A stretch of 64,000 bases of DNA from Flavimobilis rhizosphaerae (lineage in GTDB: Bacteria > Actinomycetota > Actinomycetes > Actinomycetales > Cellulomonadaceae): NCBI RefSeq assembly GCF_014852685.1, contig NZ_JACZDF010000003.1, positions 310,001 through 374,000 of the forward strand, written 5' to 3'. Within the stretch, counting starts at the first letter, position 1; every line of letters starts with the position of its first letter. The position numbers were made by a program, and so were the translations under genes. This document shows, piece by piece, positions 1 to 64,000 of the stretch. The notes under the pieces are model-generated. The model saw only the letters and a program-made list of their open reading frames with translations, did not search any database and had not been told where the DNA came from.

Positions 1-1609
1 GGGTGCGCTTGACGTAACCGCCGCGGGTGATGGTGACGACCATCTCCTCCTCGGCGATGAGGTCCTCGATCGAGACCTCGCCGTCGAACGGGAGGATCGT
101 CGTGCGACGCTCGTCGCCGTAGCGGCCGACGATCTCGTCGAGCTCGTCGCCGACGATCTGCCGCTGCCGGTCCTCGTTCGCGAGGATCGCGTTGTAGTCA
201 GCGATGCGCGCCATGAGCTCGGCGTGCTCGTCGGCGATCTTCTGACGCTCCATCGCGGCGAGCGCGCGCAGCTGGAGGGCGAGGATCGCACGGGCCTGGA
301 TCTCGTCGACGTCGAGGAGGCGCATGAGGCCTTCACGGGCGTCGTCGACGGTCGCGGACGCGCGGATGAGCGCGATGACCTCGTCGAGCATGTCGAGGGC
401 CTTGAGGTAGCCCGTGAGGATGTGGGCGCGCTCCTCGGCCTCGCGGAGCATGAAGCGCGTCCGGCGGACAATGACGTCCATCTGGTGCGTCGTCCAGTGG
501 CGGATGAACGCGTCGAGCGACAGGGTGCGTGGCACGCCGTCGACGAGGGCGATCATGTTCGCGCCGAACGTGTCCTGGAGCTGCGTGTGCTTGTAGAGGT
601 TGTTGAGGACGACCTTCGCGACAGCGTCGCGCTTGAGGACGATGACGAGCCGCTGACCGGTGCGGCCCGAGGTCTCGTCACGCAGGTCGGCGATGCCGCC
701 GAGACGGCCTTCCTTGACGAGGTCGGCGATCTTCGCGGCGAGGTTGTCAGGGTTGACCTGGTACGGCAGCTCGGTGACGACGAGGCACGTGCGGCCCTGG
801 ATCTCCTCGACGTTGACGACGGCACGCATCGTGATCGAGCCGCGACCCGTGCGGTACATGTCCTCGATCCCGCGGCGGCCGAGCACCGCGGCGCCCGTCG
901 GGAAGTCCGGACCCTTGATCTCGCCGATGAGGGCGTCGAGGAGCTCCTCGCGACTCGCACCCGGGTGGGCAAGGTGCCACCGGACACCAGCGGCGACCTC
1001 GCGCATGTTGTGCGGCGGGATGTTCGTCGCCATGCCGACGGCGATGCCGGAGGAGCCGTTGACGAGGAGGTTGGGGAAGCGCGCCGGCAGGACGACGGGC
1101 TCCTGGGTGCGACCGTCGTAGTTGTCCTGGAAGTCGACGGTCTCCTTGTCGATGTCCCGGACCATCTCCATGGCGAGCGGCGCCATGCGGCACTCGGTGT
1201 ACCGGGGTGCTGCGGCGGGGTCGTTGCCGGGGGAGCCGAAGTTCCCCTGCCCGGCGATGAGCGGGTAGCGCAGCGACCAGTCCTGCACGAGGCGCACCAT
1301 GGCGTCGTAGATCGCGGTGTCACCGTGCGGGTGGTACTTGCCCATGACGTCGCCGACGACGCGCGTGCACTTGGAGAACGCGCGGTCGGGACGGTAGCCG
1401 CCGTCGTACATCGCGTAGAGCACGCGTCGGTGGACGGGCTTGAGGCCGTCGCGGACGTCGGGCAGCGCGCGCGAGACGATGACGCTCATCGCGTAGTCGA
1501 GGAACGACTTCTGCATCTCCTGCTGGAGGTCGATCTGGTCGATCCGTCCGTGGTTGACGACGTCGTACGCGTCGCCGGTCGTCCCGTTCTCGGGGGTGTT
1601 CTCGCTCAC
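1..1609 (-). CDS. gyrA: DNA gyrase subunit A, N-terminal part (cut by window edge)
   Basis: The catalytic breakage-reunion subunit of DNA gyrase, which introduces negative supercoils with GyrB. About 536 codons are visible; the C-terminal beta-pinwheel domain lies outside the window. The quinolone-resistance region reads [13 protein letters not shown], with Thr at the E. coli Ser83 position and Asp at 87, a common natural state. The active-site tyrosine is in PRYTE. The GTG start at 1609 (VSENTPENG) is preceded by GAAGGAACG at a good distance. It lies 70 nt after gyrB on the same strand, so co-transcription is likely. Confidence 0.97.
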
Positions 1610-1679
1610 CGTCTCGTTCCTTCGCTCGGCGCTGGGCCGGGTCGTGCGTGGGGTTCCTGTCGCTGGGGCCGGGCGGCCG

Positions 1680-3707
1680 TCAGATGTCGAGGAACCTCAC
1701 GTCCTTGGCGTTGCGCTGGATGAAGGAGCGTCGCTGCTCGACGTCCTCTCCCATGAGCACTGAGAAGACCTCGTCGGCCGTCGCCGCGTCGTCGAGGGTC
1801 ACCTGGAGCAGCGTGCGGTGCTCGGGGTCCATCGTCGTGTCCCAGAGCTCGGAGTAGTCCATCTCGCCGAGGCCCTTGTAGCGCTGGATGCCGTTGTCCT
1901 TGGGGATGCGCCGGCCGGCGGCGAGGCCGGCCGCGAGGGCCTGGTCGCGCTCGGCGTCGGAGTACACGTAGTCGTGGGGTGCGTTCGACCACTTGAGACG
2001 GTAGAGCGGCGGCTGCGCGAGGTAGACGTGGCCGTGCTCGATGAGCGGTCGCATGAAGCGGAACAGCAGCGTGAGCAGAAGCGTCGCGATGTGCTTGCCG
2101 TCGACGTCGGCGTCGGCCATGAGGACGATCTTGTGGTACCGGAGCTTGTCGATGTCGAAGTCTTCGGAGATGCCCGTGCCGAAGGCGGTGATGAGCCCCT
2201 GGACCTCGAGGTTGCTGAGCGCGCGGTCGAGGCGGGCCCGCTCGACGTTGAGGATCTTGCCTCGGATCGGCATGATCGCCTGGTTGTAGGGGTTGCGACC
2301 GCGGACGGCGGAGCCGCCGGCGGAGTCGCCCTCGACGATGAAGATCTCGGACTCTTCGGGCTTGTTGGACTGGCAGTCCTTGAGCTTGCCCGGCATCGAC
2401 GAGGTGCCGAGGAGGCTCTTGCGCGTCGCCTCGCGCGCCTTGCGCGCCGCGAGGCGCGCCTGAGCGGCCTGGACGGCCTTGCGGATGATGTCCTTGGCCT
2501 CGTTGGGGTGGGACTCGAGCCAGTCGCCGAGGCGGTCGTTGACGACGCTCTGGACGAAGGTCTTCGCCTCGGTGTTGCCGAGCTTCGTCTTCGTCTGGCC
2601 CTCGAACTGCGGCTCGCCGAGCTTCACCGAGACGACGGCGGTGAGCCCCTCGCGGACGTCGTCGCCCGTGAGGTTCTCGTCCTTGTCCTTGAGGAGACCC
2701 TTGGCGCGCGCGTAGCGGTTGACGAGGGACGTCATCGCCGCACGGAAGCCCTCCTCGTGGGTACCGCCCTCGGTCGTCGAGATCGTGTTCGCGTACGTGT
2801 GCACCGACTCGGAGTAGGCACCCGTCCACTGCATCGCGATCTCGAGAGAGATGCGACGGTCGGTGTCCTCCGCCTCGAAGTCGATGATCTCGGGGTGGAC
2901 GAGCTCGACCTTCTTCATCGAGTTGAGGTGACGGACGTAGTCCGTGAGGCCCTGGTCGTAGCGGTATGTGACGGTGCGGTGGCGCGGGGCCTCGGTGTCG
3001 GCGTCGCCCGCGAGCTCGTCCTCGTCGACCTCGACGGAACGCTCGTCCGTGAGCGTGATCTGCAGGCCCTTGTTGAGAAACGCCATCTGCTGGAAGCGCG
3101 AGCGGAGCGTCTCGTAGTCGAAGACGGTCGACTCGAAGATCGCGGGGTCGGCCCAGAACGTCTGCGTCGTCCCGGTCTCCTCGGTCGGTGCTCCCTGACG
3201 GAGCGTTCCGACCGGCTTGCCGCCGTCGGCGAAGGACTGGTTCCACGTGAAACCGTCGCGCTTGATCTCGGTCTCGACGCGTGTCGACAGCGCGTTGACG
3301 ACGGAGATGCCGACACCGTGGAGCCCGCCCGAGACGGCATACCCGCCGCCGCCGAACTTGCCGCCCGCGTGGAGGATCGTCATGACGACCTCGACCGTGG
3401 GGCGACCTTCGGTCGGGTGGAGCGCGACCGGGATGCCGCGGCCGTTGTCGACGACCTTGACGCCACCGTCGTCGAGGAGCGTGATCTCGATGTGGTCGCA
3501 GTAGCCGGCAAGCGCTTCGTCCACAGCGTTGTCCACAACCTCGTAGACGAGGTGGTGGAGTCCACGCTCACCCGTCGAGCCGATGTACATGCCGGGACGC
3601 TTGCGAACCGCCTCGAGGCCCTCGAGGACCGTGATCGAGGAGGCGTCGTAGCTGGGAGCGGAGGGCGTCGGGGATCCCGCGTCCGTGGTGCTCGGCTGGT
3701 CAGTCAC
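1680..3707 (-). CDS. gyrB: DNA gyrase subunit B
   Basis: The ATPase subunit of gyrase, 675 aa. The GHKL ATP-binding region shows [13 protein letters not shown] and [14 protein letters not shown]. The TOPRIM domain shows EGDSAGGSA and DADVDGKH. The GTG start ([11 protein letters not shown]) follows a purine-rich GAGGAG about 11 nt upstream, rather far for an optimal ribosome site. A one-mismatch copy of the 14-bp parS core lies at codons for FTWN (3239-3254). The gene has its own 328-nt upstream gap, so it probably has its own promoter separate from dnaN-recF-DUF721. Confidence 0.97.
3239..3254. other. parS-like site inside gyrB
   Basis: The sequence GGTTCCACGTGAAACC matches the parS consensus TGTTTCACGTGAAACA at 13 of 16 positions and its 14-bp core at 13 of 14. 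The deviating base is the same as in the imperfect site at 13592. It sits in the conserved GFTWNQ codons of gyrB, so it may be a coding coincidence rather than a ParB-binding site. Confidence 0.35.
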
Positions 3708-3963
3708 TGGAAGAGGTGCTCCTCGGCTCGACGCTTGAAGTTCCGTGCTCTGCGGCGCCGCGTGCGTGCTCCGACCGAGGTCGGAGCATCGTCGCGACCG
3801 CGGGCCGTCAGACGGTCCGCAGCACTGTTCGCCCCAGACGAGGGGAGTCGAGCGAGCGCCGGTCGGGGGGCTCGTGACGCACCCGTCAGCGGGGTGCTGT
3901 CCCGGGCCCGGCCCAACCTGTCCAGTCTACCTGCGACGGGCGGAATATCGGGCCTCAAACCCG

Positions 3964-4031
3964 TTATCCACAGTGATTTTCACAGCCATGACACGTCTTC
4001 CACTGGTTCATGCACAGAGGCCTGTGGATAA
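3964..4031. promoter_or_regulatory. Pair of perfect consensus DnaA boxes between gyrB and DUF721
   Basis: TTATCCACA at 3964-3972 and its exact reverse complement TGTGGATAA at 4023-4031 face each other 50 bp apart. They lie in the 328-nt gene-free interval (3708-4035) upstream of gyrB. Both match the E. coli R1 consensus exactly, better than most boxes in oriC here. They could serve DnaA control of gyrB or be an auxiliary DnaA-binding locus. No terminator or small gene was seen in the rest of the interval. Confidence 0.6.
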
Positions 4032-4035
4032 CCAG

Positions 4036-4620
4036 TCAGCCCCAGGTGTCCCTGGGTCCACGACCCTTGACCCTCCGCGGTCCCCGACCGAAGGACCGCA
4101 CGGTCGGACCGACGATCTTTAGTTCCTCGACCACCCCCTGGCCAAGCTCCTGCGCGAGCCTCCCAAGCAGCGACGGGCGGAGGAACTCGAGCTGTGTCGC
4201 CCACGCGGTCGAACCGGCCTGGACGACGAGGACACCCGCGTCGAACGTCAGCGGAGTCGCATGCTCAGCGATCTCGTCGCCCACGACCTCCCGCCACCGA
4301 CCGATGACGCCACCGACCGAGACGTCCTTCGTCCAGCCTCGCTCCGCGAGCAGACGCCCGACAACATCGCCGAAGAGCTGCGGATCCCGGCCCCCGGGCC
4401 GCGGCCCGGACCGCTGCTCGGCGAGCGGCGACCGTGTCGTCACCCCCGGCCGCGCGCCCCGCTCGCGCGCCGCTGCGCGAGCCCGGTTGAAGGCTTCCTT
4501 GGCCACCTGCTGCGGCGACGGCAGCTCGACGAGGTCACGCACGTCGGGCGTTGGGTCGTCCGGATCTACCGCCGGCACACCTCGCGGCCGGGGGAGCTCG
4601 ACAGGCTCATCGGGCGACAC
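4036..4620 (-). CDS. DUF721 (DciA-like) family protein
   Basis: A 194-aa DUF721 protein encoded between recF and gyrB, its standard place in actinobacteria. The conserved core is in the C-terminal half ([20 protein letters not shown], then [20 protein letters not shown]). The first 80 residues are Pro/Arg-rich and variable. The family is related to DciA, which helps load the DnaB helicase; that role here is inference. The GTG start at 4620 overlaps the end of recF by 14 nt, so translation is probably coupled. In-frame codons further upstream lie inside recF and are unlikely to be used. Confidence 0.88.
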
Positions 4621-5824
4621 GGGTGACCTCGCCGCCGTGCACGTCGAAACGCACCCCGACGAGAGATTCCGGGACGTCACCCGGCACCGCCGCCGTGATG
4701 AGCACCTGACGCGCCGGCGCGACGAGATCCGCGAGCCGCTGCCTGCGCCGGACGTCGAGCTCCGCGAACACGTCGTCGAGCACGAGCACAGGCTCTCCGT
4801 CCTCGCGCGAGTCTGCGACCCAGAAATCGTCGTCGGAGTCCCCGACGCCCTCGGTGAGCAAGCTGTACGACGCGAGCCGGAGCGCGAGCGCGAACGACCA
4901 CGACTCACCGTGGCTCGCATAGCCCTTCGCAGGCAGGCCGCCGAGCGTGAGCACGAGATCGTCGCGGTGCGGACCGACGAGGCACACGCCCCGCTCGATC
5001 TCCTTGGGTCGAAGCCGTGACACCGCCTCGAGCAGCTGAGCCTCGATCTCGGCGACCGTCGGAAGGAAGTCGGTCTCCGGGAGGTCGAGCGCGGATGCGA
5101 GGCTCGAGCGGTAGGCGATCTCCGCCCGTCCCTGCCCCGCGCTCACACGGTCGTACGCGTCGTCGACGAAGGGCGCGAGACCGACGACGAGACGCTGCCG
5201 GACCGCGATGATCTCGGCGCCCAGCACCGCGAGCTTCGCGTCCCAGACGTCGAGCGTGCGCAGGTCCGGGGACCCTGCTGCGTCGTCGCCCGTGCTCCGA
5301 CCCCGACGTCGCGGGCCGCCGGCCGACTTGAGGAGCGCGGACCGCTGGCGCAGCACACGCTCGTAGTCCGCGAGCACGGACGCGAGGCGGGGGCTCACGA
5401 GGATCATGAGGTCGTCGAGAAACCGACGGCGGGCGTCCGGGTCACCCTTGACGAGCACGAGGTCCTCGGGCGCGAAGAGGACGGTGCGGAGGATGCCGAC
5501 GACGTCCCGGACGCGTGGGACGGGTGAGCGATTGAGGCGTGCCCTGTTGGCGCGACCGACGTTGATCTCGAGATCGATCGTCGAGGCTCGGTCTCCCCGG
5601 ACGACCCGGGTCCGGACGACCGCCCTCTGCGCGCCCGCGCGGACGAGAGCGGCGTCGTTCGCGACCCGGTGGGAGCCGAGGGTCGCGACGTAGCCGATCG
5701 CCTCGACGAGGTTCGTCTTGCCCTGACCGTTGGGACCGACGAACGCGTTGACGCCCGGTTCGAGCTCGAGGTCGACCTGCGTGTAGGAGCGAAAGTCCTG
5801 CAGCGAGAGGTGAGAGACGTGCAC
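4607..5824 (-). CDS. recF: DNA replication and repair protein RecF
   Basis: A 405-aa SMC-like ATPase that binds gapped DNA and helps load RecA with RecO and RecR. The Walker A motif GPNGQGKTN is at about residues 30-38. The Walker B/D-loop region is [19 protein letters not shown] near the C-terminus. It begins 14 nt after the dnaN stop and overlaps DUF721 by 14 nt, giving the conserved dnaN-recF-DUF721 block. No gnd gene lies between dnaN and recF, unlike some actinobacteria. Confidence 0.96.
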
Positions 5825-5838
5825 CCGGACCCCGGGTG

Positions 5839-6969
5839 TCAGCTCGCGAAGCGGATGGGCACGAGCAGGTAGCGGTAGTGCGTCTGCGACTCACCCTCGA
5901 GGGAGTCCTGCCCGGTGAACTCGACGGGCTTGTTGGGGTGCGTGAAGCTCAGCCGGACGAAGTCCGTGCCGAGAGCCCCCAGCCCGTCGAGCAGGAAGGT
6001 CGGGTTGAACGCGACCGAGATGTCCTCGCCGACGAGGAGCGCCTCGAGGGCTTCCGACGCCTGGGCGTCGTCGCCCTGCCCTGCGTTGAGGACGACCTGG
6101 CCGTCGGAGAAGGACAGCCGGATCGGGGTGTTGCGCTCGGCGACGAGCGAGACACGCTTGCTCGCCTCGATGAGTGCCGAGGTCGCCACGACCGCGTGGA
6201 TCGGGGTCTCGTCGGGAAAGAGCCGGCGGACGGGCGGGTAGTCACCGTCGGTGAGCTGTGACGTCGTGTGGCGTCCGCCTGCCTCGAACCCGATGAGGTC
6301 GACGCCTGCACCGGTCGAGAGCGCGACGGAGACGTCGCCCGACGAGCCGAGCGACTTGGCGACCTCGGAGAGCGTGCGGGCCCGGACGAGCGCGACCTCG
6401 GAGATGTCGGTCTGTGCCGGCCGCCACGGCAGCTCGCGGAGCGCGAGACGGTAGCGGTCAGTCGCCAGGAGGGTGATCGTCGAACCCTCGAGCTCGGCAC
6501 GCACTCCCGTGAGCAGCGGCAGGGTGTCGTCCTTGCTCGCCGCGACGGACACCTGGGCGACCGCCTCGGTGAGCTCGTCGCCTGAGATGACACCGACGAC
6601 CTGCGGCATCGTCGGGAGAGCAGGGTAGTCCTCGACGGGCATCGTGAGGAGCGAGAAGCGGCTCGAGCCGCACGTGACGTTGACCTTCGTGCCCTCGAGG
6701 ACGACGTCGACCGGCCGGTTGGGAAGCGCTCGTGAGATCTCGGCGAGAAGGCGTCCGGAGACGAGCACCTCGCCAGCCTCGGCGACCTCGGCGGGGATCT
6801 CGGAGCGGGCCGATACCTCGTAGTCGAAGGTGGACAGGCGGAGCACACCGAGGGGGTCGGCCTCGATCCGCACTCCGGCGAGGACGGGCGCCGGCGGACG
6901 TGCGGGCAGGGTCCGTGCCGCCCAGGTGACGGCCTCGGCCAGGACGTCGCGCTCGACGCGGAACTTCAT
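5839..6969 (-). CDS. dnaN: DNA polymerase III beta sliding clamp
   Basis: The 376-aa processivity clamp of the replicative polymerase. The N-terminus [20 protein letters not shown] is typical of actinobacterial DnaN. The ATG at 6969 has GAGGGAG about 9 nt upstream. The open frame extends 40 codons further, but that stretch shows no clamp homology and lies in the oriC leader. The C-terminus ends [12 protein letters not shown]. It is first in the leftward dnaN-recF-DUF721 block. Confidence 0.97.
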
Positions 6970-7427
6970 CTGCTCGCACTCCCTCTCGGTTCGGCACCCG
7001 TGAGCTCGCACCGAGACACAGGTCGGGATGAACACTACGCGACCTCGAGGGCCGGGGTCATCTCTGAGCAGGTGGTCCGGGAGTGCCACCGTTGTCGTGC
7101 TGCCGGTGTCGGGCCGTGAGGCTCATGAAGGTGATGTGGATTCCCTCATGAGAGAACTGTCATCGTCGTCGTAGGGTTTGTGGATCCTGGGGAAAGCACA
7201 TGTTCTTGCAGGTCGGCCATCGAAAGTTGTGATTCGACGTGCTCGTGGACGACATGTGGACAACTGTGTGTCGTTGTGGACGAAGGGATGGTGCCCAGGG
7301 ACTGTCCCCTGTTCTGCACCGACGTGTCCACAGATCCATGGGTGTCGTCCACCGTTGTCCACAGGTCTGTGCACAGGTGTGGAAAGACATCCCACGTGAC
7401 TCTCGATGCCGTGTCGAGAGTTGGGCC
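6970..7427. other. Replication origin oriC (dnaN-dnaA intergenic region)
   Basis: A 458-bp gene-free interval between dnaN and dnaA, the usual actinobacterial oriC position. DnaA-box-like 9-mers occur in two opposing blocks. In TGTGGA orientation: 7135-7143, 7179-7187, 7244-7252, 7255-7263 (TGTGGACAA, exact) and 7275-7283. In TTGTCCACA orientation: 7324-7332 and 7355-7363 (exact), with a degenerate one at 7345-7353. A TGTGGAAAG follows at 7378-7386. The 7085-7240 stretch is relatively AT-rich for this genome and could hold the unwinding element. The dnaN promoter must also lie here. Confidence 0.9.
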
Positions 7428-8870
7428 CTAGGACCTGTGCTCGTGCTTGATGCGGCTCGTCAGCTCTGTCACCTGGTTGTAGATCGAGCGCCGCTCGGCC
7501 ATCTGCGCACCGATCTTCCGGTTCGCATGCATGACCGTCGTGTGGTCACGTCCTCCGAACTCCTGACCGATCTTCGGCAACGAGAGGTCCGTGAGCTCTC
7601 GGCACAGATACATGGCGATCTGTCGGGCCGTGACGAGGACCCGCGACCGCGAGTTGCCGCAGAGATCGTCGATCGAGAGGCCGAAGTACGCCGCGGTCTG
7701 GGCGATGATGCTTCCCGCGGTGATCTGCGAGGCGTCCTCGTCGGTGATGAGGTCCTTGAGGACGATCTCCGCGAGCCCGATGTCGACCTGCTGCCGGTTG
7801 AGGTTCGCGAACGCCGTGACACGGATGAGTGCGCCCTCGAGCTCACGGATGTTCGTCGAGATCTTCGACGCGATGTACTCGAGGACGTCGTCCGGGGCTG
7901 CGAGCCGTTCGCCGGCAGCCTTCTTGCGGAGGATCGCGATGCGGGTCTCGAGGTCCGGCGGCTGAACGTCCGTGATGAGGCCCCACTCGAACCTGGACCG
8001 CAGGCGGTCCTCGAAGCCGTTAAGCTGCTTCGGCGGGACGTCCGAGGTGATGACGACCTGCTTGTTCGCGTTGTGCAAGGTGTTGAACGTGTGGAAGAAC
8101 TCCTCCATCGTCTGTTCCTTGCCCTGCAGGAACTGGATGTCGTCGATGAGGAGGACGTCGACCTCGCGGTAGCGGCGCTGGAACGCGCCGGCACGGCCTT
8201 CACCGATCGAGTTGATGAAGTCGTTCGTGAACTCCTCGGAGTTGACGTACCGCACGCGCACGCCGGGGTAGAGGCTCTTCGCGTAGTGACCGATCGCGTG
8301 GAGCAGGTGCGTCTTCCCGAGGCCGGACCCGCCGTAGATGAAGAGGGGGTTGTACGCCTTTGCCGGCGCCTCTGCGACGGCGACCGCCGCCGCGTGGGCG
8401 AAGCGGTTGGAGGCGCCGATGACGAACGTCTCGAAGACGTAGTGAGCGTTGAGACTCGTCGGTTCGAACGCCTGGGGTGAGGAGCTCGCTCCCGAGGGGT
8501 TGAACACCTCGGAGTGCGAGATCCGCTGGGGCGGCGTCGCCGGGGCCTCGACCGGCTCGTCCACCGAGGGACGTGTGAGGGCCTGCTCGGTCTGCTCGTC
8601 GGCGAGCGAGGCATCGACGGTGATGACGAAGCGCGCGTCGCGCCCGAGGGCGTGCGTGAGCGCGTCGGTGAGCTCCGAGCGGACCCTGTTCTCGAGGTAC
8701 TCCCGGGTCCACTCGTTGGCGACGGCGACGATGATCGTGCCCTCGGCGATGGCGAGGGGGGCGCCGAGCTTGATGAAGGCGATCTGCCGCGGGGTCATGT
8801 CGGGGCTCGCCTCGAGCTCCGTGATCGCCCTGGACCAGACCTCGGTGACGTCGACGTCTGCTGCAGACAT
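7428..8870 (-). CDS. dnaA: Chromosomal replication initiator DnaA
   Basis: A 480-aa AAA+ initiator that binds oriC and opens the duplex. Domain I occupies about the first 80 residues and is followed by a Pro-rich linker. The Walker A motif is [10 protein letters not shown] and Walker B is LLIDDIQF. The C-terminal DNA-binding signature is [11 protein letters not shown]. The ATG at 8870 has AAGGAG five nt upstream. DnaA boxes in its leader (8919-8939) suggest autoregulation. Confidence 0.98.
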
Positions 8871-8918
8871 CGTTCTCCTTCGCTCGGGGGACGGACGGCG
8901 AGCGTCGCACGCCCGTCG

Positions 8919-8939
8919 ATGTCCACATAGTTTTCCACA
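8919..8939. promoter_or_regulatory. DnaA boxes in the dnaA leader
   Basis: ATGTCCACA (8919-8927) and TTTTCCACA (8931-8939) each differ by one or two bases from TTGTCCACA and are 3 bp apart, 49-69 nt upstream of the dnaA start. A further TCGTCCACA lies at 9104-9112. They are well placed for DnaA to repress or modulate its own promoter. That regulation is inferred from other bacteria. Confidence 0.6.
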
Positions 8940-9153
8940 GGTTGTGCACGGCGTCGTCCGTCGTCGTCCCTCGGTCCCAGGAACTGTCCGTGGGCACCAT
9001 CAAGGCGTGACGTTCCGCGGCAGCCGCCATCTCACCCGTGACGCGCCCTGCACTGCTGTGGCATGCTGAACGACAACGTTGTAACTTCCGGACGACATCG
9101 CCGTCGTCCACATCCTGTGATCTTCGCCCAGTCGAAGGTCACAGTGGTTCGGC

Positions 9154-9183
9154 TTGACCGGGGACGGCCTCTCGGCATAGCGT
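9154..9183 (+). promoter_or_regulatory. Predicted promoter for rpmH-rnpA operon
   Basis: A -35-like TTGACC (9154-9159) and -10-like TAGCGT (9178-9183) are separated by 18 nt, about 100 nt upstream of rpmH. This resembles the housekeeping sigma consensus of actinobacteria. The rest of the 411-nt dnaA-rpmH interval shows only the DnaA boxes, a 10-bp palindrome ACAACGTTGT (9073-9082) and the leader hairpin. Confidence 0.55.
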
Positions 9184-9233
9184 CAGACAGCCGTTCGGCA
9201 CCTTCGTCGTGCCCGCGTGCCCTGATCCCCGGA

Positions 9234-9253
9234 CCCTGCCATCCCTGGCAGGG
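9234..9253 (+). other. Hairpin in the rpmH leader
   Basis: CCCTGCCA and TGGCAGGG form a perfect 8-bp stem around a 4-nt loop, 28 nt upstream of the rpmH start. There is no T-run, so it is more likely a leader structure or processing site than a terminator. Confidence 0.4.
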
Positions 9254-9281
9254 ACCCCATGTCAACGTTCTGGAGTTACTC

Positions 9282-9419
9282 GTGAGCAAGCGGACCTACC
9301 AGCCGAACAACCGGCGTCGTGCGAAGACCCATGGCTTCCGCGCCCGCATGGCCACCCGTGCCGGCCGCGCCATCCTCGCCGCCCGCCGTCGCAAGGGCCG
9401 CTCCGAGCTCTCCGCCTGA
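9282..9419 (+). CDS. rpmH: 50S ribosomal protein L34
   Basis: A 45-aa Arg/Lys-rich L34 beginning [19 protein letters not shown], the family hallmark. The GTG at 9282 gives the standard length; the in-frame extension upstream to 9063 has no L34 character. rnpA starts 3 nt after its stop, the conserved rpmH-rnpA pairing. Confidence 0.96.
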
Positions 9420-9422
9420 CCG

Positions 9423-9782
9423 GTGCTTCCTGCGGCGCACCGCCTTCGGCGTTCCACCGATTTCGGTCGGACTGTACGCGAGGGTGTGCGCGCCGGACGA
9501 TCGACCATGGTCGTCCACCACCTCGCCCCTGGCGACGGTGATGGACCGGCCATGGTCGGTTTTGTCGTTTCCAAGGCTGTGGGCAACGCCGTGACACGCA
9601 ACCTCGTCAAGCGCCGGATGCGAGCCCTCATGGCCCAGCAGACGGAGCAGCTCCCCGAGGGAACCGTGACCGTCGTGCGAGCCCTGCCCGCGTCCGCCCG
9701 CAGCACGTACACGGTGCTGGAGCGGGACCTTCATCGCTGTCTATCGCGGCTGGCTCTGCAAGGGCCGGAGACACAGCCATGA
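9423..9782 (+). CDS. rnpA: Ribonuclease P protein component
   Basis: The 119-aa protein subunit of RNase P, which assists the catalytic RNA in maturing tRNA 5' ends. It starts MLPAAHRLRRSTDFGRTVREG with GTG. The RNR-type signature is visible as NAVTRNLVKRRMRALM at about residues 57-72. Its end overlaps yidD by 4 nt (ATGA), implying translational coupling. Confidence 0.95.
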   Translation: MLPAAHRLRRSTDFGRTVREGVRAGRSTMVVHHLAPGDGDGPAMVGFVVSKAVGNAVTRNLVKRRMRALMAQQTEQLPEGTVTVVRALPASARSTYTVLERDLHRCLSRLALQGPETQP

Positions 9783-10153
9783 CGACAACCAGCGCCGCGG
9801 GGTCCGTCCGCACCGCCTGGCGATGGATCGTCAGGCTCCCGGCCAGACTGCTTCTCCTGCTGCTTCGTGGGTATCAGCTCGTCATCTCACCGATGACACC
9901 GCCGTCCTGCAGGTTCTACCCGAGCTGCTCCGAGTACGCTGTGCGCGCCGTGCGGATCCACGGGGTTCTCCGGGGCGGCCGACTCGCAGCGTGGCGGGTG
10001 CTGCGTTGCAATCCCTGGAACTACGGGGGCGTCGACGACGTTCCTGGTGACGTGAGACGCCCTGCAGTGCAGGAGAACGAATCGCGCAAGCCCGAGGCTC
10101 CGGAGCACACGTGCTTCCGGACCGAAGACCCTGCCTGCATGGAGCTGTCCTGA
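9779..10153 (+). CDS. yidD: Membrane protein insertion efficiency factor YidD
   Basis: A 124-aa member of the YidD family, a small protein thought to assist YidC-dependent membrane insertion. The signature is clear: RGYQLVISPMTPPSCRFYPS, CSEYAVRAVRIHGVLRGG and RCNPWNYGG. An N-terminal Leu-rich amphipathic stretch (about residues 18-32) precedes it. It overlaps rnpA by 4 nt and shares 1 nt with yidC. Confidence 0.95.
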   Translation: MTTTSAAGSVRTAWRWIVRLPARLLLLLLRGYQLVISPMTPPSCRFYPSCSEYAVRAVRIHGVLRGGRLAAWRVLRCNPWNYGGVDDVPGDVRRPAVQENESRKPEAPEHTCFRTEDPACMELS

Positions 10154-11103
10154 TGGAGTGGATGTATAGCCTGCTTTTCCCGATCCAGTGGGTCGTGGCG
10201 TGGATCATGTACGGGTGGCACTGGCTGCTCGAGCTCGTCGGGATCTCTGGCGAGAGCGGACTCTCGTGGGTGCTCGCGATCGTCGGCCTGACGTTGACGA
10301 TCCGTACCGCGCTCATCCCGCTGTTCTTCAAGCAGATCCACGCATCGCGTGGCATGCAGGTCGTGGCTCCGGAGATGAAGAAGCTCCAGGCCAAGTACGC
10401 GAACAAGAAGGATCAGGCATCGCGCGAGGCCATGGCGCGCGAGATGCAGGAGCTGTACAAGAAGCACCAGACGTCGCCGTTCGCGTCGTGCATGCCGCTC
10501 CTGCTGCAGATGCCGATCTTCTTCGCGCTCTTCCGGGTGCTCAACACGCTTCCGCAGATCGCGTCCGGTGAGAATGACCCCATCGGCCCGATCAACAAGG
10601 TCGTGGCTGGCCAGATCGAGAGCTCAACGTTCTTCGGTGCCCCGCTCTCCGAGACGTTCCTCAACACGGACGTCACGCAGGTGAAGGTCGTCACAGCGAT
10701 TCTCATCCTCATCATGTCGGTGACGCAGTTCTTCACACAGCGTCAGCTGACGATGAAGAACATGCCGCCGTCGGCCCTCGAGGGACCGACCGCCGCGATG
10801 CAGAAGAACATGATGTACATCTTCCCGGTAATCTTCGCTGTCTCGGGTGTGAACTTTCCCATCGGTGTGCTCGTCTACTGGACGGTCTCGAACGTGTGGT
10901 CGATGGGCCAGCAGTTCTACACCATCCGGAAGATCCCCACGCCCGGATCCGAGGCTGCTCGTCGGCTCGAGGCGCGACGTCGCGCCAGGGGCATCGTCGA
11001 GGTGACGTCGGCCGACGGCACGACGACGACGGTCGCTCCGCCGAGCGGTCAGCGCCAGCAGCCGATGTCGGCGCAGCGACAGAAGCGCAAGAAGAAGAAG
11101 TGA
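10153..11103 (+). CDS. yidC: Membrane protein insertase YidC/Oxa1
   Basis: A 316-aa YidC of the Gram-positive type without a large periplasmic domain. The chosen ATG at 10153 sits on the yidD stop and gives the expected start MEWMYSLLFPIQWVVAWIM, the first membrane segment. Later membrane segments are around MPLLLQMPIFFALFRVL, VVTAILILIMSVTQFF and FAVSGVNFPIGVLVYWT. The C-terminus is strongly basic (QRQKRKKKK), consistent with ribosome contact. An alternative start at 10111 would add 14 residues inside yidD and is less likely. Confidence 0.96.
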   Translation: MEWMYSLLFPIQWVVAWIMYGWHWLLELVGISGESGLSWVLAIVGLTLTIRTALIPLFFKQIHASRGMQVVAPEMKKLQAKYANKKDQASREAMAREMQELYKKHQTSPFASCMPLLLQMPIFFALFRVLNTLPQIASGENDPIGPINKVVAGQIESSTFFGAPLSETFLNTDVTQVKVVTAILILIMSVTQFFTQRQLTMKNMPPSALEGPTAAMQKNMMYIFPVIFAVSGVNFPIGVLVYWTVSNVWSMGQQFYTIRKIPTPGSEAARRLEARRRARGIVEVTSADGTTTTVAPPSGQRQQPMSAQRQKRKKKK

Positions 11104-11149
11104 CCTGGCGCCGCCAGGAACCCGGACACGAATGCCCTAGGAGCATCAG

Positions 11150-11650
11150 GTGACGACGCAGAACACCGAGCCCACGTCGACGACGAGCCGCCTCGAGGAG
11201 GAGGGTGAGATCGCCGCGGACTACCTCGAGGAGCTCCTCGACATCGCGGATCTCGATGGCGAGATCGACATGGATATTGACCACGGCCGGGCAACTGTCG
11301 AGGTCATCACCGACGACCCTGCCCAGCTCGCCGAGCTCGTTGGCACCGACGGTGAGGTGCTTGACGCACTTCAGGAGCTCACACGGCTTGCTGTTCAGGC
11401 GCGGACGGGGGAGCGAAGCCGGCTCATGCTCGACATCGCGGGCTACCGCGCGACGCGTCGTAGCGAACTGACTGTCCTCGCCGAGAAGACGATCGCCGAC
11501 GTGCGGGAGTCCGGTGTTGCGATCGCCCTCGCTCCGATGAACGCGTTCGAGCGCAAGGTCGTTCACGACGTCGTCACTGCCGCTGGGCTCACGAGCGAGT
11601 CACACGGAGTGGACCCCGCGCGCCACATCACGATCAGCCCCTCGGCCTGA
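11150..11650 (+). CDS. jag: RNA-binding protein Jag/KhpB (KH and R3H domains)
   Basis: A 166-aa RNA-binding protein of the Jag/KhpB type. A KH-like region occupies about residues 35-105 (LVGTDGEVLDALQELTRLAV). A C-terminal R3H-like region includes LAPMNAFERKVVHDVVTAAG and ends near HITISPSA. The acidic N-terminus contains a Glu/Asp-rich stretch. The GTG start has AGGAG six nt upstream. It is the last gene of the rpmH-rnpA-yidD-yidC-jag run and is followed by a strong hairpin. Confidence 0.93.
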   Translation: MTTQNTEPTSTTSRLEEEGEIAADYLEELLDIADLDGEIDMDIDHGRATVEVITDDPAQLAELVGTDGEVLDALQELTRLAVQARTGERSRLMLDIAGYRATRRSELTVLAEKTIADVRESGVAIALAPMNAFERKVVHDVVTAAGLTSESHGVDPARHITISPSA

Positions 11651-11664
11651 TCGACGTACGTACG

Positions 11665-11700
11665 ACGGCCCGTCGCCCTGTTCGCAGGGCGGCGGGCCGT
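11665..11700 (+). terminator. Terminator-like hairpin after jag
   Basis: A 16-bp stem (11665-11680 with 11685-11700, one G-U pair) around the loop TTCG lies 14 nt past the jag stop. There is no clear T-run, as is common in high-GC actinobacteria. It separates the ribosomal/insertase operon from the parS domain. Confidence 0.75.
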
Positions 11701-11802
11701 CGGCGTCTACGGATGACGTCCACGGTTGGCGTCTGGGAGTGAGATTCGGGACCCGGGTGGGTCGCACGCCTGTGGGCGTCATCTGGGCGTATCGCGTCTC
11801 GC

Positions 11803-11818
11803 TGTTTCACGTGAAACA
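11803..11818. other. parS: parS site 1 (perfect)
   Basis: TGTTTCACGTGAAACA is an exact copy of the bacterial parS consensus palindrome bound by ParB. It lies in the gene-free region, 103 nt past the jag terminator stem and 4.1 kb from parB. Confidence 0.95.
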
Positions 11819-12270
11819 CCTGCGTACGGCGACGATGGTTGCGCTGCGGCATACGAATGCGTCGTCGCTCCGGGGCGAGGGCGTCGTGACCGAGTGGTGT
11901 CCAAGGTAGCGGCGAGCGAACGGTGCTGCGCGCCCTGACGGAGTTCGGGGAGCGCCCCGCGAGACAAGTTGGTCGCGGGACGTGTGAACCCGTGATGAGC
12001 CGGATCGGTGAGGTCCACAGAGTGGGGGCGGGTGTGGACCGCACCGTGAAGGTTCGCGCGTATCGGGTCTGGGCGTCCCGCCGAGAGCGTCCTCTCTGCT
12101 GAGTGAACCGCATGCGAGATCCTTGGATGGTGTCCGCGCTCCCGCAGGTCTGCACGCAGTAGCCCGGAGGACCAGCTCGCCATATAGGAGATTCTCAGGG
12201 CGCGCGCGTGTTACGCGACCGCCGCCGTCGCCTCTGGGAGCGGACGCGGTCGTGGAAGTCATCGCTCCAC

Positions 12271-12286
12271 GGTTTCACGTGAAACA
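12271..12286. other. parS: parS site 2 (15/16)
   Basis: GGTTTCACGTGAAACA has the full 14-bp core GTTTCACGTGAAAC and differs only in the first flanking base. It is preceded by GCTCCACG, which resembles half of another degenerate site. Confidence 0.92.
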
Positions 12287-12632
12287 GTGAGGCGGGGCGG
12301 ACAGGTGGTCGGCACGTTCGTGCCCGTCTGAAGGTGGAGGGCCAGGACAGAACCATGCCCGTGGTGCGCGGCGCGCGTGGCGGCGCGGCACGGCCAGCGA
12401 CGCAGGGCGCGGCGCAACGCAGGCGTAGCGTGGCGCGCCCCGCCGTGGCGCGAGAGAGCCGCCTGGCGCTGTGGACCGGGTCCTCGTTGGGCCGTATTCC
12501 GAGATGCCCTGCAATGCGCCAGGACAGCGGTGTGGCGTCCTGAGAAGAGAAAGCATGTCAGAACGCATCCTCAGTGGTTCCCGAGCACCATCCTGTCTTG
12601 ATGATCCATGTCACGGGAATGGGAATGCCTCT

Positions 12633-12660
12633 GGAGATGGCGCCCCCACTGCTCCACGTG
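12633..12660. repeat. 28-bp inverted repeat, left copy
   Basis: This stretch is the exact reverse complement of 13211-13238, 28 of 28 bases, with flanks that do not match. It ends in CCACGTG, the central part of parS, and the wider GCTCCACGTGACAC resembles a degraded parS. Such a long exact match 550 bp away cannot be chance in non-coding DNA. Confidence 0.85.
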
Positions 12661-13210
12661 ACACGGATGAGTTCTGCCGCTCGGCGGAAGGCTCTCAACA
12701 GTCGGTCGCGCTGGTGTGCGTCGTCGTTGTTGTGCACCGTGGGGAAGTGGAGTGCGGAGGCGTCGCGTCGAGGAGCCCTCACATGGTTAGTGCCTGGCTC
12801 TTTGACCCGCGCAAGTTCGTGAGTGCAGAACGCGAGGAGGGGAAGGTGGTCTGGGATGCGCGTCCTGCGGCGGGCTGTGGTGGTCCGTAGTCGCCGTGTC
12901 CGCTCCGTGACAGAGGCCGTGAGGAAGGGGACTGCTGCAGGGATGACGCCTGCGATACGTGACGACCACCGACGGTAGAGCTCGACAAGGTCGACCACGC
13001 GGTGGCGTAGGAGGCGTGGCTGCGATCTATGAGCGACCGACCCTGGTGTCGGGTCGTCTACCGCTTGTGTTGTCCATTGTGCGGTGCGGGACCATGTGCG
13101 CCCAGTGTGGATTGCGGAGTAGTCGCCGACGCAAGTGGCCGTCACTGGCCGGCCAGGGGGATCAGGCGTGGCATCGAACGGCCGAGAATGTCGTGCCCAG
13201 CGACGTAGGC

Positions 13211-13238
13211 CACGTGGAGCAGTGGGGGCGCCATCTCC
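13211..13238. repeat. 28-bp inverted repeat, right copy
   Basis: Exact reverse complement of 12633-12660, beginning CACGTGGAGCAGTGG. The CACGTG hexamer again lies at the edge of the unit. No transposase or target-site duplication is visible around either copy. Confidence 0.85.
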
Positions 13239-13293
13239 CCGCGCCATTTCCAGACGAGGTAGTCCGCGCACAGGGTAGTGGAGGGCCACCATG

Positions 13294-13309
13294 TGTTTCA
13301 CGTGAAACA
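13294..13309. other. parS: parS site 3 (perfect)
   Basis: TGTTTCACGTGAAACA, exact consensus, extended by one more complementary base on each side (G...C). It lies in the gene-free region. Confidence 0.95.
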
Positions 13310-13410
13310 CGGAGATGCCGTCGCTCGAGGTCCGAGAGTACGGTGCGCCCCACCGTGTTGCGAGGGGCCGGGACGACGACGCCGGAGTACGGCGGGTTCC
13401 TCCCTGGGTC

Positions 13411-13459
13411 GACGAGCACCGGGACTCGCGACCGGGGCTGACGAGCACTGAGACTCGCG
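13411..13459. repeat. Degenerate 20-nt direct repeat
   Basis: GACGAGCACCGGGACTCGCG (13411-13430) recurs as GACGAGCACTGAGACTCGCG (13440-13459), 18 of 20 identical, with a 29-nt period. It is a small tandem duplication within the gene-free region. Confidence 0.6.
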
Positions 13460-13591
13460 GGCCCAGCCACTGCAGCTGCGCCCGTCGTCTGCTCGGAGGT
13501 GGTGATGGACGTGCGCGTCAGCGCGACGTCGGGATAAGGCCTCTCCAGAAGTAGGCATGCTCACATCCGCCCGACGGCGCCTGAGCCGCGC

Positions 13592-13607
13592 TGTTCCACG
13601 TGAAACA
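13592..13607. other. parS: parS site 4 (15/16, core mismatch)
   Basis: TGTTCCACGTGAAACA differs from consensus by one base within the left arm (T to C). The same substitution occurs in the gyrB site. Binding may be weaker than at the perfect sites. Confidence 0.8.
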
Positions 13608-14160
13608 CTCGGCAGCCCCCGGGTACAAGGGAGTGCCCGGTCTTCGGTGCCCATCCGCGCCCCGCGGTCTCGTCGAACCTCGGCCAACGAGGATGCGTAT
13701 GACGCCGGCACGTCCGGTTGCAAGGCCGCGCTGAGGATCTACGGTGGCAGATGCGGGGGAGCGGTGAGCTGTTCCTACGCTCGGGCGGCATGCGGTCCGG
13801 ATGCTTGAGCGGCGAGACTTCGTGGGGGCACGGCGATGTCGCCAGACGTCGCGCGTGACCCGGGGAGAGTGGATCGGGGGGCGCCTCTCGACTGGTGACG
13901 GAGTCGTTCCGAGACATCGCCCTCTCCCCGGCGCCGTGGGTGGCACAGGCCATCCAGTCTCTTCGTTGCCACGACGCAGTCTGCGCGTCATCGACTCCCT
14001 GCACCCACGCCGTCCTCGGCAGCAAGACGAACTGTGCCGGGGATCAGTTGCATGAGTGCGATCCGTCCGTTGGCAACGGGCGCCACATCTTCTGCGGCGA
14101 GCTCGAGTGTCGGAGGCGGGGGGTAACCTAGGACGGAACCCCCAGGCGAAGGAGTGCCGC

Positions 14161-14859
14161 GTGCCCGTCAACACCCCGGACCGCAGCGATGTTTCACGTG
14201 AAACGGAGCACGTCGAGCCCGCGGGCGTCGATGAGTTGTCATCGGAGGACCCGCGGCTCGCATCCTTCTTCGGCGATGCGTTTGCCAAGGTCCGAGACTT
14301 CCATGATGCGCTCGCCCACCAGGGTGAGCTCCGAGGACTCATCGGTCCCCGGGAAGTGCCGCGACTCTGGTCGCGGCATCTTCTCAACTCCGCCTCCGTC
14401 GTCCCGTTCCTCCCTGCTACGGGCATGATTGTCGATCTCGGGTCCGGCGCCGGCCTCCCGGGAATCGTCATCGCGGCCATGCGACCACAGGCGGTGGTCG
14501 TGCTCATCGAGCCGATGGAACGCAGGTGCGCATGGCTCACCGAGGTTGCTGCCGAGCTCGAGCTCGGCAACGTCGAGGTGCGCCGAGGCCGCGCCGAGGA
14601 GTTCCATGGAGCGTTCGAGGCGGACGCGGTCACGGCTCGCGCCGTCGCGGCGCTCGACAAGCTGGGCCGGTGGGCCTTCCCCCTCCTGCGACGGGGAGGA
14701 GAGCTGGTCGTCCTCAAGGGCCGGTCCGCTCAGGAGGAGATCGACGCTGCCACCAAGGTGCTTCGCAAGTTCGGAGCAACCGACGCCCAGGTGCACGAAG
14801 CACCGACGATCGACGGACTCACCGTCACCTCGGTTGTCACGGCGACCCGCACACGATGA
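14161..14859 (+). CDS. rsmG: 16S rRNA (guanine-527-N7) methyltransferase RsmG
   Basis: A 232-aa SAM-dependent methyltransferase that modifies G527 of 16S rRNA. The SAM-binding motif I is VDLGSGAGLPGIVIA; further family blocks are WSRHLLNSASV and RAVAALDKLGRWAFPLL. The GTG at 14161 has GAAGGAG eight nt upstream; an in-frame extension to 14056 lacks this. Residues 10-15 (DVSRET) are encoded by a parS site, so the N-terminus doubles as a centromere element. It stands before parA-parB as in other actinobacteria. Confidence 0.96.
   Translation: MPVNTPDRSDVSRETEHVEPAGVDELSSEDPRLASFFGDAFAKVRDFHDALAHQGELRGLIGPREVPRLWSRHLLNSASVVPFLPATGMIVDLGSGAGLPGIVIAAMRPQAVVVLIEPMERRCAWLTEVAAELELGNVEVRRGRAEEFHGAFEADAVTARAVAALDKLGRWAFPLLRRGGELVVLKGRSAQEEIDAATKVLRKFGATDAQVHEAPTIDGLTVTSVVTATRTR
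14190..14205. other. parS: parS site 5, inside rsmG
   Basis: TGTTTCACGTGAAACG keeps the perfect 14-bp core and differs in the last flanking base. It encodes VSRET near the N-terminus of RsmG, outside the methyltransferase core, where sequence is free to serve the DNA site. Confidence 0.93.
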
Positions 14860-14911
14860 TCGACAGTGCTCTCAGGGCTCAGGCTCTACTCACACGACGA
14901 GAGGGAGAAGC

Positions 14912-15946
14912 GTGACCGACAGCGACACCACCGCGCCAAGCGCGGCGCGTGACGTTTCACGTGAAACATCGCCCTACGAGCACCAGAGTCACGAAGAGCG
15001 ACGGCGAGCACAGATCATGGAGAGTGTCCCGTCCTTCGAGGAGGACACCCCGCTCGCCGCGCAACTCGCACTCGACGCACGTCGACGCATCAGGCTGCGC
15101 GGACGACGCTTCCCCCGGCCGGAGCGAACCCGCATCATCACGGTGGCGAACCAGAAGGGTGGCGTGGGGAAGACGACGTCGACGGTCAATCTCGCAGCGG
15201 GTCTCGCCCAGTCGGGGCTCAACGTCCTTGTCATCGACAACGATCCGCAGGGCAACGCGTCGACTGCGCTTGGCGTAGATCACCGGGCCGGGACGCCGTC
15301 GGTGTATGACGTCCTCGTCAACGACACACCGATGCGTGACGTCGTGCAGCGCTGCCCCAACGTCGAGAGTCTGTGGTGTGTTCCCGCGACGATCGACCTC
15401 TCGGGTGCTGAGATCGAGCTCGTCTCCCTCGTCTCCCGAGAGACAAGGTTGCGGCGCGCGCTCGACACGTTCCTTGCCGAGCGAGAGGCCGCGGGGGAGG
15501 AGCGCTTCGACTACGTCTTCGTCGACTGCCCCCCATCCCTCGGACTCCTCACCGTCAACGCGTTCGTCACCGGACGCGAGGTGCTCATCCCCATCCAGTG
15601 CGAGTACTACGCCCTCGAGGGCCTGAGCCAGCTCCTCAAGAGCATCAGCATGATCCAGTCGCACCTCAACCAGGAGCTCCACCTCGCCACGATCCTCCTG
15701 ACGATGTACGACGGACGGACAAACCTCGCCCAGCAGGTCGCAGCAGAGGTGCGCGAGCACTTCCCCGAGCAGACGCTTCTCACCGCGATCCCGCGGTCCG
15801 TACGCGTCTCCGAAGCGCCGTCCTACGGCCAGACCGTCATGACATACGATCCCAACTCCACGGGAGCCCTCGCCTACCTCGAGGCCGCCCGAGAGATCGC
15901 CGAACGCGGCACCACCGCGACCCAGGAGCAGAGGCAGGACGCATGA
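14912..15946 (+). CDS. parA: Chromosome partitioning ATPase ParA (Soj)
   Basis: A 344-aa deviant-Walker ATPase that moves ParB-parS complexes to segregate origins. The Walker A motif KGGVGKTT is at residues 82-89. Further ParA blocks are [23 protein letters not shown] and [15 protein letters not shown]. The GTG at 14912 has GAGGGAGAA upstream. A long N-terminal extension (about 70 residues, acidic and Arg-rich) precedes the ATPase fold, and its residues 14-19 (DVSRET) are encoded by parS site 6. It overlaps parB by 4 nt. Confidence 0.96.
14953..14968. other. parS: parS site 6, inside parA
   Basis: CGTTTCACGTGAAACA keeps the perfect 14-bp core. As in rsmG, it reads DVSRET in frame, in the non-conserved N-terminal extension of ParA. 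Confidence 0.93.
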
Positions 15947-16941
15947 GCGAGAAGAGGCGGGGACTCGGCCGCGGCCTCGGGGCCCTCATCCCGACGGCGT
16001 CGACCGAGGATCGACCGGTCGACGTCTTCTTCCCCGGCGGTGGCTCGACCGCGGCCTCGATCGCCACGACGACGACGCCCACCGACATCGACGATTCCCT
16101 CGAGCTCGTGCCGGTCCCCGGCGCTCACTTCCAGGAGATCGCCCTCGACGACATTCGTCCGAACTCGCGACAGCCGCGCACGGTGTTCGACGAGGACGAC
16201 CTCAACGAGCTCGTCGGGTCGATCGCCGAGATCGGGGTTCTCCAGCCCATCGTCGTGCGGCCAGACCCGACGGGCGAGGCTCGCTTCGAGCTCATCATGG
16301 GCGAGCGGCGCTGGCGTGCCTCCCGCGAAGCCGGTAGGGAGACGATCCCGGCGATCGTCCGCCAGACCGAGGACGACGACCTCCTCCGGGACGCTCTCCT
16401 CGAGAACCTCCACCGCGCGGCCCTCAACCCCCTCGAAGAAGCAGCCGCCTACCAGCAGCTGCTCGACGACTTCGGGTGCACGCACGAAGAACTCGCCACG
16501 AGGATCTCCCGGTCCCGACCCCAGATCTCCAACACGCTCCGCCTGCTCAAGCTCCCAGCGCTCGTCCAGCGACGCGTCGCCGCCGGCGTGCTGAGCGCCG
16601 GCCACGCCCGGGCACTCCTCGGCCTTCAGGACGCTGCAGCGATCGAGAGACTCGCACAGCGGATCGTCGCCGAAGGCCTGTCCGTGCGCGCGACCGAGGA
16701 GATCGTCGCTCTGGGCGGCCTCGAGCCCCGACCTGCGCCGCGCAAGCCCCGCGCAGGCACTCGCAGCGCAGCTATCGACGAACTGGCCACGCGTCTGTCC
16801 GACCGCTTCGAGACCCGCGTCAAGGTCGACGTCGGCCGCTCGCGAGGCAAGGTGACGATCGAGTTCGCGTCGGTCGAAGACCTCAACCGCATCCTCGACG
16901 TCATGGTGCCGGACGACCCCGGAGTCCTCCGTAAGCGCTGA
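15943..16941 (+). CDS. parB: Chromosome partitioning protein ParB (Spo0J)
   Basis: A 332-aa CTP-dependent DNA clamp that loads at parS. The N-terminal [13 protein letters not shown] is the ParA-stimulating motif. The CTP-binding box is GERRWRAS at about residues 122-129. The parS-recognition helix-turn-helix is around [20 protein letters not shown]. The C-terminal dimerisation domain ends [11 protein letters not shown]. The ATG overlaps the parA stop. It is followed by a symmetrical terminator. Confidence 0.97.
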
Positions 16942-16970
16942 GCGCGACGGCTCCGCACCCCGACGACGCA

Positions 16971-17002
16971 TGAGGCCCCCATCCAGCAGGATGGGGGCCT
17001 CA
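16971..17002. terminator. Bidirectional terminator between parB and trxA
   Basis: A perfect 14-bp stem TGAGGCCCCCATCC/GGATGGGGGCCTCA around AGCA, between the convergent parB and trxA genes. It can serve both strands. Confidence 0.85.
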
Positions 17003-17028
17003 CGCGTCGTCTGCAGCGGATCTGCGCC

Positions 17029-17355
17029 TCAGCCCGCGAGGACGTCCTCGAGCTCCTTCGCCAGCACCTGACGGGGCCGTCCACCGACGATCGAGCGAAC
17101 GAGCTCTCCACCGGCATAGATGTTGATCGTCGGGATCGACACGATGCCGTACGCACCCGTCGTCGCCGGGTTGTCGTCCGTGTTGAGCTTCGCAACCTTG
17201 ACACGGCCCGCGAACTGGACTGCCAGCTCCTCGACGATCGGCGCGACCTGGCGGCAGGGGGCGCACCACGGCGCCCAGAAGTCGACGAGGACGGGAACAT
17301 CAGCCCCGAGGACCTCCTCGGCCCACGTCGCGTCCGTGACGGTGAGGGCGGCCAT
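17029..17355 (-). CDS. trxA: Thioredoxin
   Basis: A 108-aa cytosolic thioredoxin, a disulfide reductant recharged by TrxB next door. The fold is complete (VPVLVDFWAPW, KLNTDDNPATTGAYGIVSIP with the cis-proline, TINIYAGGELV). The active site reads WCAPC (Cys31, Cys34) rather than the usual WCGPC, so the residue between the cysteines differs. Two adjacent ATGs (17358 and 17355) are possible; GGAGG lies right before them and suits the second better. It overlaps the trxB stop. Confidence 0.95.
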   Translation of the reverse strand: MAALTVTDATWAEEVLGADVPVLVDFWAPWCAPCRQVAPIVEELAVQFAGRVKVAKLNTDDNPATTGAYGIVSIPTINIYAGGELVRSIVGGRPRQVLAKELEDVLAG

Positions 17356-18332
17356 CATGCCTCCACGGCGACGGCCGCAGGAGCGTCGTCGAGAGCCGCG
17401 AGGAAGTGCTGGGCATCGAGAGCTGCCGAGCATCCCGATCCTGCGGCCGTGATCGCCTGGCGGTACGTGTGGTCGACCGCGTCACCGCACGCGAACACAC
17501 CCGGCAGGTTCGTCCGCGTCGAACGGCCCTCGACAACGATGTAGCCGTTCTCATCGAGGTCGACCTGACCCTTGACGAGGTCCGTTCGCGGTTCGTGGCC
17601 GATCGCGACGAACAACGCGGTCGCGTCGAGCTCACGCTCCTCACCCGTGACGGTGTCGCGGAGGGTCAGCGAGCGAACCTTCTGGTCGCCCGCGATCCCC
17701 ACGACCTCGGAGTTCCACGCAAACGTGATCTTCGGATCATTCTTAGCGCGGTCGGCCATGATCTTCGAAGCACGGAGCTCGTCACGCCGGTGGATCATGG
17801 TGACCTTCGAGCCGAAGCGCGTGAGGAACGTCGCCTCCTCGACGGCGGAGTCTCCGCCGCCGACGACAGCGATGTGCTGGTCCTTGAAGAAGAACCCGTC
17901 GCACGTCGCGCACCACGAGACACCGCGGCCAGAGAGTCGCTTCTCGTCGTCGAGACCCAGCTCGCGGTACGCCGAACCCGTCGCGAGGATGACCGCGCGG
18001 GCCCGGAAGACCTTGCCCTCCGACGTCGTCACCACCTTGACGTCACCCGTGAGCTCAAGTTCCGTCGCGTCGTCCCACTCGATCTCGGCACCGAAGCGCT
18101 CCGCCTGCTTCTGCATGCCAGCCATGAGCTCAGGGCCCATGATGCCCTCGGGGAACCCGGGAAAGTTCTCGACCTCGGTCGTGTTCATGAGGGCACCGCC
18201 CGCAGTGAACGCCCCCGCGAGGACCAGGGGCGCCAGGCCGGCGCGGGCCGCGTAGACGGCAGCCGTGTACCCGGCGGGACCCGAACCGACGATGATGACG
18301 TCGCGGACGTCGCCGCTGTGCTCGTTGCTCAC
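17355..18332 (-). CDS. trxB: Thioredoxin-disulfide reductase
   Basis: A 325-aa FAD/NADPH flavoenzyme that reduces thioredoxin. The FAD-binding motif [15 protein letters not shown] is at the N-terminus. The redox pair is CATC in SWCATCDG. The NADPH motif is [12 protein letters not shown], and the C-terminal FAD motif is [10 protein letters not shown]. The GTG at 18332 has GGAGAG upstream; the longer frame toward 18980 overlaps the next gene and is not used. It is coupled to trxA, the standard actinobacterial pair. Confidence 0.97.
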
Positions 18333-18399
18333 GTGCTCTCCACTCTTGAGGTCTTGCGCCTGGTCAACGCCCGACGGCGCACACTTTGTTCCATCCAGG

Positions 18400-20448
18400 T
18401 CACGACACAGAGATCTCTCGGATCTCGGCACGGTTCTGGCCCGAGGTCTGCGGCAGCTCGGTGAACCAGAGCACGACGTGCTCCGCCTCGACAGGCGTCG
18501 CCACGTCGATCTCCATGTCCTTGTCGACAGGGCCCTCGTAGAGGACGGTGCCCTCGTCGGGCTTCGACGGGTCGGTGACGCGCACCTGCATCCGACCGCC
18601 CGTGCTGTTCGACTGGATGTAGACGGTCGAGACGGGGGCGGGCTTCTCGAGGGACACCGCGATCCCGATGCCGCGCTTGCCCATGCCCGCGAACGTCGCG
18701 GACCGGTACGTGCGCGAGAACCAGTACGTCGTCGGGTCGAGGTCGATCGCCCGCGACGCAGCTTCTGGATGCTCGTTCTCGTCACCGTCCGGGTCGAGCT
18801 GCTGCACGGAGGCGATCGCCGGAAGGACCGGAGGCACGGTCGTCGTGGCCGTCGCCTGGGGTTCACCTGTGGAGTCCGTCGGGACGGGCCGCGCGTTCGA
18901 GCCCCACTGGAACGGTGACCGGAACCCGCTGAGATTCCCTGCAGCCCACACCACGCCGCCGAGAGCGAGGACGAGCGCAAGCACGAGCGTCAGCGCCGTG
19001 GGATTGAACCGAACCGTTCGCAGGTCCTCCGCGCGGCCGCGACCGCCACCGGCACCTGGGCTCGTGGGCCGCACTGCGGCCGCTGCACGCGCCGGTGCCG
19101 GGCGGCCGGTCGCACCGACGACCGCATCCCACGCGGGCGCCGCCGATGACCCGCCGGAGGTCCCTCCGCGGGGCACACTGCCCGCTGCGATGACCGGGGC
19201 GAACGTCGGGGCCGGAACCGGAACCGGCGGCGGAACCGCGGCGGAGCTTGCGGCCGAGGCCGTCGCCGCCATCCCGCCGAGGACGCTCGAGCGCTTGATG
19301 GGCGACGCCGCGGGCGGTGGCTGCGGCTTGCCGGGAATCGTCGGTACGGCAGGTGAGCCGTCGAACATCGTCCGCACGGAGGTACGCGCGCGCGACGTGC
19401 TCTCGGCTGCGGTCTCCACGGCGTCGGCCGCCATCACCGAGTCCTCGCGGAAGCTGCCGGTCTCGTCCTCGACCGCCGCGAGCTCGTCGGACGGCGTGTC
19501 GACGTCGTCGACCTCACCGGCGTCGGACGGGGCTGCGAGCCCACCGGCCTCGCCCACGTCCGGCACGGCGCCGGGCGCACCGTCGAGACCCCCTGCGTCG
19601 GGCACGTCGTCGGGCACGTCGGACGCGTCGTCCGACACGTCGACGGCACCCTCCGCAGGAACGTCGACGTGCGTGACGAGAGGAACCGGCGCTGGCTTCT
19701 CGGGCTGCGGCACCGGAACCGAGACCTTGCCCCACGGCGCGAGCTCGTCCGCGACGGCGCTCGGCGCGCGCAGCGTCGGCGTGAGCGTCGTGAGGAGCGA
19801 ATCCGCGATGCTCGCGAGCGCGACCGCCTCGACGTCGTCGTCCGACGGCTTGTCGAGGGCCCCGCGCGGGACCGGGACATCCCCGATGCGCTGACCCGTG
19901 AGCGCGAACTGCAGCAGCCGGCCGAGCCCGGCCGCGTCCGCGGGCAGGCTCGCACGGGAACCGTGGAACCCACCGTCCCCGAGCGCGCCGTCGAGGCCAA
20001 GACCTTCGACGAGAACCTTGCCCGGGGCGACGTGCACGACCGACGGCCGGAGCGCCGCATGATGGACGCCGCGCCGCTCGGCGACGGCGAGCGCCTCCGC
20101 GACCTCCCCGACGACGGCCCGCGCCTCAACACCGGAGAGGGGCCCATGAGCGTCGACGATCTCCTCGAGGCTGCGTCCTCGGGGCCGCTCCGTGACGACG
20201 TACGGAGACTCGGGGACCTGGCCGACGTCGAGCACCCGGGCGAGCCGGGGATCGGCGATGAGCGCCGCGCGGCGGGCCTCGTCGAGCGCGACCGTCGCCC
20301 GCGAGCCCGAGACGAGCGCGACGAGCACCTCCCGGCCGAGGATCTCGTCCTCGGCGGACCACCGCTCGACGTCCTCGACGTCGGAACGAACACGCTGCCG
20401 CAGGCGGTACCTCTCGGCGATCAGGTCTCCGACCTGCGACTCGGTCAC
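18400..20448 (-). CDS. MviN-associated transmembrane pseudokinase with C-terminal discoidin-like domain
   Basis: A 682-aa protein resembling the C-terminal half of mycobacterial MviN (Rv3910) but encoded separately from murJ. An N-terminal kinase-like region (about 1-260) lacks catalytic features: no glycine-rich loop, and the HRD segment reads HAALRP. It is followed by a long Asp/Pro/Val-rich linker (260-470). One membrane helix lies at about 485-505 ([19 protein letters not shown]). An extracytoplasmic F5/8C-like domain covers about 540-682. The GTG start has GGAAGGGG upstream. In mycobacteria the pseudokinase controls MurJ through FhaA; a similar role here is inference. Confidence 0.8.
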
Positions 20449-20554
20449 GGTGCCCCTTCCGACGGACGTCCCGGGGCACACGGCGTGCGCCGCGCCGCCC
20501 CGGAGCCAATCCTACGGTGGCCGTCCACCGGAACTGTGAGGCTAACGTGAAGGC

Positions 20555-20941
20555 ATGCCCGACCTCTGCCCGTGCGGCTCCGGCTCGTCCCCCGGCACGT
20601 GCTGCCTCCCGCTCCTCCACGGGGAGCGGTCCGCCACGACACCCGCCGAGCTCATGCGGTCGCGCTACACCGCGTACGTGCTCCACGACTCCGACCACGT
20701 GTGGCGGACATGGCACCCGCGCACCCGACCCGAGCACCTCGACGTCCGGGACGGACCTGCATGGTCGGGGCTGACGATCCATAGGACGACGGGCGGTGGG
20801 CCCGACGACCAGAGCGGCACGGTCGAGTTCACCGCGACATGGAGCGGCCCCGAGGGCGTCGGACACCTCCACGAGACGAGCCGGTTCGCGCGGCGGGCAG
20901 GACGCTGGTTCTACGTCGACGGTGACGTCGACGAGGGCTGA
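20555..20941 (+). CDS. YchJ-like protein (UPF0225, SEC-C zinc motif)
   Basis: A 128-aa YchJ-family protein of unknown function. The N-terminal zinc-binding motif is CPCGSG followed by CC (residues 5-17). The conserved block PAELMRSRYTAYVLHDSDHV and C-terminal GRWFYVDGDV are typical. It is divergent from the pseudokinase gene and converges with murJ. TAACGT (20543-20548) lies 6 nt before the ATG with no good ribosome site, suggesting a leaderless mRNA. Confidence 0.88.
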   Translation: MPDLCPCGSGSSPGTCCLPLLHGERSATTPAELMRSRYTAYVLHDSDHVWRTWHPRTRPEHLDVRDGPAWSGLTIHRTTGGGPDDQSGTVEFTATWSGPEGVGHLHETSRFARRAGRWFYVDGDVDEG

Positions 20942-20950
20942 GACCTACCG

Positions 20951-22618
20951 TCAGCGACGACGGCGGACGACCCTCTCGACCATGCCCCGGAGCGCCGCCG
21001 TCTCCTCGACCCGCATGAGCCGCAGCAGGCCCACGTAGACGAGCCCGATGACGAGTCCGACGACGACGCACGCGAGGACCGCCCACGGCCACGACGCCGA
21101 CGCCCGCTCACCGAACAGCGAGAGCACCGCGAACCCCGCGACACCACCGACGAGCGCCGCAACACCCGCACGCACGTGCAGCCGCACGACGCGTGGCCCG
21201 TCGACGCCGTCGAGGCGCCTCGAGAGCGCCCGAGCGCGCAGCAGCACACCGACGAGGTTCGACAGCGCCATTGACGCCGCGATCCCCACGACCCACAACC
21301 GGGGCGGCAGGACGACCGAGCCGAGCAGAGACCCGACGACAAGGGTCGCAGCGATCGGCAGCTGGATCGAGAAGATCGTGCGGCCGTCCTCGAACGCGAA
21401 GTACACCCACTTCATCGAGACCATCGCGCCGAGCGGCACGAGACCCAGGGCCATGACGCCGAGCACCTCGGCGATCGCCGCCTGGCTCGTGAGCGACATC
21501 GATGGGACGAGCACCCGCACGAGCGGCTCGCGCAGCACGACGAGCACCGCCGTCGCGACGAGCGTGAAGACACCGATCGTGCGCAGCCCGCGGGAGAGGT
21601 CCCGCCGCACGAGATCGTCGCGCCCCGCGTGCGCCGCCGCAGCCATCCCCGTGAAGAGCGCCGTCGCGACCGACACCGTGACGAGCGAGTGGGGGAGCAG
21701 GTAGATCATGAGGGCCTGCGTGTACGCGCTCGGGCCCGCGACACCGGCGACAGCCGCGGACCCGTCGCCCGCGGCCCACGGCGCCGACGACGCGATCCGC
21801 GTCGTCACCGCGATCGCGACCTGGTCGACGAACGTCGCGCCGAGGGTCCACAGCGCGACCTTGCCCGCCGTGCGCAGACCAGCACCGCGCGGGTCGAAGT
21901 TCGGACGGATGCGGATCCCGGCGGAGCGCAGCGCCGGGACGAGGACCGCCACCTGCGCGAGGATCCCGAGCGTCGCGGTGCCAGCGAGGAGGAGGACCCG
22001 CGGCGACGTCCACCAGCTGACGTCGTCGAGCTCGGCACCGGGCTCGTACCAGCCGTACATCGCGACGAACACGCCGAAGCCGAGGATCGACACGACGTTG
22101 TTCATCGCGGGGGCCCACATGCCGGGGCCGAAGACCTTCCGCGCGTTGAGCACCTGCGAGAGGACCGCGTACATGCCGTAGAAGAACAGCTGCGGCGCGC
22201 ACCACAGAGCCATGACGACGCCAAGCTCCAGCTGGGCGGCCGACCACTGGGACCCGCCGAGCGCGAGGACGATGACGCCCATGCCGAGCATGACGACGGC
22301 CGTGAGGGCGAGGAGCGCGACGGCAGCCGTGGTGACGAGCTTGTCGACGGTGCGCGCGCCGTCGCGCCGTGCGTACGCCTTGACGATCGCCGGGACGAGG
22401 ACGACGTTGAGCATCCCGCCGAGGACGACCGCATGGATCATCGACGGGATCTTGTTCGCGACGTCGAACGTGTCGGCGGCCACGCCCGTCGCGCCGATCG
22501 CCCCGACGAGGAGGATATTGCGGACGAAGCCGAGGCCGCGCGAGGCAGCCGTGCCGGCCGCCATGACGAGGCTCGAACGACCTAGGCTGTCCCCGGACGT
22601 GGTGCTCGCGCTGCTCAA
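20951..22618 (-). CDS. murJ: Lipid II flippase MurJ (MviN family)
   Basis: A 555-aa polytopic MATE-superfamily membrane protein that flips the peptidoglycan precursor lipid II. About 14 membrane helices can be traced, starting with the N-terminal MAAGTAASRGLGFVRNILLV. Further family features are DTFDVANKIPSMIHAVVLGG and PQLFFYGMYAVLSQVLNARK. The start is TTG at 22618, preceded by GGAGG at 4 nt and overlapping the previous stop. The 168 extra in-frame codons upstream fall inside the DUF6049 gene. Unlike mycobacterial MviN it has no fused kinase domain. Confidence 0.94.
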   Translation of the reverse strand: MSSASTTSGDSLGRSSLVMAAGTAASRGLGFVRNILLVGAIGATGVAADTFDVANKIPSMIHAVVLGGMLNVVLVPAIVKAYARRDGARTVDKLVTTAAVALLALTAVVMLGMGVIVLALGGSQWSAAQLELGVVMALWCAPQLFFYGMYAVLSQVLNARKVFGPGMWAPAMNNVVSILGFGVFVAMYGWYEPGAELDDVSWWTSPRVLLLAGTATLGILAQVAVLVPALRSAGIRIRPNFDPRGAGLRTAGKVALWTLGATFVDQVAIAVTTRIASSAPWAAGDGSAAVAGVAGPSAYTQALMIYLLPHSLVTVSVATALFTGMAAAAHAGRDDLVRRDLSRGLRTIGVFTLVATAVLVVLREPLVRVLVPSMSLTSQAAIAEVLGVMALGLVPLGAMVSMKWVYFAFEDGRTIFSIQLPIAATLVVGSLLGSVVLPPRLWVVGIAASMALSNLVGVLLRARALSRRLDGVDGPRVVRLHVRAGVAALVGGVAGFAVLSLFGERASASWPWAVLACVVVGLVIGLVYVGLLRLMRVEETAALRGMVERVVRRRR

Positions 22619-24822
22619 GCGTCCTCCAGGGGGCGGATCGGAGCCGTACGACGGGCCGAGCGGCCGCGCCGGATCGTACGGACGACGCCGCCGAGGACGA
22701 GGAGCGCGAGCAGGCCGCCCATGACGCCCGTGCCGACGGTCTCCCACTCGGCGCGCACCCGCACGTCGAACGCGTAGGGCTCGGCGACGACCTCGCCGTC
22801 CGGTCCCGTGAGCCGCACGACGACTGAGACGTCGCCGGACCCGATCGCCCGGACGGGAACCTGGACGTTCTGCTCGGACCCGGGCTCGAGCGTCGCGCTC
22901 GGGACGTCGAGGACGCTGAGCCGTGGGTCGTCGGGCACGAGGGCGACACCGACCGACACGGCCACCGCGAGGTCGTTGCGCACCCGGACCGGCAGGTTGC
23001 CACGGTCGGAGATGAGGTTGATGTCGCTGCCGGCGACGACCGAGATCCCGCCGAGGATCGCGGTGACCTGTGCCCGGGCATCGTCGAGGAGGCGCACGCG
23101 GTCGGTGGTTGCGGAGCCCCACGCGACCGAGAGCGCGGCGGACGTCGTCGCGACCGGGGTCGAGCTCAGCGAGGCCGGGTCCGCCGTGACGCCCGCGAAC
23201 GCCCGCACCTCGGCGACGCGTTCCCAGGCGCGCGCGACGGTGGCGGTACGCAGGTTCGCGACCGGTGAGGTCGTCACCGGCAGGGGCGTGCGGTCACTGG
23301 ACGGCTGGGGCGTGCCGGCGAGCGTCGAGACGGGTGCGAGGTCGATCCTGCGCTGGTTCTCCAACGTGCCGAGCACGTGGCCGAGCGCGGTCGCGTCGGG
23401 TGTCCACGTGCGGGAGCTCGTGACGAGGAGGTGCCGCTGCGCCGCGACGGGTTCCTCACCGACCGTCGCGATCTCGGCGAGGAGCAGCATGAGGTCGTGG
23501 TCGCGGTTCGCGGCCGCGAGTTCCGTGGGGAGAGTCGGGTCGAGGGGGGACGTCGCGGACCGGAAGAGCGCGTCGAGCTGCGGATCGGGCACGAGCGCCG
23601 TGACGTCGCCCGACGACGTCGCCACCGTCGTGGATCCGGGCGCGGTCGTCGGGCCGACACCCTCGAGACCGTCGTCGACGACGACGAGCCGTCGCCCGGC
23701 GGCCGCCGCCGCGGTGAGCACCTCCGTCGACGCCGTGCCCTCCGCGGGCAGCGCAAGATCCGTGCGCCACGAGGCAGCGGCGCGGCGCACGTCGTCGATG
23801 GGCGCCGTCGTCGCCGACGCGCCCGCGGTCGCTTCCGCGTCGGGCTCCTGGGGCGCCGCGACGGGAGACCGGTCGTCCGTGAGCGGTTCGACGCCGGCGG
23901 CGGCGAGCGCCGCGAGGTCGGGGTCGAACGGGTCGGTCGCGAAGACGTCGCGGCCCGACGCTCCCGCGACGAGCGCGCTCGCCCAGGCGACGGTTCCCGG
24001 GGTCCCGGCAGCGGCGCGTTCGACGAGTGCCGGATCGACGACCCACGAGACGCCACGGTGCGCTGCCGTTCCCGCGACGATCGCACCGAGCTGCCCGCCC
24101 TCGGCCGTCTCGGACTCGATGCGTGACGTCCATGCGGCCGGGTCGGTCGGATCAGGTGCAGGACCTGTCACGGGGACGACAACGGACAGCCGCACGGGCG
24201 CACCGTCCGCCGTCGGGTCCCAGACGAGGAAGCCACGGCCCTCGCCGAGGCGACCCTGCGCGTCGTCAGAGAACGTCACGACGATGCCTCGTGCGCCGCT
24301 CGTCTCCGGGTAGGGGAGGAGCCGCAGGTCGGCGGCGGGGGCCGTGAACGTCACGGTGCGTGACGCGCCGGGCGCGAGCGGCTCGTCGAGATCGAGGTCG
24401 GCGACGGGCGTCGGGTCGACCGTCGTCACCTCGCCCGCCGCCCAGCCGCGCAGCGCCTCGCGCGACGACAAGCGGTAGCGGACGACGCCGAGGTGGGCAT
24501 GGACCTTCTCGAGGAGCGTGTCCGTCGTGTTCGTGAGGAGCGCCGAGACCGACACGGTGTCGTCAGGGCCCACGGACCGCGGGGTCACCTCAGTGACGAC
24601 GACCGCCGGGACCGCCACGGTCTCCTCGGTGACGACCTCCTCGGTGACGACGCGCGGCCCCGCAGCCGTCGGCCCGGCCGTCGCCGCGGCGCTGGACGAC
24701 GACGTCCCGAGGGACAGCGGGCCGAGCGCGAGCAGCGCGACGAACGTCGCGCCGAGAACCGCACGGCCGCGCATGCGAGCCCGGCCGCCCCGCGCGGGGC
24801 GACCTGTGCGACGCGCGGCCAT
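22615..24822 (-). CDS. Secreted/membrane-anchored DUF6049 family protein
   Basis: A 735-aa protein corresponding by position and architecture to mycobacterial Rv3909. A signal peptide (RAVLGATFVALLALGPLSLG) is followed by a Thr/Ala/Val-rich extracytoplasmic region with repeated beta-type segments. A C-terminal membrane helix (GVMGGLLALLVLGGVV) is followed by a basic tail. The function is not established; its place between the mutT4-like gene and murJ suggests an envelope role. The ATG overlaps the stop of the upstream gene by 1 nt. Confidence 0.85.
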   Translation of the reverse strand: MAARRTGRPARGGRARMRGRAVLGATFVALLALGPLSLGTSSSSAAATAGPTAAGPRVVTEEVVTEETVAVPAVVVTEVTPRSVGPDDTVSVSALLTNTTDTLLEKVHAHLGVVRYRLSSREALRGWAAGEVTTVDPTPVADLDLDEPLAPGASRTVTFTAPAADLRLLPYPETSGARGIVVTFSDDAQGRLGEGRGFLVWDPTADGAPVRLSVVVPVTGPAPDPTDPAAWTSRIESETAEGGQLGAIVAGTAAHRGVSWVVDPALVERAAAGTPGTVAWASALVAGASGRDVFATDPFDPDLAALAAAGVEPLTDDRSPVAAPQEPDAEATAGASATTAPIDDVRRAAASWRTDLALPAEGTASTEVLTAAAAAGRRLVVVDDGLEGVGPTTAPGSTTVATSSGDVTALVPDPQLDALFRSATSPLDPTLPTELAAANRDHDLMLLLAEIATVGEEPVAAQRHLLVTSSRTWTPDATALGHVLGTLENQRRIDLAPVSTLAGTPQPSSDRTPLPVTTSPVANLRTATVARAWERVAEVRAFAGVTADPASLSSTPVATTSAALSVAWGSATTDRVRLLDDARAQVTAILGGISVVAGSDINLISDRGNLPVRVRNDLAVAVSVGVALVPDDPRLSVLDVPSATLEPGSEQNVQVPVRAIGSGDVSVVVRLTGPDGEVVAEPYAFDVRVRAEWETVGTGVMGGLLALLVLGGVVRTIRRGRSARRTAPIRPLEDA

Positions 24823-25406
24823 CAGGTCGCCGCGCCGGGGACGGACCTGCCGCGCCCGAGGATCGCGCGGACCTCGGCCGCGAGCCGGCGCTCGTTGGGA
24901 TAGGAAAGCACCGAGTCGAGATCCGCGAGCGGCACCCACGCGACGTCCTCGGCCTCGTGGTCGGGATCGCCCTCGACCGTGAGGAAGCCACCGACCGCGT
25001 CCAGCAGGAAGTGATGGACGACCTTGTGGACGCGTCGGCCCTCTCCCGAGAACCAGTAGTCAATCGCCCCGATCCGCTCGACGATCTCCCCGAGGATGCC
25101 CGTCTCCTCGTGGATCTCACGGACCGCCGCCTCCTCGGGCGTCTCCGTGCCCTCGAGGTGGCCCTTGGGCAGGCACCATTCCAGCCGGCCCGCCCGATTG
25201 CGTCGGGCGATGACGGCGACGCTTGGCGTCCCGTTCTCGAGCCCCACGACGAGGCCGCCCGCGGACGTCTCCTCGACGACCGGAAGCTGGGAGGTCGGCT
25301 GCACGACGGCGCGGCGCACCGCCACATGGTCGATGCGCAGCGCGTGCCCGCCGGGTGGCGCGGGGACGCCGGGACGTCCCTGGCCCTCGGCCGCGTGCTC
25401 CTCCAT
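24822..25406 (-). CDS. NUDIX hydrolase (MutT4-like)
   Basis: A 194-aa NUDIX hydrolase. The box is GHLEGTETPEEAAVREIHEETGI (start residue G), matching GX5EX7REUXEEXGU with all catalytic Glu residues. It occupies the place of mycobacterial mutT4 next to pcnA. The substrate cannot be read from sequence. The ATG at 25406 is preceded by TACAGT at 6 nt and no ribosome site, so a leaderless transcript is likely. An in-frame extension to 25487 is Pro/Arg-rich and improbable. Confidence 0.88.
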   Translation of the reverse strand: MEEHAAEGQGRPGVPAPPGGHALRIDHVAVRRAVVQPTSQLPVVEETSAGGLVVGLENGTPSVAVIARRNRAGRLEWCLPKGHLEGTETPEEAAVREIHEETGILGEIVERIGAIDYWFSGEGRRVHKVVHHFLLDAVGGFLTVEGDPDHEAEDVAWVPLADLDSVLSYPNERRLAAEVRAILGRGRSVPGAAT

Positions 25407-25498
25407 AACGCCACTGTAACGAAGGCCACGGGGTGGCCGGGCCACGAACCGCGGGACCGGTAGGCCGCCCGGCGCTCCATCTGGCACGCTTGGACGTC

Positions 25499-26998
25499 GT
25501 GGACGACGACCTTCTCACCCCGCCAGGACCCGCGACGCTCGAGCAGCTGCGGCGCCGTGCGCTGTCCGTCGTCGCCTCGCTCCCGCCGGAGGTTCTCGAG
25601 CTCGGAGACCTGTTCGCAGCGGCAGGTCACGAGCTTGCGCTCGTCGGCGGGCCCGTCCGCGACGCATTCCTCGGACGGTCGTCGAACGATCTCGACTTCA
25701 CGACGTCCGCGACGCCCGACGAGACGCTCACGCTCCTCGCCCGGTGGGGCGACGCCCACTGGGACATCGGCAAGGAGTTCGGGACGATCGGCGCCCGCCG
25801 GTTCGCGCGTCTCGACCGAAGCGACGTCGTCGTCGAGGTGACGACGTACCGCAGCGACGAGTACGACCCCGAGTCCCGCAAGCCGGTCGTGACGTTCGGT
25901 GACACCCTCGACGGTGACCTGTCACGCCGGGACTTCACCGTCAACGCGATGGCGCTGCGGCTCCCGCAGCTCGAGCTCGTCGACATCCACGGAGGGCTCG
26001 AGGACCTCGCGTCGGGCGTCCTGCGGACGCCGATCGCACCCGAGCTGTCGTTCGACGACGACCCGCTCCGCATGATGCGGGCGGCACGCTTCGCCGCCCA
26101 GCTCGGGATGACCGTCGAACCCGCGACGTACGCGGCGATGACCGCGATGGCCGACCGGCTGACGATCGTCTCCGCCGAACGCGTCCGTGCCGAGCTCGAC
26201 AAGCTCCTCGTCGCCCCGCACCCCCGCCGCGGCCTCGAGGTCCTCATGGACACGGGGCTCGCCGCGCACGTGCTCCCCGAGCTCGTGACGATGCGCGACA
26301 CGGTCGACGAGCACGGCCGGCACAAGGACGTCTACCAGCACACGCTCACCGTCCTCGAGCAGGCGATTGACCTCGAGACCGGCCCCGACGGCGCCGTGCC
26401 CGGGCCTGACCTCGTCCTGCGCCTCGCGGCGCTCCTCCACGACTGCGGGAAGCCCGCGACGCGTCGCTTCGAGCCCGACGGTTCCGTGAGCTTCCACCAC
26501 CACGAGGTCGTCGGCGCCAAGCTCACGACGAAGCGGCTGCGTGCGCTGCGGTACGACAAGGAGACGATCCAGCAGGTCGCCCGGCTCGTCGAGCTCCACC
26601 TGCGCTTCCACGGCTACGGCGACGGCGCGTGGACCGACTCCGCGGTCCGCCGCTACGTCACGGACGCCGGACCGCTCCTCGAACGACTCCACCGCCTGAC
26701 GCGCGCCGACTGCACGACGCGCAACAAGCGCAAGGCCTCGCGGTTGCGCGCCGCCTACGACGATCTCGAGCAGCGCATCGCGACCCTTGCGGAGGCCGAG
26801 GAGATCGCCGCGATCCGTCCCGCGCTCGACGGCAGCCAGATCATGGCGACGCTCGGCGTACGGCCCGGCCCGCTCGTCGGCCGCGCCTACAAGCACCTGC
26901 TCGAGCTCCGCATGGACCGCGGCCCCATGAGCGAGGACGAGGGCCGTGAGGCCCTCCTCGCGTGGTGGGCGGAACAGCCCGAGGCCGCCGAGGCCTGA
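25499..26998 (+). CDS. pcnA: CCA tRNA nucleotidyltransferase / poly(A) polymerase family
   Basis: A 499-aa class II nucleotidyltransferase that adds or repairs the CCA end of tRNAs. The head domain shows LVGGPVRDAFLGRSSNDLDF with the catalytic DLD. The RNA-binding domain begins ELSFDDDPLRMMRAARFAAQ. A C-terminal HD domain is visible as LLHDCGKPATRR. The GTG at 25499 is the best domain-based start; another GTG at 25433 would add 22 unconserved residues. It is divergent from the NUDIX gene, as in mycobacteria. Confidence 0.92.
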   Translation: MDDDLLTPPGPATLEQLRRRALSVVASLPPEVLELGDLFAAAGHELALVGGPVRDAFLGRSSNDLDFTTSATPDETLTLLARWGDAHWDIGKEFGTIGARRFARLDRSDVVVEVTTYRSDEYDPESRKPVVTFGDTLDGDLSRRDFTVNAMALRLPQLELVDIHGGLEDLASGVLRTPIAPELSFDDDPLRMMRAARFAAQLGMTVEPATYAAMTAMADRLTIVSAERVRAELDKLLVAPHPRRGLEVLMDTGLAAHVLPELVTMRDTVDEHGRHKDVYQHTLTVLEQAIDLETGPDGAVPGPDLVLRLAALLHDCGKPATRRFEPDGSVSFHHHEVVGAKLTTKRLRALRYDKETIQQVARLVELHLRFHGYGDGAWTDSAVRRYVTDAGPLLERLHRLTRADCTTRNKRKASRLRAAYDDLEQRIATLAEAEEIAAIRPALDGSQIMATLGVRPGPLVGRAYKHLLELRMDRGPMSEDEGREALLAWWAEQPEAAEA

Positions 26999-27008
26999 CG
27001 CACGACGA

Positions 27009-27032
27009 CCCCCGCACCACGCGGTGCGGGGG
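27009..27032. terminator. Bidirectional terminator between pcnA and ridA
   Basis: A perfect 10-bp stem CCCCCGCACC/GGTGCGGGGG around ACGC, between convergent pcnA and the accessory operon. Confidence 0.8.
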
Positions 27033-27066
27033 CCATCGCGCTGCCGTCCGGCGGCGTGCTGCCTGC

Positions 27067-27480
27067 TCAGTCGGCGACGATCGCGAACGCGTCGATCTCG
27101 ACGAGCATCTCCTCACGGGGCAGGCCCGTGAACACCGTCGTGCGTGACGGCAACACGCCCGTCGTCGAGTGCTCCCCGACGAACGCACCGTACGCCTCGT
27201 TCATGATCGGGAAGTCGTCACGGCTCGTGAGGTAGACGCGCAGCATCATGATGTCGTCGAACGTCGCTCCTGCAGCCTCGACGATCGCGAGGACGTTGCG
27301 GAGCGTCCTGGTCGTCTGCGCGGCGACGTCCCCCGGGAACAGGTATTCGCTCGTCTCAGGGTCCACAGGACCTTGACCCGAGACCTGGACGAACGGCCCG
27401 CGACGCACCCCCTGGTGGAACGTGTGAGCGGGCGCGGGGGCGTCCGACGTGCTGACGGCGACCTTGGGTCCGACGGTCAT
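27067..27480 (-). CDS. ridA: RidA family enamine/imine deaminase
   Basis: A 137-aa RidA/YjgF protein that hydrolyses reactive enamines such as 2-aminoacrylate to keto acids and ammonia. The family Arg is in SRTTVFTGLP and the Glu in EMLVEIDAFAI near the C-terminus. It is the last gene of the leftward accessory operon, 44 nt after a D-serine/threonine-dehydratase-like gene. That enzyme would produce exactly such an intermediate, which makes the pairing meaningful. Confidence 0.9.
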   Translation of the reverse strand: MTVGPKVAVSTSDAPAPAHTFHQGVRRGPFVQVSGQGPVDPETSEYLFPGDVAAQTTRTLRNVLAIVEAAGATFDDIMMLRVYLTSRDDFPIMNEAYGAFVGEHSTTGVLPSRTTVFTGLPREEMLVEIDAFAIVAD

Positions 27481-27524
27481 GTTTCTCTCCTCGCTGGTGA
27501 CGTGCTGCTCCGACGCGTCGCACG

Positions 27525-28883
27525 TCAGAGCTGGGTCTCGACGATGTCGACGGCTCGGCCGACGTCATCGACGACGACGACCGTGCGCCACTTGTCGAAC
27601 GCGGTGCACGGGTGGGAGATGCCGAGCGTGACGACCTCCCCGGGCTGGAACGACGTGGGCACGGGCTGGTTCGGGGACGCGGCCGTGTGCCGGAGGTACG
27701 CGTGCTGGTCGTCAATCTTGACGACCTCCCACCCGACGGCGTCGAGGACGACCGGCAGGTCGATGTCGTACGGAAGGTGCCGACGTCCGGCCCCGAGGAC
27801 CGCGAGTCCCTGCTCGGGGTTCGAGAGGACCTGCGCGCGGACCCGCAGGGCGGGACGGGGTGCGGACACGTCCCACGCGGCCGGCATGCGGCGCCACGGG
27901 TCGGCCCTCACGAGGAGGCCGTCGTCGTGCGTGAGATAAGCGCCTGCCCGGACGACTGGCAGGACGTCGACCGCCGTGCGATGTCCGGGCGGGACGATCC
28001 CTCCCGGAAGGGCGTCGAGCACGACGTCGAGGTACGCGCTGCCCCCGGCCGAGACGACGACCGTCGGCTCGACGTCGTGCAGCCCCGGCGAGGTGAGCGT
28101 GACGACGCCACCCGCGACGAGCCGCCCCGCGAGCTCCCGCAGGTCCGCGACGAACCGACGGACCGTGGCGAGCGCCGCGTCGTCCTGACCGCGCGCGACC
28201 GAACCCTCGTAGCCGCTCACTCCCCGCACCCGCACCCGCTGCGCGTGCGCGAGACGACCGAGCGCCTCGGCCTCCTGGAGGCTTCGCGCTCCGGCGCGAC
28301 CACCGTTCGCACCCAGCTCGACGAGCACGCCCGGCACGGGGGCGTCGTCCTCGAGCGCACCCGGGATCGACGAGAGCACCCCCGCGAAGACCTCGAGCCC
28401 CCGCGCCGAGTCGACCTGGACGAGCACCTCGACCGGGCGACCCTCTGCAGCGCGTCGAGCGAGCTCGTGGCACAGCCAGCGGAGGTCACGGTCGTCGAGC
28501 ATCTCGTTGGCGACGACGACGCGGCGAAGCGCGGGAAGCTCCCAGGCGAGCACGGCCCGCAGCTGTGCACCGTCGGCGACCGTGATGCCCCAGGCGCCCG
28601 CAGCGAGCTGACGCTCCGCGAGCTGCGGGGACATGTGGGTCTTCGCGTGCGGCGCGTGGAGGACTCCGCACGTCGCGGCGACCTGCGCCATCGCCGCGAC
28701 GTTGTGGTCGAGCGCCTCGACGTCGATCGTGAGGAGCGGCCACGAGAAGAGGTCGTCGTCGAGCGACGGCCGCATCACCGCGAGGTGCGCGCGCAGCTCG
28801 TCGATCGGCGTCGGCACGTCGAGACGCAGCCCCTTCGACCACGGCCCCAGCACGGTCCCCGCCCTCGTCATGGTCGTCGTCAT
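27525..28883 (-). CDS. D-serine/D-threonine dehydratase-like PLP enzyme (alanine-racemase N-fold)
   Basis: A 452-aa fold-type III PLP enzyme. The PLP lysine is Lys81 in HAPHAKTHMSP. The C-terminal metal motif is HPC in GISHPCTAFDKW (His424, Cys426), the His/Cys zinc pair known from eukaryotic D-serine dehydratase; D-threonine aldolases have His/Asp instead. It probably deaminates a small D-amino acid; the substrate is inferred. The ATG at 28883 has AAGGTGG upstream and overlaps the D-aminoacylase stop by 4 nt. No signal peptide. Confidence 0.8.
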   Translation of the reverse strand: MTTTMTRAGTVLGPWSKGLRLDVPTPIDELRAHLAVMRPSLDDDLFSWPLLTIDVEALDHNVAAMAQVAATCGVLHAPHAKTHMSPQLAERQLAAGAWGITVADGAQLRAVLAWELPALRRVVVANEMLDDRDLRWLCHELARRAAEGRPVEVLVQVDSARGLEVFAGVLSSIPGALEDDAPVPGVLVELGANGGRAGARSLQEAEALGRLAHAQRVRVRGVSGYEGSVARGQDDAALATVRRFVADLRELAGRLVAGGVVTLTSPGLHDVEPTVVVSAGGSAYLDVVLDALPGGIVPPGHRTAVDVLPVVRAGAYLTHDDGLLVRADPWRRMPAAWDVSAPRPALRVRAQVLSNPEQGLAVLGAGRRHLPYDIDLPVVLDAVGWEVVKIDDQHAYLRHTAASPNQPVPTSFQPGEVVTLGISHPCTAFDKWRTVVVVDDVGRAVDIVETQL

Positions 28884-30433
28884 CGTCGACCACCTTCCCT
28901 CTGGGGGCGCAACGCGCGCCCTGGCGTGGCTCCCGAGAGCCGTCCGTCGGTGAGCACCTGCACGCCGGCGACGACGACGTCGTCGATGCCGTCCGCAGGG
29001 AGTCTCGGGTCGTCGTACGTCGCCCTCGTGGCGAGACGCAGCGGGTCGACGAGCACGAGGTCCGCGATAGCGCCGACGCCGAGCGTGCCGCGTCCGAGCG
29101 AGTGCACGCGTGCGGCACGGCCCGCGAGGTGCTCGGCCGCGTCCGCCCATGTCCAGGGACCGGCCGGGGCGAGCATGCGTTCGAGCGTCGCGCTGAACGT
29201 CGCCCAGCCGCGGGGGTGCGGCCGCGACCCGGGGAAGATCGCGTCCGAGCCGACCGTGTGACCACCGTGCGCGGCGAGCGCGGTGAGCGACGACTCCGTG
29301 CCGGTCGGTGGCTGCTGGAAGATGCACGTCACCCGGAGGTCGGAGGCGACGAGCACGCGGAGCGCCGCGTCAGAGGGCGACGTCTCGAGGCGTGCCGCGA
29401 CCTCAAGCAGCGGCAGACCCTCGGCCCAGGCGAGCTCGCCGGGGACGGACGCGAGGGTCACGCGGGGCCAGAGCTCGTCAAGGCTTCCGAGGTGCGCCGC
29501 GACGCGAGCCGCGGTCACAGGGTCAGCGAGCGCAGCCCTGGTCGCCGCACCGTCGGCGAGCGGCAGCCACGTCGGCAGGGCGACCATCGAGAGGATCGAG
29601 CAGCCGCGGAGGAACGGGTAGGAGTCGTACGTCATCCGCACACCGCGCGCCTCGGCGGCGGAGAGCGCCCCGAGGATCTCGCCCGCAGGCCCGTGGAGGT
29701 GGGAGACGTGGGTGCGAGCACCGGTCGCGAGCGCGAGGTCCGCGAGCTCGCCGAGGGCTCGGGCCGCGTGCTCCTCGTAGCCGCGCATGTGGCTCGCGTG
29801 GACGAGGTCACGGCGCGCGACCTCCGTGAGGATCGCCTCGAGCTCGGCGCGATCCGCGTGCGCGGCCGGCACGTACTCGAGGCCCGTCGACAGGCCCACC
29901 GCACCGTCGTCGAGCGCCTCGGCGAGCAGCGCGACGATGCGCTCACGCGCGACGGCGTCGGCGGGCACGTCCGACGCGCCGAGCACGGCGTGCCGGATCG
30001 TGCCGTGCGGCGCGAGATAGGCGACGTTGACCGGAACCGTGCCCTCGTACGTCGCGAGGAGGTCTGCGACCGACCCGCCGCGGAACGTCGGGTGCGCACC
30101 GAGGATCCCGGCGAAGTACTCGTTGGCCCAGCCGCGACCGTCCGGGTCCGGCGCGTAGGAGACGCCGTCGAGCCCGAGGACGACGGTCGTCACACCCTGG
30201 CGCAGCAGCGCCGTCTGGACCTCCGGGTCGAAGACCGCCGACTCCGCGTGCGAGTGAGCGTCGACGAACCCAGGCAATACGACGCGACCCGCAGCGTCGA
30301 CGACGGGCCCCGACGCACCGTCGACCGCACGGCCGGCGGGCACGATGGCCGAGACGACGTCGTCCGTCACGTGGATGTCGACCGGGTCTGAGAGCGTCGA
30401 TCCGAGCGGGAGCACGGCACCGCTGACGATCAC
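28880..30433 (-). CDS. N-acyl-D-amino-acid deacylase family amidohydrolase
   Basis: A 517-aa amidohydrolase of the D-aminoacylase type, likely releasing D-amino acids from N-acyl forms. The metal motif HxH is His60 and His62 in FVDAHSHAES. Later ligands are in ASHMRGYEEH, THVSHLHGP and VGSDAIF. The position that is Cys in Alcaligenes D-aminoacylase (NCG) reads LDG here, as in another known subfamily. The GTG start overlaps the hexosaminidase stop (GTGA). Confidence 0.85.
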   Translation of the reverse strand: MIVSGAVLPLGSTLSDPVDIHVTDDVVSAIVPAGRAVDGASGPVVDAAGRVVLPGFVDAHSHAESAVFDPEVQTALLRQGVTTVVLGLDGVSYAPDPDGRGWANEYFAGILGAHPTFRGGSVADLLATYEGTVPVNVAYLAPHGTIRHAVLGASDVPADAVARERIVALLAEALDDGAVGLSTGLEYVPAAHADRAELEAILTEVARRDLVHASHMRGYEEHAARALGELADLALATGARTHVSHLHGPAGEILGALSAAEARGVRMTYDSYPFLRGCSILSMVALPTWLPLADGAATRAALADPVTAARVAAHLGSLDELWPRVTLASVPGELAWAEGLPLLEVAARLETSPSDAALRVLVASDLRVTCIFQQPPTGTESSLTALAAHGGHTVGSDAIFPGSRPHPRGWATFSATLERMLAPAGPWTWADAAEHLAGRAARVHSLGRGTLGVGAIADLVLVDPLRLATRATYDDPRLPADGIDDVVVAGVQVLTDGRLSGATPGRALRPQREGGRR

Positions 30434-32168
30434 GACCCGGTCCCGTCCGGGGGGGTGGCGGCGACACCGGCGTCGCCGTGCTCGTTCCCCTCGTGCCAGC
30501 CGCCGACGTGTCCCTCGGGACCCGCGGCCGCGAGCGTCGCTGCAAGGTCGATCGGCCAGCCCGGCAGCCCCGGAAGCTGCTGCCAGGGCAGCGGACCGTC
30601 GAGCGGGCGGAACTCGACACCCGCCGCCGCCAGGCGTGGCAGATGAGCATCGACGAGCCGGGCACGGAACTCCTCCTGCGCCGCGGAGCCGAGCGACCGA
30701 TCCACCTCGGGCGACCACGCGACCTCAGCGAACGCAGCAAGACGAGGGAAGGTCGCGTAGTCGCGGCGCCGCGCGTCGTGGAGGTACTCGGACCACAGGC
30801 ACGCCTGGACGCCCAGGACACGGCCAGGACCCACAGGACCGGTGAGTGCGAGGACGTCGGCCGGCAGCGGTTCGAACGCGTAGACGTCCTCGACCGTGCG
30901 CGCGAACCCGACAGGGACGGGTTCCGCATCGCCCTCAGCCGCGCGGTGGTCGAGATAGACGACCTGCTCGGGCGCCATGACGACGTCGTGCCCCGCCTGC
31001 GTCGCCCGCACTCCCGCGGCGAAGCCGCGCCATGACGTGACGATCGCCTGCTGCGGCAGGTGCTCGGTCACGCCTTCGTCCCAGACGACGGGACGGCGCC
31101 CGCGCGCGAGGACGTGCTCCGCCAGACGACCGAGGAACCATCCGTGGAGCTCCGCGACCGAGCCGAGGCCGAGCGCCTCCGCCTGCGCGACGACGTGCGG
31201 AGCGTCCTGCCACAGGTGCGGGGGCACCTCGTCGCCGCCGATGCCGAACCACGGGCCGTCGAAGACCTCGACAAGTTCGTCGACGACGGTGCGGAAGAAG
31301 TCGAGGCTCGCCTCCGACGGGTCGAGGACCTGCGTCGAGATGCCCCACGTCGTGCGGACCTCGTGCGGCTGCTTCGACACCCCGAGCTCCGGGTAGGACG
31401 CGATCGCGGCCTCGACGTGCCCCGGCACGTCGATCTCGGGCATGACCTCGACGCCACGGGAACGCGCGTACGCGACGATCTCGCGCAGGTCGTCCTTCGT
31501 GTAGAAGCCGCCGTGCGGGCGGCCGTCGAGGTTGGGGAAGCGCCACGAGCCGACCTGCGTCGTCGGACGCCACGAGCCCACCTCGGTGAGCCGGGGGAAC
31601 GCGTCGATCTCGACGCGCCAGCCCTGGTCGTCCGTGAGATGGAGGTGGAGGACGTTGAGGTGGTGGGCCGCCGCGAGGTCGATGAACCGCAGGACGTCAG
31701 ACTTCGGCAGGAAGTGCCGGGCGACGTCGAGCAGGATGCCGCGCCACGCGAAGCGGGGGGCGTCCTCGATCGACACGACGGGAAGCTCGATCCGGCCGAT
31801 GTTTCGGACGGGGCCGCGCCGGAACCCGTCGGGCCCTGCGAGCTGGCGCACGGTCTGGACGGCCGCGAAGGCGCCGTCGAGGTCTCCCGCGGCGATCTCG
31901 ACGCGCGTGCCGGTGCGACGCGTCGAGATCGTGTACCCGCCCGCGGGGAGGACGGGATCGAGCAGGAGTGTCACGGGAGCGTCGACCTCCTCCGAGAGGA
32001 CAAGGTCGACCCCGTGGGCTTCCGCGGCGTCACGGGCCCAGGCGCGGGCTGCCGGACGGAGCTGAGGAGCGACACGCATCCGCGCACCGTCGTGGAGGGC
32101 GACGGTCCCCTGACCCGCGGCGACAGATCGCGGGAGGGGGAGCGGGCGACGTGACGCCGCGGAGCCGG

Positions 32169-32172
<4 letters not shown>
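30430..32172 (-). CDS. Beta-N-acetylhexosaminidase (GH20), cytoplasmic
   Basis: A 580-aa family GH20 enzyme that removes terminal N-acetylglucosamine or N-acetylgalactosamine. The N-terminal GH20b-like domain spans about 1-135. The TIM barrel starts at FAWRGILLDVARHFLPKSDV, with HLNVLHLHLTDDQGWR following. The catalytic pair is Asp314-Glu315 in GIGGDEVPPHLW. No signal peptide is present, so it should act on imported sugars. The GTG start overlaps the ATPase stop by 4 nt, tying it to the ABC importer. Confidence 0.92.
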
Positions 32173-33034
<862 letters not shown>

Positions 33035-33038
<4 letters not shown>

Positions 33039-33940
33039 TTGCCCACCTCCGTCTCGGTGATGCCGGTGCGGACGAAGTCGCCGCGCTCTCCGAAGAGGCT
33101 CGGGAAGGATCCGAGGAGCTTCTTCGTGTACTCGTGCTGGGGTGCGTTGAGGATGTTCTCCGCGGTATCGAGCTCGACGATCTCGCCGGCGCGCATGACG
33201 GCGATGCGGTCCGAGATCTCCAGGAGCAGCGGGAGGTCGTGCGTGATGAAGACGACGGCGAAGTTGAACCGCTCGCGCAGGCGCATGATCTCGCGGAGGA
33301 TGCCGCGCTGGACGACGACGTCGAGGGCCGTCGTCGGCTCATCCATGATCATGACCTGCGGGCTGAGGGCGAGTGCCATGGCGATCATCACGCGCTGGCG
33401 CATCCCGCCCGAGAGCTCGTGCGCGAAGGAACCGAGACGGTTCGGGTCGACGCCGACGAGCTGGAGCAGCTCGGCCGAACGTTCCTCCTTCTCCTTGCGC
33501 GACATCGCCGGACGGTGCGTCGTGAAGATGTCGTGGAGCTGCGCGCGGATCGAGATCACCGGGTTGAGCGAGTTCATGGCGCCCTGGAAGACCATGGACA
33601 CCTTGTCCCACCGGAAGGCGCGCAGCTGCTTGTCGCCGAGAGCGACGACGTCGATGTCCTCGCCGCTCTCGTCGTGGAACGTCACGGAGCCGCTCGTGAG
33701 GAGGGCCGGCGGCTTGAGCAGCCGGTTGAGCCCGTACGCGAGCGTCGTCTTGCCGCAGCCGGACTCGCCGGCGAGGCCGAGGATCTCCCCACGGTTGAGA
33801 GTGAGCGAGACGTGCTTGACGGCCTCGACGGGTGGCTTGACCTCGTAGGTGACAGAGACGTTGGTCGCCGTGAGGACGGGGGTCTGCTGCGCCAGGTAGG
33901 CGGCGTGCTCGGCGGAGCTCAGCGGTGCGGTGATGGTCAT
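33035..33940 (-). CDS. Opp/Dpp-type ABC transporter ATP-binding protein (OppD-like)
   Basis: A 301-aa ATPase partner of the OppF-like subunit. Walker A is GESGCGKTT, the ABC signature is LSGGMRQR and Walker B is VMIMDEPTTALD. MVFQGAMNSLNPVISI is the Q-loop region. It starts 3 nt after the OppC-like stop and overlaps the next gene by 4 nt. Confidence 0.93.
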
Positions 33941-33943
33941 GTC

Positions 33944-34954
33944 TCAGGCCTCCTTCGGGGTGGCGGAGGACGCGACCTCGGCGCCGGCCTTGCGCGCCTT
34001 GCGGACGCTCTTGACGGCGGCCGGAGCGTTGCGGAGCTTGGGGTTGATGATCTCGTCGATCGAGAAGTTGATGAGCGACAGGCCGCAGCCGAAGAGTGCG
34101 ATGAGGAGGCCCGGCGGGACGAACCACCACCAGGCACCGACCTGGAACGCGTTGTGGGCCATCGCCTGGTTGAGCATGACGCCCCACGTGAGAGAGCCGG
34201 ACGGGCCGAGACCGAGGAACGAGAGGCCGGCTTCCGCGAGGATGGCGGCGATGAACGCCCCGAGGAACTGGGCGGCGAGGAGCGGCAGGAGGTTCGGGAG
34301 GATCTCAACAAGGATGATGCGGTGCGGGCGCTCGCCCGCGACACGGGCGGCGGCGACGTAGTCGCGGTTGCGCAGCGACCGGGCCTGCGTCCTCAGGACG
34401 ATCGCCGGCCCCGCCCAGCTCGTGAGACCGAGGATGATCGCGATGACGATGAGCGAGCGGCTCTCGAGGTAGGCGGCGATGACGATGATGAGCGGCAGGC
34501 CGGGGATGACGAGCATGATGCTCGTGATGAGCGAGAGGACCTCGTCGGTCCACCCACCGATGTACCCGGCGATGATGCCGAAGACCAGGGAGAGAAAGAT
34601 CGCGATACCGCCGGTGACGAGACCGACCATGAGCGACCCCGCAGCACCCTCCGCAAGCTGCGCGAGGACGTCGGCGCCGAGGTTGTTCGTGCCAAGGAGA
34701 TGCGCACCGCTCGGAGGGAGGAACCGGTCGGAGTCGTAGTTGCGCGGGTCCTGGGTGACGTACGGCGCGATGATCGCGAAGAGCGAGATGCCAATCGTGA
34801 GGAAGAGTCCCACGGCAAGCTTGCCGGTGAGGCGGGGCAGGAAGGCCTTGACGCCGCCGCGCTGCGGAGGACCGGACAGGGTGGGCCTGGCGGCCTCGGT
34901 CGCGGGCGAGCCGACGTCGGCGCCGGCGGACGGGGTGAGATCGATGTCAGACAT
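33944..34954 (-). CDS. Opp/Dpp-type ABC transporter permease (OppC-like)
   Basis: A 336-aa inner-membrane permease. It starts with a long cytoplasmic tail and a first helix around KLAVGLFLTIGISLFAIIA. The OppC-type helices and EAA-like loop (AARVAGERPHRIILVEILPN) follow. The last 30 residues are Lys/Arg/Ala-rich. It overlaps the OppB-like gene by 8 nt. Confidence 0.92.
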   Translation of the reverse strand: MSDIDLTPSAGADVGSPATEAARPTLSGPPQRGGVKAFLPRLTGKLAVGLFLTIGISLFAIIAPYVTQDPRNYDSDRFLPPSGAHLLGTNNLGADVLAQLAEGAAGSLMVGLVTGGIAIFLSLVFGIIAGYIGGWTDEVLSLITSIMLVIPGLPLIIVIAAYLESRSLIVIAIILGLTSWAGPAIVLRTQARSLRNRDYVAAARVAGERPHRIILVEILPNLLPLLAAQFLGAFIAAILAEAGLSFLGLGPSGSLTWGVMLNQAMAHNAFQVGAWWWFVPPGLLIALFGCGLSLINFSIDEIINPKLRNAPAAVKSVRKARKAGAEVASSATPKEA

Positions 34955-35942
34955 TCTGGCGCGCCCTCGGGTCGATGAGTCCGTAGAAGATGTCCATCAC
35001 GAAGTTGGCCGCGAGGACCGTGAGCGTGATGACCAGGAAGACGCCCTGCATGAGGGCGAAGTCCTTCTGCGTGACCGCGGTGATCATGAGCTTGCCGATA
35101 CCGGGGTAGGAGAACACCTGCTCCATGACGATCGAGCCGGCGACGACGAACCCGAGGGTGATCGTGAAGCCTGCGAGCGAGGGGAGCGAGGCATTACGCG
35201 TCGCGTACGTGAGGAAGACGCGGGAGGGCTTGAGCCCCTTGGCCTCAGCCGTCGTCACGTAGTCCTCAGAGAGCGTCGCGACCATCATGTTGCGCATGCC
35301 GATGAGCCAGCCGCCGACGGACGAGATGACGATCGTCGCGGCGGGGAGGATCGCATGGAACGCGGCGTTCGAGACGAAGGCCCAGGACATCTCCGGGCCC
35401 GCCCGGAACTCACGGGCGGAGTACCCGCCGATGATGGGGAACCAGCCGAGGTTCACGGAGAAGACCGCGACGAGGACGAGCGCGAGCCAGAAGTAGGGGA
35501 TCGACTGGAGGAGCGCCGAGCCCGGGATGAGGCTGTCCACCCAGGTGCCGCGCTTCCAGCCGGCCCAGGCGCCGAGGCCGACGCCCAGGACGAACGCGAT
35601 GACGGTCGCCGTGCCGACGAGGACGAGGGTCCAGGGGAGCGCCTCGGCGAGGAGCTCGGTCACGGGGGTGGGGTACTTCGTGGTGGAGACCCCGAGGTCC
35701 CACTGCAGGAGGTTCGACCAGTACCGGGTGTACTGCTCCCAGAGGGAGTCGTCGGGTGAGCCGAAGAGGAGCTGGATCGTCTGCTCCATGGCCGGGGTGA
35801 TCTCGCCACCCTGGCGGAGCAGGTTCTCCCGGAAGATGTCCGCGGGATTGCCGGGCATCAGCTTGGGGATGAAGAAGTTGAGGCTGATCGCGGCCCAGAG
35901 GGTCACCAGGTAGAAGGTGATCCTTCTGACGTAGAACTTCAT
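34947..35942 (-). CDS. Opp/Dpp-type ABC transporter permease (OppB-like)
   Basis: A 331-aa permease with six expected membrane helices. It begins MKFYVRRITFYLVTLWAAIS with the Opp-type N-terminal helix. The EAA-like loop is TTAEAKGLKPSRVFLTYATR. The C-terminus ends in the typical GLIDPRARQNV. It lies 46 nt after the substrate-binding protein gene. Confidence 0.93.
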   Translation of the reverse strand: MKFYVRRITFYLVTLWAAISLNFFIPKLMPGNPADIFRENLLRQGGEITPAMEQTIQLLFGSPDDSLWEQYTRYWSNLLQWDLGVSTTKYPTPVTELLAEALPWTLVLVGTATVIAFVLGVGLGAWAGWKRGTWVDSLIPGSALLQSIPYFWLALVLVAVFSVNLGWFPIIGGYSAREFRAGPEMSWAFVSNAAFHAILPAATIVISSVGGWLIGMRNMMVATLSEDYVTTAEAKGLKPSRVFLTYATRNASLPSLAGFTITLGFVVAGSIVMEQVFSYPGIGKLMITAVTQKDFALMQGVFLVITLTVLAANFVMDIFYGLIDPRARQNV

Positions 35943-35988
35943 CGTGCTGCCATCCTCACTTCGATCCAGCTCCTCTTCGGCTCAGGTG

Positions 35989-37719
35989 TCACTTCTTGGG
36001 GCCCTGCACGTTGCCGAGCACGATGCCCGAGGAGACGGAGCCCCACGAGGACGGGAACGCGAACATGTTGTCCTCGGTCGGCCAGTTGCTGTAGTCGACC
36101 GTGTTGAAGAACGACTGCGTCGCGTTGATGATGAGCGGGATGTACGGGAGGTCGCGCACGATCTCAGCCTGGACCTTGCCGTACGCCTCCTTCTTCACGG
36201 CCTCGTCACGCGTGCCAGCGGCCGTCTGGATCGCCTCGTCGACGATCTTGTTGGAGTAGCGGGTCATGTTCCACTCGCCGGGCTCGAGGTTCGTGCCGAC
36301 CTTCTGGGTGTAGTCACCGGTGAACCAGTCGCGGTAGAGCTGGAACGGGTCGGCGAGAGAGGTGCCCACCATGCCGCCGATGATGAGCTCGTAGTCGCCG
36401 GAGAGGCGGGCGTTGGAGAAGCCGTCCCAGTCGGTCGTCTCGACCTTGACCTCGATGCCCGCGGCCTTGGCCTGCGACGCGATGAGCTCCGTCGCGGAGA
36501 CGTAGTCCGACCAGTCGGAGATGACCTTGAGGGTCATGGAGACCTTCTGGCCGTCCTTGGCGAAGATTCCGTCCGAGCCCTTGGCGTAGCCCGCGTCGGT
36601 GAGGACCTTCTCGGCCTCCGCGACGTTGGCCTGCTGCGCGATCTCCTTGGGCATGCCGTCGGCGATCCACTTGTCGTCACGGCCGAGGAGCGCGAACGTG
36701 GGCGAGATGGTGCCGGCGAGGCCGACGAACGCCTTCTCGTTGATCGTCGCGCGGTCGAGCGCGAGGCTGAGCGCGTTGCGCACGGCCACGTCCGTCTGCG
36801 CACCCTTGCAGCCGAGATCGGCGTTGGCGCAGGTGTAGAGGACGGTCGGGTCCATCGGGGTGTTGACCATCGCGACGTCACCGGTGCCGGTGATCGACTC
36901 GGGGTTCGGCACGAAGAGCGACATGTAGTCGATCTCGCCGGCCTGCATCATGGCCTGGGCCGAGCTGTTGCCGTCGATCGCGAGGTACTGGACCTCCTGG
37001 AGCGCCGGCTTGCCTTCCTGCCAGTAGTTGGGGTTGGCCTTGAGCGTGTACGACGCGGAGGTCGCTGCCTCGAGGACGAACGGCCCGGTGCCGACGGGCG
37101 CCTTGTCGTTCGCGAAGGCCACGAGCTTGTCAAGCGATGTGAACTCGCCGAAGACGTGCTTGGGGACCATGAAGCTCGCGCCGAGGACGGCCCACTCGTT
37201 GGTGAACGAGGGCGCGTTGAACTTCAGCTTGACGGTCGTGGCGTCGACGGCCTCGGCAGACTCGATGTACGCGGCCTTGGCGACGTTCGTGAAGGAGAAG
37301 ACGACGTCGTCGGCGGTGAAGTCCTTGCCGTCGTTCCACTTGACGCCCGCGCGGAGCTTGATCGTCAGTTCCGTGCCGTCCTCATTGAACTCGAAGGACT
37401 CGCCGAGCATGGGCTCGGGGTCGACGGCCTTCGTCTTGTTGTAGTGGAACAGCGTCTCGTAGATGGGGCCGAGCGCGCCGTGGAGCACGGTCGGCGCGTA
37501 GGGGTTGAAGTTCGGCGTGATCGGCGACTGCGAGCCGGCGAACACGACGAGGGGGCGGTCGACCTTCTCGGCCGGGCCGTCGGACGTCGGAGCCGCGGAG
37601 CCACCCGGCTTCGGGTTGTCCTTGGGGTCGGTGCTGTCCGAGCATGCTGCGGCGAGCATCGCGATGCTTGCCGTGAGAGCCACCACGGGGAGCATGCGCT
37701 TGCGGGTAGTGCGGAACAT
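35989..37719 (-). CDS. Family 5 extracellular solute-binding lipoprotein
   Basis: A 576-aa substrate-binding protein of the Opp/Dpp class. The signal sequence RMLPVVALTASIAMLAAAC ends at lipidated Cys26. The mature protein starts with a Pro/Gly/Ser-rich linker. SBP_bac_5 features are YAPTVLHGALGPIYETLFHY and KLRAGVKWNDGKDFTADDVV. The class also binds chito- and cello-oligosaccharides, so the ligand need not be a peptide. It is the first gene of the leftward operon, with AGGGA before the ATG. Confidence 0.92.
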   Translation of the reverse strand: MFRTTRKRMLPVVALTASIAMLAAACSDSTDPKDNPKPGGSAAPTSDGPAEKVDRPLVVFAGSQSPITPNFNPYAPTVLHGALGPIYETLFHYNKTKAVDPEPMLGESFEFNEDGTELTIKLRAGVKWNDGKDFTADDVVFSFTNVAKAAYIESAEAVDATTVKLKFNAPSFTNEWAVLGASFMVPKHVFGEFTSLDKLVAFANDKAPVGTGPFVLEAATSASYTLKANPNYWQEGKPALQEVQYLAIDGNSSAQAMMQAGEIDYMSLFVPNPESITGTGDVAMVNTPMDPTVLYTCANADLGCKGAQTDVAVRNALSLALDRATINEKAFVGLAGTISPTFALLGRDDKWIADGMPKEIAQQANVAEAEKVLTDAGYAKGSDGIFAKDGQKVSMTLKVISDWSDYVSATELIASQAKAAGIEVKVETTDWDGFSNARLSGDYELIIGGMVGTSLADPFQLYRDWFTGDYTQKVGTNLEPGEWNMTRYSNKIVDEAIQTAAGTRDEAVKKEAYGKVQAEIVRDLPYIPLIINATQSFFNTVDYSNWPTEDNMFAFPSSWGSVSSGIVLGNVQGPKK

Positions 37720-37787
37720 TCGTCGTCCCTTTCGCTCAATGACGCATCATTGCGCCAACGGGCCTCCGTCAGGAGGGCTGCAGCCAT

Positions 37788-37804
37788 AGTAAGGAACACT
37801 TACT
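37788..37804. promoter_or_regulatory. Putative operator upstream of the ABC/hexosaminidase operon
   Basis: AGTAAG and CTTACT form a perfect inverted repeat separated by GAACA, about 70-85 nt upstream of the binding-protein start. The size suits a dimeric repressor. No regulator gene is encoded in the operon, so the binding factor is unknown. The rest of the 282-nt interval to the MFS gene has no visible gene or terminator. Confidence 0.4.
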
Positions 37805-38001
37805 TAGGTCGGGTGGCGTGCGACACAGTCGTTACCAAGTCGAGACTAAGTTAGGTAGCCAGCCTGACAAACTTTCGCTGACTTCTGAACTCGCAGTGTA
37901 CGTAAAGCGCAAACTCAGGGGGGTGCGATGGTCATCCCAGGACTTGAGGCCCCATGAGGCCGTGTCCATTCCGTGGTGTGGAGCGCAGCAGTCGCACCGC
38001 G

Positions 38002-39300
38002 TCAAGGCGTCGGACGGGGAGCGCGAGCCCCTCGCAAGCCATAGACGGACGCGACGACGACGTACGTCACCGCGAGCACCGCGTACAGAGGCCGCGAGTA
38101 GCCATCGTCGGGCAGCGCGACCGCGGCGAGCGCCGCTGCACCCACGAGCCCCGTGTTGTAGAGGACGTCGTAGAGCGCGAACGCCCGCCCCCGGAAGTCG
38201 TCCGCCGTGTCCCGCTGGACGATCGTGTCGACCGCGATCTTCGCCCCCTGCGACGACAGGCCGAGCGCCGCCCCCGCGACGAGCATCATCGGCAACGACA
38301 CGTGCACCGCAAGGGCCCCTTGCGCGAACGCGCCCAGCCCCAGGCAGACGAGGATCCAGCGGCGCTGGCCGAGCCGCGCCCCCACCGTCGGCGAGAGGAC
38401 GACGGCCGCCGCGAAACCCAGTCCCGTCGCGGCACCGACCTGCGCGAACACCGCAAGGCCGCCCGAGGAGTCCGACGGCGGTGCGAGGTAGTTCTTTGCG
38501 AGAAGGATCCCGTAGACCATCGTCATGCCGAAGAGGAACCGGTGCAGCGACATGACGACGAGCGCCTGCCCCGGCGTACCGCGCCGCACAAGGTAGCGGG
38601 CGCCCGCGAGAAGGTCCCGCGCCATGACGCCGAACGCCTCGCGCACGGGCGTCCGGTCCGGCTCCTCCGGACCCAGCCGGTCCTTCGCGAGCCGCAGCGC
38701 GAGCGCCGACGCGCCCGCCATGAGCAGCGCCGCGACGACGACCGCCGCCGCATCCTTGACCCGTCCCGACGGTGCGACGAGCCCGAGGAGCAGCCCGAGT
38801 CCCGCGCCCACGCCCGCCGAGACAGCGCCGAGCGTCGGCAGCAACGAGTTCGCTGTGAGCAGCAGCGGTCCTTCGACGATGCGCGGCAGTCCCGCCGACA
38901 ATGCCGAGAGCAGGAAGCGGTTGAGCGACAGGTTGACGAGCGCGAGCACGTAGATGCCCACGCCGAGGTCCTCGCCGACCGGGGTCGCGAGCATGAGCCC
39001 GCCGATGACGAGCGAGAGCGCCGCCCGGAGGAGGTTGGCGACGAGCAGCACCTGGCGACGGCGCCACCGGTCGAGGAACACCCCGGCCCACGGCCCCACG
39101 ATCGTGAACGGCGCGAGGAGCACCGCGAAGGCGATCGCGACCTGGCCCGCACTCGACGCGCGCTCGGGCGAGAAGAAGAAGAGCGTCGCAAGCCCTGCCT
39201 GGAACATGCCGTCGGCGGACTGGCTCACGACCCGGATCGCGAAGAGGCGTCGGAAGTCGCGGATCCGCAGGAGTGTCCGGAGCTCGGCAAGAACGCGCAC
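38002..39300 (-). CDS. Major facilitator superfamily transporter
   Basis: A 432-aa polytopic membrane protein with about 12 helices. The MFS loop between helices 2 and 3 is visible as GVFLDRWRRRQVLLVANLLR. The second-half loop is VGARLGQRRWILV. The substrate is not identifiable. It is transcribed toward the ABC operon but separated from it by 282 nt. TACCGT lies 6 nt before the GTG with no ribosome site, suggesting a leaderless transcript. Confidence 0.85.
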   Translation of the reverse strand: MRVLAELRTLLRIRDFRRLFAIRVVSQSADGMFQAGLATLFFFSPERASSAGQVAIAFAVLLAPFTIVGPWAGVFLDRWRRRQVLLVANLLRAALSLVIGGLMLATPVGEDLGVGIYVLALVNLSLNRFLLSALSAGLPRIVEGPLLLTANSLLPTLGAVSAGVGAGLGLLLGLVAPSGRVKDAAAVVVAALLMAGASALALRLAKDRLGPEEPDRTPVREAFGVMARDLLAGARYLVRRGTPGQALVVMSLHRFLFGMTMVYGILLAKNYLAPPSDSSGGLAVFAQVGAATGLGFAAAVVLSPTVGARLGQRRWILVCLGLGAFAQGALAVHVSLPMMLVAGAALGLSSQGAKIAVDTIVQRDTADDFRGRAFALYDVLYNTGLVGAAALAAVALPDDGYSRPLYAVLAVTYVVVASVYGLRGARAPRPTP

Positions 39301-39330
39301 CGGATCACGGTATCGCTCACCTGCGGGAAC

Positions 39331-39368
39331 GGGAGAGCCCCCGCGCTGTACGGCGCGGGGGCTCTCCC
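39331..39368 (-). terminator. Terminator after ino1
   Basis: A perfect 16-bp stem (39331-39346 with 39353-39368, starting GGGAGAGCCCCCGCGC) and 6-nt loop, 25 nt downstream of the ino1 stop and upstream of the MFS promoter. Confidence 0.85.
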
Positions 39369-39392
39369 GTCGGTGCTCGTCGCTGAGGGCGG

Positions 39393-40487
39393 TCAGCGCT
39401 CGATCTCGCCCGCGAGGAACGCCTCAAGACGGGCACGGCCGACGCCGTCCTCCATCTGCAGCGGCGGCGACTTCATGAAGTACGTCGACGCAGCGTGGAT
39501 CGGGCCGCCGACGCCACGGTCCTTGGCGATCTTCGCCGCGCGGAGCGCGTCGATGATGATGCCGGCCGAGTTCGGGGAGTCCCAGACCTCGAGCTTGTAC
39601 TCGAGGTTGAGGGGGACCTCGCCGAACGCGCGACCCTCGAGGCGCACGTACGCCCACTTGCGGTCGTCGAGCCACGCGACGTAGTCCGACGGGCCGATGT
39701 GGACGTTGCGGTCCTCCTTCTTGCCGGACAGCGGGCCGTCCTCGAGGTTGGACGTCACGGCCTGCGTCTTGGAGATCTTCTTGGACTCCAGTCGCTCACG
39801 CTCGAGCATGTTCTTGAAGTCCATGTTGCCGCCGACGTTGAGCTGGTACGTCCGGTCGAGAATGACGCCGCGGTCCTCGAAGAGCCGTGCGAGCACGCGG
39901 TGCGTGATGGTCGCTCCGACCTGCGACTTGATGTCGTCGCCGACGATCGGCACGCCCGCGTCCTCGAACTTCGCGGCCCACTCCGGGTCCGACGCGATGA
40001 AGACGGGGAGCGCGTTGACGAACGCGACGTTCGCGTCGATCGCAGCCTGCGCGTAGAACTTCGCAGCCTTCTCCGAGCCGACGGGGAGGTAGCAGATGAG
40101 GACGTCGACCTTGTTGTCCTTGAGCTGCTGGACGACGTCGACGGGCTCGGCGTCAGACTCCTCGATCGTCTCGGCGTAGTACTTGCCGATCCCGTCGAGG
40201 GTGTGGCCGCGCTGGACCGTCACGCCGAGCGGCGGGACGTCGGCGATCTTGATGGTGTTGTTCTCGGAGGCGAGGATCGCCTCCGAGAGGTCGAAGCCGA
40301 CCTTCTTCGCGTCGACGTCGAGAGCCATGACGAACTCGATGTCCTTGACGTGGTAGTCGCCCATCTGGACGTGCATGAGGCCGGGGACCTTCTGGTCGGC
40401 CGGGGTGTCGCGGTAGTAATGGACGCCCTGGACGAGCGACGCGGCACAGTTGCCGACGCCGACGATGGCGACGCGGATGGAGGTCAT
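39393..40487 (-). CDS. ino1: Inositol-3-phosphate synthase
   Basis: A 364-aa NAD-dependent enzyme converting glucose-6-phosphate to 1L-myo-inositol 1-phosphate, the first step to phosphatidylinositol and mycothiol in actinobacteria. The NAD motif is [15 protein letters not shown]. Family blocks are [13 protein letters not shown] and [13 protein letters not shown]-like [16 protein letters not shown]. The pair with padR is conserved across actinobacteria (Rv0046c-Rv0047c). Its ATG overlaps the padR stop by 4 nt, so the regulator and enzyme share a transcript. Confidence 0.96.
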
Positions 40488-41140
40488 CCTCGCTCCTTGA
40501 TGGTCGTGCCGGGACGCGGGTCGCCCTCGGCTTCGTTCTGCGTGGTGCTGCCCGGAGCGCGTCGCGCCTCGGACCGCGGAGCACGGGCACGCCCGCGCTC
40601 GGTGTCGATGAGCTCGTCAAGCCAGGCGACCTCGTGCTCGACCTGTTCGAGGCCGTGCCGCTGAAGCTCGAGCGTGTACTCGTCGAGACGCTCGCGGGTC
40701 CGGTTCGCGCTCTCGCGCACCATCTCCAGGCGTTCGGCGAGCCGCGTGCGACGTCCTTCGAGGATGCGCAGGCGGGTCTCGGCGTCGGTCTTCCCGAAGA
40801 GGGCGAACCGCACGTCGAAGCTCTCGTCCTCCCAGGCCGCGGGGCCCGACGAGGAGAGAAGTCCCTGCAGGTGCTCCTTGCCGTGCGCCGTGAGCTCGTA
40901 CACGATGCGCGAGCGGCGTCCGGAGAGCGCGTGCTGGGGAGGAGCGTCCTTGGTCTCGGTCCCGGCGATGAGCGTGCGCTGCTCGAGCGAGCGCAACGCC
41001 GGGTAGAGGGAGCCGTAGGAGAGTGCGCGGAACGATCCGAGCACCATGTTGAGCCGCTTGCGCAGCTCATACCCGTGGAGGGGAGAGTCCGCGAGGATGC
41101 CGAGGATCGCGGTCTCGAGGACCTCCGACCGTGCGCGCAC
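40484..41140 (-). CDS. PadR family transcriptional regulator
   Basis: A 218-aa PadR-type winged-helix protein. The DNA-binding domain covers about residues 7-95 ([38 protein letters not shown]). A long Arg/Glu-rich coiled-coil follows for dimerisation. The C-terminal tail is basic and disordered. Its position ahead of ino1 and the palindrome 49 nt upstream point to autoregulation of padR-ino1; the effector is unknown. Confidence 0.9.
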
Positions 41141-41188
41141 CCTGCACCTCCTCCGTGGGTCGTCCCGTGACCCTGGGGCTCAGGAGCA

Positions 41189-41217
41189 CGTCGATGTATC
41201 GCACCGATACATCGACG
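41189..41217. promoter_or_regulatory. PadR-type operator upstream of padR-ino1
   Basis: CGTCGATGTATCG and CGATACATCGACG form a perfect 13-bp inverted repeat around CAC. It contains the ATGT-N-ACAT pattern preferred by PadR proteins. It sits 49 nt before the padR start and 191 nt before ponA, so it may influence both. Confidence 0.75.
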
Positions 41218-41407
41218 AGCGTAAGTCGCGCGGGTCGATGCCGCAAGGAGCCACACGTGTCGCATGCCACGTCCCCTGTGAAGATCGTGCGGAGCACACG
41301 CGGCAGGCACGGGCAGAGTCGGCGTCGGGAGGACGACGGACCCCCACGCCTCCAGCGTCAGCGCATAGGGTGCCTACGGCCGAACCAACGAACAAGAAGG
41401 GGCCATC

Positions 41408-43780
41408 GTGACCGGGACGAGGAAGGCAGCGAGCGCGAGCCGCACCGCAGCACCGACGTCAGGCCGACGCCGTCTGTTCAACTACCCGCGCGCCGGACGA
41501 GGACGCATCCACCGCTGGGTGCCCTCCTGGCGCTTCGTGCTGACCTCCTTCCTCTTCGTCGGAGCCGTCGGCGTCGGCGCTCTCGTCACCGCCTACGCGC
41601 GCACCGAGATCCCCGAGGCCTCAGCGTTCGCCCTCGCCCAGACGACGACCGTCTACTACTCCGACGGCACGACGGAGATGGGCAAGTTCGTCGAGAACAA
41701 CCGCGAGATCATCGAGTCCGAAGAGATCCCCGACGTCGTCAAGGACGCCGTCGTCGCCGCCGAGGACCGCACCTTCTGGGACAACGCCGGGGTTGACCTC
41801 AAGGGCATGGCTCGCGCCCTGTGGATCAACGTCACGACAGGCAAGCGCCAAGGCGGCTCGACGATCACCCAGCAGTACGCCGAGCGCTACCTCGGGGACG
41901 AGACCGTCACCGACTACGTCGGCAAGCTCAAGGAAGCCCTCCTCTCCCTCAAGCTCGGCCAGCAGGCCGACAAGGAGGACATCCTCTCCGGCTACATCAA
42001 CACCATCTACTTCGGCCGCGGCGCCTACGGCATCCAGACCGCCGCACAGGCCTACTTCGGCGTCGACGCCAAGGACCTCACGACCGCGCAGGCCGTCCTC
42101 CTCGCCGGCGTCATCCCGTCCCCCAGCAAGTGGGACCCTCGCGTGAGCATGGCCGACGCCGAGCGCCGCTTCGACTACGTCCGCGGCTCGATGGTGACGA
42201 CCGGGACTCTCACTCAGGCCGAGTCCGACAAGCTCAAGATGCCCAAGACCATCGAGGTCAAGCGGTCCAACTCCCTCGCCGGCCCCCGGGGCTACCTCCT
42301 CGACATGGTGCGGCGCGAGGTCGTCGCCGCGGGCCTCACGACCGACGAGGAGATCGGCGCCGTCGGCCTGAAGATCATCACGACGATCGACCGCAAGGAC
42401 CAGGCCGCGCTCCAGGAGACCATCCAGAAGGACGGGCTCCTCGACGGCTCCTCGAAGAACCTCCGCGCCGCGGCCGTCGCGCTCGACGCGAGCACCGGCG
42501 CGATCCGCGCCCTCTACGGCGGCGAGGACTACACGAAGGTCCAGCAGAACCGCGTCACGCAGGACCGGGCCCAGGCGGGCTCGACCTTCAAGCCGTTCAC
42601 GCTCGTCGCCGCGCTCGAGTCCGGACGCACGCTCGACGACAGGTTCAACGGCAACAGCGGACGCAAGTTCGACGGCGTCAAGGAGCCGGTGCGGAACTTC
42701 GGGAACCAGAACTGGGGCAACATCAGCCTGCTCCGCGCGACCGAGCACTCCGTCAACACCCCCTTCGTCGAACTCAACCTCGAGCTCACGCCCAAGGTGA
42801 CGAACGAAGTCGCCATCCGTGCCGGCATCCCGGCCGACACCCCCGACCTCAAGGACGTGCCGTCCTCGGTGCTCGGCGTCGCCGCCGTCCACCCTCTCGA
42901 CATGGCCGAGGCGTACGGCACGCTCGCCTCCGGCGGCATGCACGCCGAGCCCTACATCGTCGAGTCCGTCCGTCGTCTCGGCGGCGATACCGACGTCTAC
43001 CGCGGCGCGCAGGCGCCCGAGCGGGTCATCGAGCAGGAGGTCGTCACCGAGGCCACCTACGCGCTCACCCAGGTCGTCCAGCGCGGCTCGGGCGACAAGG
43101 CGAAGCAGCTCGGGCGGCCCGTCGCGGGCAAGACCGGCACGTCGAACGAGAACCGCTCCGCCTGGTTCGTCGGCTACACGCCCCAGGTTGTCACCGCCGT
43201 CGCCCTCTACCAGAGCGGCGAGAACGGCAGCCAGGAGACGATCACGCCCTTCCGCGGCTACCGCGAGATCACCGGCGGCAGCGCCCCCCTCGACATCTGG
43301 ACCTCGTTCATGACGAAGGCCATGGACGGCGTCCCCGTCGTCGACTTCCCGGCGCGAGCCGTCCCCGAGCGACCGACGACGACACCCTCCGCGACGCCGA
43401 GCGAGGAGCCCTCCGAGACTCCCACCGAGGAGACCACGACCCCGACGTCGGCGACCGTCCCCGGCGGGCTCGTCGGAGTCCAGGAGAAGACCGCACGCCG
43501 GCTGCTCTCGCGCGCGGGGCTCGAGGCCGTCGTCGTCTACCGCGAGGACGCCAACATCCCCAAGGGGCTCGTCATCTCGACCCAGCCCGGCGAGGGCACC
43601 GAGGTGCCCCCCGGTTCGAGCATCACCATCGTCGTCTCGTCGGGACCGCCGCCCGAGCCCGAGCCCGAGCCGACCGACGAACCGACGGACGCCCCGACGA
43701 CCGAGCCAGCCCCGCCGGCGACGCCCACGCCGGACCCGACCCCGACCGATGCCGCAGCCACGCCCACGAGCGAGGGCTGA
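41408..43780 (+). CDS. ponA: Class A penicillin-binding protein with one PASTA domain
   Basis: A 790-aa bifunctional peptidoglycan synthase. A membrane anchor at about 42-64 follows a basic tail. The GT51 glycosyltransferase has catalytic Glu119 in AAEDRTFWDN and the QGGSTITQQ block. The transpeptidase has Ser392 in GSTFKPF, SVN and KTGTSN. A single PASTA repeat (PGGLVGVQEKTARRLLSRAG) precedes a long Pro/Glu/Thr tail. The GTG start has AAGGGG upstream. The order ino1-padR-ponA-rpsF matches mycobacteria (Rv0046c-Rv0053). Confidence 0.95.
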   Translation: MTGTRKAASASRTAAPTSGRRRLFNYPRAGRGRIHRWVPSWRFVLTSFLFVGAVGVGALVTAYARTEIPEASAFALAQTTTVYYSDGTTEMGKFVENNREIIESEEIPDVVKDAVVAAEDRTFWDNAGVDLKGMARALWINVTTGKRQGGSTITQQYAERYLGDETVTDYVGKLKEALLSLKLGQQADKEDILSGYINTIYFGRGAYGIQTAAQAYFGVDAKDLTTAQAVLLAGVIPSPSKWDPRVSMADAERRFDYVRGSMVTTGTLTQAESDKLKMPKTIEVKRSNSLAGPRGYLLDMVRREVVAAGLTTDEEIGAVGLKIITTIDRKDQAALQETIQKDGLLDGSSKNLRAAAVALDASTGAIRALYGGEDYTKVQQNRVTQDRAQAGSTFKPFTLVAALESGRTLDDRFNGNSGRKFDGVKEPVRNFGNQNWGNISLLRATEHSVNTPFVELNLELTPKVTNEVAIRAGIPADTPDLKDVPSSVLGVAAVHPLDMAEAYGTLASGGMHAEPYIVESVRRLGGDTDVYRGAQAPERVIEQEVVTEATYALTQVVQRGSGDKAKQLGRPVAGKTGTSNENRSAWFVGYTPQVVTAVALYQSGENGSQETITPFRGYREITGGSAPLDIWTSFMTKAMDGVPVVDFPARAVPERPTTTPSATPSEEPSETPTEETTTPTSATVPGGLVGVQEKTARRLLSRAGLEAVVVYREDANIPKGLVISTQPGEGTEVPPGSSITIVVSSGPPPEPEPEPTDEPTDAPTTEPAPPATPTPDPTPTDAAATPTSEG

Positions 43781-43822
43781 CGCCCTGGGCGACGGGCCGC
43801 ACCTGAGCGTTCAGTCACACCG

Positions 43823-43853
43823 TTGGTGAGGGTGTCGACGTTTCCGGTACCCT
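43823..43853 (+). promoter_or_regulatory. Predicted promoter for the rpsF operon
   Basis: TTGGTG (43823-43828) and TACCCT (43848-43853), spaced 19 nt, lie 110 nt upstream of rpsF in a 183-nt interval after ponA. The leader between them and rpsF contains no clear terminator. Confidence 0.5.
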
Positions 43854-43963
43854 GACACCCTGCCCTGCGTCGACCGTCCGCCATCGGACGTGCCCGCCGC
43901 AGGGAGACGCACAACCCTCCTGTCACGGAAATCCCGTGGCCGCCAAGTCCAGAGGAGGTGGGT

Positions 43964-44317
43964 ATGAGCCTGCGTCAGTACGAGCTGATGATCATCCTTG
44001 ATCCCGAGATCGAGGAGCGCACCGTCGCCCCGTCGCTCGACAAGTACCTCACGGTCGTCACGACCGAGGGTGGGTCCGTCGACAAGGTCGACATCTGGGG
44101 CCGCCGTCGTCTCGCCTACGAGATCAAGAAGAAGTCCGAGGGCATCTACGCGGTGATCGACTTCACCGCGTCCCCCGCGACCGCCAAGGAGCTCGACCGC
44201 CAGCTCGGCCTCAACGAGGTCGTCCTGCGCACGAAGGTGCTCCGCCGCGAGGAGTCCAAGGCTGCTGCGGCCCCCGCCGTCGCTGCCGAGGCCCCTGCCG
44301 AGGCCGACGCTTCCTGA
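43964..44317 (+). CDS. rpsF: 30S ribosomal protein S6
   Basis: A 117-aa S6 protein ([39 protein letters not shown]) with an Ala/Glu-rich C-terminal tail usual in actinobacteria. AGGAGGT lies just upstream of the ATG at 43964; the GTG at 43958 is an alternative start only 2 codons longer. First gene of the conserved rpsF-ssb-rpsR-rplI operon. Confidence 0.96.
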
Positions 44318-44382
44318 CGTCTCAACGCTCCACCCCCGCCGGCAGCAGCCGGGGGGTCCCGTACATCTCGAAGGAGTAGGCA

Positions 44383-44889
44383 ATGGCTGGTGACACCGTC
44401 ATCACCGTGGTGGGAAACCTCACCGCGGACCCGGAGCTCCGTTTCACCCCCTCGGGTGCAGCGGTGGCCAACTTCACGGTGGCCTCCACGCCCCGCACCT
44501 TCGACCGCCAGACGAACGAGTGGAAGGACGGCGACGCGCTGTTCCTCCGCTGCTCGATCTGGCGCGAGGCCGCCGAGAACGTCGCAGAGACCCTCACCAA
44601 GGGCATGCGCGTCATCGTTCAGGGTCGCCTGACCCAGCGGTCGTACGAGACCCGTGAGGGTGAGAAGCGCACCGTCGTCGAGCTGCAGGTGGACGAGATC
44701 GGTCCGTCCCTGCGGTACGCCTCCGCCAAGGTCACGCGAGCCCAGCGCTCGGGTGGCGGCGGTGGTGGCGGTTTCGGCGGCGCCCCCCAGGGTGGTGGTG
44801 GCGGTGGCTACCAGCAGCAGAGCGACCCGTGGGCCACGTCCGGTCCCGCCTCCTCCGGCGGCGGCTTCTCCGACGAGCCCCCGTTCTGA
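44383..44889 (+). CDS. ssb: Single-stranded DNA-binding protein
   Basis: A 168-aa SSB. The OB-fold covers about residues 1-112 ([33 protein letters not shown]). A glycine/glutamine-rich linker follows, ending in the acidic tip DEPPF that docks repair and replication proteins. AAGGAG precedes the ATG. It lies between rpsF and rpsR as in most bacteria. Confidence 0.97.
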
Positions 44890-44974
44890 CCGTCCCCCGC
44901 CCGGGACACAGACACGACGACCCTCCGCCCGCCGCGCGGCGCGGAGGGACAGCACCTGACAAGGAGCCCCCACG

Positions 44975-45211
44975 ATGGCCAAGGCCGTTGTCCGCAAGCC
45001 CAAGAAGAAGTCCAACCCGCTGAAGTCCGCGAAGATCGACGTCGTCGACTACAAGGACTCCGCGCTCCTGCGCAAGTTCATCTCTGACCGCGGGAAGATC
45101 CGTGCGCGCCGCGTCACGGGTGTCTCCGTCCAGGAGCAGCGTCAGATCGCGCGCGCCGTGAAGAACGCGCGTGAGATGGCCCTCCTGCCCTACTCGTCCT
45201 CGGCTCGCTGA
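44975..45211 (+). CDS. rpsR: 30S ribosomal protein S18
   Basis: A 78-aa S18 ([40 protein letters not shown]). The N-terminus is Lys-rich. There are no cysteines of the zinc-binding paralogue type, so this is the ordinary non-zinc form. AAGGAG precedes the ATG. Confidence 0.96.
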
Positions 45212-45240
45212 GCCGGCGCCACGAAGGGAAGTCACAGAAG

Positions 45241-45690
45241 ATGGCAAAGCTCATCCTCACGCACGAGGTCTCCGGCCTCGGTGAGCCCGGCGACGTCGTC
45301 ACCGTCAAGGACGGTTACGCGCGCAACTACCTCGTCCCCCGTGGCCTGGCGACCGCCTGGTCGAAGGGTGCCGAGTCCGAGGTCACCGCGATCCGCAAGG
45401 CCCGCAAGGCCCGCGAGATCGCGACGCTCGAGGACGCCCGCGCCGTGCGCGACGCGCTCCAGGGCAAGCCGTTCACCGTCTCGGCGAAGGCCGGCAACGG
45501 TGGCCGTCTCTTCGGCGCCGTGACGACCGCGGACATCGCCGCGGCCGTCGAGGCCGCCGGTGGCCCCAAGCTCGACCGTCGCAAGATCGAGGTCGGCCAG
45601 ACGATCAAGTCGACCGGTGACTACACCGTGTCGGTGCGTCTGCACGCCGAGGTCGCCGCGAACCTCAAGATCAAGGTCGTCGCCGCCTGA
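45241..45690 (+). CDS. rplI: 50S ribosomal protein L9
   Basis: A 149-aa L9 with both lobes. The N-terminal RNA-binding domain starts [20 protein letters not shown] and includes [14 protein letters not shown] central helix leads to the C-terminal domain ([19 protein letters not shown]). Last gene of the operon; a strong hairpin follows 16 nt later. Confidence 0.96.
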
Positions 45691-45706
45691 GCGCAGCGCT
45701 GACCAG

Positions 45707-45742
45707 CGAGGCCCGGCATCCCGTGAGGGATGCCGGGCCTCG
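45707..45742 (+). terminator. Terminator after rplI
   Basis: A perfect 16-bp stem (CGAGGCCCGGCATCCC with its complement) and loop GTGA, followed by GTGATTTCG. It ends the rpsF-rplI operon. Confidence 0.88.
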
Positions 45743-45854
45743 TGATTTCGGCGGGCCCGGATGCTCGGCGCGGCGCGCCGCAACCTGCCGCGAAGTGCAC
45801 GAAATCATCCCAAGGGCGGATGCACCGCGCGCACCATCGCCCTACGGTCGGCCT

Positions 45855-46391
45855 GTGAGCACCCCCGAGCGACGCCAACCACAAGTCCGCCGGGCGCGCA
45901 TCGTCGCCGTCGTCGGCGTCGTGACCGTCACCCTCTACGCGGCCTGCGCCGCGGTCCACGCGCTCGTGCTCAACCCCCTCGCGGCCGTCCCCGGACGCAC
46001 GCTCAGCGAGATCGTCGTCCACATTGAGTCGAGCCACGACGCCCTCGGCACCTGGACGACGCTCGCCGTGCTCGTCGGAGGGGTGCTCATCGCGCTCACG
46101 CTCCTCGCCATCACGTGGCTCTCCGCCGCACCACGCCCCAGCCACGTGGCCGCCTGGTTCCTCGGCATGCTCGCGGCGGGGTCGCCCGCCTCGTTCATCG
46201 CGAGTGTTGGGCCCGCGGCGGCCGTCGCCGACGCCTACGGCGTGAGCGGCGACGACGCGTCACCGTCGGGCCTCGCGCTCCATCTCGCCTCGACGGTCGC
46301 GTTCCTCGCGCTCGTCGGCGTGCTCGTCCACGACGCCCGTCGGACCGGACCGGTCGGGCTGGGGCGCGGGACAGCGTCGGCGGCGGGCTGA
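45855..46391 (+). CDS. Putative four-helix membrane protein of unknown function
   Basis: A 178-aa protein I do not recognise. Four hydrophobic segments can be seen: VVGVVTVTLYAACAAVHALV, TTLAVLVGGVLIALTLLAIT, FLGMLAAGSPASFIASVG and LHLASTVAFLALVGVLV. The C-terminus is a short basic tail. TACGGT lies 6 nt before the GTG at 45855, consistent with a leaderless transcript and supporting this start over the longer frame. It converges with the VOC gene. Confidence 0.65.
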   Translation: MSTPERRQPQVRRARIVAVVGVVTVTLYAACAAVHALVLNPLAAVPGRTLSEIVVHIESSHDALGTWTTLAVLVGGVLIALTLLAITWLSAAPRPSHVAAWFLGMLAAGSPASFIASVGPAAAVADAYGVSGDDASPSGLALHLASTVAFLALVGVLVHDARRTGPVGLGRGTASAAG

Positions 46392-46398
46392 GCGCCGC

Positions 46399-46833
46399 TC
46401 AGCCCGCCGCGCCGCGCTCGTCGAGCGCCGTGCGCGTTCCCGTGGTCCAGCCGCCGCCGTTGTCGACGACGAGGCACAGCTCGTTGCCCTCCGGGTCCTG
46501 GAGGACGACGAACCCGTCACCGTCGGGCCCCAGCTCGCGCGTGCCCGTGACGGTGGCGCCGAGCGCGACCGCACGGGCCGTCTCCGCGTCGGCATCCGCG
46601 ACGAGGACGTCGAGGTGAAGGCGGTTCTTCGGAGAGCCCTTCGGCTCGGGGACCTGCTGGAACGCGAGGAGCAGCGGATCGGCGTCGACGACGGCCCAGC
46701 CCTCGTGGCGCATCACCCAACGGGTGCGGAGGAGCCCGGCCCAGAAGGTGGCGAGAGCGGCGGGGTCGGCACAGTCGACGACGACCTCCTGGATCGAGGG
46801 GCGTGAGGCAAGGCCCTGCGGTGGCGTCGTCAT
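46399..46833 (-). CDS. VOC superfamily (glyoxalase-like) protein
   Basis: A 144-aa protein of the glyoxalase/bleomycin-resistance fold, one pair of beta-alpha-beta-beta-beta modules. VVVDCADPAALATFWAGLL opens the first and LDVLVADADAETARAVALGA the second, with the C-terminal DPEGNELCLV. The substrate is unknown. TACGCT lies 6 nt before the ATG with no ribosome site. The much longer in-frame extension runs through the MATE gene on the same strand and is not real. Confidence 0.85.
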   Translation of the reverse strand: MTTPPQGLASRPSIQEVVVDCADPAALATFWAGLLRTRWVMRHEGWAVVDADPLLLAFQQVPEPKGSPKNRLHLDVLVADADAETARAVALGATVTGTRELGPDGDGFVVLQDPEGNELCLVVDNGGGWTTGTRTALDERGAAG

Positions 46834-46869
46834 GCGGCGAGCGTACCGAGGCACCACGGATAGACGCTT

Positions 46870-46890
46870 CCCGCCCGTTCGACGGGCGGG
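46870..46890 (-). terminator. Hairpin between MATE and VOC genes
   Basis: A perfect 9-bp stem CCCGCCCGT/ACGGGCGGG around TCG, 56 nt past the MATE stop and upstream of the VOC promoter. It may terminate the MATE transcript. Confidence 0.55.
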
Positions 46891-46906
46891 ACCCGTCAAT
46901 CCGTCG

Positions 46907-46945
46907 AGGAGGGAGGGGGCGGGAGGAGGGCGGTGAGGGGCGGGG
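46907..46945 (+). other. G-quadruplex-prone purine tract
   Basis: On the + strand seven runs of three to five G within 39 nt, interrupted by single A, C or GA bases. It lies immediately next to the MATE stop, on the strand opposite to its mRNA. It satisfies the usual G4 pattern several times over. Confidence 0.6.
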
Positions 46946-46946
46946 C

Positions 46947-48287
46947 TCAGGAGCCCGTGACCATCCAGGCCGTCGTCCGCGCACGCAGACCCGTCGTCAG
47001 CGCCCGCGCGAGCATGAACACCCCGCCGAACGCGAGCCACAACCACACGACACCCCACGTGCCCGCGGGCGCCCACGCGCGCACAGCGAGCGCGCACGGC
47101 GCGTACGCGACGAGCGTCAACATGCCCGCCCACGCGAGATAGCGGCCGTCGCCCGCACCGATGAGCACGCCGTCGAGCACGAACACCCAGCCCGCGAGCG
47201 GCAGCAGCGCGGCCGTCGTCACGAGACCAGCGACGACAGCGCGGCGCACGTCCGGATCCTGCGTGAACAGCGGCGCGAGCAGAGGCGACGCCGCCGCGAC
47301 CACGGCGCCGAGGACGACGCCCGCCCCCAGGCCCCACCGCAGCGTACGGCGCAGGACGGTGCGGACCTGAGCCGTGTCGCCCGCGCCGAGCCCGTGCCCG
47401 ACGAGCGCCTGCGCCGCGATCGCGAGCGCGTCGAGCGCGAACGCCGTGAGGCCCCACACGCTGTTGACGACCTGGTGGGAGGCGAGCGTCACCGCGCCCA
47501 GGCCCGTCGCGACCCACACCGTGAGGAGGATCGCGAGCCGCAGCGACAGCGTCCGCACGACGAGCGGAAGACCTTCGCGCGCCGACACCCAGATCCCGCC
47601 CCGCTGCGGACGCAGGCTCACCCGCTCGCGCCGCGCGTAGCGGACGACGACGATGCCGAGCACGACCGCCATCGCGAGCTGCGCGACCGCCGTGCCGGCG
47701 CCGGAACCTGCGATGCCGAGGCCGAGCCCCCACACGAGCGTGACGCTGAGGACCGTGTTGAGCACCGCGCCGCCGACCGCGACGTAGAGCGGCGTGCGCG
47801 TGTCGAGCATGCCGCGCAGCACACCCGTCGACGCGAGGACGACGAGCATGCCCGGCAGACCGGGAACCGACCAGCGCAGGTAGTCGGCGGCGTGGCGGGC
47901 GACGTCCGCGTCCGCGCCGAGGAGCCCGACGACGTGCGGCGCCGCGACGCCGAGCCCGACCGCGAGGGCGACGCCGAGCGCGAGCGCGAGCCACAGGCCG
48001 TCGATGCCAGCCTGGAGCGCCTCGGCACGATGCCCCGCGCCCGCACGTCGTGAGACGGCGGCGGTCGTCGCGTACGCGAGGAAGACGCACAGGCCGACGA
48101 CGGTCATGAGGATCGTGCTCGCGAGGGAGAGCCCCGCGAGCTCGGCGGTGCCGAGGTGGCCGACGACGGCCGAGTCGACGAGCACGAACAGGGGCTCGGC
48201 GACGAGTGCACCGAGGGCGGGGACGGCGAGCGCGAGGATCGACCTGTCCAGCGCGCGATCACGCGATCGTTCAGCTGGTGGACGCAT
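46947..48287 (-). CDS. MATE family efflux transporter (DinF-like)
   Basis: A 446-aa MATE transporter with about 12 helices, probably a cation-coupled drug or metabolite exporter. Family features are LFVLVDSAVVGHLGTAELAG and VPGLPGMLVVLASTGVLRGM, with the second half beginning near SLRLAILLTVWVA. The ATG at 48287 is preferred; a TTG at 48353 would add 22 residues in the DnaA-box region. It is divergent from dnaB. Confidence 0.88.
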   Translation of the reverse strand: MRPPAERSRDRALDRSILALAVPALGALVAEPLFVLVDSAVVGHLGTAELAGLSLASTILMTVVGLCVFLAYATTAAVSRRAGAGHRAEALQAGIDGLWLALALGVALAVGLGVAAPHVVGLLGADADVARHAADYLRWSVPGLPGMLVVLASTGVLRGMLDTRTPLYVAVGGAVLNTVLSVTLVWGLGLGIAGSGAGTAVAQLAMAVVLGIVVVRYARRERVSLRPQRGGIWVSAREGLPLVVRTLSLRLAILLTVWVATGLGAVTLASHQVVNSVWGLTAFALDALAIAAQALVGHGLGAGDTAQVRTVLRRTLRWGLGAGVVLGAVVAAASPLLAPLFTQDPDVRRAVVAGLVTTAALLPLAGWVFVLDGVLIGAGDGRYLAWAGMLTLVAYAPCALAVRAWAPAGTWGVVWLWLAFGGVFMLARALTTGLRARTTAWMVTGS

Positions 48288-48300
48288 GGCGGACAACTTT

Positions 48301-48441
48301 CTGTCCACAGGCGTGAACGGCGGAATCTTGCGGATCTCGAGGGTGTGTGACAACGTGCCCCCATGTTATCCCCCGAATCATCCACAGGCTGTGGGTGGTC
48401 TGACGGGCGGTTTCCACACCCGTGGAGCCACCTGTGGATTA
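48301..48441. promoter_or_regulatory. DnaA-box-like cluster upstream of dnaB
   Basis: CTGTCCACA (48301-48309), TCATCCACA (48378-48386), GTTTCCACA (near 48408-48416) and TGTGGATTA (48433-48441) all lie within 141 bp between the MATE gene and dnaB. Each differs from a consensus box by one or two bases. Chance occurrence of four such sites here is unlikely. They could make dnaB expression DnaA-responsive. Confidence 0.55.
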
Positions 48442-48593
48442 GTCGGTGCACGACGACGTTGGTCCCCAGCCCGGACCCGCCGTAGGGTGCGGGTGTCCCG
48501 GGCCCGCGGCCCGGACACCCCCGAGCCAGGATGTCCGACGCTCGAGGGACGATGCGGTGGAGCGACCACCCGGTCGCACGAGAGGCAGGGCCC

Positions 48594-49958
48594 ATGTCGG
48601 CGGAGCACAGCGAGGACTACGGCATCCCCGAGGGGCGCACCTTCGACCGCACCCCGCCCCAGGACGTCGCCGCCGAGCAGTCCGTCCTCGGCGGCATGCT
48701 CATCTCGAAGGACGCCATCGCGGACGTCGTCGAGGAGCTCAAGGGCAACGACTTCTACCGCCCCGCGCACGAGCTCATCTACGACGCGATCATGGATCTC
48801 TACGGGCGCGGCGAGCCCGCTGACGCCATCACGGTCCTCGCCGAGCTCACCAAGCGCGGCGAGGTCGGCCGCATCGGCGGCGCCCCCTACATCCACGAGC
48901 TCATCGCGATGGTGCCCACCGCCGCGAACGCCGGCTACTACGCCCGCATCGTCCGCGAGCGGGCCATCCTCCGCCGTCTCGTCGAGGCCGGGACCCGCAT
49001 CGTCCAGCTCGGCTACGCCGCCGACGGCGGCGACGTCGACGAGATCGTCAACAACGCGCAGGCCGAGGTCTACGCCGTCACCGAGACCCGCGCGACCGAG
49101 GACTACGTCATCCTCGGCGAGGTCCTCGGGTCGACCGTCGACGAGATCGAGGCCGCCGGAAGCCGCGGCGAGGGCATGGTCGGCGTGCCCACCGGATTCG
49201 CGGACCTCGACAAGCTGACGAACGGCCTGCACCCAGGTCAGATGATCGTCATCGCTGCACGTCCGGCCATCGGGAAGTCGACGCTCGCCATCGATTTTGT
49301 CCGGGCTGCGGCCATCAAGAACAATCAGGCTGCGGTCGTCTTCAGTCTTGAGATGAGCAAGACCGAGATCACCATGCGACTGCTCTCCGCCGAGGCGCGC
49401 GTGCACCTGCAGAAGCTCCGTAACGGCTCGATGAGCGACGACGACTGGCAGAAGCTCGCCGGCACCATGGGCCGCATCTCCGAGGCCCCGCTCTTCATCG
49501 ACGACTCCCCGAACATGTCGCTCATGGAGATCCGCGCCAAGTGCCGGCGCCTCAAGCAGCGGCATGACCTCAAGCTCGTCGTCATCGACTACCTCCAGCT
49601 CATGACGTCCGGCAAGCGCGTCGAGTCACGCCAGCAGGAGGTCTCCGAGTTCTCCCGTGCGCTCAAGCTCCTCGCCAAGGAGCTCGAGGTCCCTGTCATC
49701 GCGCTCTCCCAGCTCAACCGTGGCCCCGAGCAGCGCACCGACAAGAAGCCCGCGATGAGCGACCTGAGAGAGTCCGGCTCGATCGAGCAGGATGCCGACA
49801 TGGTGATCCTCCTGCACCGTGAGGACGCCTACGAGAAGGAGTCGCCGCGCGCGGGCGAGGCCGACCTCATCGTCGCCAAGCACCGTAACGGCCCCACCGA
49901 CACCATCACCGTCGCGTTCCAGGGCCACTACTCGCGCTTCGTGGACATGCAGGCATGA
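48594..49958 (+). CDS. dnaB: Replicative DNA helicase DnaB
   Basis: A 454-aa hexameric helicase. The N-terminal domain covers about 18-120 (RTPPQDVAAEQSVLGGMLIS). The RecA-like domain begins around GVPTGFADLDKLTNGLHPGQ. The Walker A is ARPAIGKST, using Ala-Ile where most relatives have Gly-Val/Met. Walker B is LVVIDYLQLM. No intein is present. The ATG at 48594 follows AGGCAGGG; a start at 48531 would add 21 residues. Codons around 49230-49360 look less GC-biased than the rest. Conserved position after rpsF-rplI. Confidence 0.95.
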   Translation: MSAEHSEDYGIPEGRTFDRTPPQDVAAEQSVLGGMLISKDAIADVVEELKGNDFYRPAHELIYDAIMDLYGRGEPADAITVLAELTKRGEVGRIGGAPYIHELIAMVPTAANAGYYARIVRERAILRRLVEAGTRIVQLGYAADGGDVDEIVNNAQAEVYAVTETRATEDYVILGEVLGSTVDEIEAAGSRGEGMVGVPTGFADLDKLTNGLHPGQMIVIAARPAIGKSTLAIDFVRAAAIKNNQAAVVFSLEMSKTEITMRLLSAEARVHLQKLRNGSMSDDDWQKLAGTMGRISEAPLFIDDSPNMSLMEIRAKCRRLKQRHDLKLVVIDYLQLMTSGKRVESRQQEVSEFSRALKLLAKELEVPVIALSQLNRGPEQRTDKKPAMSDLRESGSIEQDADMVILLHREDAYEKESPRAGEADLIVAKHRNGPTDTITVAFQGHYSRFVDMQA

Positions 49959-50422
49959 GCGGGCGCACGGGCTACGCCCTCGTCCCCGCGTCCTACGTCT
50001 TCCTGCGCCGCGGCGACGAGGTGCTGATCCAGCACCGCACCGGAACCGGCTACATGGACGGGCACTGGGCCGCTGGCGCGGCCGGGCACGTCGAGCCGGG
50101 GGAGACCGCTGCCCAAGCCGCGGTGCGCGAGGTCGCCGAGGAGCTCGGTGTGACCGTCGACGTCGCCGACCTGACGCTCCTCACCGTCCTGCAGCGCACC
50201 GACGGCTCCGACGCGCCCATCGAGCAGCGCGTCGAGTGGTTCTGGAGCGTCGAGACGTGGGAGGGCACGCCTCGCATCATGGAGCCCCGCAAGTGCGACG
50301 GGCTCGAGTGGTGCGACCTCGCCGCGCTGCCCACGCCCGTCGTGCCCCACGAGCGCTTCGTGCTCGACGGGGTGCGCACCGGGACGCTCGCGGCCGCGAG
50401 CTCGTTCGGGTACCCGTCCTGA
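49955..50422 (+). CDS. NUDIX hydrolase
   Basis: A 155-aa NUDIX domain protein. The NUDIX box starts GHVEPGETAAQAAVREVAEE and continues LGV, retaining REVxEELG. Short tail after WCDLAALPTPVVPHER. Its ATG overlaps the dnaB stop (ATGA), so it is co-translated with the helicase. The substrate is unknown. Confidence 0.88.
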   Translation: MSGRTGYALVPASYVFLRRGDEVLIQHRTGTGYMDGHWAAGAAGHVEPGETAAQAAVREVAEELGVTVDVADLTLLTVLQRTDGSDAPIEQRVEWFWSVETWEGTPRIMEPRKCDGLEWCDLAALPTPVVPHERFVLDGVRTGTLAAASSFGYPS

Positions 50423-50427
50423 GCGCT

Positions 50428-50554
50428 CGATAGCCGATCCCGGCACGACGGGTGTGCCGATCGGCTATTGACGGGCTGATGGAGCCGGGTCGGCTCGTGC
50501 GGGGTCTCTCGATAGCCGATCCGCACGTGTGAGGCGCACGGATGGGCTATCGAG
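50428..50554. repeat. Two related ATAGCCGATC palindromes
   Basis: Unit 1: ATAGCCGATC (50430-50439) pairs with GATCGGCTAT (50459-50468). Unit 2: CTCGATAGCCGATCCG (50508-50523) pairs with CGGATGGGCTATCGAG (50539-50554), one mismatch. The same decamer thus recurs four times in a 127-bp gap between convergent genes. They could terminate both genes or be REP-like elements. Confidence 0.65.
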
Positions 50555-50571
50555 GGCACGCAGGAGTCGGG

Positions 50572-51621
50572 TCAGGGGCGCAGCGAGACCTTGAGGGACG
50601 CTCGGGAGTCCATGAGGCGGTAGGCCTCCGCGGCATCGTCGAGGCTCAGGACGGTGTCGAAGACGAGGCCCGGGTCGATGGCACCCGCGAGGACGTCGGC
50701 GATCGCCCCGTCCTGGTAGGCGCGCACGGGCGCCGGCCCACCCGCGAGCCGCGCGTTCTTGCCGAAGAGCGAGCCGAAACCGACAGGTGCCGACTCGTAC
50801 TGCGGCACCCCGACCCGCGAGATGACCCCGCCCGGACGCACGATCCCGAACGACTGCTCGTAGGCAGGCATGTGCCCGACGGCCTCGAGGACGACGTGCG
50901 CCCCCTCGCCTCCTGTGAGTTCGAGCACCCGCTCGACGCCCTCGCCGCCGCGCTCCGCGACGACGTCCGTCGCGCCCCAGCGACGCCCGAGGTCCGTGCG
51001 GTCCGTGTGTCGGCCCATGAGGATGATGCGCTCGGCGCCCATCCGTCGCGACGCGAGCACCGCGGAGAGTCCCACAGCGCCGTCGCCGACGACCGCAACC
51101 GTCGTCCGTGGGCCGACTGCGCCCACGTGCGCAGCGTGATACCCCGTGAGGTAGACGTCGGACAGTGCGAGCAGCGAGTGCAGGAGCGCGTCCGACGCCG
51201 ACGCGGGGTCGACGTCGGGCACCACGGCGAGGCTGCCGTCGGCGAACGGGATGCGAGCGAGCTCGGCCTGCAGCCCGCCGACCTCGTGGTTCCCGTAGAA
51301 GCCGCCGTGCGGGCACGACGTCTGGAGGCCTTCGCGGCAGAACGCGCACGTGTTGTCCGCGTACGCGAACGGCACGACGACGAGGTCGCCGACGCGCACC
51401 GTACGCACCTCGGGCCCGACCTCCTCGACGACCGCGACTAGCTCGTGGCCGACGGGGCGGCCCGTCGCCGACGGGTGCATCGACCGGTAGGGGTGGAGGT
51501 CGGACCCGCAGACGCACGCGCGCATCGTGCGGACGATCGCGTCAGTCGGGGCGCGGAGGACGGGATCGGGGACGGTCTCGACGCGAACGTCGCCCGCGCC
51601 ATACATCAATGTTGCTCGCAT
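50572..51621 (-). CDS. Zinc-dependent alcohol dehydrogenase family protein
   Basis: A 349-aa medium-chain dehydrogenase/reductase. The catalytic zinc motif is CVCGSDLHPYR with GHE. The structural zinc segment NTCAFCREGLQTSC has three cysteines instead of the usual four. The Rossmann motif is VVGDGAVGLSAV. Substrate unknown; it resembles the IdhA-like group that oxidises alcohols or aldehydes. The ATG at 51621 follows a GAGGAAGATAGG ribosome site; the frame upstream to 51747 is not supported. Confidence 0.88.
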   Translation of the reverse strand: MRATLMYGAGDVRVETVPDPVLRAPTDAIVRTMRACVCGSDLHPYRSMHPSATGRPVGHELVAVVEEVGPEVRTVRVGDLVVVPFAYADNTCAFCREGLQTSCPHGGFYGNHEVGGLQAELARIPFADGSLAVVPDVDPASASDALLHSLLALSDVYLTGYHAAHVGAVGPRTTVAVVGDGAVGLSAVLASRRMGAERIILMGRHTDRTDLGRRWGATDVVAERGGEGVERVLELTGGEGAHVVLEAVGHMPAYEQSFGIVRPGGVISRVGVPQYESAPVGFGSLFGKNARLAGGPAPVRAYQDGAIADVLAGAIDPGLVFDTVLSLDDAAEAYRLMDSRASLKVSLRP

Positions 51622-51760
51622 CGGCCTATCTTCCTCGAGGACGTGGCTGGATGAGTATCTTCCCGACGCTAGAGGCACTGGCCAGGCCAGGGAAGAGTCC
51701 TCTGGTGCCCGGCCAACGCGGAGCCGGACGCACCGCACCACCCGCACTCGTAGGGTCTGT

Positions 51761-51777
51761 GCACCATGCGATGGTGC
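51761..51777. terminator. Small hairpin after the LysR gene
   Basis: GCACCAT/ATGGTGC, a perfect 7-bp stem around GCG, 20-36 nt beyond the LysR stop. It may separate the LysR transcript from the dehydrogenase gene. Confidence 0.4.
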
Positions 51778-51796
51778 TCGGGACCTATGAGTCGAA

Positions 51797-52657
51797 TCAG
51801 GGGGTTGCGTAGAGCTCCGTCACCGTGTGGACGAGCTCGTCGAGGCCCGCGGGACGTGCGTCGCGCAGCCACACGAGGCGCACCGCGATGCGCGGGCCGT
51901 CCTTGATCGGGCGGTAGGTGACGCCCGGGCGCGGATGGTGGTCGGCCGTCGCCTGCGCCGTCGTCCCGACGCCGCGGCCCGCCGCGATCGCGTCGAGCCA
52001 CGAGTCGACGTCCGTCGACTCGACGAACGTCGGGAGCGTCGCCGCGCCCTGCCACAGGTCCGAGCCCGTCGTGCCCGTGCGCGGATCGATGACGACGGTC
52101 CGCCCCGCGATCTCCGCCATCGTCACCTGACGACGACGCGACCACAGGACGTCGTCCGACGCGAACGCCACGAGCCGACGCTCGAGCCCGACGACGAACG
52201 AGCCGTACCGACGGTCGTCGACCGGACGACGCACGATCGCGACATCGCAGCGACCCTCCGCGAGACCCGACGTCGGCGAGTTGAACCGCACGAGCTCAAG
52301 CCCCACCTCCGGGTGCTCGCGCGCCCAGCGCCGCTGAAGCGGCGCCGTGTGCCGACCGAGCGCCGACCACGCGTAACCGAGACGCAGCAGGCCGTGCCGC
52401 GACCGCACGAACTCGCTGAACCGACCTGCCTCCGCGAGCACCCGACGCGCGTGCGGCAGCAGCTGGAGGCCGAACGCCGTCGGCTCGCAGCCGCGCGGCA
52501 CGCGGCGCAGTACCCGGTCGCCGAGCGCTCGCTCGAGCGCCGCGACCGTGCGCGACACCGATGCCTGCGAGACGTGTAGGAGGAGGGCCGCGTCCGTGAA
52601 CGAGCCGGTGTCGACCGCGGCGACGAACACCTCGAGCTCCCGCACCGTCCAGTCCAT
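51797..52657 (-). CDS. LysR family transcriptional regulator
   Basis: A 286-aa LysR regulator. The N-terminal winged helix is canonical (VRELEVFVAAVDTGSFTDAA, SQASVSRTVAALERALGDRV). The C-terminal effector domain is periplasmic-binding-like. It is divergent from the EamA transporter across a 69-bp promoter gap, the usual sign that LysR controls its neighbour. TAGCCT precedes the ATG by 6 nt, so its own mRNA is probably leaderless. Confidence 0.9.
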   Translation of the reverse strand: MDWTVRELEVFVAAVDTGSFTDAALLLHVSQASVSRTVAALERALGDRVLRRVPRGCEPTAFGLQLLPHARRVLAEAGRFSEFVRSRHGLLRLGYAWSALGRHTAPLQRRWAREHPEVGLELVRFNSPTSGLAEGRCDVAIVRRPVDDRRYGSFVVGLERRLVAFASDDVLWSRRRQVTMAEIAGRTVVIDPRTGTTGSDLWQGAATLPTFVESTDVDSWLDAIAAGRGVGTTAQATADHHPRPGVTYRPIKDGPRIAVRLVWLRDARPAGLDELVHTVTELYATP

Positions 52658-52663
52658 GCATCA

Positions 52664-52719
52664 AGGCTATGGCAGGTATGCATCCTGCACTAGGAGATGG
52701 GACGCGACGCGCCTACCGT
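52664..52719. promoter_or_regulatory. Divergent LysR/EamA promoter region
   Basis: Two opposite -10-like hexamers: AGGCTA (52664-52669, reading TAGCCT on the minus strand) for lysR and TACCGT (52714-52719) for the transporter. ATGCAT occurs at 52656 and 52677, a possible LysR half-site pair. Both starts follow their -10 by 6-7 nt. Confidence 0.55.
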
Positions 52720-52726
52720 CGGCGGC

Positions 52727-53761
52727 ATGAGCCTCCTCGCGGCGCGCACCACCGTGCCCGCCCCCAGCCCGACGGCGCCAGAACACCCCACTGGTACGGG
52801 CCAGCTCACCCCAAAGAATCCGCAGAGATGGTCACTGGGAGCAGCCACAGGCACGGATTCCTGGGCTGCCGGGGGAGCCGAGGCGCCCGGGACGCGGGTG
52901 CGGGCCGCCTCCACGACGCGCAAGGACCGCGCCGTCGGCCTCGGGCAGATGCTCGTGAGCACCGTCTCCGGGCAGAGCGGCGCCGCCCTCGGCGCGAGCG
53001 CCTTCCCGCTCATCGGCCCGGTCGGCGTCGTCGCCCTGCGGCAGCTCGTCACCGCCGCCGTTCTCGTGCCCGCCGTCCGACCGCGCGTGCGCGGCCGCAG
53101 CCGCACCCAGTGGCTCCTCGCGCTCGGCCTCGTCGCCGTCTTCAGCGTCATGAACCTCTCGCTCTACCTCGCCGTCGAGCGGCTCGGCCTCGGCCTCGCG
53201 GTGACCATCGAGTTCCTCGGCCCGCTCGCCGTCGCGATCCTCGGCTCCCGACGACGCCTCGACCTCGCGTGCGCCGTGCTCGCCGGCATCGGCGTCGTCG
53301 TCCTCACGAACCCCGGCCCGACGACCGACGTCACCGGCATCGGCCTCGCCCTCGCCGCCGCCGCCGCGTGGGCCGGGTACATTCTCCTCAACCGCGCCGT
53401 CGGGCAGCAGTTCTCCGGGCTCGACGGGCCCGCGCTCGCGAGCGGGCTCACCGCCCTCGCGTGGCTGCCCGTCGCTGCCTGGTGGTTCACGCAGCACCCG
53501 CTTACCTGGCACGCGCTCGCGCTCGCGGCCGGCTGCGCGCTCCTCGCGTCCGTCGTGCCCTACGCGTTCGACGTCCTCGCGCTGCGCCGCGTGCCGGCCC
53601 CGGTCTTCGGGACCTTCGCGAGCGTCAACCCCGTCATCGCGGCGCTCATGGGCTGGCTCGTCCTCCACCAGAGCCTCGACGTCAACGAGTGGGTCGGCAT
53701 CGCGCTCATCGTCGCGAGCAACGCCGTCGTTTCCGCGCGCGGCCTGCGCCACCCCCACTAA
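52727..53761 (+). CDS. EamA/RhtA-type transporter carrying an in-frame palindromic insert
   Basis: A 344-aa DMT-superfamily membrane protein with about 10 helices, related to the threonine/homoserine exporter RhtA. Core features are FSVMNLSLYLAVERLGLGLA, ITIEFLGPLAV-like VTIEFLGPLAVAILGSRRRL and FGTFASVNPVIAALMGW. The ATG at 52727 lies 7 nt after TACCGT. Residues 30-47 are encoded by a diverged copy of the 52-bp palindromic element, in frame and before the first helix, giving a long unusual N-terminus. Starts inside that tail cannot be excluded. Confidence 0.83.
   Translation: MSLLAARTTVPAPSPTAPEHPTGTGQLTPKNPQRWSLGAATGTDSWAAGGAEAPGTRVRAASTTRKDRAVGLGQMLVSTVSGQSGAALGASAFPLIGPVGVVALRQLVTAAVLVPAVRPRVRGRSRTQWLLALGLVAVFSVMNLSLYLAVERLGLGLAVTIEFLGPLAVAILGSRRRLDLACAVLAGIGVVVLTNPGPTTDVTGIGLALAAAAAWAGYILLNRAVGQQFSGLDGPALASGLTALAWLPVAAWWFTQHPLTWHALALAAGCALLASVVPYAFDVLALRRVPAPVFGTFASVNPVIAALMGWLVLHQSLDVNEWVGIALIVASNAVVSARGLRHPH
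52814..52865. repeat. 52-bp palindromic element, copy A (inside EamA gene)
   Basis: About 79 percent identical to copy B at 53843-53894 over 52 nt, same orientation. It begins AAGAATCCGCAGAG and ends GGATTCCTGGG. The stem has decayed compared with copy B. It reads in frame as KNPQRWSLGAATGTDSW. Confidence 0.75.
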
Positions 53762-53780
53762 CCCCGCCCCGCCCGCCCCG

Positions 53781-53842
53781 GCTCGCCCGCCCCCGCTCGC
53801 CCGCCCCCGCTCGCCCGCCCCCGCTCGCCCGCCCCCGCTCGC
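53781..53842. repeat. 14-nt tandem repeat (4.4 copies)
   Basis: GCTCGCCCGCCCCC is repeated four times exactly (53781, 53795, 53809, 53823) with a partial fifth. The minus strand has regularly spaced G-runs and is G-quadruplex prone. It lies 20 nt past the EamA stop and directly abuts palindrome copy B. Repeat number is likely variable between strains. Confidence 0.85.
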
Positions 53843-53894
53843 AAGAATCCGCGCTGATGGCTACTGGGAGTAGCCACCAGCGCGGATTCTTGGG
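53843..53894. repeat. 52-bp palindromic element, copy B
   Basis: Nearly perfect 23-bp stem (AAGAATCCGCGCTGATGGCT... pairing across the loop GGG, one G-U pair). It resembles a REP or small non-autonomous mobile element. It sits between the convergent EamA and corA genes, where it could also terminate transcription. Confidence 0.8.
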
Positions 53895-53930
53895 AATGGG
53901 GGCCGGGCGGGACGGTGGGACGGGGGAGGC

Positions 53931-55019
53931 CTACATCCAGCGGTTGCGGCGGAAGAGCACCCACAGGCCCACGCCCAGCGTCAGCATGAGGCCCAGCGCC
54001 ATCGGGTACCCGAGCTTCCAGTGGAGCTCGGGCATGTCGTCGAAGTTCATGCCGTAGATCGCGCCGACGAGCGTCGGCGCGAAGAGGATCGCCGCCCACC
54101 CCGAGATCTTCTTCATGTTCTCGTTCTGCCGCTGGTTGACGAGTGTCGCGTTGACGTTGAGGATCTGCGCGAGCGCGTCCCGCAGCTCCGCGACCGCGAT
54201 CGTCACCCGTGTGAGGTGGTCCGCGACGTCCTGGAGGTACGCGCGCAGCTCGAGATGGATCTTGTGCTCGTCGAACCCCGCGCGCAACGCCTCGACGACA
54301 GCGACGAGCGGCACCGCAGCGTGCTGAAGGTCGATGATCTCGCGTGACAGCCGGTAGATGCGCTCCGCCACCGCCTCGTCGCCGTCGAACACCTGCCGCT
54401 CGATCTCCTCGCGGTCCACCTCGAGGTCCGCGACGACGTGCGCGTACCCGTCGACCGCGACGTCGAGGAACGAGTGCACGACGGCCTCCGGCCCGAGCCG
54501 CAGGACCGCCGGGTCGCGCGCGATCCGGTGGACGTCGCCCACCGTCTCACCGCTGCGGGCCTGGCACACGATGACGACGACGTTCCCGCGCACGAGCAGG
54601 TGGAACTCCGTGACCTGCACGTCCTCCGTCGGATCGTCGTACGACGCGAGGCGCGCGACGACGAAGAGCACGTCGCCGTACCGCTCGAGCTTGGGCCGCT
54701 GCCCGGCCTTGAGGAGATCCTCGACGAGCAGCGGGTGCAGGTCCCACCGGCTGCCGAGGTGTGCGATCTGCTCCGGCGTCGGCATGTCGTAGCCGAGCAC
54801 GACGAGGCCGTCGGGCTCCGCATCCGCGAACGCGATCGCCGCGTCCGCGGCGTCGTCAGAGGCGTCGGCGCCGACGGTCTGCGACTCGAGGACCTCGCCG
54901 TCCCGCAGGCGCGTCACGCGCAGGGTCGCGGCCTGCGCCGCGTCGTCAGCGCGCTCACGCCGCCCGACGAGGTCGAGCAGACGACGCGGACGCTCGCGGC
55001 GGGCAGGGCTCGAGGACAT
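53931..55019 (-). CDS. corA: CorA family magnesium/cobalt transporter
   Basis: A 362-aa CorA channel. A large cytoplasmic alpha/beta domain (about 1-300) is followed by two C-terminal helices (ISGWAAILFAPTLVGAIYG, PMALGLMLTLGVGLWVLF). The YGMNF signature follows the first helix, and the second is followed by RRNRWM. AGGAG lies 5 nt before the ATG at 55019; the frame upstream to 55181 lies in the promoter region. Confidence 0.94.
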   Translation of the reverse strand: MSSSPARRERPRRLLDLVGRRERADDAAQAATLRVTRLRDGEVLESQTVGADASDDAADAAIAFADAEPDGLVVLGYDMPTPEQIAHLGSRWDLHPLLVEDLLKAGQRPKLERYGDVLFVVARLASYDDPTEDVQVTEFHLLVRGNVVVIVCQARSGETVGDVHRIARDPAVLRLGPEAVVHSFLDVAVDGYAHVVADLEVDREEIERQVFDGDEAVAERIYRLSREIIDLQHAAVPLVAVVEALRAGFDEHKIHLELRAYLQDVADHLTRVTIAVAELRDALAQILNVNATLVNQRQNENMKKISGWAAILFAPTLVGAIYGMNFDDMPELHWKLGYPMALGLMLTLGVGLWVLFRRNRWM

Positions 55020-55145
55020 GCGCACTCCTAGGACGACAACGTTCCGAGCGTAACGACGAGCGGCGCGACCGGCGCACGCGCACGTCGGCGCGGTGAACCG
55101 GCCTGGAGCGTGCAGCGGTGCGACGAGTCGGGGACGGGAGGGGAG

Positions 55146-55169
55146 CCCGGGTAGGACCTTTGTCCCGGG
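55146..55169. promoter_or_regulatory. Possible operator upstream of the nitrate-locus regulator
   Basis: Within the 180-bp divergent gap of corA and the regulator, CCCGGGTAGGAC-CTTT-GTCCCGGG is a near-symmetric inverted repeat (GGAC/GTCC inner arms, CCGGG/CCCGGG outer arms). It is 30-54 nt upstream of the regulator start. The protein that would bind is unknown. Confidence 0.35.
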
Positions 55170-55199
55170 AGGATTTCTCACGGCGCGTTACAACGAAGT

Positions 55200-55844
55200 A
55201 TGACGACGAGCAGATCGGCGGTGGCGCGAGCGCTCGCGGCCGAGAGCCGCGTCGAGCTGCTCCACCGTCTCCAGGCCGACGGCCCCCAGCACATCGACGC
55301 CCTCGTCGCGCAGACCGGCCTCCACGCCAACACGGTCCGCGAGCACCTCGCCGTGCTCGTCGACGTCGGCCTCGTCCGGCGCGCCCCCGAGGTGCGCACG
55401 GTCCGTGGCCGCCCCCGCATGATCTACCGCGTGACGACCGCCGACGACCTCGTCGCTGACCCCGAGGCGCAGCAGCGCCTCGAGGCCGACATCGCGCAGG
55501 CACGTCGGGCCGCCGCGCTCCTCGCCGACGCCACGCAGGTCGACAGCGCGACCGGGCGGACTCCCGTGCCGGTCGAGTCGGAACGTGACGTCCTCGCGCT
55601 CGAGGCTCACCTCGACCGCATCGGCTTCGACCCGGTCTACGCGCCGGGCGACCTCACGTTCCACCTCTTCCGCTGCCCGTTCCTCGAGCTCGCCCGCGCC
55701 CGGCAGGACGTCGTGTGCCGCCTCCACACCGAGCTGGCGCAGTCCGTGCTCGAGCAGGCCGAGGGCGACCACGACGTCGAACGGCTCGAGCCGTTCGTCG
55801 GCGAGGAGCACTGCACGCTGAGCCTGCGCCGCCGCATCGGCTGA
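55200..55844 (+). CDS. Winged-helix regulator with C-terminal cysteines (ArsR/SufR-like)
   Basis: A 214-aa transcriptional regulator. The N-terminal ArsR-like helix-turn-helix is VELLHRLQADGPQHIDALVA with HANTVREHLAVLVDVGLVRR. The C-terminal domain has three cysteines (RCPFLELA, DVVCRLH, EEHCTLSL), resembling iron-sulfur or metal-sensing regulators such as SufR. It sits directly before narK-narGHJI, so oxygen, NO or metal control of nitrate respiration is a plausible inference. The start has no obvious ribosome site. Confidence 0.75.
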   Translation: MTTSRSAVARALAAESRVELLHRLQADGPQHIDALVAQTGLHANTVREHLAVLVDVGLVRRAPEVRTVRGRPRMIYRVTTADDLVADPEAQQRLEADIAQARRAAALLADATQVDSATGRTPVPVESERDVLALEAHLDRIGFDPVYAPGDLTFHLFRCPFLELARARQDVVCRLHTELAQSVLEQAEGDHDVERLEPFVGEEHCTLSLRRRIG

Positions 55845-56018
55845 CCGCGTCCAGCCGCACCAGGCGGGACGAGTTTCGCGTCTGGGGTGGCTCGGTCTCG
55901 GCGGCGCCGCTACGGTCGATTAAGCACGGTGTCGACGACGACATGCACGGAGAATGCCCGGGCATGCTCGCCACGACGGCACCTCCCGCCGTACTCGGAA
56001 CGCACCCTGGGAGTGCAG

Positions 56019-57332
56019 ATGGCGACGACAGCAGGACCCGACCTCGCCCGCGACCTGTCCAACTGGAACCCGGAGGACGAGCGCACCTGGGACAAGGGCC
56101 TCGCGTGGCGGACCCTGTGGGTGACGACGTACAACCTCACCCTCGCGTTCATGGTGTGGTACCTCGTCTCGGCGATCGCACCGCGCCTCAACAGCGTCGG
56201 CTTCGACCTCGACCCCGGCCAGCTCTACTGGCTCGCCGCGATCCCCGGCCTCGCCGGCGGCGCCATGCGGCTCATCTTCATGTTCCTGCCGCCGATCGTC
56301 GGGACGCGCACCCTCGTGGGCGGCGCGACCACGCTCCTCCTGCTCCCCGTGCTCGGGTGGACGTTCGCCGTCCGCGACTCAGCGACGTCCTACGAGACGC
56401 TCCTCGTCCTCTCGTTCATGACGGGCATCGGCGGCGGCGCGTTCGCCGGGTTCATGCCGTCGACGAGCTACTTCTTCCCCAAGAAGATGTCCGGCACCGC
56501 GCTCGGCCTCCAGGCCGGCATCGGGAACTTCGGCGTGAGCCTCGTCCAGCTGCTCGCACCGTGGGTCGTCGGCTTCGGCCTCTTCGGCACCGCCGTCCTC
56601 ACCCCGCAGTCGACGACCGACGGCGGTGACCTGTGGCTCCACAACGTCGCGCTCGTCGTCGTGCCGTGGATCGTCCTCGGCATCGTCCTCGCGGCCGTCG
56701 TCCTCAAGCGCGTGCCGATCCGCGCGAGCTTCCGCGACCAGCTCGACATCTTCAGCGTCAAGCAGACGTGGGTGATGACCGCGATCTACCTCATGACGTT
56801 CGGCGCGTTCTCCGGCTTTGCCGCGCAGCTCGGCCTCATCACGCTCGCCGAGTTCGGCAACTTCGAGAACGCCCCCGACCCGCTGAAGTTCGCGTTCATC
56901 GGCCCGCTGCTCGGCTCGGCGACACGTGCCGCCTGGGGGCCGCTGTGCGACCGGTTCGGCGGCGCGATCTGGACGTTCGTCGCGGGCATCGGCATGACGA
57001 TCTCGACGGTGTTCACGGTCTTCTTCCTCAGCCCCACCGACGTCTCGCAGTTCACGTGGTTCCTCACGGGCATGCTCGCGATCTTCACGTTCGCGGGCAT
57101 CGGCAACGCGGGCACGTTCAAGCAGATGCCGATGATCTTCGACAAGCGCCGCGCCGGCGGCGTCATCGGCTTCACGTCAGCGATCGCGGCGTTCGGACCG
57201 TTCGTCGTCGGCATGGGCCTGTCCTTCGTCTCGCCGCGTTCGTTCTTCATCGGCGCCGCCGTCTTCTTCGCCTTCTGCACGTGGCTCACGTGGACGAACT
57301 ACGTGCGCCCCGGCGCACCCCACCCGAGCTGA
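56019..57332 (+). CDS. narK: Nitrate/nitrite transporter NarK
   Basis: A 437-aa MFS permease of the NarK type, exchanging or importing nitrate and nitrite. It begins with the NWNPEDERTWDK motif seen in many actinobacterial NarKs. MFS nitrate features include GIGGGAFAGFMPSTSYFFPK, QAGIGNFGVSLVQL and FTFAGIGNAGTFKQMP. About 12 helices. The ATG at 56019 has GGGAG 6 nt upstream; the frame upstream to 55887 is not conserved. Confidence 0.93.
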   Translation: MATTAGPDLARDLSNWNPEDERTWDKGLAWRTLWVTTYNLTLAFMVWYLVSAIAPRLNSVGFDLDPGQLYWLAAIPGLAGGAMRLIFMFLPPIVGTRTLVGGATTLLLLPVLGWTFAVRDSATSYETLLVLSFMTGIGGGAFAGFMPSTSYFFPKKMSGTALGLQAGIGNFGVSLVQLLAPWVVGFGLFGTAVLTPQSTTDGGDLWLHNVALVVVPWIVLGIVLAAVVLKRVPIRASFRDQLDIFSVKQTWVMTAIYLMTFGAFSGFAAQLGLITLAEFGNFENAPDPLKFAFIGPLLGSATRAAWGPLCDRFGGAIWTFVAGIGMTISTVFTVFFLSPTDVSQFTWFLTGMLAIFTFAGIGNAGTFKQMPMIFDKRRAGGVIGFTSAIAAFGPFVVGMGLSFVSPRSFFIGAAVFFAFCTWLTWTNYVRPGAPHPS

Positions 57333-57338
57333 CCTCCC

Positions 57339-57367
57339 GGGCGTCGTCCCCGCCGGGGACGACGCCC
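57339..57367 (+). terminator. Hairpin between narK and narG
   Basis: A perfect 13-bp stem GGGCGTCGTCCCC/GGGGACGACGCCC around GCC, 6 nt after the narK stop and 50 nt before narG. It could terminate part of the narK transcript or set the narK:narG ratio by mRNA processing. Confidence 0.65.
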
Positions 57368-57416
57368 GACCTGCACGACGTCCACCCGACCCGGCGCCGC
57401 CGCCGAGAGAACGAGG

Positions 57417-60400
57417 ATGAGCATGACCGACGCAGCGACCCGCACCCCGGGCCTCGACAACAGCCTCGTCGACGCGCTCGTGCGCGTCGGCTCGAAGCTG
57501 CACAAGGGCAAGGTCTCCGAGGACCTGCGGTCCGTCTTCGTCGAGGGGGGTCGGACGGGCGACGCGTTCTACCGGGACCGCTGGTCGCACGACAAGATCG
57601 TCCGCTCGACGCACGGCGTCAACTGCACAGGCTCGTGCTCGTGGAAGGTCTACGTGAAGAACGGCATCATCACCTGGGAGACGCAGCAGACGGACTACCC
57701 GTCGGTCGGCCCAGGCTCGCCCGAGTACGAGCCGCGCGGCTGCCCGCGCGGCGCCGCGTTCTCCTGGTACACGTACTCGCCGACGCGCATCCGCTACCCG
57801 TACGTGCGCGGAACGCTGCTCCACGCCTACCGGGCTGCGAAGGCCCGCACGGGTGACCCGGTGCTCGCGTGGGCCGAGGTGACGGGCGATCCGGAGACGG
57901 CGCGCGCGTACAAGGCGGCGCGCGGCAAGGGCGGGCTCGTCCGCGCGTCGTGGGAGGAGGCCGCGGAGATCGTCGCGGCCGCGCACGTCCACACGGCCAA
58001 GGAGTTCGGACCGGACCGCATCGCGGGCTTCAGCCCCATCCCCGCGATGTCGATGGTGTCGCACGGCGCGGGCGCGCGCTTCGTCCACCTGCTCGGCGGC
58101 ACGATGCTCTCGTTCTACGACTGGTACGCGGACCTGCCCGTCGCCTCGCCGCAGGTCTTCGGCGACCAGACGGACGTCCCCGAGTCCGCGGACTGGTGGA
58201 ACGCGTCCTACCTCATGATGTGGGGCTCCAACGTCCCCGTGACCCGCACCCCGGACGCGCACTTCATGACGGAGGCCCGCTACCGCGGGCAGAAGGTCGT
58301 CACCGTCTCCCCGGACTACGCGGACAACACGAAGTTCGCCGACGACTGGATGGCGCCGCACCCGGGCACGGACGGCGCGCTCGCGATGGCGATGGGTCAC
58401 GTCATCCTCACCGAGTTCCACGTCGCGCGCCGCACCGAGCGGTTCATCGACTACATGCAGCGCTTCACCGACGCGCCCAACCTCGTGCGGCTGCGTCGTC
58501 GCGGCGACGCGTGGGTGCCCGGCAAGTTCCTCACGGCCGCGGACCTCCCGACGCCCGGGACCGACCGCGACGCTGCGTTCCAGACGGCCGTGCTCGACGC
58601 CGACGGCTCCGTGAAGATCCCCGGCGGATCGCTCGGCCACCGCTTCGACCCGGCGAAGGCCGGCACGTGGAACCTCGAGCTCGGCGACCTCGACCCGCGC
58701 CTGTCCGTCATGGACCTCGCCGGCTGGGACGGCCAGGCCGTCGAGCTCGACCTGCCGCGCTTCGACGTCGCCCCGGGCGACCCCGAGAAGGACGGCGCCG
58801 TCCCCGGCACGACCGAGCGGGGCCGCCACACGGGCGGCGCCGGAGCCGTGCGGCGCGGCGTGCCCGTCGTCGCCGTCGGCGACGAGCTCGTCACGACGGT
58901 CTACGACCTCATGCTCGCCCAGTACGGCGTCGGCCGTGAGGGCCTGCCGGGCACGTGGCCGACGGGCTACGACGACCCGAGCACCCCCGGAACCCCGGCG
59001 TGGCAGGAGGAGATCACCTCCGTTCCCGCCGAGCTCGCCGCGCGCATCGGCCGGGAGTTCGCGCAGAACGCCGAGGACTCGGGCGGCCGCTCGATGATCC
59101 TCATGGGCGCGGGCACCAACCACTGGTTCCACTCCGACACGATCTACCGCACGTTCCTCGCGCTCACCGCGATGACCGGCTGCCAGGGCGTCAACGGTGG
59201 CGGTTGGGCGCACTACGTCGGCCAGGAGAAGGTCCGCCCGCTCACGGGCTACACGCAGTACGCGAACGCGCTCGACTGGCAGCGCCCGCCGCGCAACATG
59301 ATCGGCACGGCGTTCTGGTACCTCGCGACCGACCAGTGGCGCTACGACGGCCTCCCCGCCGACGCGCTCGCCTCCCCGCTCGCCGAGGGCACGTTCGCGG
59401 ACCGCACGACCGCCGACTGCCTCGTCGAGTCCGCGCAGCGCGGCTGGATGCCGAGCTATCCGACGTTCTCCCGCAACCCGCTCGACCTCGTCGACGAGGC
59501 CCGCGCCGCAGGCAAGGAGCCCGCGCAGCACGTTGTCGACTCCCTCGCCGACGGCTCCCTGCGCTTCGCGTGCGAGGACCCCGACGACCCCGCGAACTTC
59601 CCGCGCGTCCTCAACATCTGGCGCGCCAACATCCTCGGCTCGTCGGGCAAGGGCAACGAGTACTTCCTCAAGCACCTGCTCGGCACGGACTCCGCGGTCC
59701 TCGCCGACGAGGCCGGCCCGGACCGTCGCCCGACGACGATGACGTGGCGGGACGAAGCGCCGCGCGGCAAGCTCGACCTCCTCGTGACGAGCGACTTCCG
59801 CATGACATCAACGACGCTCTTCTCCGACGTCGTCCTGCCGGCCGCGACCTGGTACGAGAAGTACGACCTCTCGTCGACCGACATGCACCCGTTCATCCAC
59901 TCGTTCAACCCGGCGATCAACCCGCCGTGGCAGACGCGCACCGACTTCGACATCTACGCGACGCTCTCGAAGGAGGTCTCGCGGCTCGCCGTCGGGCACC
60001 TCGAGGCCCGCTCCGACCTCGTCGCGGTGCCGCTCATGCACGACACCCCCGACGAGCTCGCGTACCCGCGCGGCGAGGTTCCCGTGCAGGCCGAGCGCGT
60101 GCCGGGGCAGACGATGCCGAAGCTCGTCGTCGTCGAGCGCGACTACACGAAGATCGCCGAGAAGTGGTCTGCGCTCGGCCCGCTCACTGACCGCCTCGGC
60201 ATGGTGACGAAGTCCGTCGCGTTCGACCCGACGCCCGAGGTCGCCGAGCTCGGTGTCCGCAACGGCCTCGTCGCCGGGAACGGCGTCGGAGCCGGCCGTC
60301 CCCGGCTCGAGACCGCGCAGCAGGCGTGCGAGATGATCCTCGCTCTGTCCGGCACGACGAACGGCCGCCTCGCCGTCCAGGGTTTCAAGGACATCGAGAG

Positions 60401-61202
60401 GCGCACCGGTACACGGATCGCGCACCTGGCCGAGGACAACGAGGGCCAGCGCATCACGTTCGAACGCACGCAGTCGGCGCCGGTCGCGGTGCTCACGTCC
60501 CCCGAGTGGTCCGGCTCCGAGCACGGTGGTCGCCGCTACACGGCGTTCGCGATCAACGTCGAGCACGCGCGTCCCTGGCACACCCTCACGGGACGCCAGC
60601 ACTTCTACCTCGACCACGACTGGATCAGCGAGCTCGGCGAGTCCCTCCCCGTCTACCGGCCGCCGCTCGACATGCACCGCCTCTTCGGCGACGCGCGTGT
60701 CGGCTCGACCGCCGCGTCGGGGATGCGCGCGTCCGAGGGGCACGCCGAGGTCGCCGTCCGCTACCTCACGCCCCACTCGAAGTGGTCGATCCACTCCGAG
60801 TACCAGGACAACCTCTTCATGCTGGCTCTGTCCCGCGGCGGGCCCACGATCTGGATGTCGCCGCAGGACGCGGCGAAGATCGGCGTCACCGACAACGACT
60901 GGATCGAGTCGTACAACCGCAACGGCGTCGTCGTCGCCCGCGCGATCGTCTCCCACCGCATGCCGGAGGGCACCGTGTACATGTACCACGCGAAGGACCG
61001 CACGGTGGACGTCCCGAGGTCGGAGACCTCGGGGCTGCGCGGCGGCATCCACAACTCGCTCACACGCGTGCTGCTCAAGCCGAGCCACCTCGTCGGCGGG
61101 TACGCCCAGCTGTCGTTCGCGTTCAACTACCTCGGGCCGACGGGCAACCAGCGCGACGAGGTCACGACCATCCGCCGTCGGAGCCAGGAGGTGACGTACT
61201 GA
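57417..61202 (+). CDS. narG: Respiratory nitrate reductase alpha subunit
   Basis: The 1261-aa Mo-bis-MGD catalytic subunit of membrane-bound nitrate reductase. The FS0 iron-sulfur ligands are His66, Cys70, Cys74 and Cys109 (HGVNCTGSC then RGCPRGA). No twin-Arg signal with RR is seen before it, so cytoplasmic orientation is expected. Molybdenum-site segments such as LSFYDWYADLPVASPQVFGD are present. The ATG at 57417 is used; GAGG fits a second ATG at 57423 better. Followed by narH with a 1-nt overlap. Confidence 0.97.
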   Translation: MSMTDAATRTPGLDNSLVDALVRVGSKLHKGKVSEDLRSVFVEGGRTGDAFYRDRWSHDKIVRSTHGVNCTGSCSWKVYVKNGIITWETQQTDYPSVGPGSPEYEPRGCPRGAAFSWYTYSPTRIRYPYVRGTLLHAYRAAKARTGDPVLAWAEVTGDPETARAYKAARGKGGLVRASWEEAAEIVAAAHVHTAKEFGPDRIAGFSPIPAMSMVSHGAGARFVHLLGGTMLSFYDWYADLPVASPQVFGDQTDVPESADWWNASYLMMWGSNVPVTRTPDAHFMTEARYRGQKVVTVSPDYADNTKFADDWMAPHPGTDGALAMAMGHVILTEFHVARRTERFIDYMQRFTDAPNLVRLRRRGDAWVPGKFLTAADLPTPGTDRDAAFQTAVLDADGSVKIPGGSLGHRFDPAKAGTWNLELGDLDPRLSVMDLAGWDGQAVELDLPRFDVAPGDPEKDGAVPGTTERGRHTGGAGAVRRGVPVVAVGDELVTTVYDLMLAQYGVGREGLPGTWPTGYDDPSTPGTPAWQEEITSVPAELAARIGREFAQNAEDSGGRSMILMGAGTNHWFHSDTIYRTFLALTAMTGCQGVNGGGWAHYVGQEKVRPLTGYTQYANALDWQRPPRNMIGTAFWYLATDQWRYDGLPADALASPLAEGTFADRTTADCLVESAQRGWMPSYPTFSRNPLDLVDEARAAGKEPAQHVVDSLADGSLRFACEDPDDPANFPRVLNIWRANILGSSGKGNEYFLKHLLGTDSAVLADEAGPDRRPTTMTWRDEAPRGKLDLLVTSDFRMTSTTLFSDVVLPAATWYEKYDLSSTDMHPFIHSFNPAINPPWQTRTDFDIYATLSKEVSRLAVGHLEARSDLVAVPLMHDTPDELAYPRGEVPVQAERVPGQTMPKLVVVERDYTKIAEKWSALGPLTDRLGMVTKSVAFDPTPEVAELGVRNGLVAGNGVGAGRPRLETAQQACEMILALSGTTNGRLAVQGFKDIERRTGTRIAHLAEDNEGQRITFERTQSAPVAVLTSPEWSGSEHGGRRYTAFAINVEHARPWHTLTGRQHFYLDHDWISELGESLPVYRPPLDMHRLFGDARVGSTAASGMRASEGHAEVAVRYLTPHSKWSIHSEYQDNLFMLALSRGGPTIWMSPQDAAKIGVTDNDWIESYNRNGVVVARAIVSHRMPEGTVYMYHAKDRTVDVPRSETSGLRGGIHNSLTRVLLKPSHLVGGYAQLSFAFNYLGPTGNQRDEVTTIRRRSQEVTY

Positions 61203-62992
61203 TGCGAGTCATGGCACAGATGACGATGGTGATGAACCTCGACAAGTGCATCGGATGCCACACGTGCTCGGTCACGTGCAAGCAGGCGTGGACGAACCGC
61301 TCCGGCATGGAGTACGTGTGGTTCAACAACGTCGAGACGCGGCCCGGCATCGGCTACCCGCGCACGTACGAGGACCAGGACCGCTGGAAGGGCGGATGGC
61401 AGCTCACGCGTCGGGGCCGGCTCAAGCTCCGCGCGGGCGGACGCCTCACGAAGCTCGCGAGCATCTTCTCCAACCCCGTGCTCCCGGAGATCTCCGACTA
61501 CTACGAGCCGTGGACGTACGACTACGACACGCTCATCTCCGCCCCCCAGGGCGAGCACACGCCCGTCGCCCGTCCCATGTCGCTCCTCACGGGCGACAAC
61601 ATGGCCATCACGTGGTCCGCGAACTGGGACGACAACCTCGGCGGCGCGGGCGAGACCATGCAGCAGGACCCGATCCTCGCCACCATGTCCAAGCGTGTCG
61701 AGGCCGAGTTCTCGCAGTCCTTCATGTTCTACCTGCCGCGCATCTGCGAGCACTGCCTCAACCCGTCGTGCGTCGCCTCGTGCCCGTCGGGCGCGATGTA
61801 CAAGCGCGAGGAGGACGGCATCGTCCTCGTCGACCAGGACCAGTGCCGCGGCTGGCGCATGTGCGTCACCGGCTGCCCCTACAAGAAGGTGTACTTCAAC
61901 CACAAGACCGGCAAGGCCGAGAAGTGCACGCTCTGCTACCCGCGCCTCGAGGTCGGGCAACCGACCGTCTGCTCGGAGACGTGCGTCGGCCGCCTGCGGT
62001 ACATCGGGCTCGTCCTCTACGACGCCGACAAGGTGCTCGAGGCCGCGACCGTCCGCGACGAGAAGGACCTGCTCGACGCGCAGCGTGCTGTGTTCCTCGA
62101 TCCCCACGACCCCGAGGTCGTCGCCGCGGCGCGCCGCGACGGCATCGCGGAGGACTGGATCGAGGCCGCGCAGAACTCCCCGTGCTGGGACCTCATCTCC
62201 CGCTACGAGATCGCACTGCCTCTGCACCCCGAGTACCGGACGCTCCCCATGGTCTGGTACGTGCCGCCGCTGTCGCCCGTCGTCGACGTCGTCACCGACT
62301 CCGGCAACGACGGCGAGGACGCGCCGACGCTCTTCCACGCGATCGACAAGCTCCGCATCCCCGTCGAGTACCTTGCGGGCCTCTTCAGCGCGGGCGACAC
62401 CGCGCCCGTCGTGCAGTCCCTGCAGCGCCTCGCCGCGATGCGTGCGCACATGCGCAACGTCAACCTTGGGCTCGAGCAGGACCCGCTCATTGCCGAGTCC
62501 GTCGGCATGGACGGCGAGACGATCGAAGCGATGTACCGGCTCCTCGCGATCGCCAAGTACGAGGACCGCTACGTCATCCCGACCGCGCACGCCGAGACGG
62601 CCCGCGAGCTCGAGATGCTCGGCCTCGACGAGCTCGACTCGGGCTGCTCCCTCGACCACGAGGGCGGCCCCGGCATGGGTGGCCCACGCTTCGGATCGTC
62701 GAGCGGCACGCCGTTGCGCGCCACCGTCGAGAACTTCCACGTCCTCCAGGAACGGCAGACGGCCGACGCGATCGACGAGCCCCGCTCCCGCGTCAACCTC
62801 CTCACGTGGGACGGCAAGGGCACGCCGCCCGGCATGTTCCCCGAGCGCGAGAGCACACCACCCCCGCACGGCGAGGCGCCCGGCGCGCCCGACCCCGACG
62901 GCGCGGCACCCCCCTCAGGCCCCGCGCCGAGCGCCGACCCCGGCCCCGACCCGGGTCCCGCCTCGTTGCCCGAGGGAGGGCCGCGGCTGTGA
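61202..62992 (+). CDS. narH: Respiratory nitrate reductase beta subunit
   Basis: A 596-aa electron-transfer subunit carrying four iron-sulfur clusters. Cysteine groups: CIGCHTCSVTC (from residue 16), CEHCLNPSC with CPSG, CRGWRMCVTGCPYKK and KCTLCYPR. The Trp in CRGW takes a ligand position, giving the expected 3Fe-4S cluster. The last 50 residues are a Pro/Gly-rich extension (PPPHGEAPGAPDPDG) beyond the usual length. ATG overlaps the narG stop by 1 nt. Confidence 0.97.
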   Translation: MRVMAQMTMVMNLDKCIGCHTCSVTCKQAWTNRSGMEYVWFNNVETRPGIGYPRTYEDQDRWKGGWQLTRRGRLKLRAGGRLTKLASIFSNPVLPEISDYYEPWTYDYDTLISAPQGEHTPVARPMSLLTGDNMAITWSANWDDNLGGAGETMQQDPILATMSKRVEAEFSQSFMFYLPRICEHCLNPSCVASCPSGAMYKREEDGIVLVDQDQCRGWRMCVTGCPYKKVYFNHKTGKAEKCTLCYPRLEVGQPTVCSETCVGRLRYIGLVLYDADKVLEAATVRDEKDLLDAQRAVFLDPHDPEVVAAARRDGIAEDWIEAAQNSPCWDLISRYEIALPLHPEYRTLPMVWYVPPLSPVVDVVTDSGNDGEDAPTLFHAIDKLRIPVEYLAGLFSAGDTAPVVQSLQRLAAMRAHMRNVNLGLEQDPLIAESVGMDGETIEAMYRLLAIAKYEDRYVIPTAHAETARELEMLGLDELDSGCSLDHEGGPGMGGPRFGSSSGTPLRATVENFHVLQERQTADAIDEPRSRVNLLTWDGKGTPPGMFPERESTPPPHGEAPGAPDPDGAAPPSGPAPSADPGPDPGPASLPEGGPRL

Positions 62993-63777
62993 GCGCCCCC
63001 GCACCCACGCTGTGGCAGCGCGTCACCGGCCGCGCCCCGTTGCCCGCGGGGCCGCCCGAGCGCGTGACCTCCGTGCCGCCCGCGTCGACCGCGCCCCGGC
63101 GCGGCGGACGCACGGAACCTCTGCCGTTCCTCGACCCCGTCGAGCTACCCGACGAGCTGCGGCGCGCGACCCACATGGCCGTCGCGCTGCTCCTCGACTA
63201 CCCGGGAGAATCGCACGGCGACCGGCTCGACGCCGTCGAGGCGACCGCGTCCGCACTCCCCGCCGTCATCGCCGACGACCTGCGCACGCACGTCGCCGCG
63301 GTCCGCGGGTGGGGCGTCGACCGCACGCAGATCCACTACGTCGAGACCTTCGACCAGAAGCGCCGTTGCGCCCTCCACCTCACCTACTACTCCTCGGGCG
63401 ACACCCGCCGGCGCGGCATGGCGCTCGTGACGTTCGCCGAGGCGTTCGCCGCGTGCGGCTGGGAGCTCGGCGACGACGACCTGCCCGACTACCTGCCGAG
63501 CGTCCTCGAGCTCTCCGCACGCGAGGGCGGGCCGATCGTCGACATGCTGCTCGCGACCCACCGCGAGGGTGTCGAGCTCCTGCGGTCCGCGCTCCACCAC
63601 GTGCGCAGCCCGTTCCGGCACCTGCTCGACGCGCTGTGCCGCACGCTTCCGCAGGTCGACGACGCCGCCGCCGCGCGGTTCGTCAACCTGCTCTCCGCCG
63701 GGCCGCCCCAAGAGATGGTCGGCCTCGGCGGCACCCTCCTCCCGTTCCCGTCCGTCCGCCCGGAGGCGACGCCATGA
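62989..63777 (+). CDS. narJ: Nitrate reductase molybdenum cofactor assembly chaperone NarJ
   Basis: A 262-aa chaperone that matures NarG before membrane attachment. The core (HMAVALLLDYPGESHGDRLD, HYVETFDQKRRCALHLTYYS) is typical. The first 45 residues are Pro/Arg-rich and not conserved. The GTG overlaps the narH stop by 4 nt. Confidence 0.93.
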   Translation: MSAPAPTLWQRVTGRAPLPAGPPERVTSVPPASTAPRRGGRTEPLPFLDPVELPDELRRATHMAVALLLDYPGESHGDRLDAVEATASALPAVIADDLRTHVAAVRGWGVDRTQIHYVETFDQKRRCALHLTYYSSGDTRRRGMALVTFAEAFAACGWELGDDDLPDYLPSVLELSAREGGPIVDMLLATHREGVELLRSALHHVRSPFRHLLDALCRTLPQVDDAAAARFVNLLSAGPPQEMVGLGGTLLPFPSVRPEATP

Positions 63778-64000
63778 GTGCGACCGACATCCTGCTGTGG
63801 GGCGTCCTGCCCTACGTCGTCACCGCCGTGTTCATCGTCGGGCACGTGTGGCGCTACCGCTACGACCAGTTCGGGTGGACGACCCGCTCGAGCGAGGTCT
63901 ACGAGAAGAAGCTCCTGCGCTGGGGCTCGCCGATGTTCCACGTCGGCGTGCTCATGGTCGCGGGAGGGCACGTCGTCGGGCTGCTCATCCCGCGCGAGTG
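63774..64000 (+). CDS. narI: Respiratory nitrate reductase gamma subunit, N-terminal part (cut by window edge)
   Basis: About 75 residues of NarI, the membrane cytochrome b subunit that passes quinol electrons to NarH. MSATDILLWGVLPYVVTAVF forms the first helix, followed by HVWRYRYDQFGWTTRSSEVY, the conserved loop. The second helix begins GSPMFHVGVLMVAGGHVVGL with heme-ligand-type His residues. The ATG overlaps narJ by 4 nt. Confidence 0.94.
   Translation, partial: MSATDILLWGVLPYVVTAVFIVGHVWRYRYDQFGWTTRSSEVYEKKLLRWGSPMFHVGVLMVAGGHVVGLLIPRE

Follow-up and report, generated by a model that had tools for sequence, protein, structure and literature searches.

A gene-free spacer between jag and rsmG carries four of the six clustered parS sites near the presumed replication origin of Flavimobilis rhizosphaerae

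A survey of parS sites was reportedly made by Livny et al. in 2007. In the available text of three papers ParB is described as a CTP-dependent clamp, loaded at parS, which slides along and condenses DNA and, besides acting on ParA, promotes the loading of SMC (PMC7053999, PMC8299390, PMC7083940), and one cited paper, as far as its accessible portion goes, has the sites clustered within 5-40 kb in most bacteria. In Corynebacterium glutamicum, according to the same portion of PMC7083940, nine of ten parS sites are intergenic, and ParB loads there and recruits SMC. A parS cluster beside parAB is a locus of a known kind. The cluster described here lies mostly in one gene-free spacer.

The window, by which we mean the whole 64-kb stretch of DNA analysed, comes from a genome that was scanned as 21 contigs totalling 3.06 Mb. 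The translations of the open reading frames give the gene order dnaN, dnaA (minus strand), then rnpA, yidD, yidC, jag, the spacer, rsmG, parA and parB. The first five names are putative, while jag, rsmG, parA and parB were checked by profile search (Table 1). parA and parB adjoin the parS cluster, the arrangement of a chromosomal ParABS centromere. The spacer lies 4-5 kb from the gap between dnaA and dnaN, which we infer to be oriC; at 7255-7363 this gap holds four boxes, two of them exact, of the type TTGTCCACA, which we take to be the DnaA-box consensus.

Table 1. Features at the jag-rsmG spacer and in the adjoining genes, in window coordinates.
Feature	Start	End	Strand	Remarks
jag (RNA-binding protein Jag/EloR)	11150	11650	+	Left border of spacer; NCBIfam Jag_EloR E 1.4e-26, below the model's curated cut-off
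Spacer	11651	14160		Gene-free, parS-bearing; 2510 nt from jag stop (11650) to rsmG start (GTG, 14161)
Hairpin directly after jag	11663	11702	+	Inverted repeat, strong (-44.4 kcal/mol), without T run, terminator-like
parS 1	11803	11818	+	Perfect 16-mer
parS 2	12271	12286	+	One mismatch, outside exact 14-mer core
28-bp perfect inverted repeat, left arm	12633	12660	+	Ends in CACGTG; arms 550 nt apart
28-bp perfect inverted repeat, right arm	13211	13238	-	Arms 550 nt apart
parS 3	13294	13309	+	Perfect 16-mer
parS 4	13592	13607	+	One mismatch, within core (GTTCC)
Conserved block before rsmG	14102	14160	+	88% identity over 59 nt with G004; by eye, TAACCT as -10, short leader, AAGGAG ribosome site
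rsmG	14161	14859	+	Right border of spacer; TIGR00138 E 3.1e-36, above cut-off
parS 5, in 5' end of rsmG	14190	14205	+	Encodes VSRET; 16-mer scan and translation
parA	14912	15946	+	ParA-type ATPase models, best E 3.8e-32, none of 25 best matches reaching cut-off; gene order
parS 6, in 5' end of parA	14953	14968	+	Encodes VSRET; 16-mer scan and translation
parB	15943	16941	+	TIGR00180 parB_part E 4.7e-57, above cut-off

Scanning the window for the 16-mer TGTTTCACGTGAAACA with up to 3 mismatches gave seven matches where 0.06 were expected, well above chance and in keeping with a ParABS centromere. Six of them span 3.17 kb, four in the spacer, one in the 5' end of rsmG and one in that of parA, which agrees with the four spacer sites (two perfect) and the six sites over 3.2 kb of a preliminary description of this DNA. 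Over all 21 contigs the five exact 14-mer cores fall inside the cluster, as do six of the nine places with up to 2 mismatches; the other three, with 1-2 mismatches, are found outside the cluster on the contig that carries it. By eye, letters of the form CGnCTCnCT flank two spacer sites in one orientation and the similar CATCTCCGT flanks a third, which is compatible with duplication of sites. Both gene-embedded sites encode the same peptide, and the body of rsmG holds no site in 69 genomes. The seventh match, at 3239-3254 beyond dnaA-dnaN, has 3 mismatches to the 16-mer and one in the 14-mer core; ParB binding there, if true, would bracket the origin.

No gene could be detected in the spacer, nor any trace of a lost one. 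In 300-nt windows the codon-phase G+C contrast is 0.02-0.15 at 11.6-14.1 kb, compared with 0.27-0.52 in yidC and jag and 0.28-0.32 in rsmG. A crude periodicity gene caller leaves a gap of 2456 nt, the next largest in the 64 kb being about 4-fold smaller (636 nt), and the top ORF within the spacer has a periodicity score of 3.0, against a threshold of 8 and scores of 8.6 to 127 for 13 called genes nearby. The longest open frame, of 319 codons, is no longer than those of order-2 simulations (p 0.56). Pfam gave no match to six spacer ORFs at E <= 1 or to 22 spacer open frames 80 or more codons long at E <= 0.1. Rfam over 11000-15200, searched at E <= 1, gave none at threshold, its single far weaker match (E 0.68) being at chance level, and a tRNA search of the 64-kb window found none. 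Codon periodicity, family match and conserved translation, which would mark a coding region or pseudogene, were all absent. A hidden gene or pseudogene was rejected on the flat codon phase, the lack of a Pfam match and the lack of interior conservation with the genus-mate G004 (see below), and an Rfam-type structured RNA on the Rfam result. The earlier observation that 2.46 kb hold no credible gene thus stands, as does the gene-free interval itself; its left limit, 11701, does not, since the spacer proper starts directly after jag and the jag-end hairpin begins before 11701.

To place the spacer among its relatives we surveyed 119 genomes, the source genome and 118 relatives; Jag was matched in 118 of them, the source included, and RsmG in all 119. 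Outside the family, in the order-level set of 46 genomes (10 of which were retrieved as DNA), none has more than 304 nt between the matched ends of the two genes. Within the family, spacers were measured in 71 of 73 genomes from 25 genera, G040, in which the two genes are on separate contigs, and G064, in which jag was unmatched, being left out: 39 are short (<250 nt), 10 intermediate and 22 long (at least 800 nt, up to 2952), so that jag and rsmG are indeed often close, as had been stated. Loci L041-L067, partly from the same genomes, entered the parS locus scan and stand outside the family statistics, and L068 (Chloroflexi) was left out. Family lengths run from 0 to 3 kb and vary widely within some genera. 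Near relatives are alike in length, with a mean log difference of 0.26 versus 0.61 for shuffled labels (reached in 0 of 2000 shuffles). On a midpoint-rooted FastTree phylogeny from jag-rsmG-parA-parB (changes not formally counted; parA found in 70 of the 71 loci and parB in 65) the long spacers sit on several separated branches, and were therefore probably gained or lost repeatedly.

None of the long family spacers holds a convincing gene. Their top codon-phase contrast per 240-nt window is 0.09-0.28, the highest, in G002, being near that of rsmG, and in 21 of the 22 the open frames do not exceed simulated lengths, the exception being G004. Pfam against 63 frames, the three longest from each of the other 21 long spacers, gave one match, to a coronavirus family (E 0.0074), which we take as chance. 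All 22 carry parS with at most 1 mismatch. On the rsmG strand G exceeds C in 22 of 22 and T exceeds A in 19 of 22, skews that we read as leading-strand mutation bias.

Searched against five genus-mates, the 2460-nt interval matched only 59 nt of G004, beside rsmG, and, weakly, 54 nt on a different contig of G002. G004, a single-contig genome, carries ~2440 nt between the same genes, compared with 2510 nt in the source genome, and its parS sites lie 131, 745, 1641 and 2470 nt after jag, those of the source at 153, 621, 1644, 1942 and 2540 nt. Forced alignment of the two spacers gives 49% identity, with true similarity limited to the jag-end hairpin (kept in G004 with some letters differing), the block before rsmG and parS. 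tblastx between the spacers gives short matches, the strong ones, among the matches listed, lying at the borders or at parS. The preliminary description had proposed to ask whether close relatives conserve the spacer without coding capacity; length, borders and parS are kept in G004, while the interior is unalignable. The four-fold sites of rsmG agree at 0.446 between the two genomes (121 sites; proteins 82.5% identical), and we therefore take neutral sites to be near saturation. Unalignable filler is then expected, and the similar spacer length is the notable point, although slow, neutral loss of spacer DNA could likewise leave sister species with similar lengths. The within-genus comparison covered four pairs in all; in the other three the borders are alignable and the interior is without matches beyond parS, at lengths of 887/1365, 804/971 and 1434/1870 nt. 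The spacer of G004 (L072) also contains a 719-codon open frame (4343-6499, plus strand), longer than all 200 simulations, with flat codon-phase G+C (0.697/0.673/0.695); we take it as chance among 22 spacers tested.

Both borders of the spacer carry candidate elements. The energy of the hairpin after jag has a median of -35.2 kcal/mol in the 22 long-spacer genomes versus -20.9 in spacer interiors. Long and short spacers do not separate in this respect (median -35.2 versus -30.4 kcal/mol, p 0.15), so that the hairpin belongs to jag and not to the long spacer. It presumably marks the end of jag transcription; a consensus terminator scan found no terminator at it. In G002 (L070) and G005 (L073) the hairpin core in the first 60 nt after jag is the parS palindrome, and one palindrome may there act both as a terminator-like hairpin in RNA and as a ParB site in DNA. 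The conserved block before rsmG is, to judge from its letters, probably a promoter; a generic sigma-70 scan found no promoter in it, and alignable blocks at the rsmG border are also present in the pairs G001/G003, G002/G005 and G015/G055. Lying between the jag-end hairpin and the putative rsmG promoter, the spacer is probably little transcribed.

The internal repeats noted earlier were found again, as the 28-bp perfect inverted repeat and a direct repeat of 82% at 13403/13432. The inverted repeat is far above chance, the longest in 100 order-1 simulations being 16 nt, and by eye the end of its left arm runs into a degenerate parS-like site that has 3 core mismatches. The source genome holds no other full copy, and the other 21 long spacers hold no like inverted repeat, the longest there being 14 nt. 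A mobile element bounded by the repeat was rejected on these two results and on the absence, by eye, of a flanking duplication. Close direct repeats are also found in G004 (51 nt matched, offset 7), G055 (48, offset 6) and G025 (30, offset 120). These sequences suggest that the spacer turns over by small duplications and inversions.

The position of the sites changes with the length of the spacer. We analysed 69 genomes (G006 and G027 were dropped, their contigs ending early) by 68 independent contrasts of log spacer length against parS counts, with sites counted at most 1 mismatch and genome totals as exact sites. With length, sites in the spacer rise (r 0.55, p 1e-6) and downstream sites in rsmG-parA-parB fall (r -0.39, p 0.001), whereas the local total does not change (r 0.03, p 0.79); the genome exact total gives r 0.17 (p 0.18). 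With unlogged length the contrasts are 0.47 for the spacer, -0.27 downstream (weaker, p 0.025), 0.09 for the local and 0.11 for the genome total. Raw correlations agree with the contrasts apart from the local total, which increases weakly (Spearman 0.32, p 0.008); genome-wide exact sites are flat (Spearman 0.08, p 0.52, n = 69). Most exact sites lie within the loci: 91 of 97 for genomes with long spacers, 37 of 42 for those with intermediate and 136 of 160 for those with short ones. Three genera include both short (<250 nt) and long (>=800 nt) spacers, and in each of them the long-spacer members have fewer downstream sites. Per genome, long-spacer versus short-spacer, there are 2.76 versus 0.37 sites in the spacer, 1.62 versus 2.11 at the rsmG-parA junction, 0.43 versus 0.89 in the parA body, 0 versus 0.21 in the parB body (which includes sites after parA where parB was unmatched) and 0.05 versus 0.53 after parB; sites at the rsmG start are commoner in long-spacer genomes (0.48 versus 0.18).

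Spacing is alike in both states. The median distance between sites is 663 nt in long- and 641 nt in short-spacer genomes (p 0.93), and the median local span, bounded by the fetched stretch, is 3.1 versus 2.7 kb (p 0.24). In tests that treat genomes as independent, although they are not, whole local clusters of long-spacer genomes avoid close neighbours beyond random inner placement (p 4e-5, n = 21), whereas this was not significant in short-spacer genomes (p 0.13, n = 32). Within spacers alone, again with genomes as independent, the minimum gap gives a weak p of 0.039 and evenness is not significant (p 0.48; n = 16 for both). Sites 25-54 nt apart occur in some relatives, so wide spacing is not obligatory. 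Tandem arrays were seen in G030 (L098), with five exact sites 32-35 nt apart at 51-186 nt after jag in a 255-nt spacer, and in G025 (L093), with five sites (three exact) 54 nt apart at 2788-3004 nt after jag, downstream of rsmG.

Because relatives have a similar number and spacing of sites in or beside genes, the locus looks like a relocated rather than an enlarged centromere: one of usual size moved largely out of genes, neither expanded nor unusually compact. Of the dedicated, expanded centromere first proposed, the gene-free parS spacer beside rsmG-parA-parB is real, recurs in the family and would suit a platform for ParB loading, while the expansion is not supported by the flat genome totals and the unchanged local total in contrasts, the raw local rise being weak. 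"Unusually compact" fits neither the spans of the relatives nor Myxococcus xanthus, for which the accessible part of PMC3899335 gives 22 putative parS in 3 kb.

The explanation that we favour, and hold to be rather probable, is a relocated centromere with a spacer length that depends on site spacing. The parS cluster would be the chromosome's centromere, most of it in the gene-free DNA that separates jag from the putative promoter of rsmG-parA-parB. ParB dimers, acting as CTP-dependent clamps, would be loaded at the four spacer and two gene-embedded sites and slide over the DNA between them, giving one partition complex that would be moved by ParA and on which SMC would be loaded; from what is known of parABS the spacer is predicted to be a zone of ParB loading and sliding. 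The letters between the sites would be mostly filler, and what is kept would be the number of sites and a spacing of ~0.3-1 kb. Where sites lie in or beside the neighbouring genes the spacer could be short; where they have moved out it would have to be long enough to hold them apart. Selection for site spacing is our preferred reason for the spacer length, with moderate support. More tentatively, and with doubts outweighing our confidence, one may read the family (Cellulomonadaceae-type) as having a near-fixed centromere geometry, of about five parS at ~0.65-kb spacing, moved repeatedly between coding DNA and a spacer purposely kept free of transcription, its length selected and its letters free because ParB clamps and SMC would need a clear runway between loading sites.

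The main competitor, which we think possible and would not favour, is a neutral spacer, a lax intergenic region in which sites appeared or were copied and then persisted because ParB uses them, and whose length drifts without a role. Saturated interior letters, family lengths that differ so widely within some genera, repeated units in several spacers (G004, G055 and G025 among them) and base skews that look like leading-strand mutation bias would all suit it. It accounts less readily for parS in every long spacer and for a site spacing matching that of gene-embedded clusters; laxity would moreover have to be local, as all other gaps in the window measure 636 nt or less, and near relatives share length far beyond shuffled labels, though slow drift would give this too.

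That the centromere is truly expanded, with more ParB loading than in relatives, is improbable: longer spacers do hold more parS and the raw local total creeps up, but neither the genome exact total nor the contrast-corrected local total follows. We give still less credit to the idea that this DNA is what lost genes left behind, or that it hides a fast-evolving gene or RNA. The long open frames here and in G004, and the match to a viral family in one of the relatives' 63 frames, are what it could point to; codon-phase composition is flat, Pfam and (at threshold) Rfam gave no match here, the interior is not conserved with G004 and the other long spacers lack a convincing gene. The lost genes of the preliminary description thus find no support in codon phase, open-frame simulations or Pfam, here or in the relatives' spacers. 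A second replication origin or DnaA-titration element is scarcely credible; the spacer does lie within 5 kb of dnaA-dnaN, but it contains no DnaA box, single or clustered, with up to 1 mismatch.

A family whose members have comparable numbers of sites, some within and around genes and others in gene-free DNA, offers a natural experiment on whether parS spacing and freedom from transcription matter for ParB clamp loading and SMC traffic, and the spacer may be a case of selected length without selected letters, which conservation scans would miss. In the accessible portions of the open-licence literature we found no description of a gene-free host spacer trading places with coding positions at constant site number.

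One close comparison is with the short-spacer relatives in the family (e.g. L099), which share the gene order and have a similar site number and median spacing, but which have jag near rsmG and most of their sites at the rsmG-parA junction, within parA, and around and past parB. C. glutamicum, as described in the part of PMC7083940 available, is likewise actinobacterial, with a Bacillus subtilis-like parS consensus and a cluster near oriC; its ten sites, however, extend over a 35-kb region 73 kb from oriC, whereas the source genome has six within 3.2 kb, and a single gene-free spacer beside parAB contains four of these. M. xanthus resembles it in having a dense cluster of ~3 kb near parAB, but there, according to the accessible text of PMC3899335, the 22 repeats follow another consensus (TGTTCCACGTGGAACG) and lie ~4 kb upstream of parA, while the sites of the source genome are few and widely spaced.
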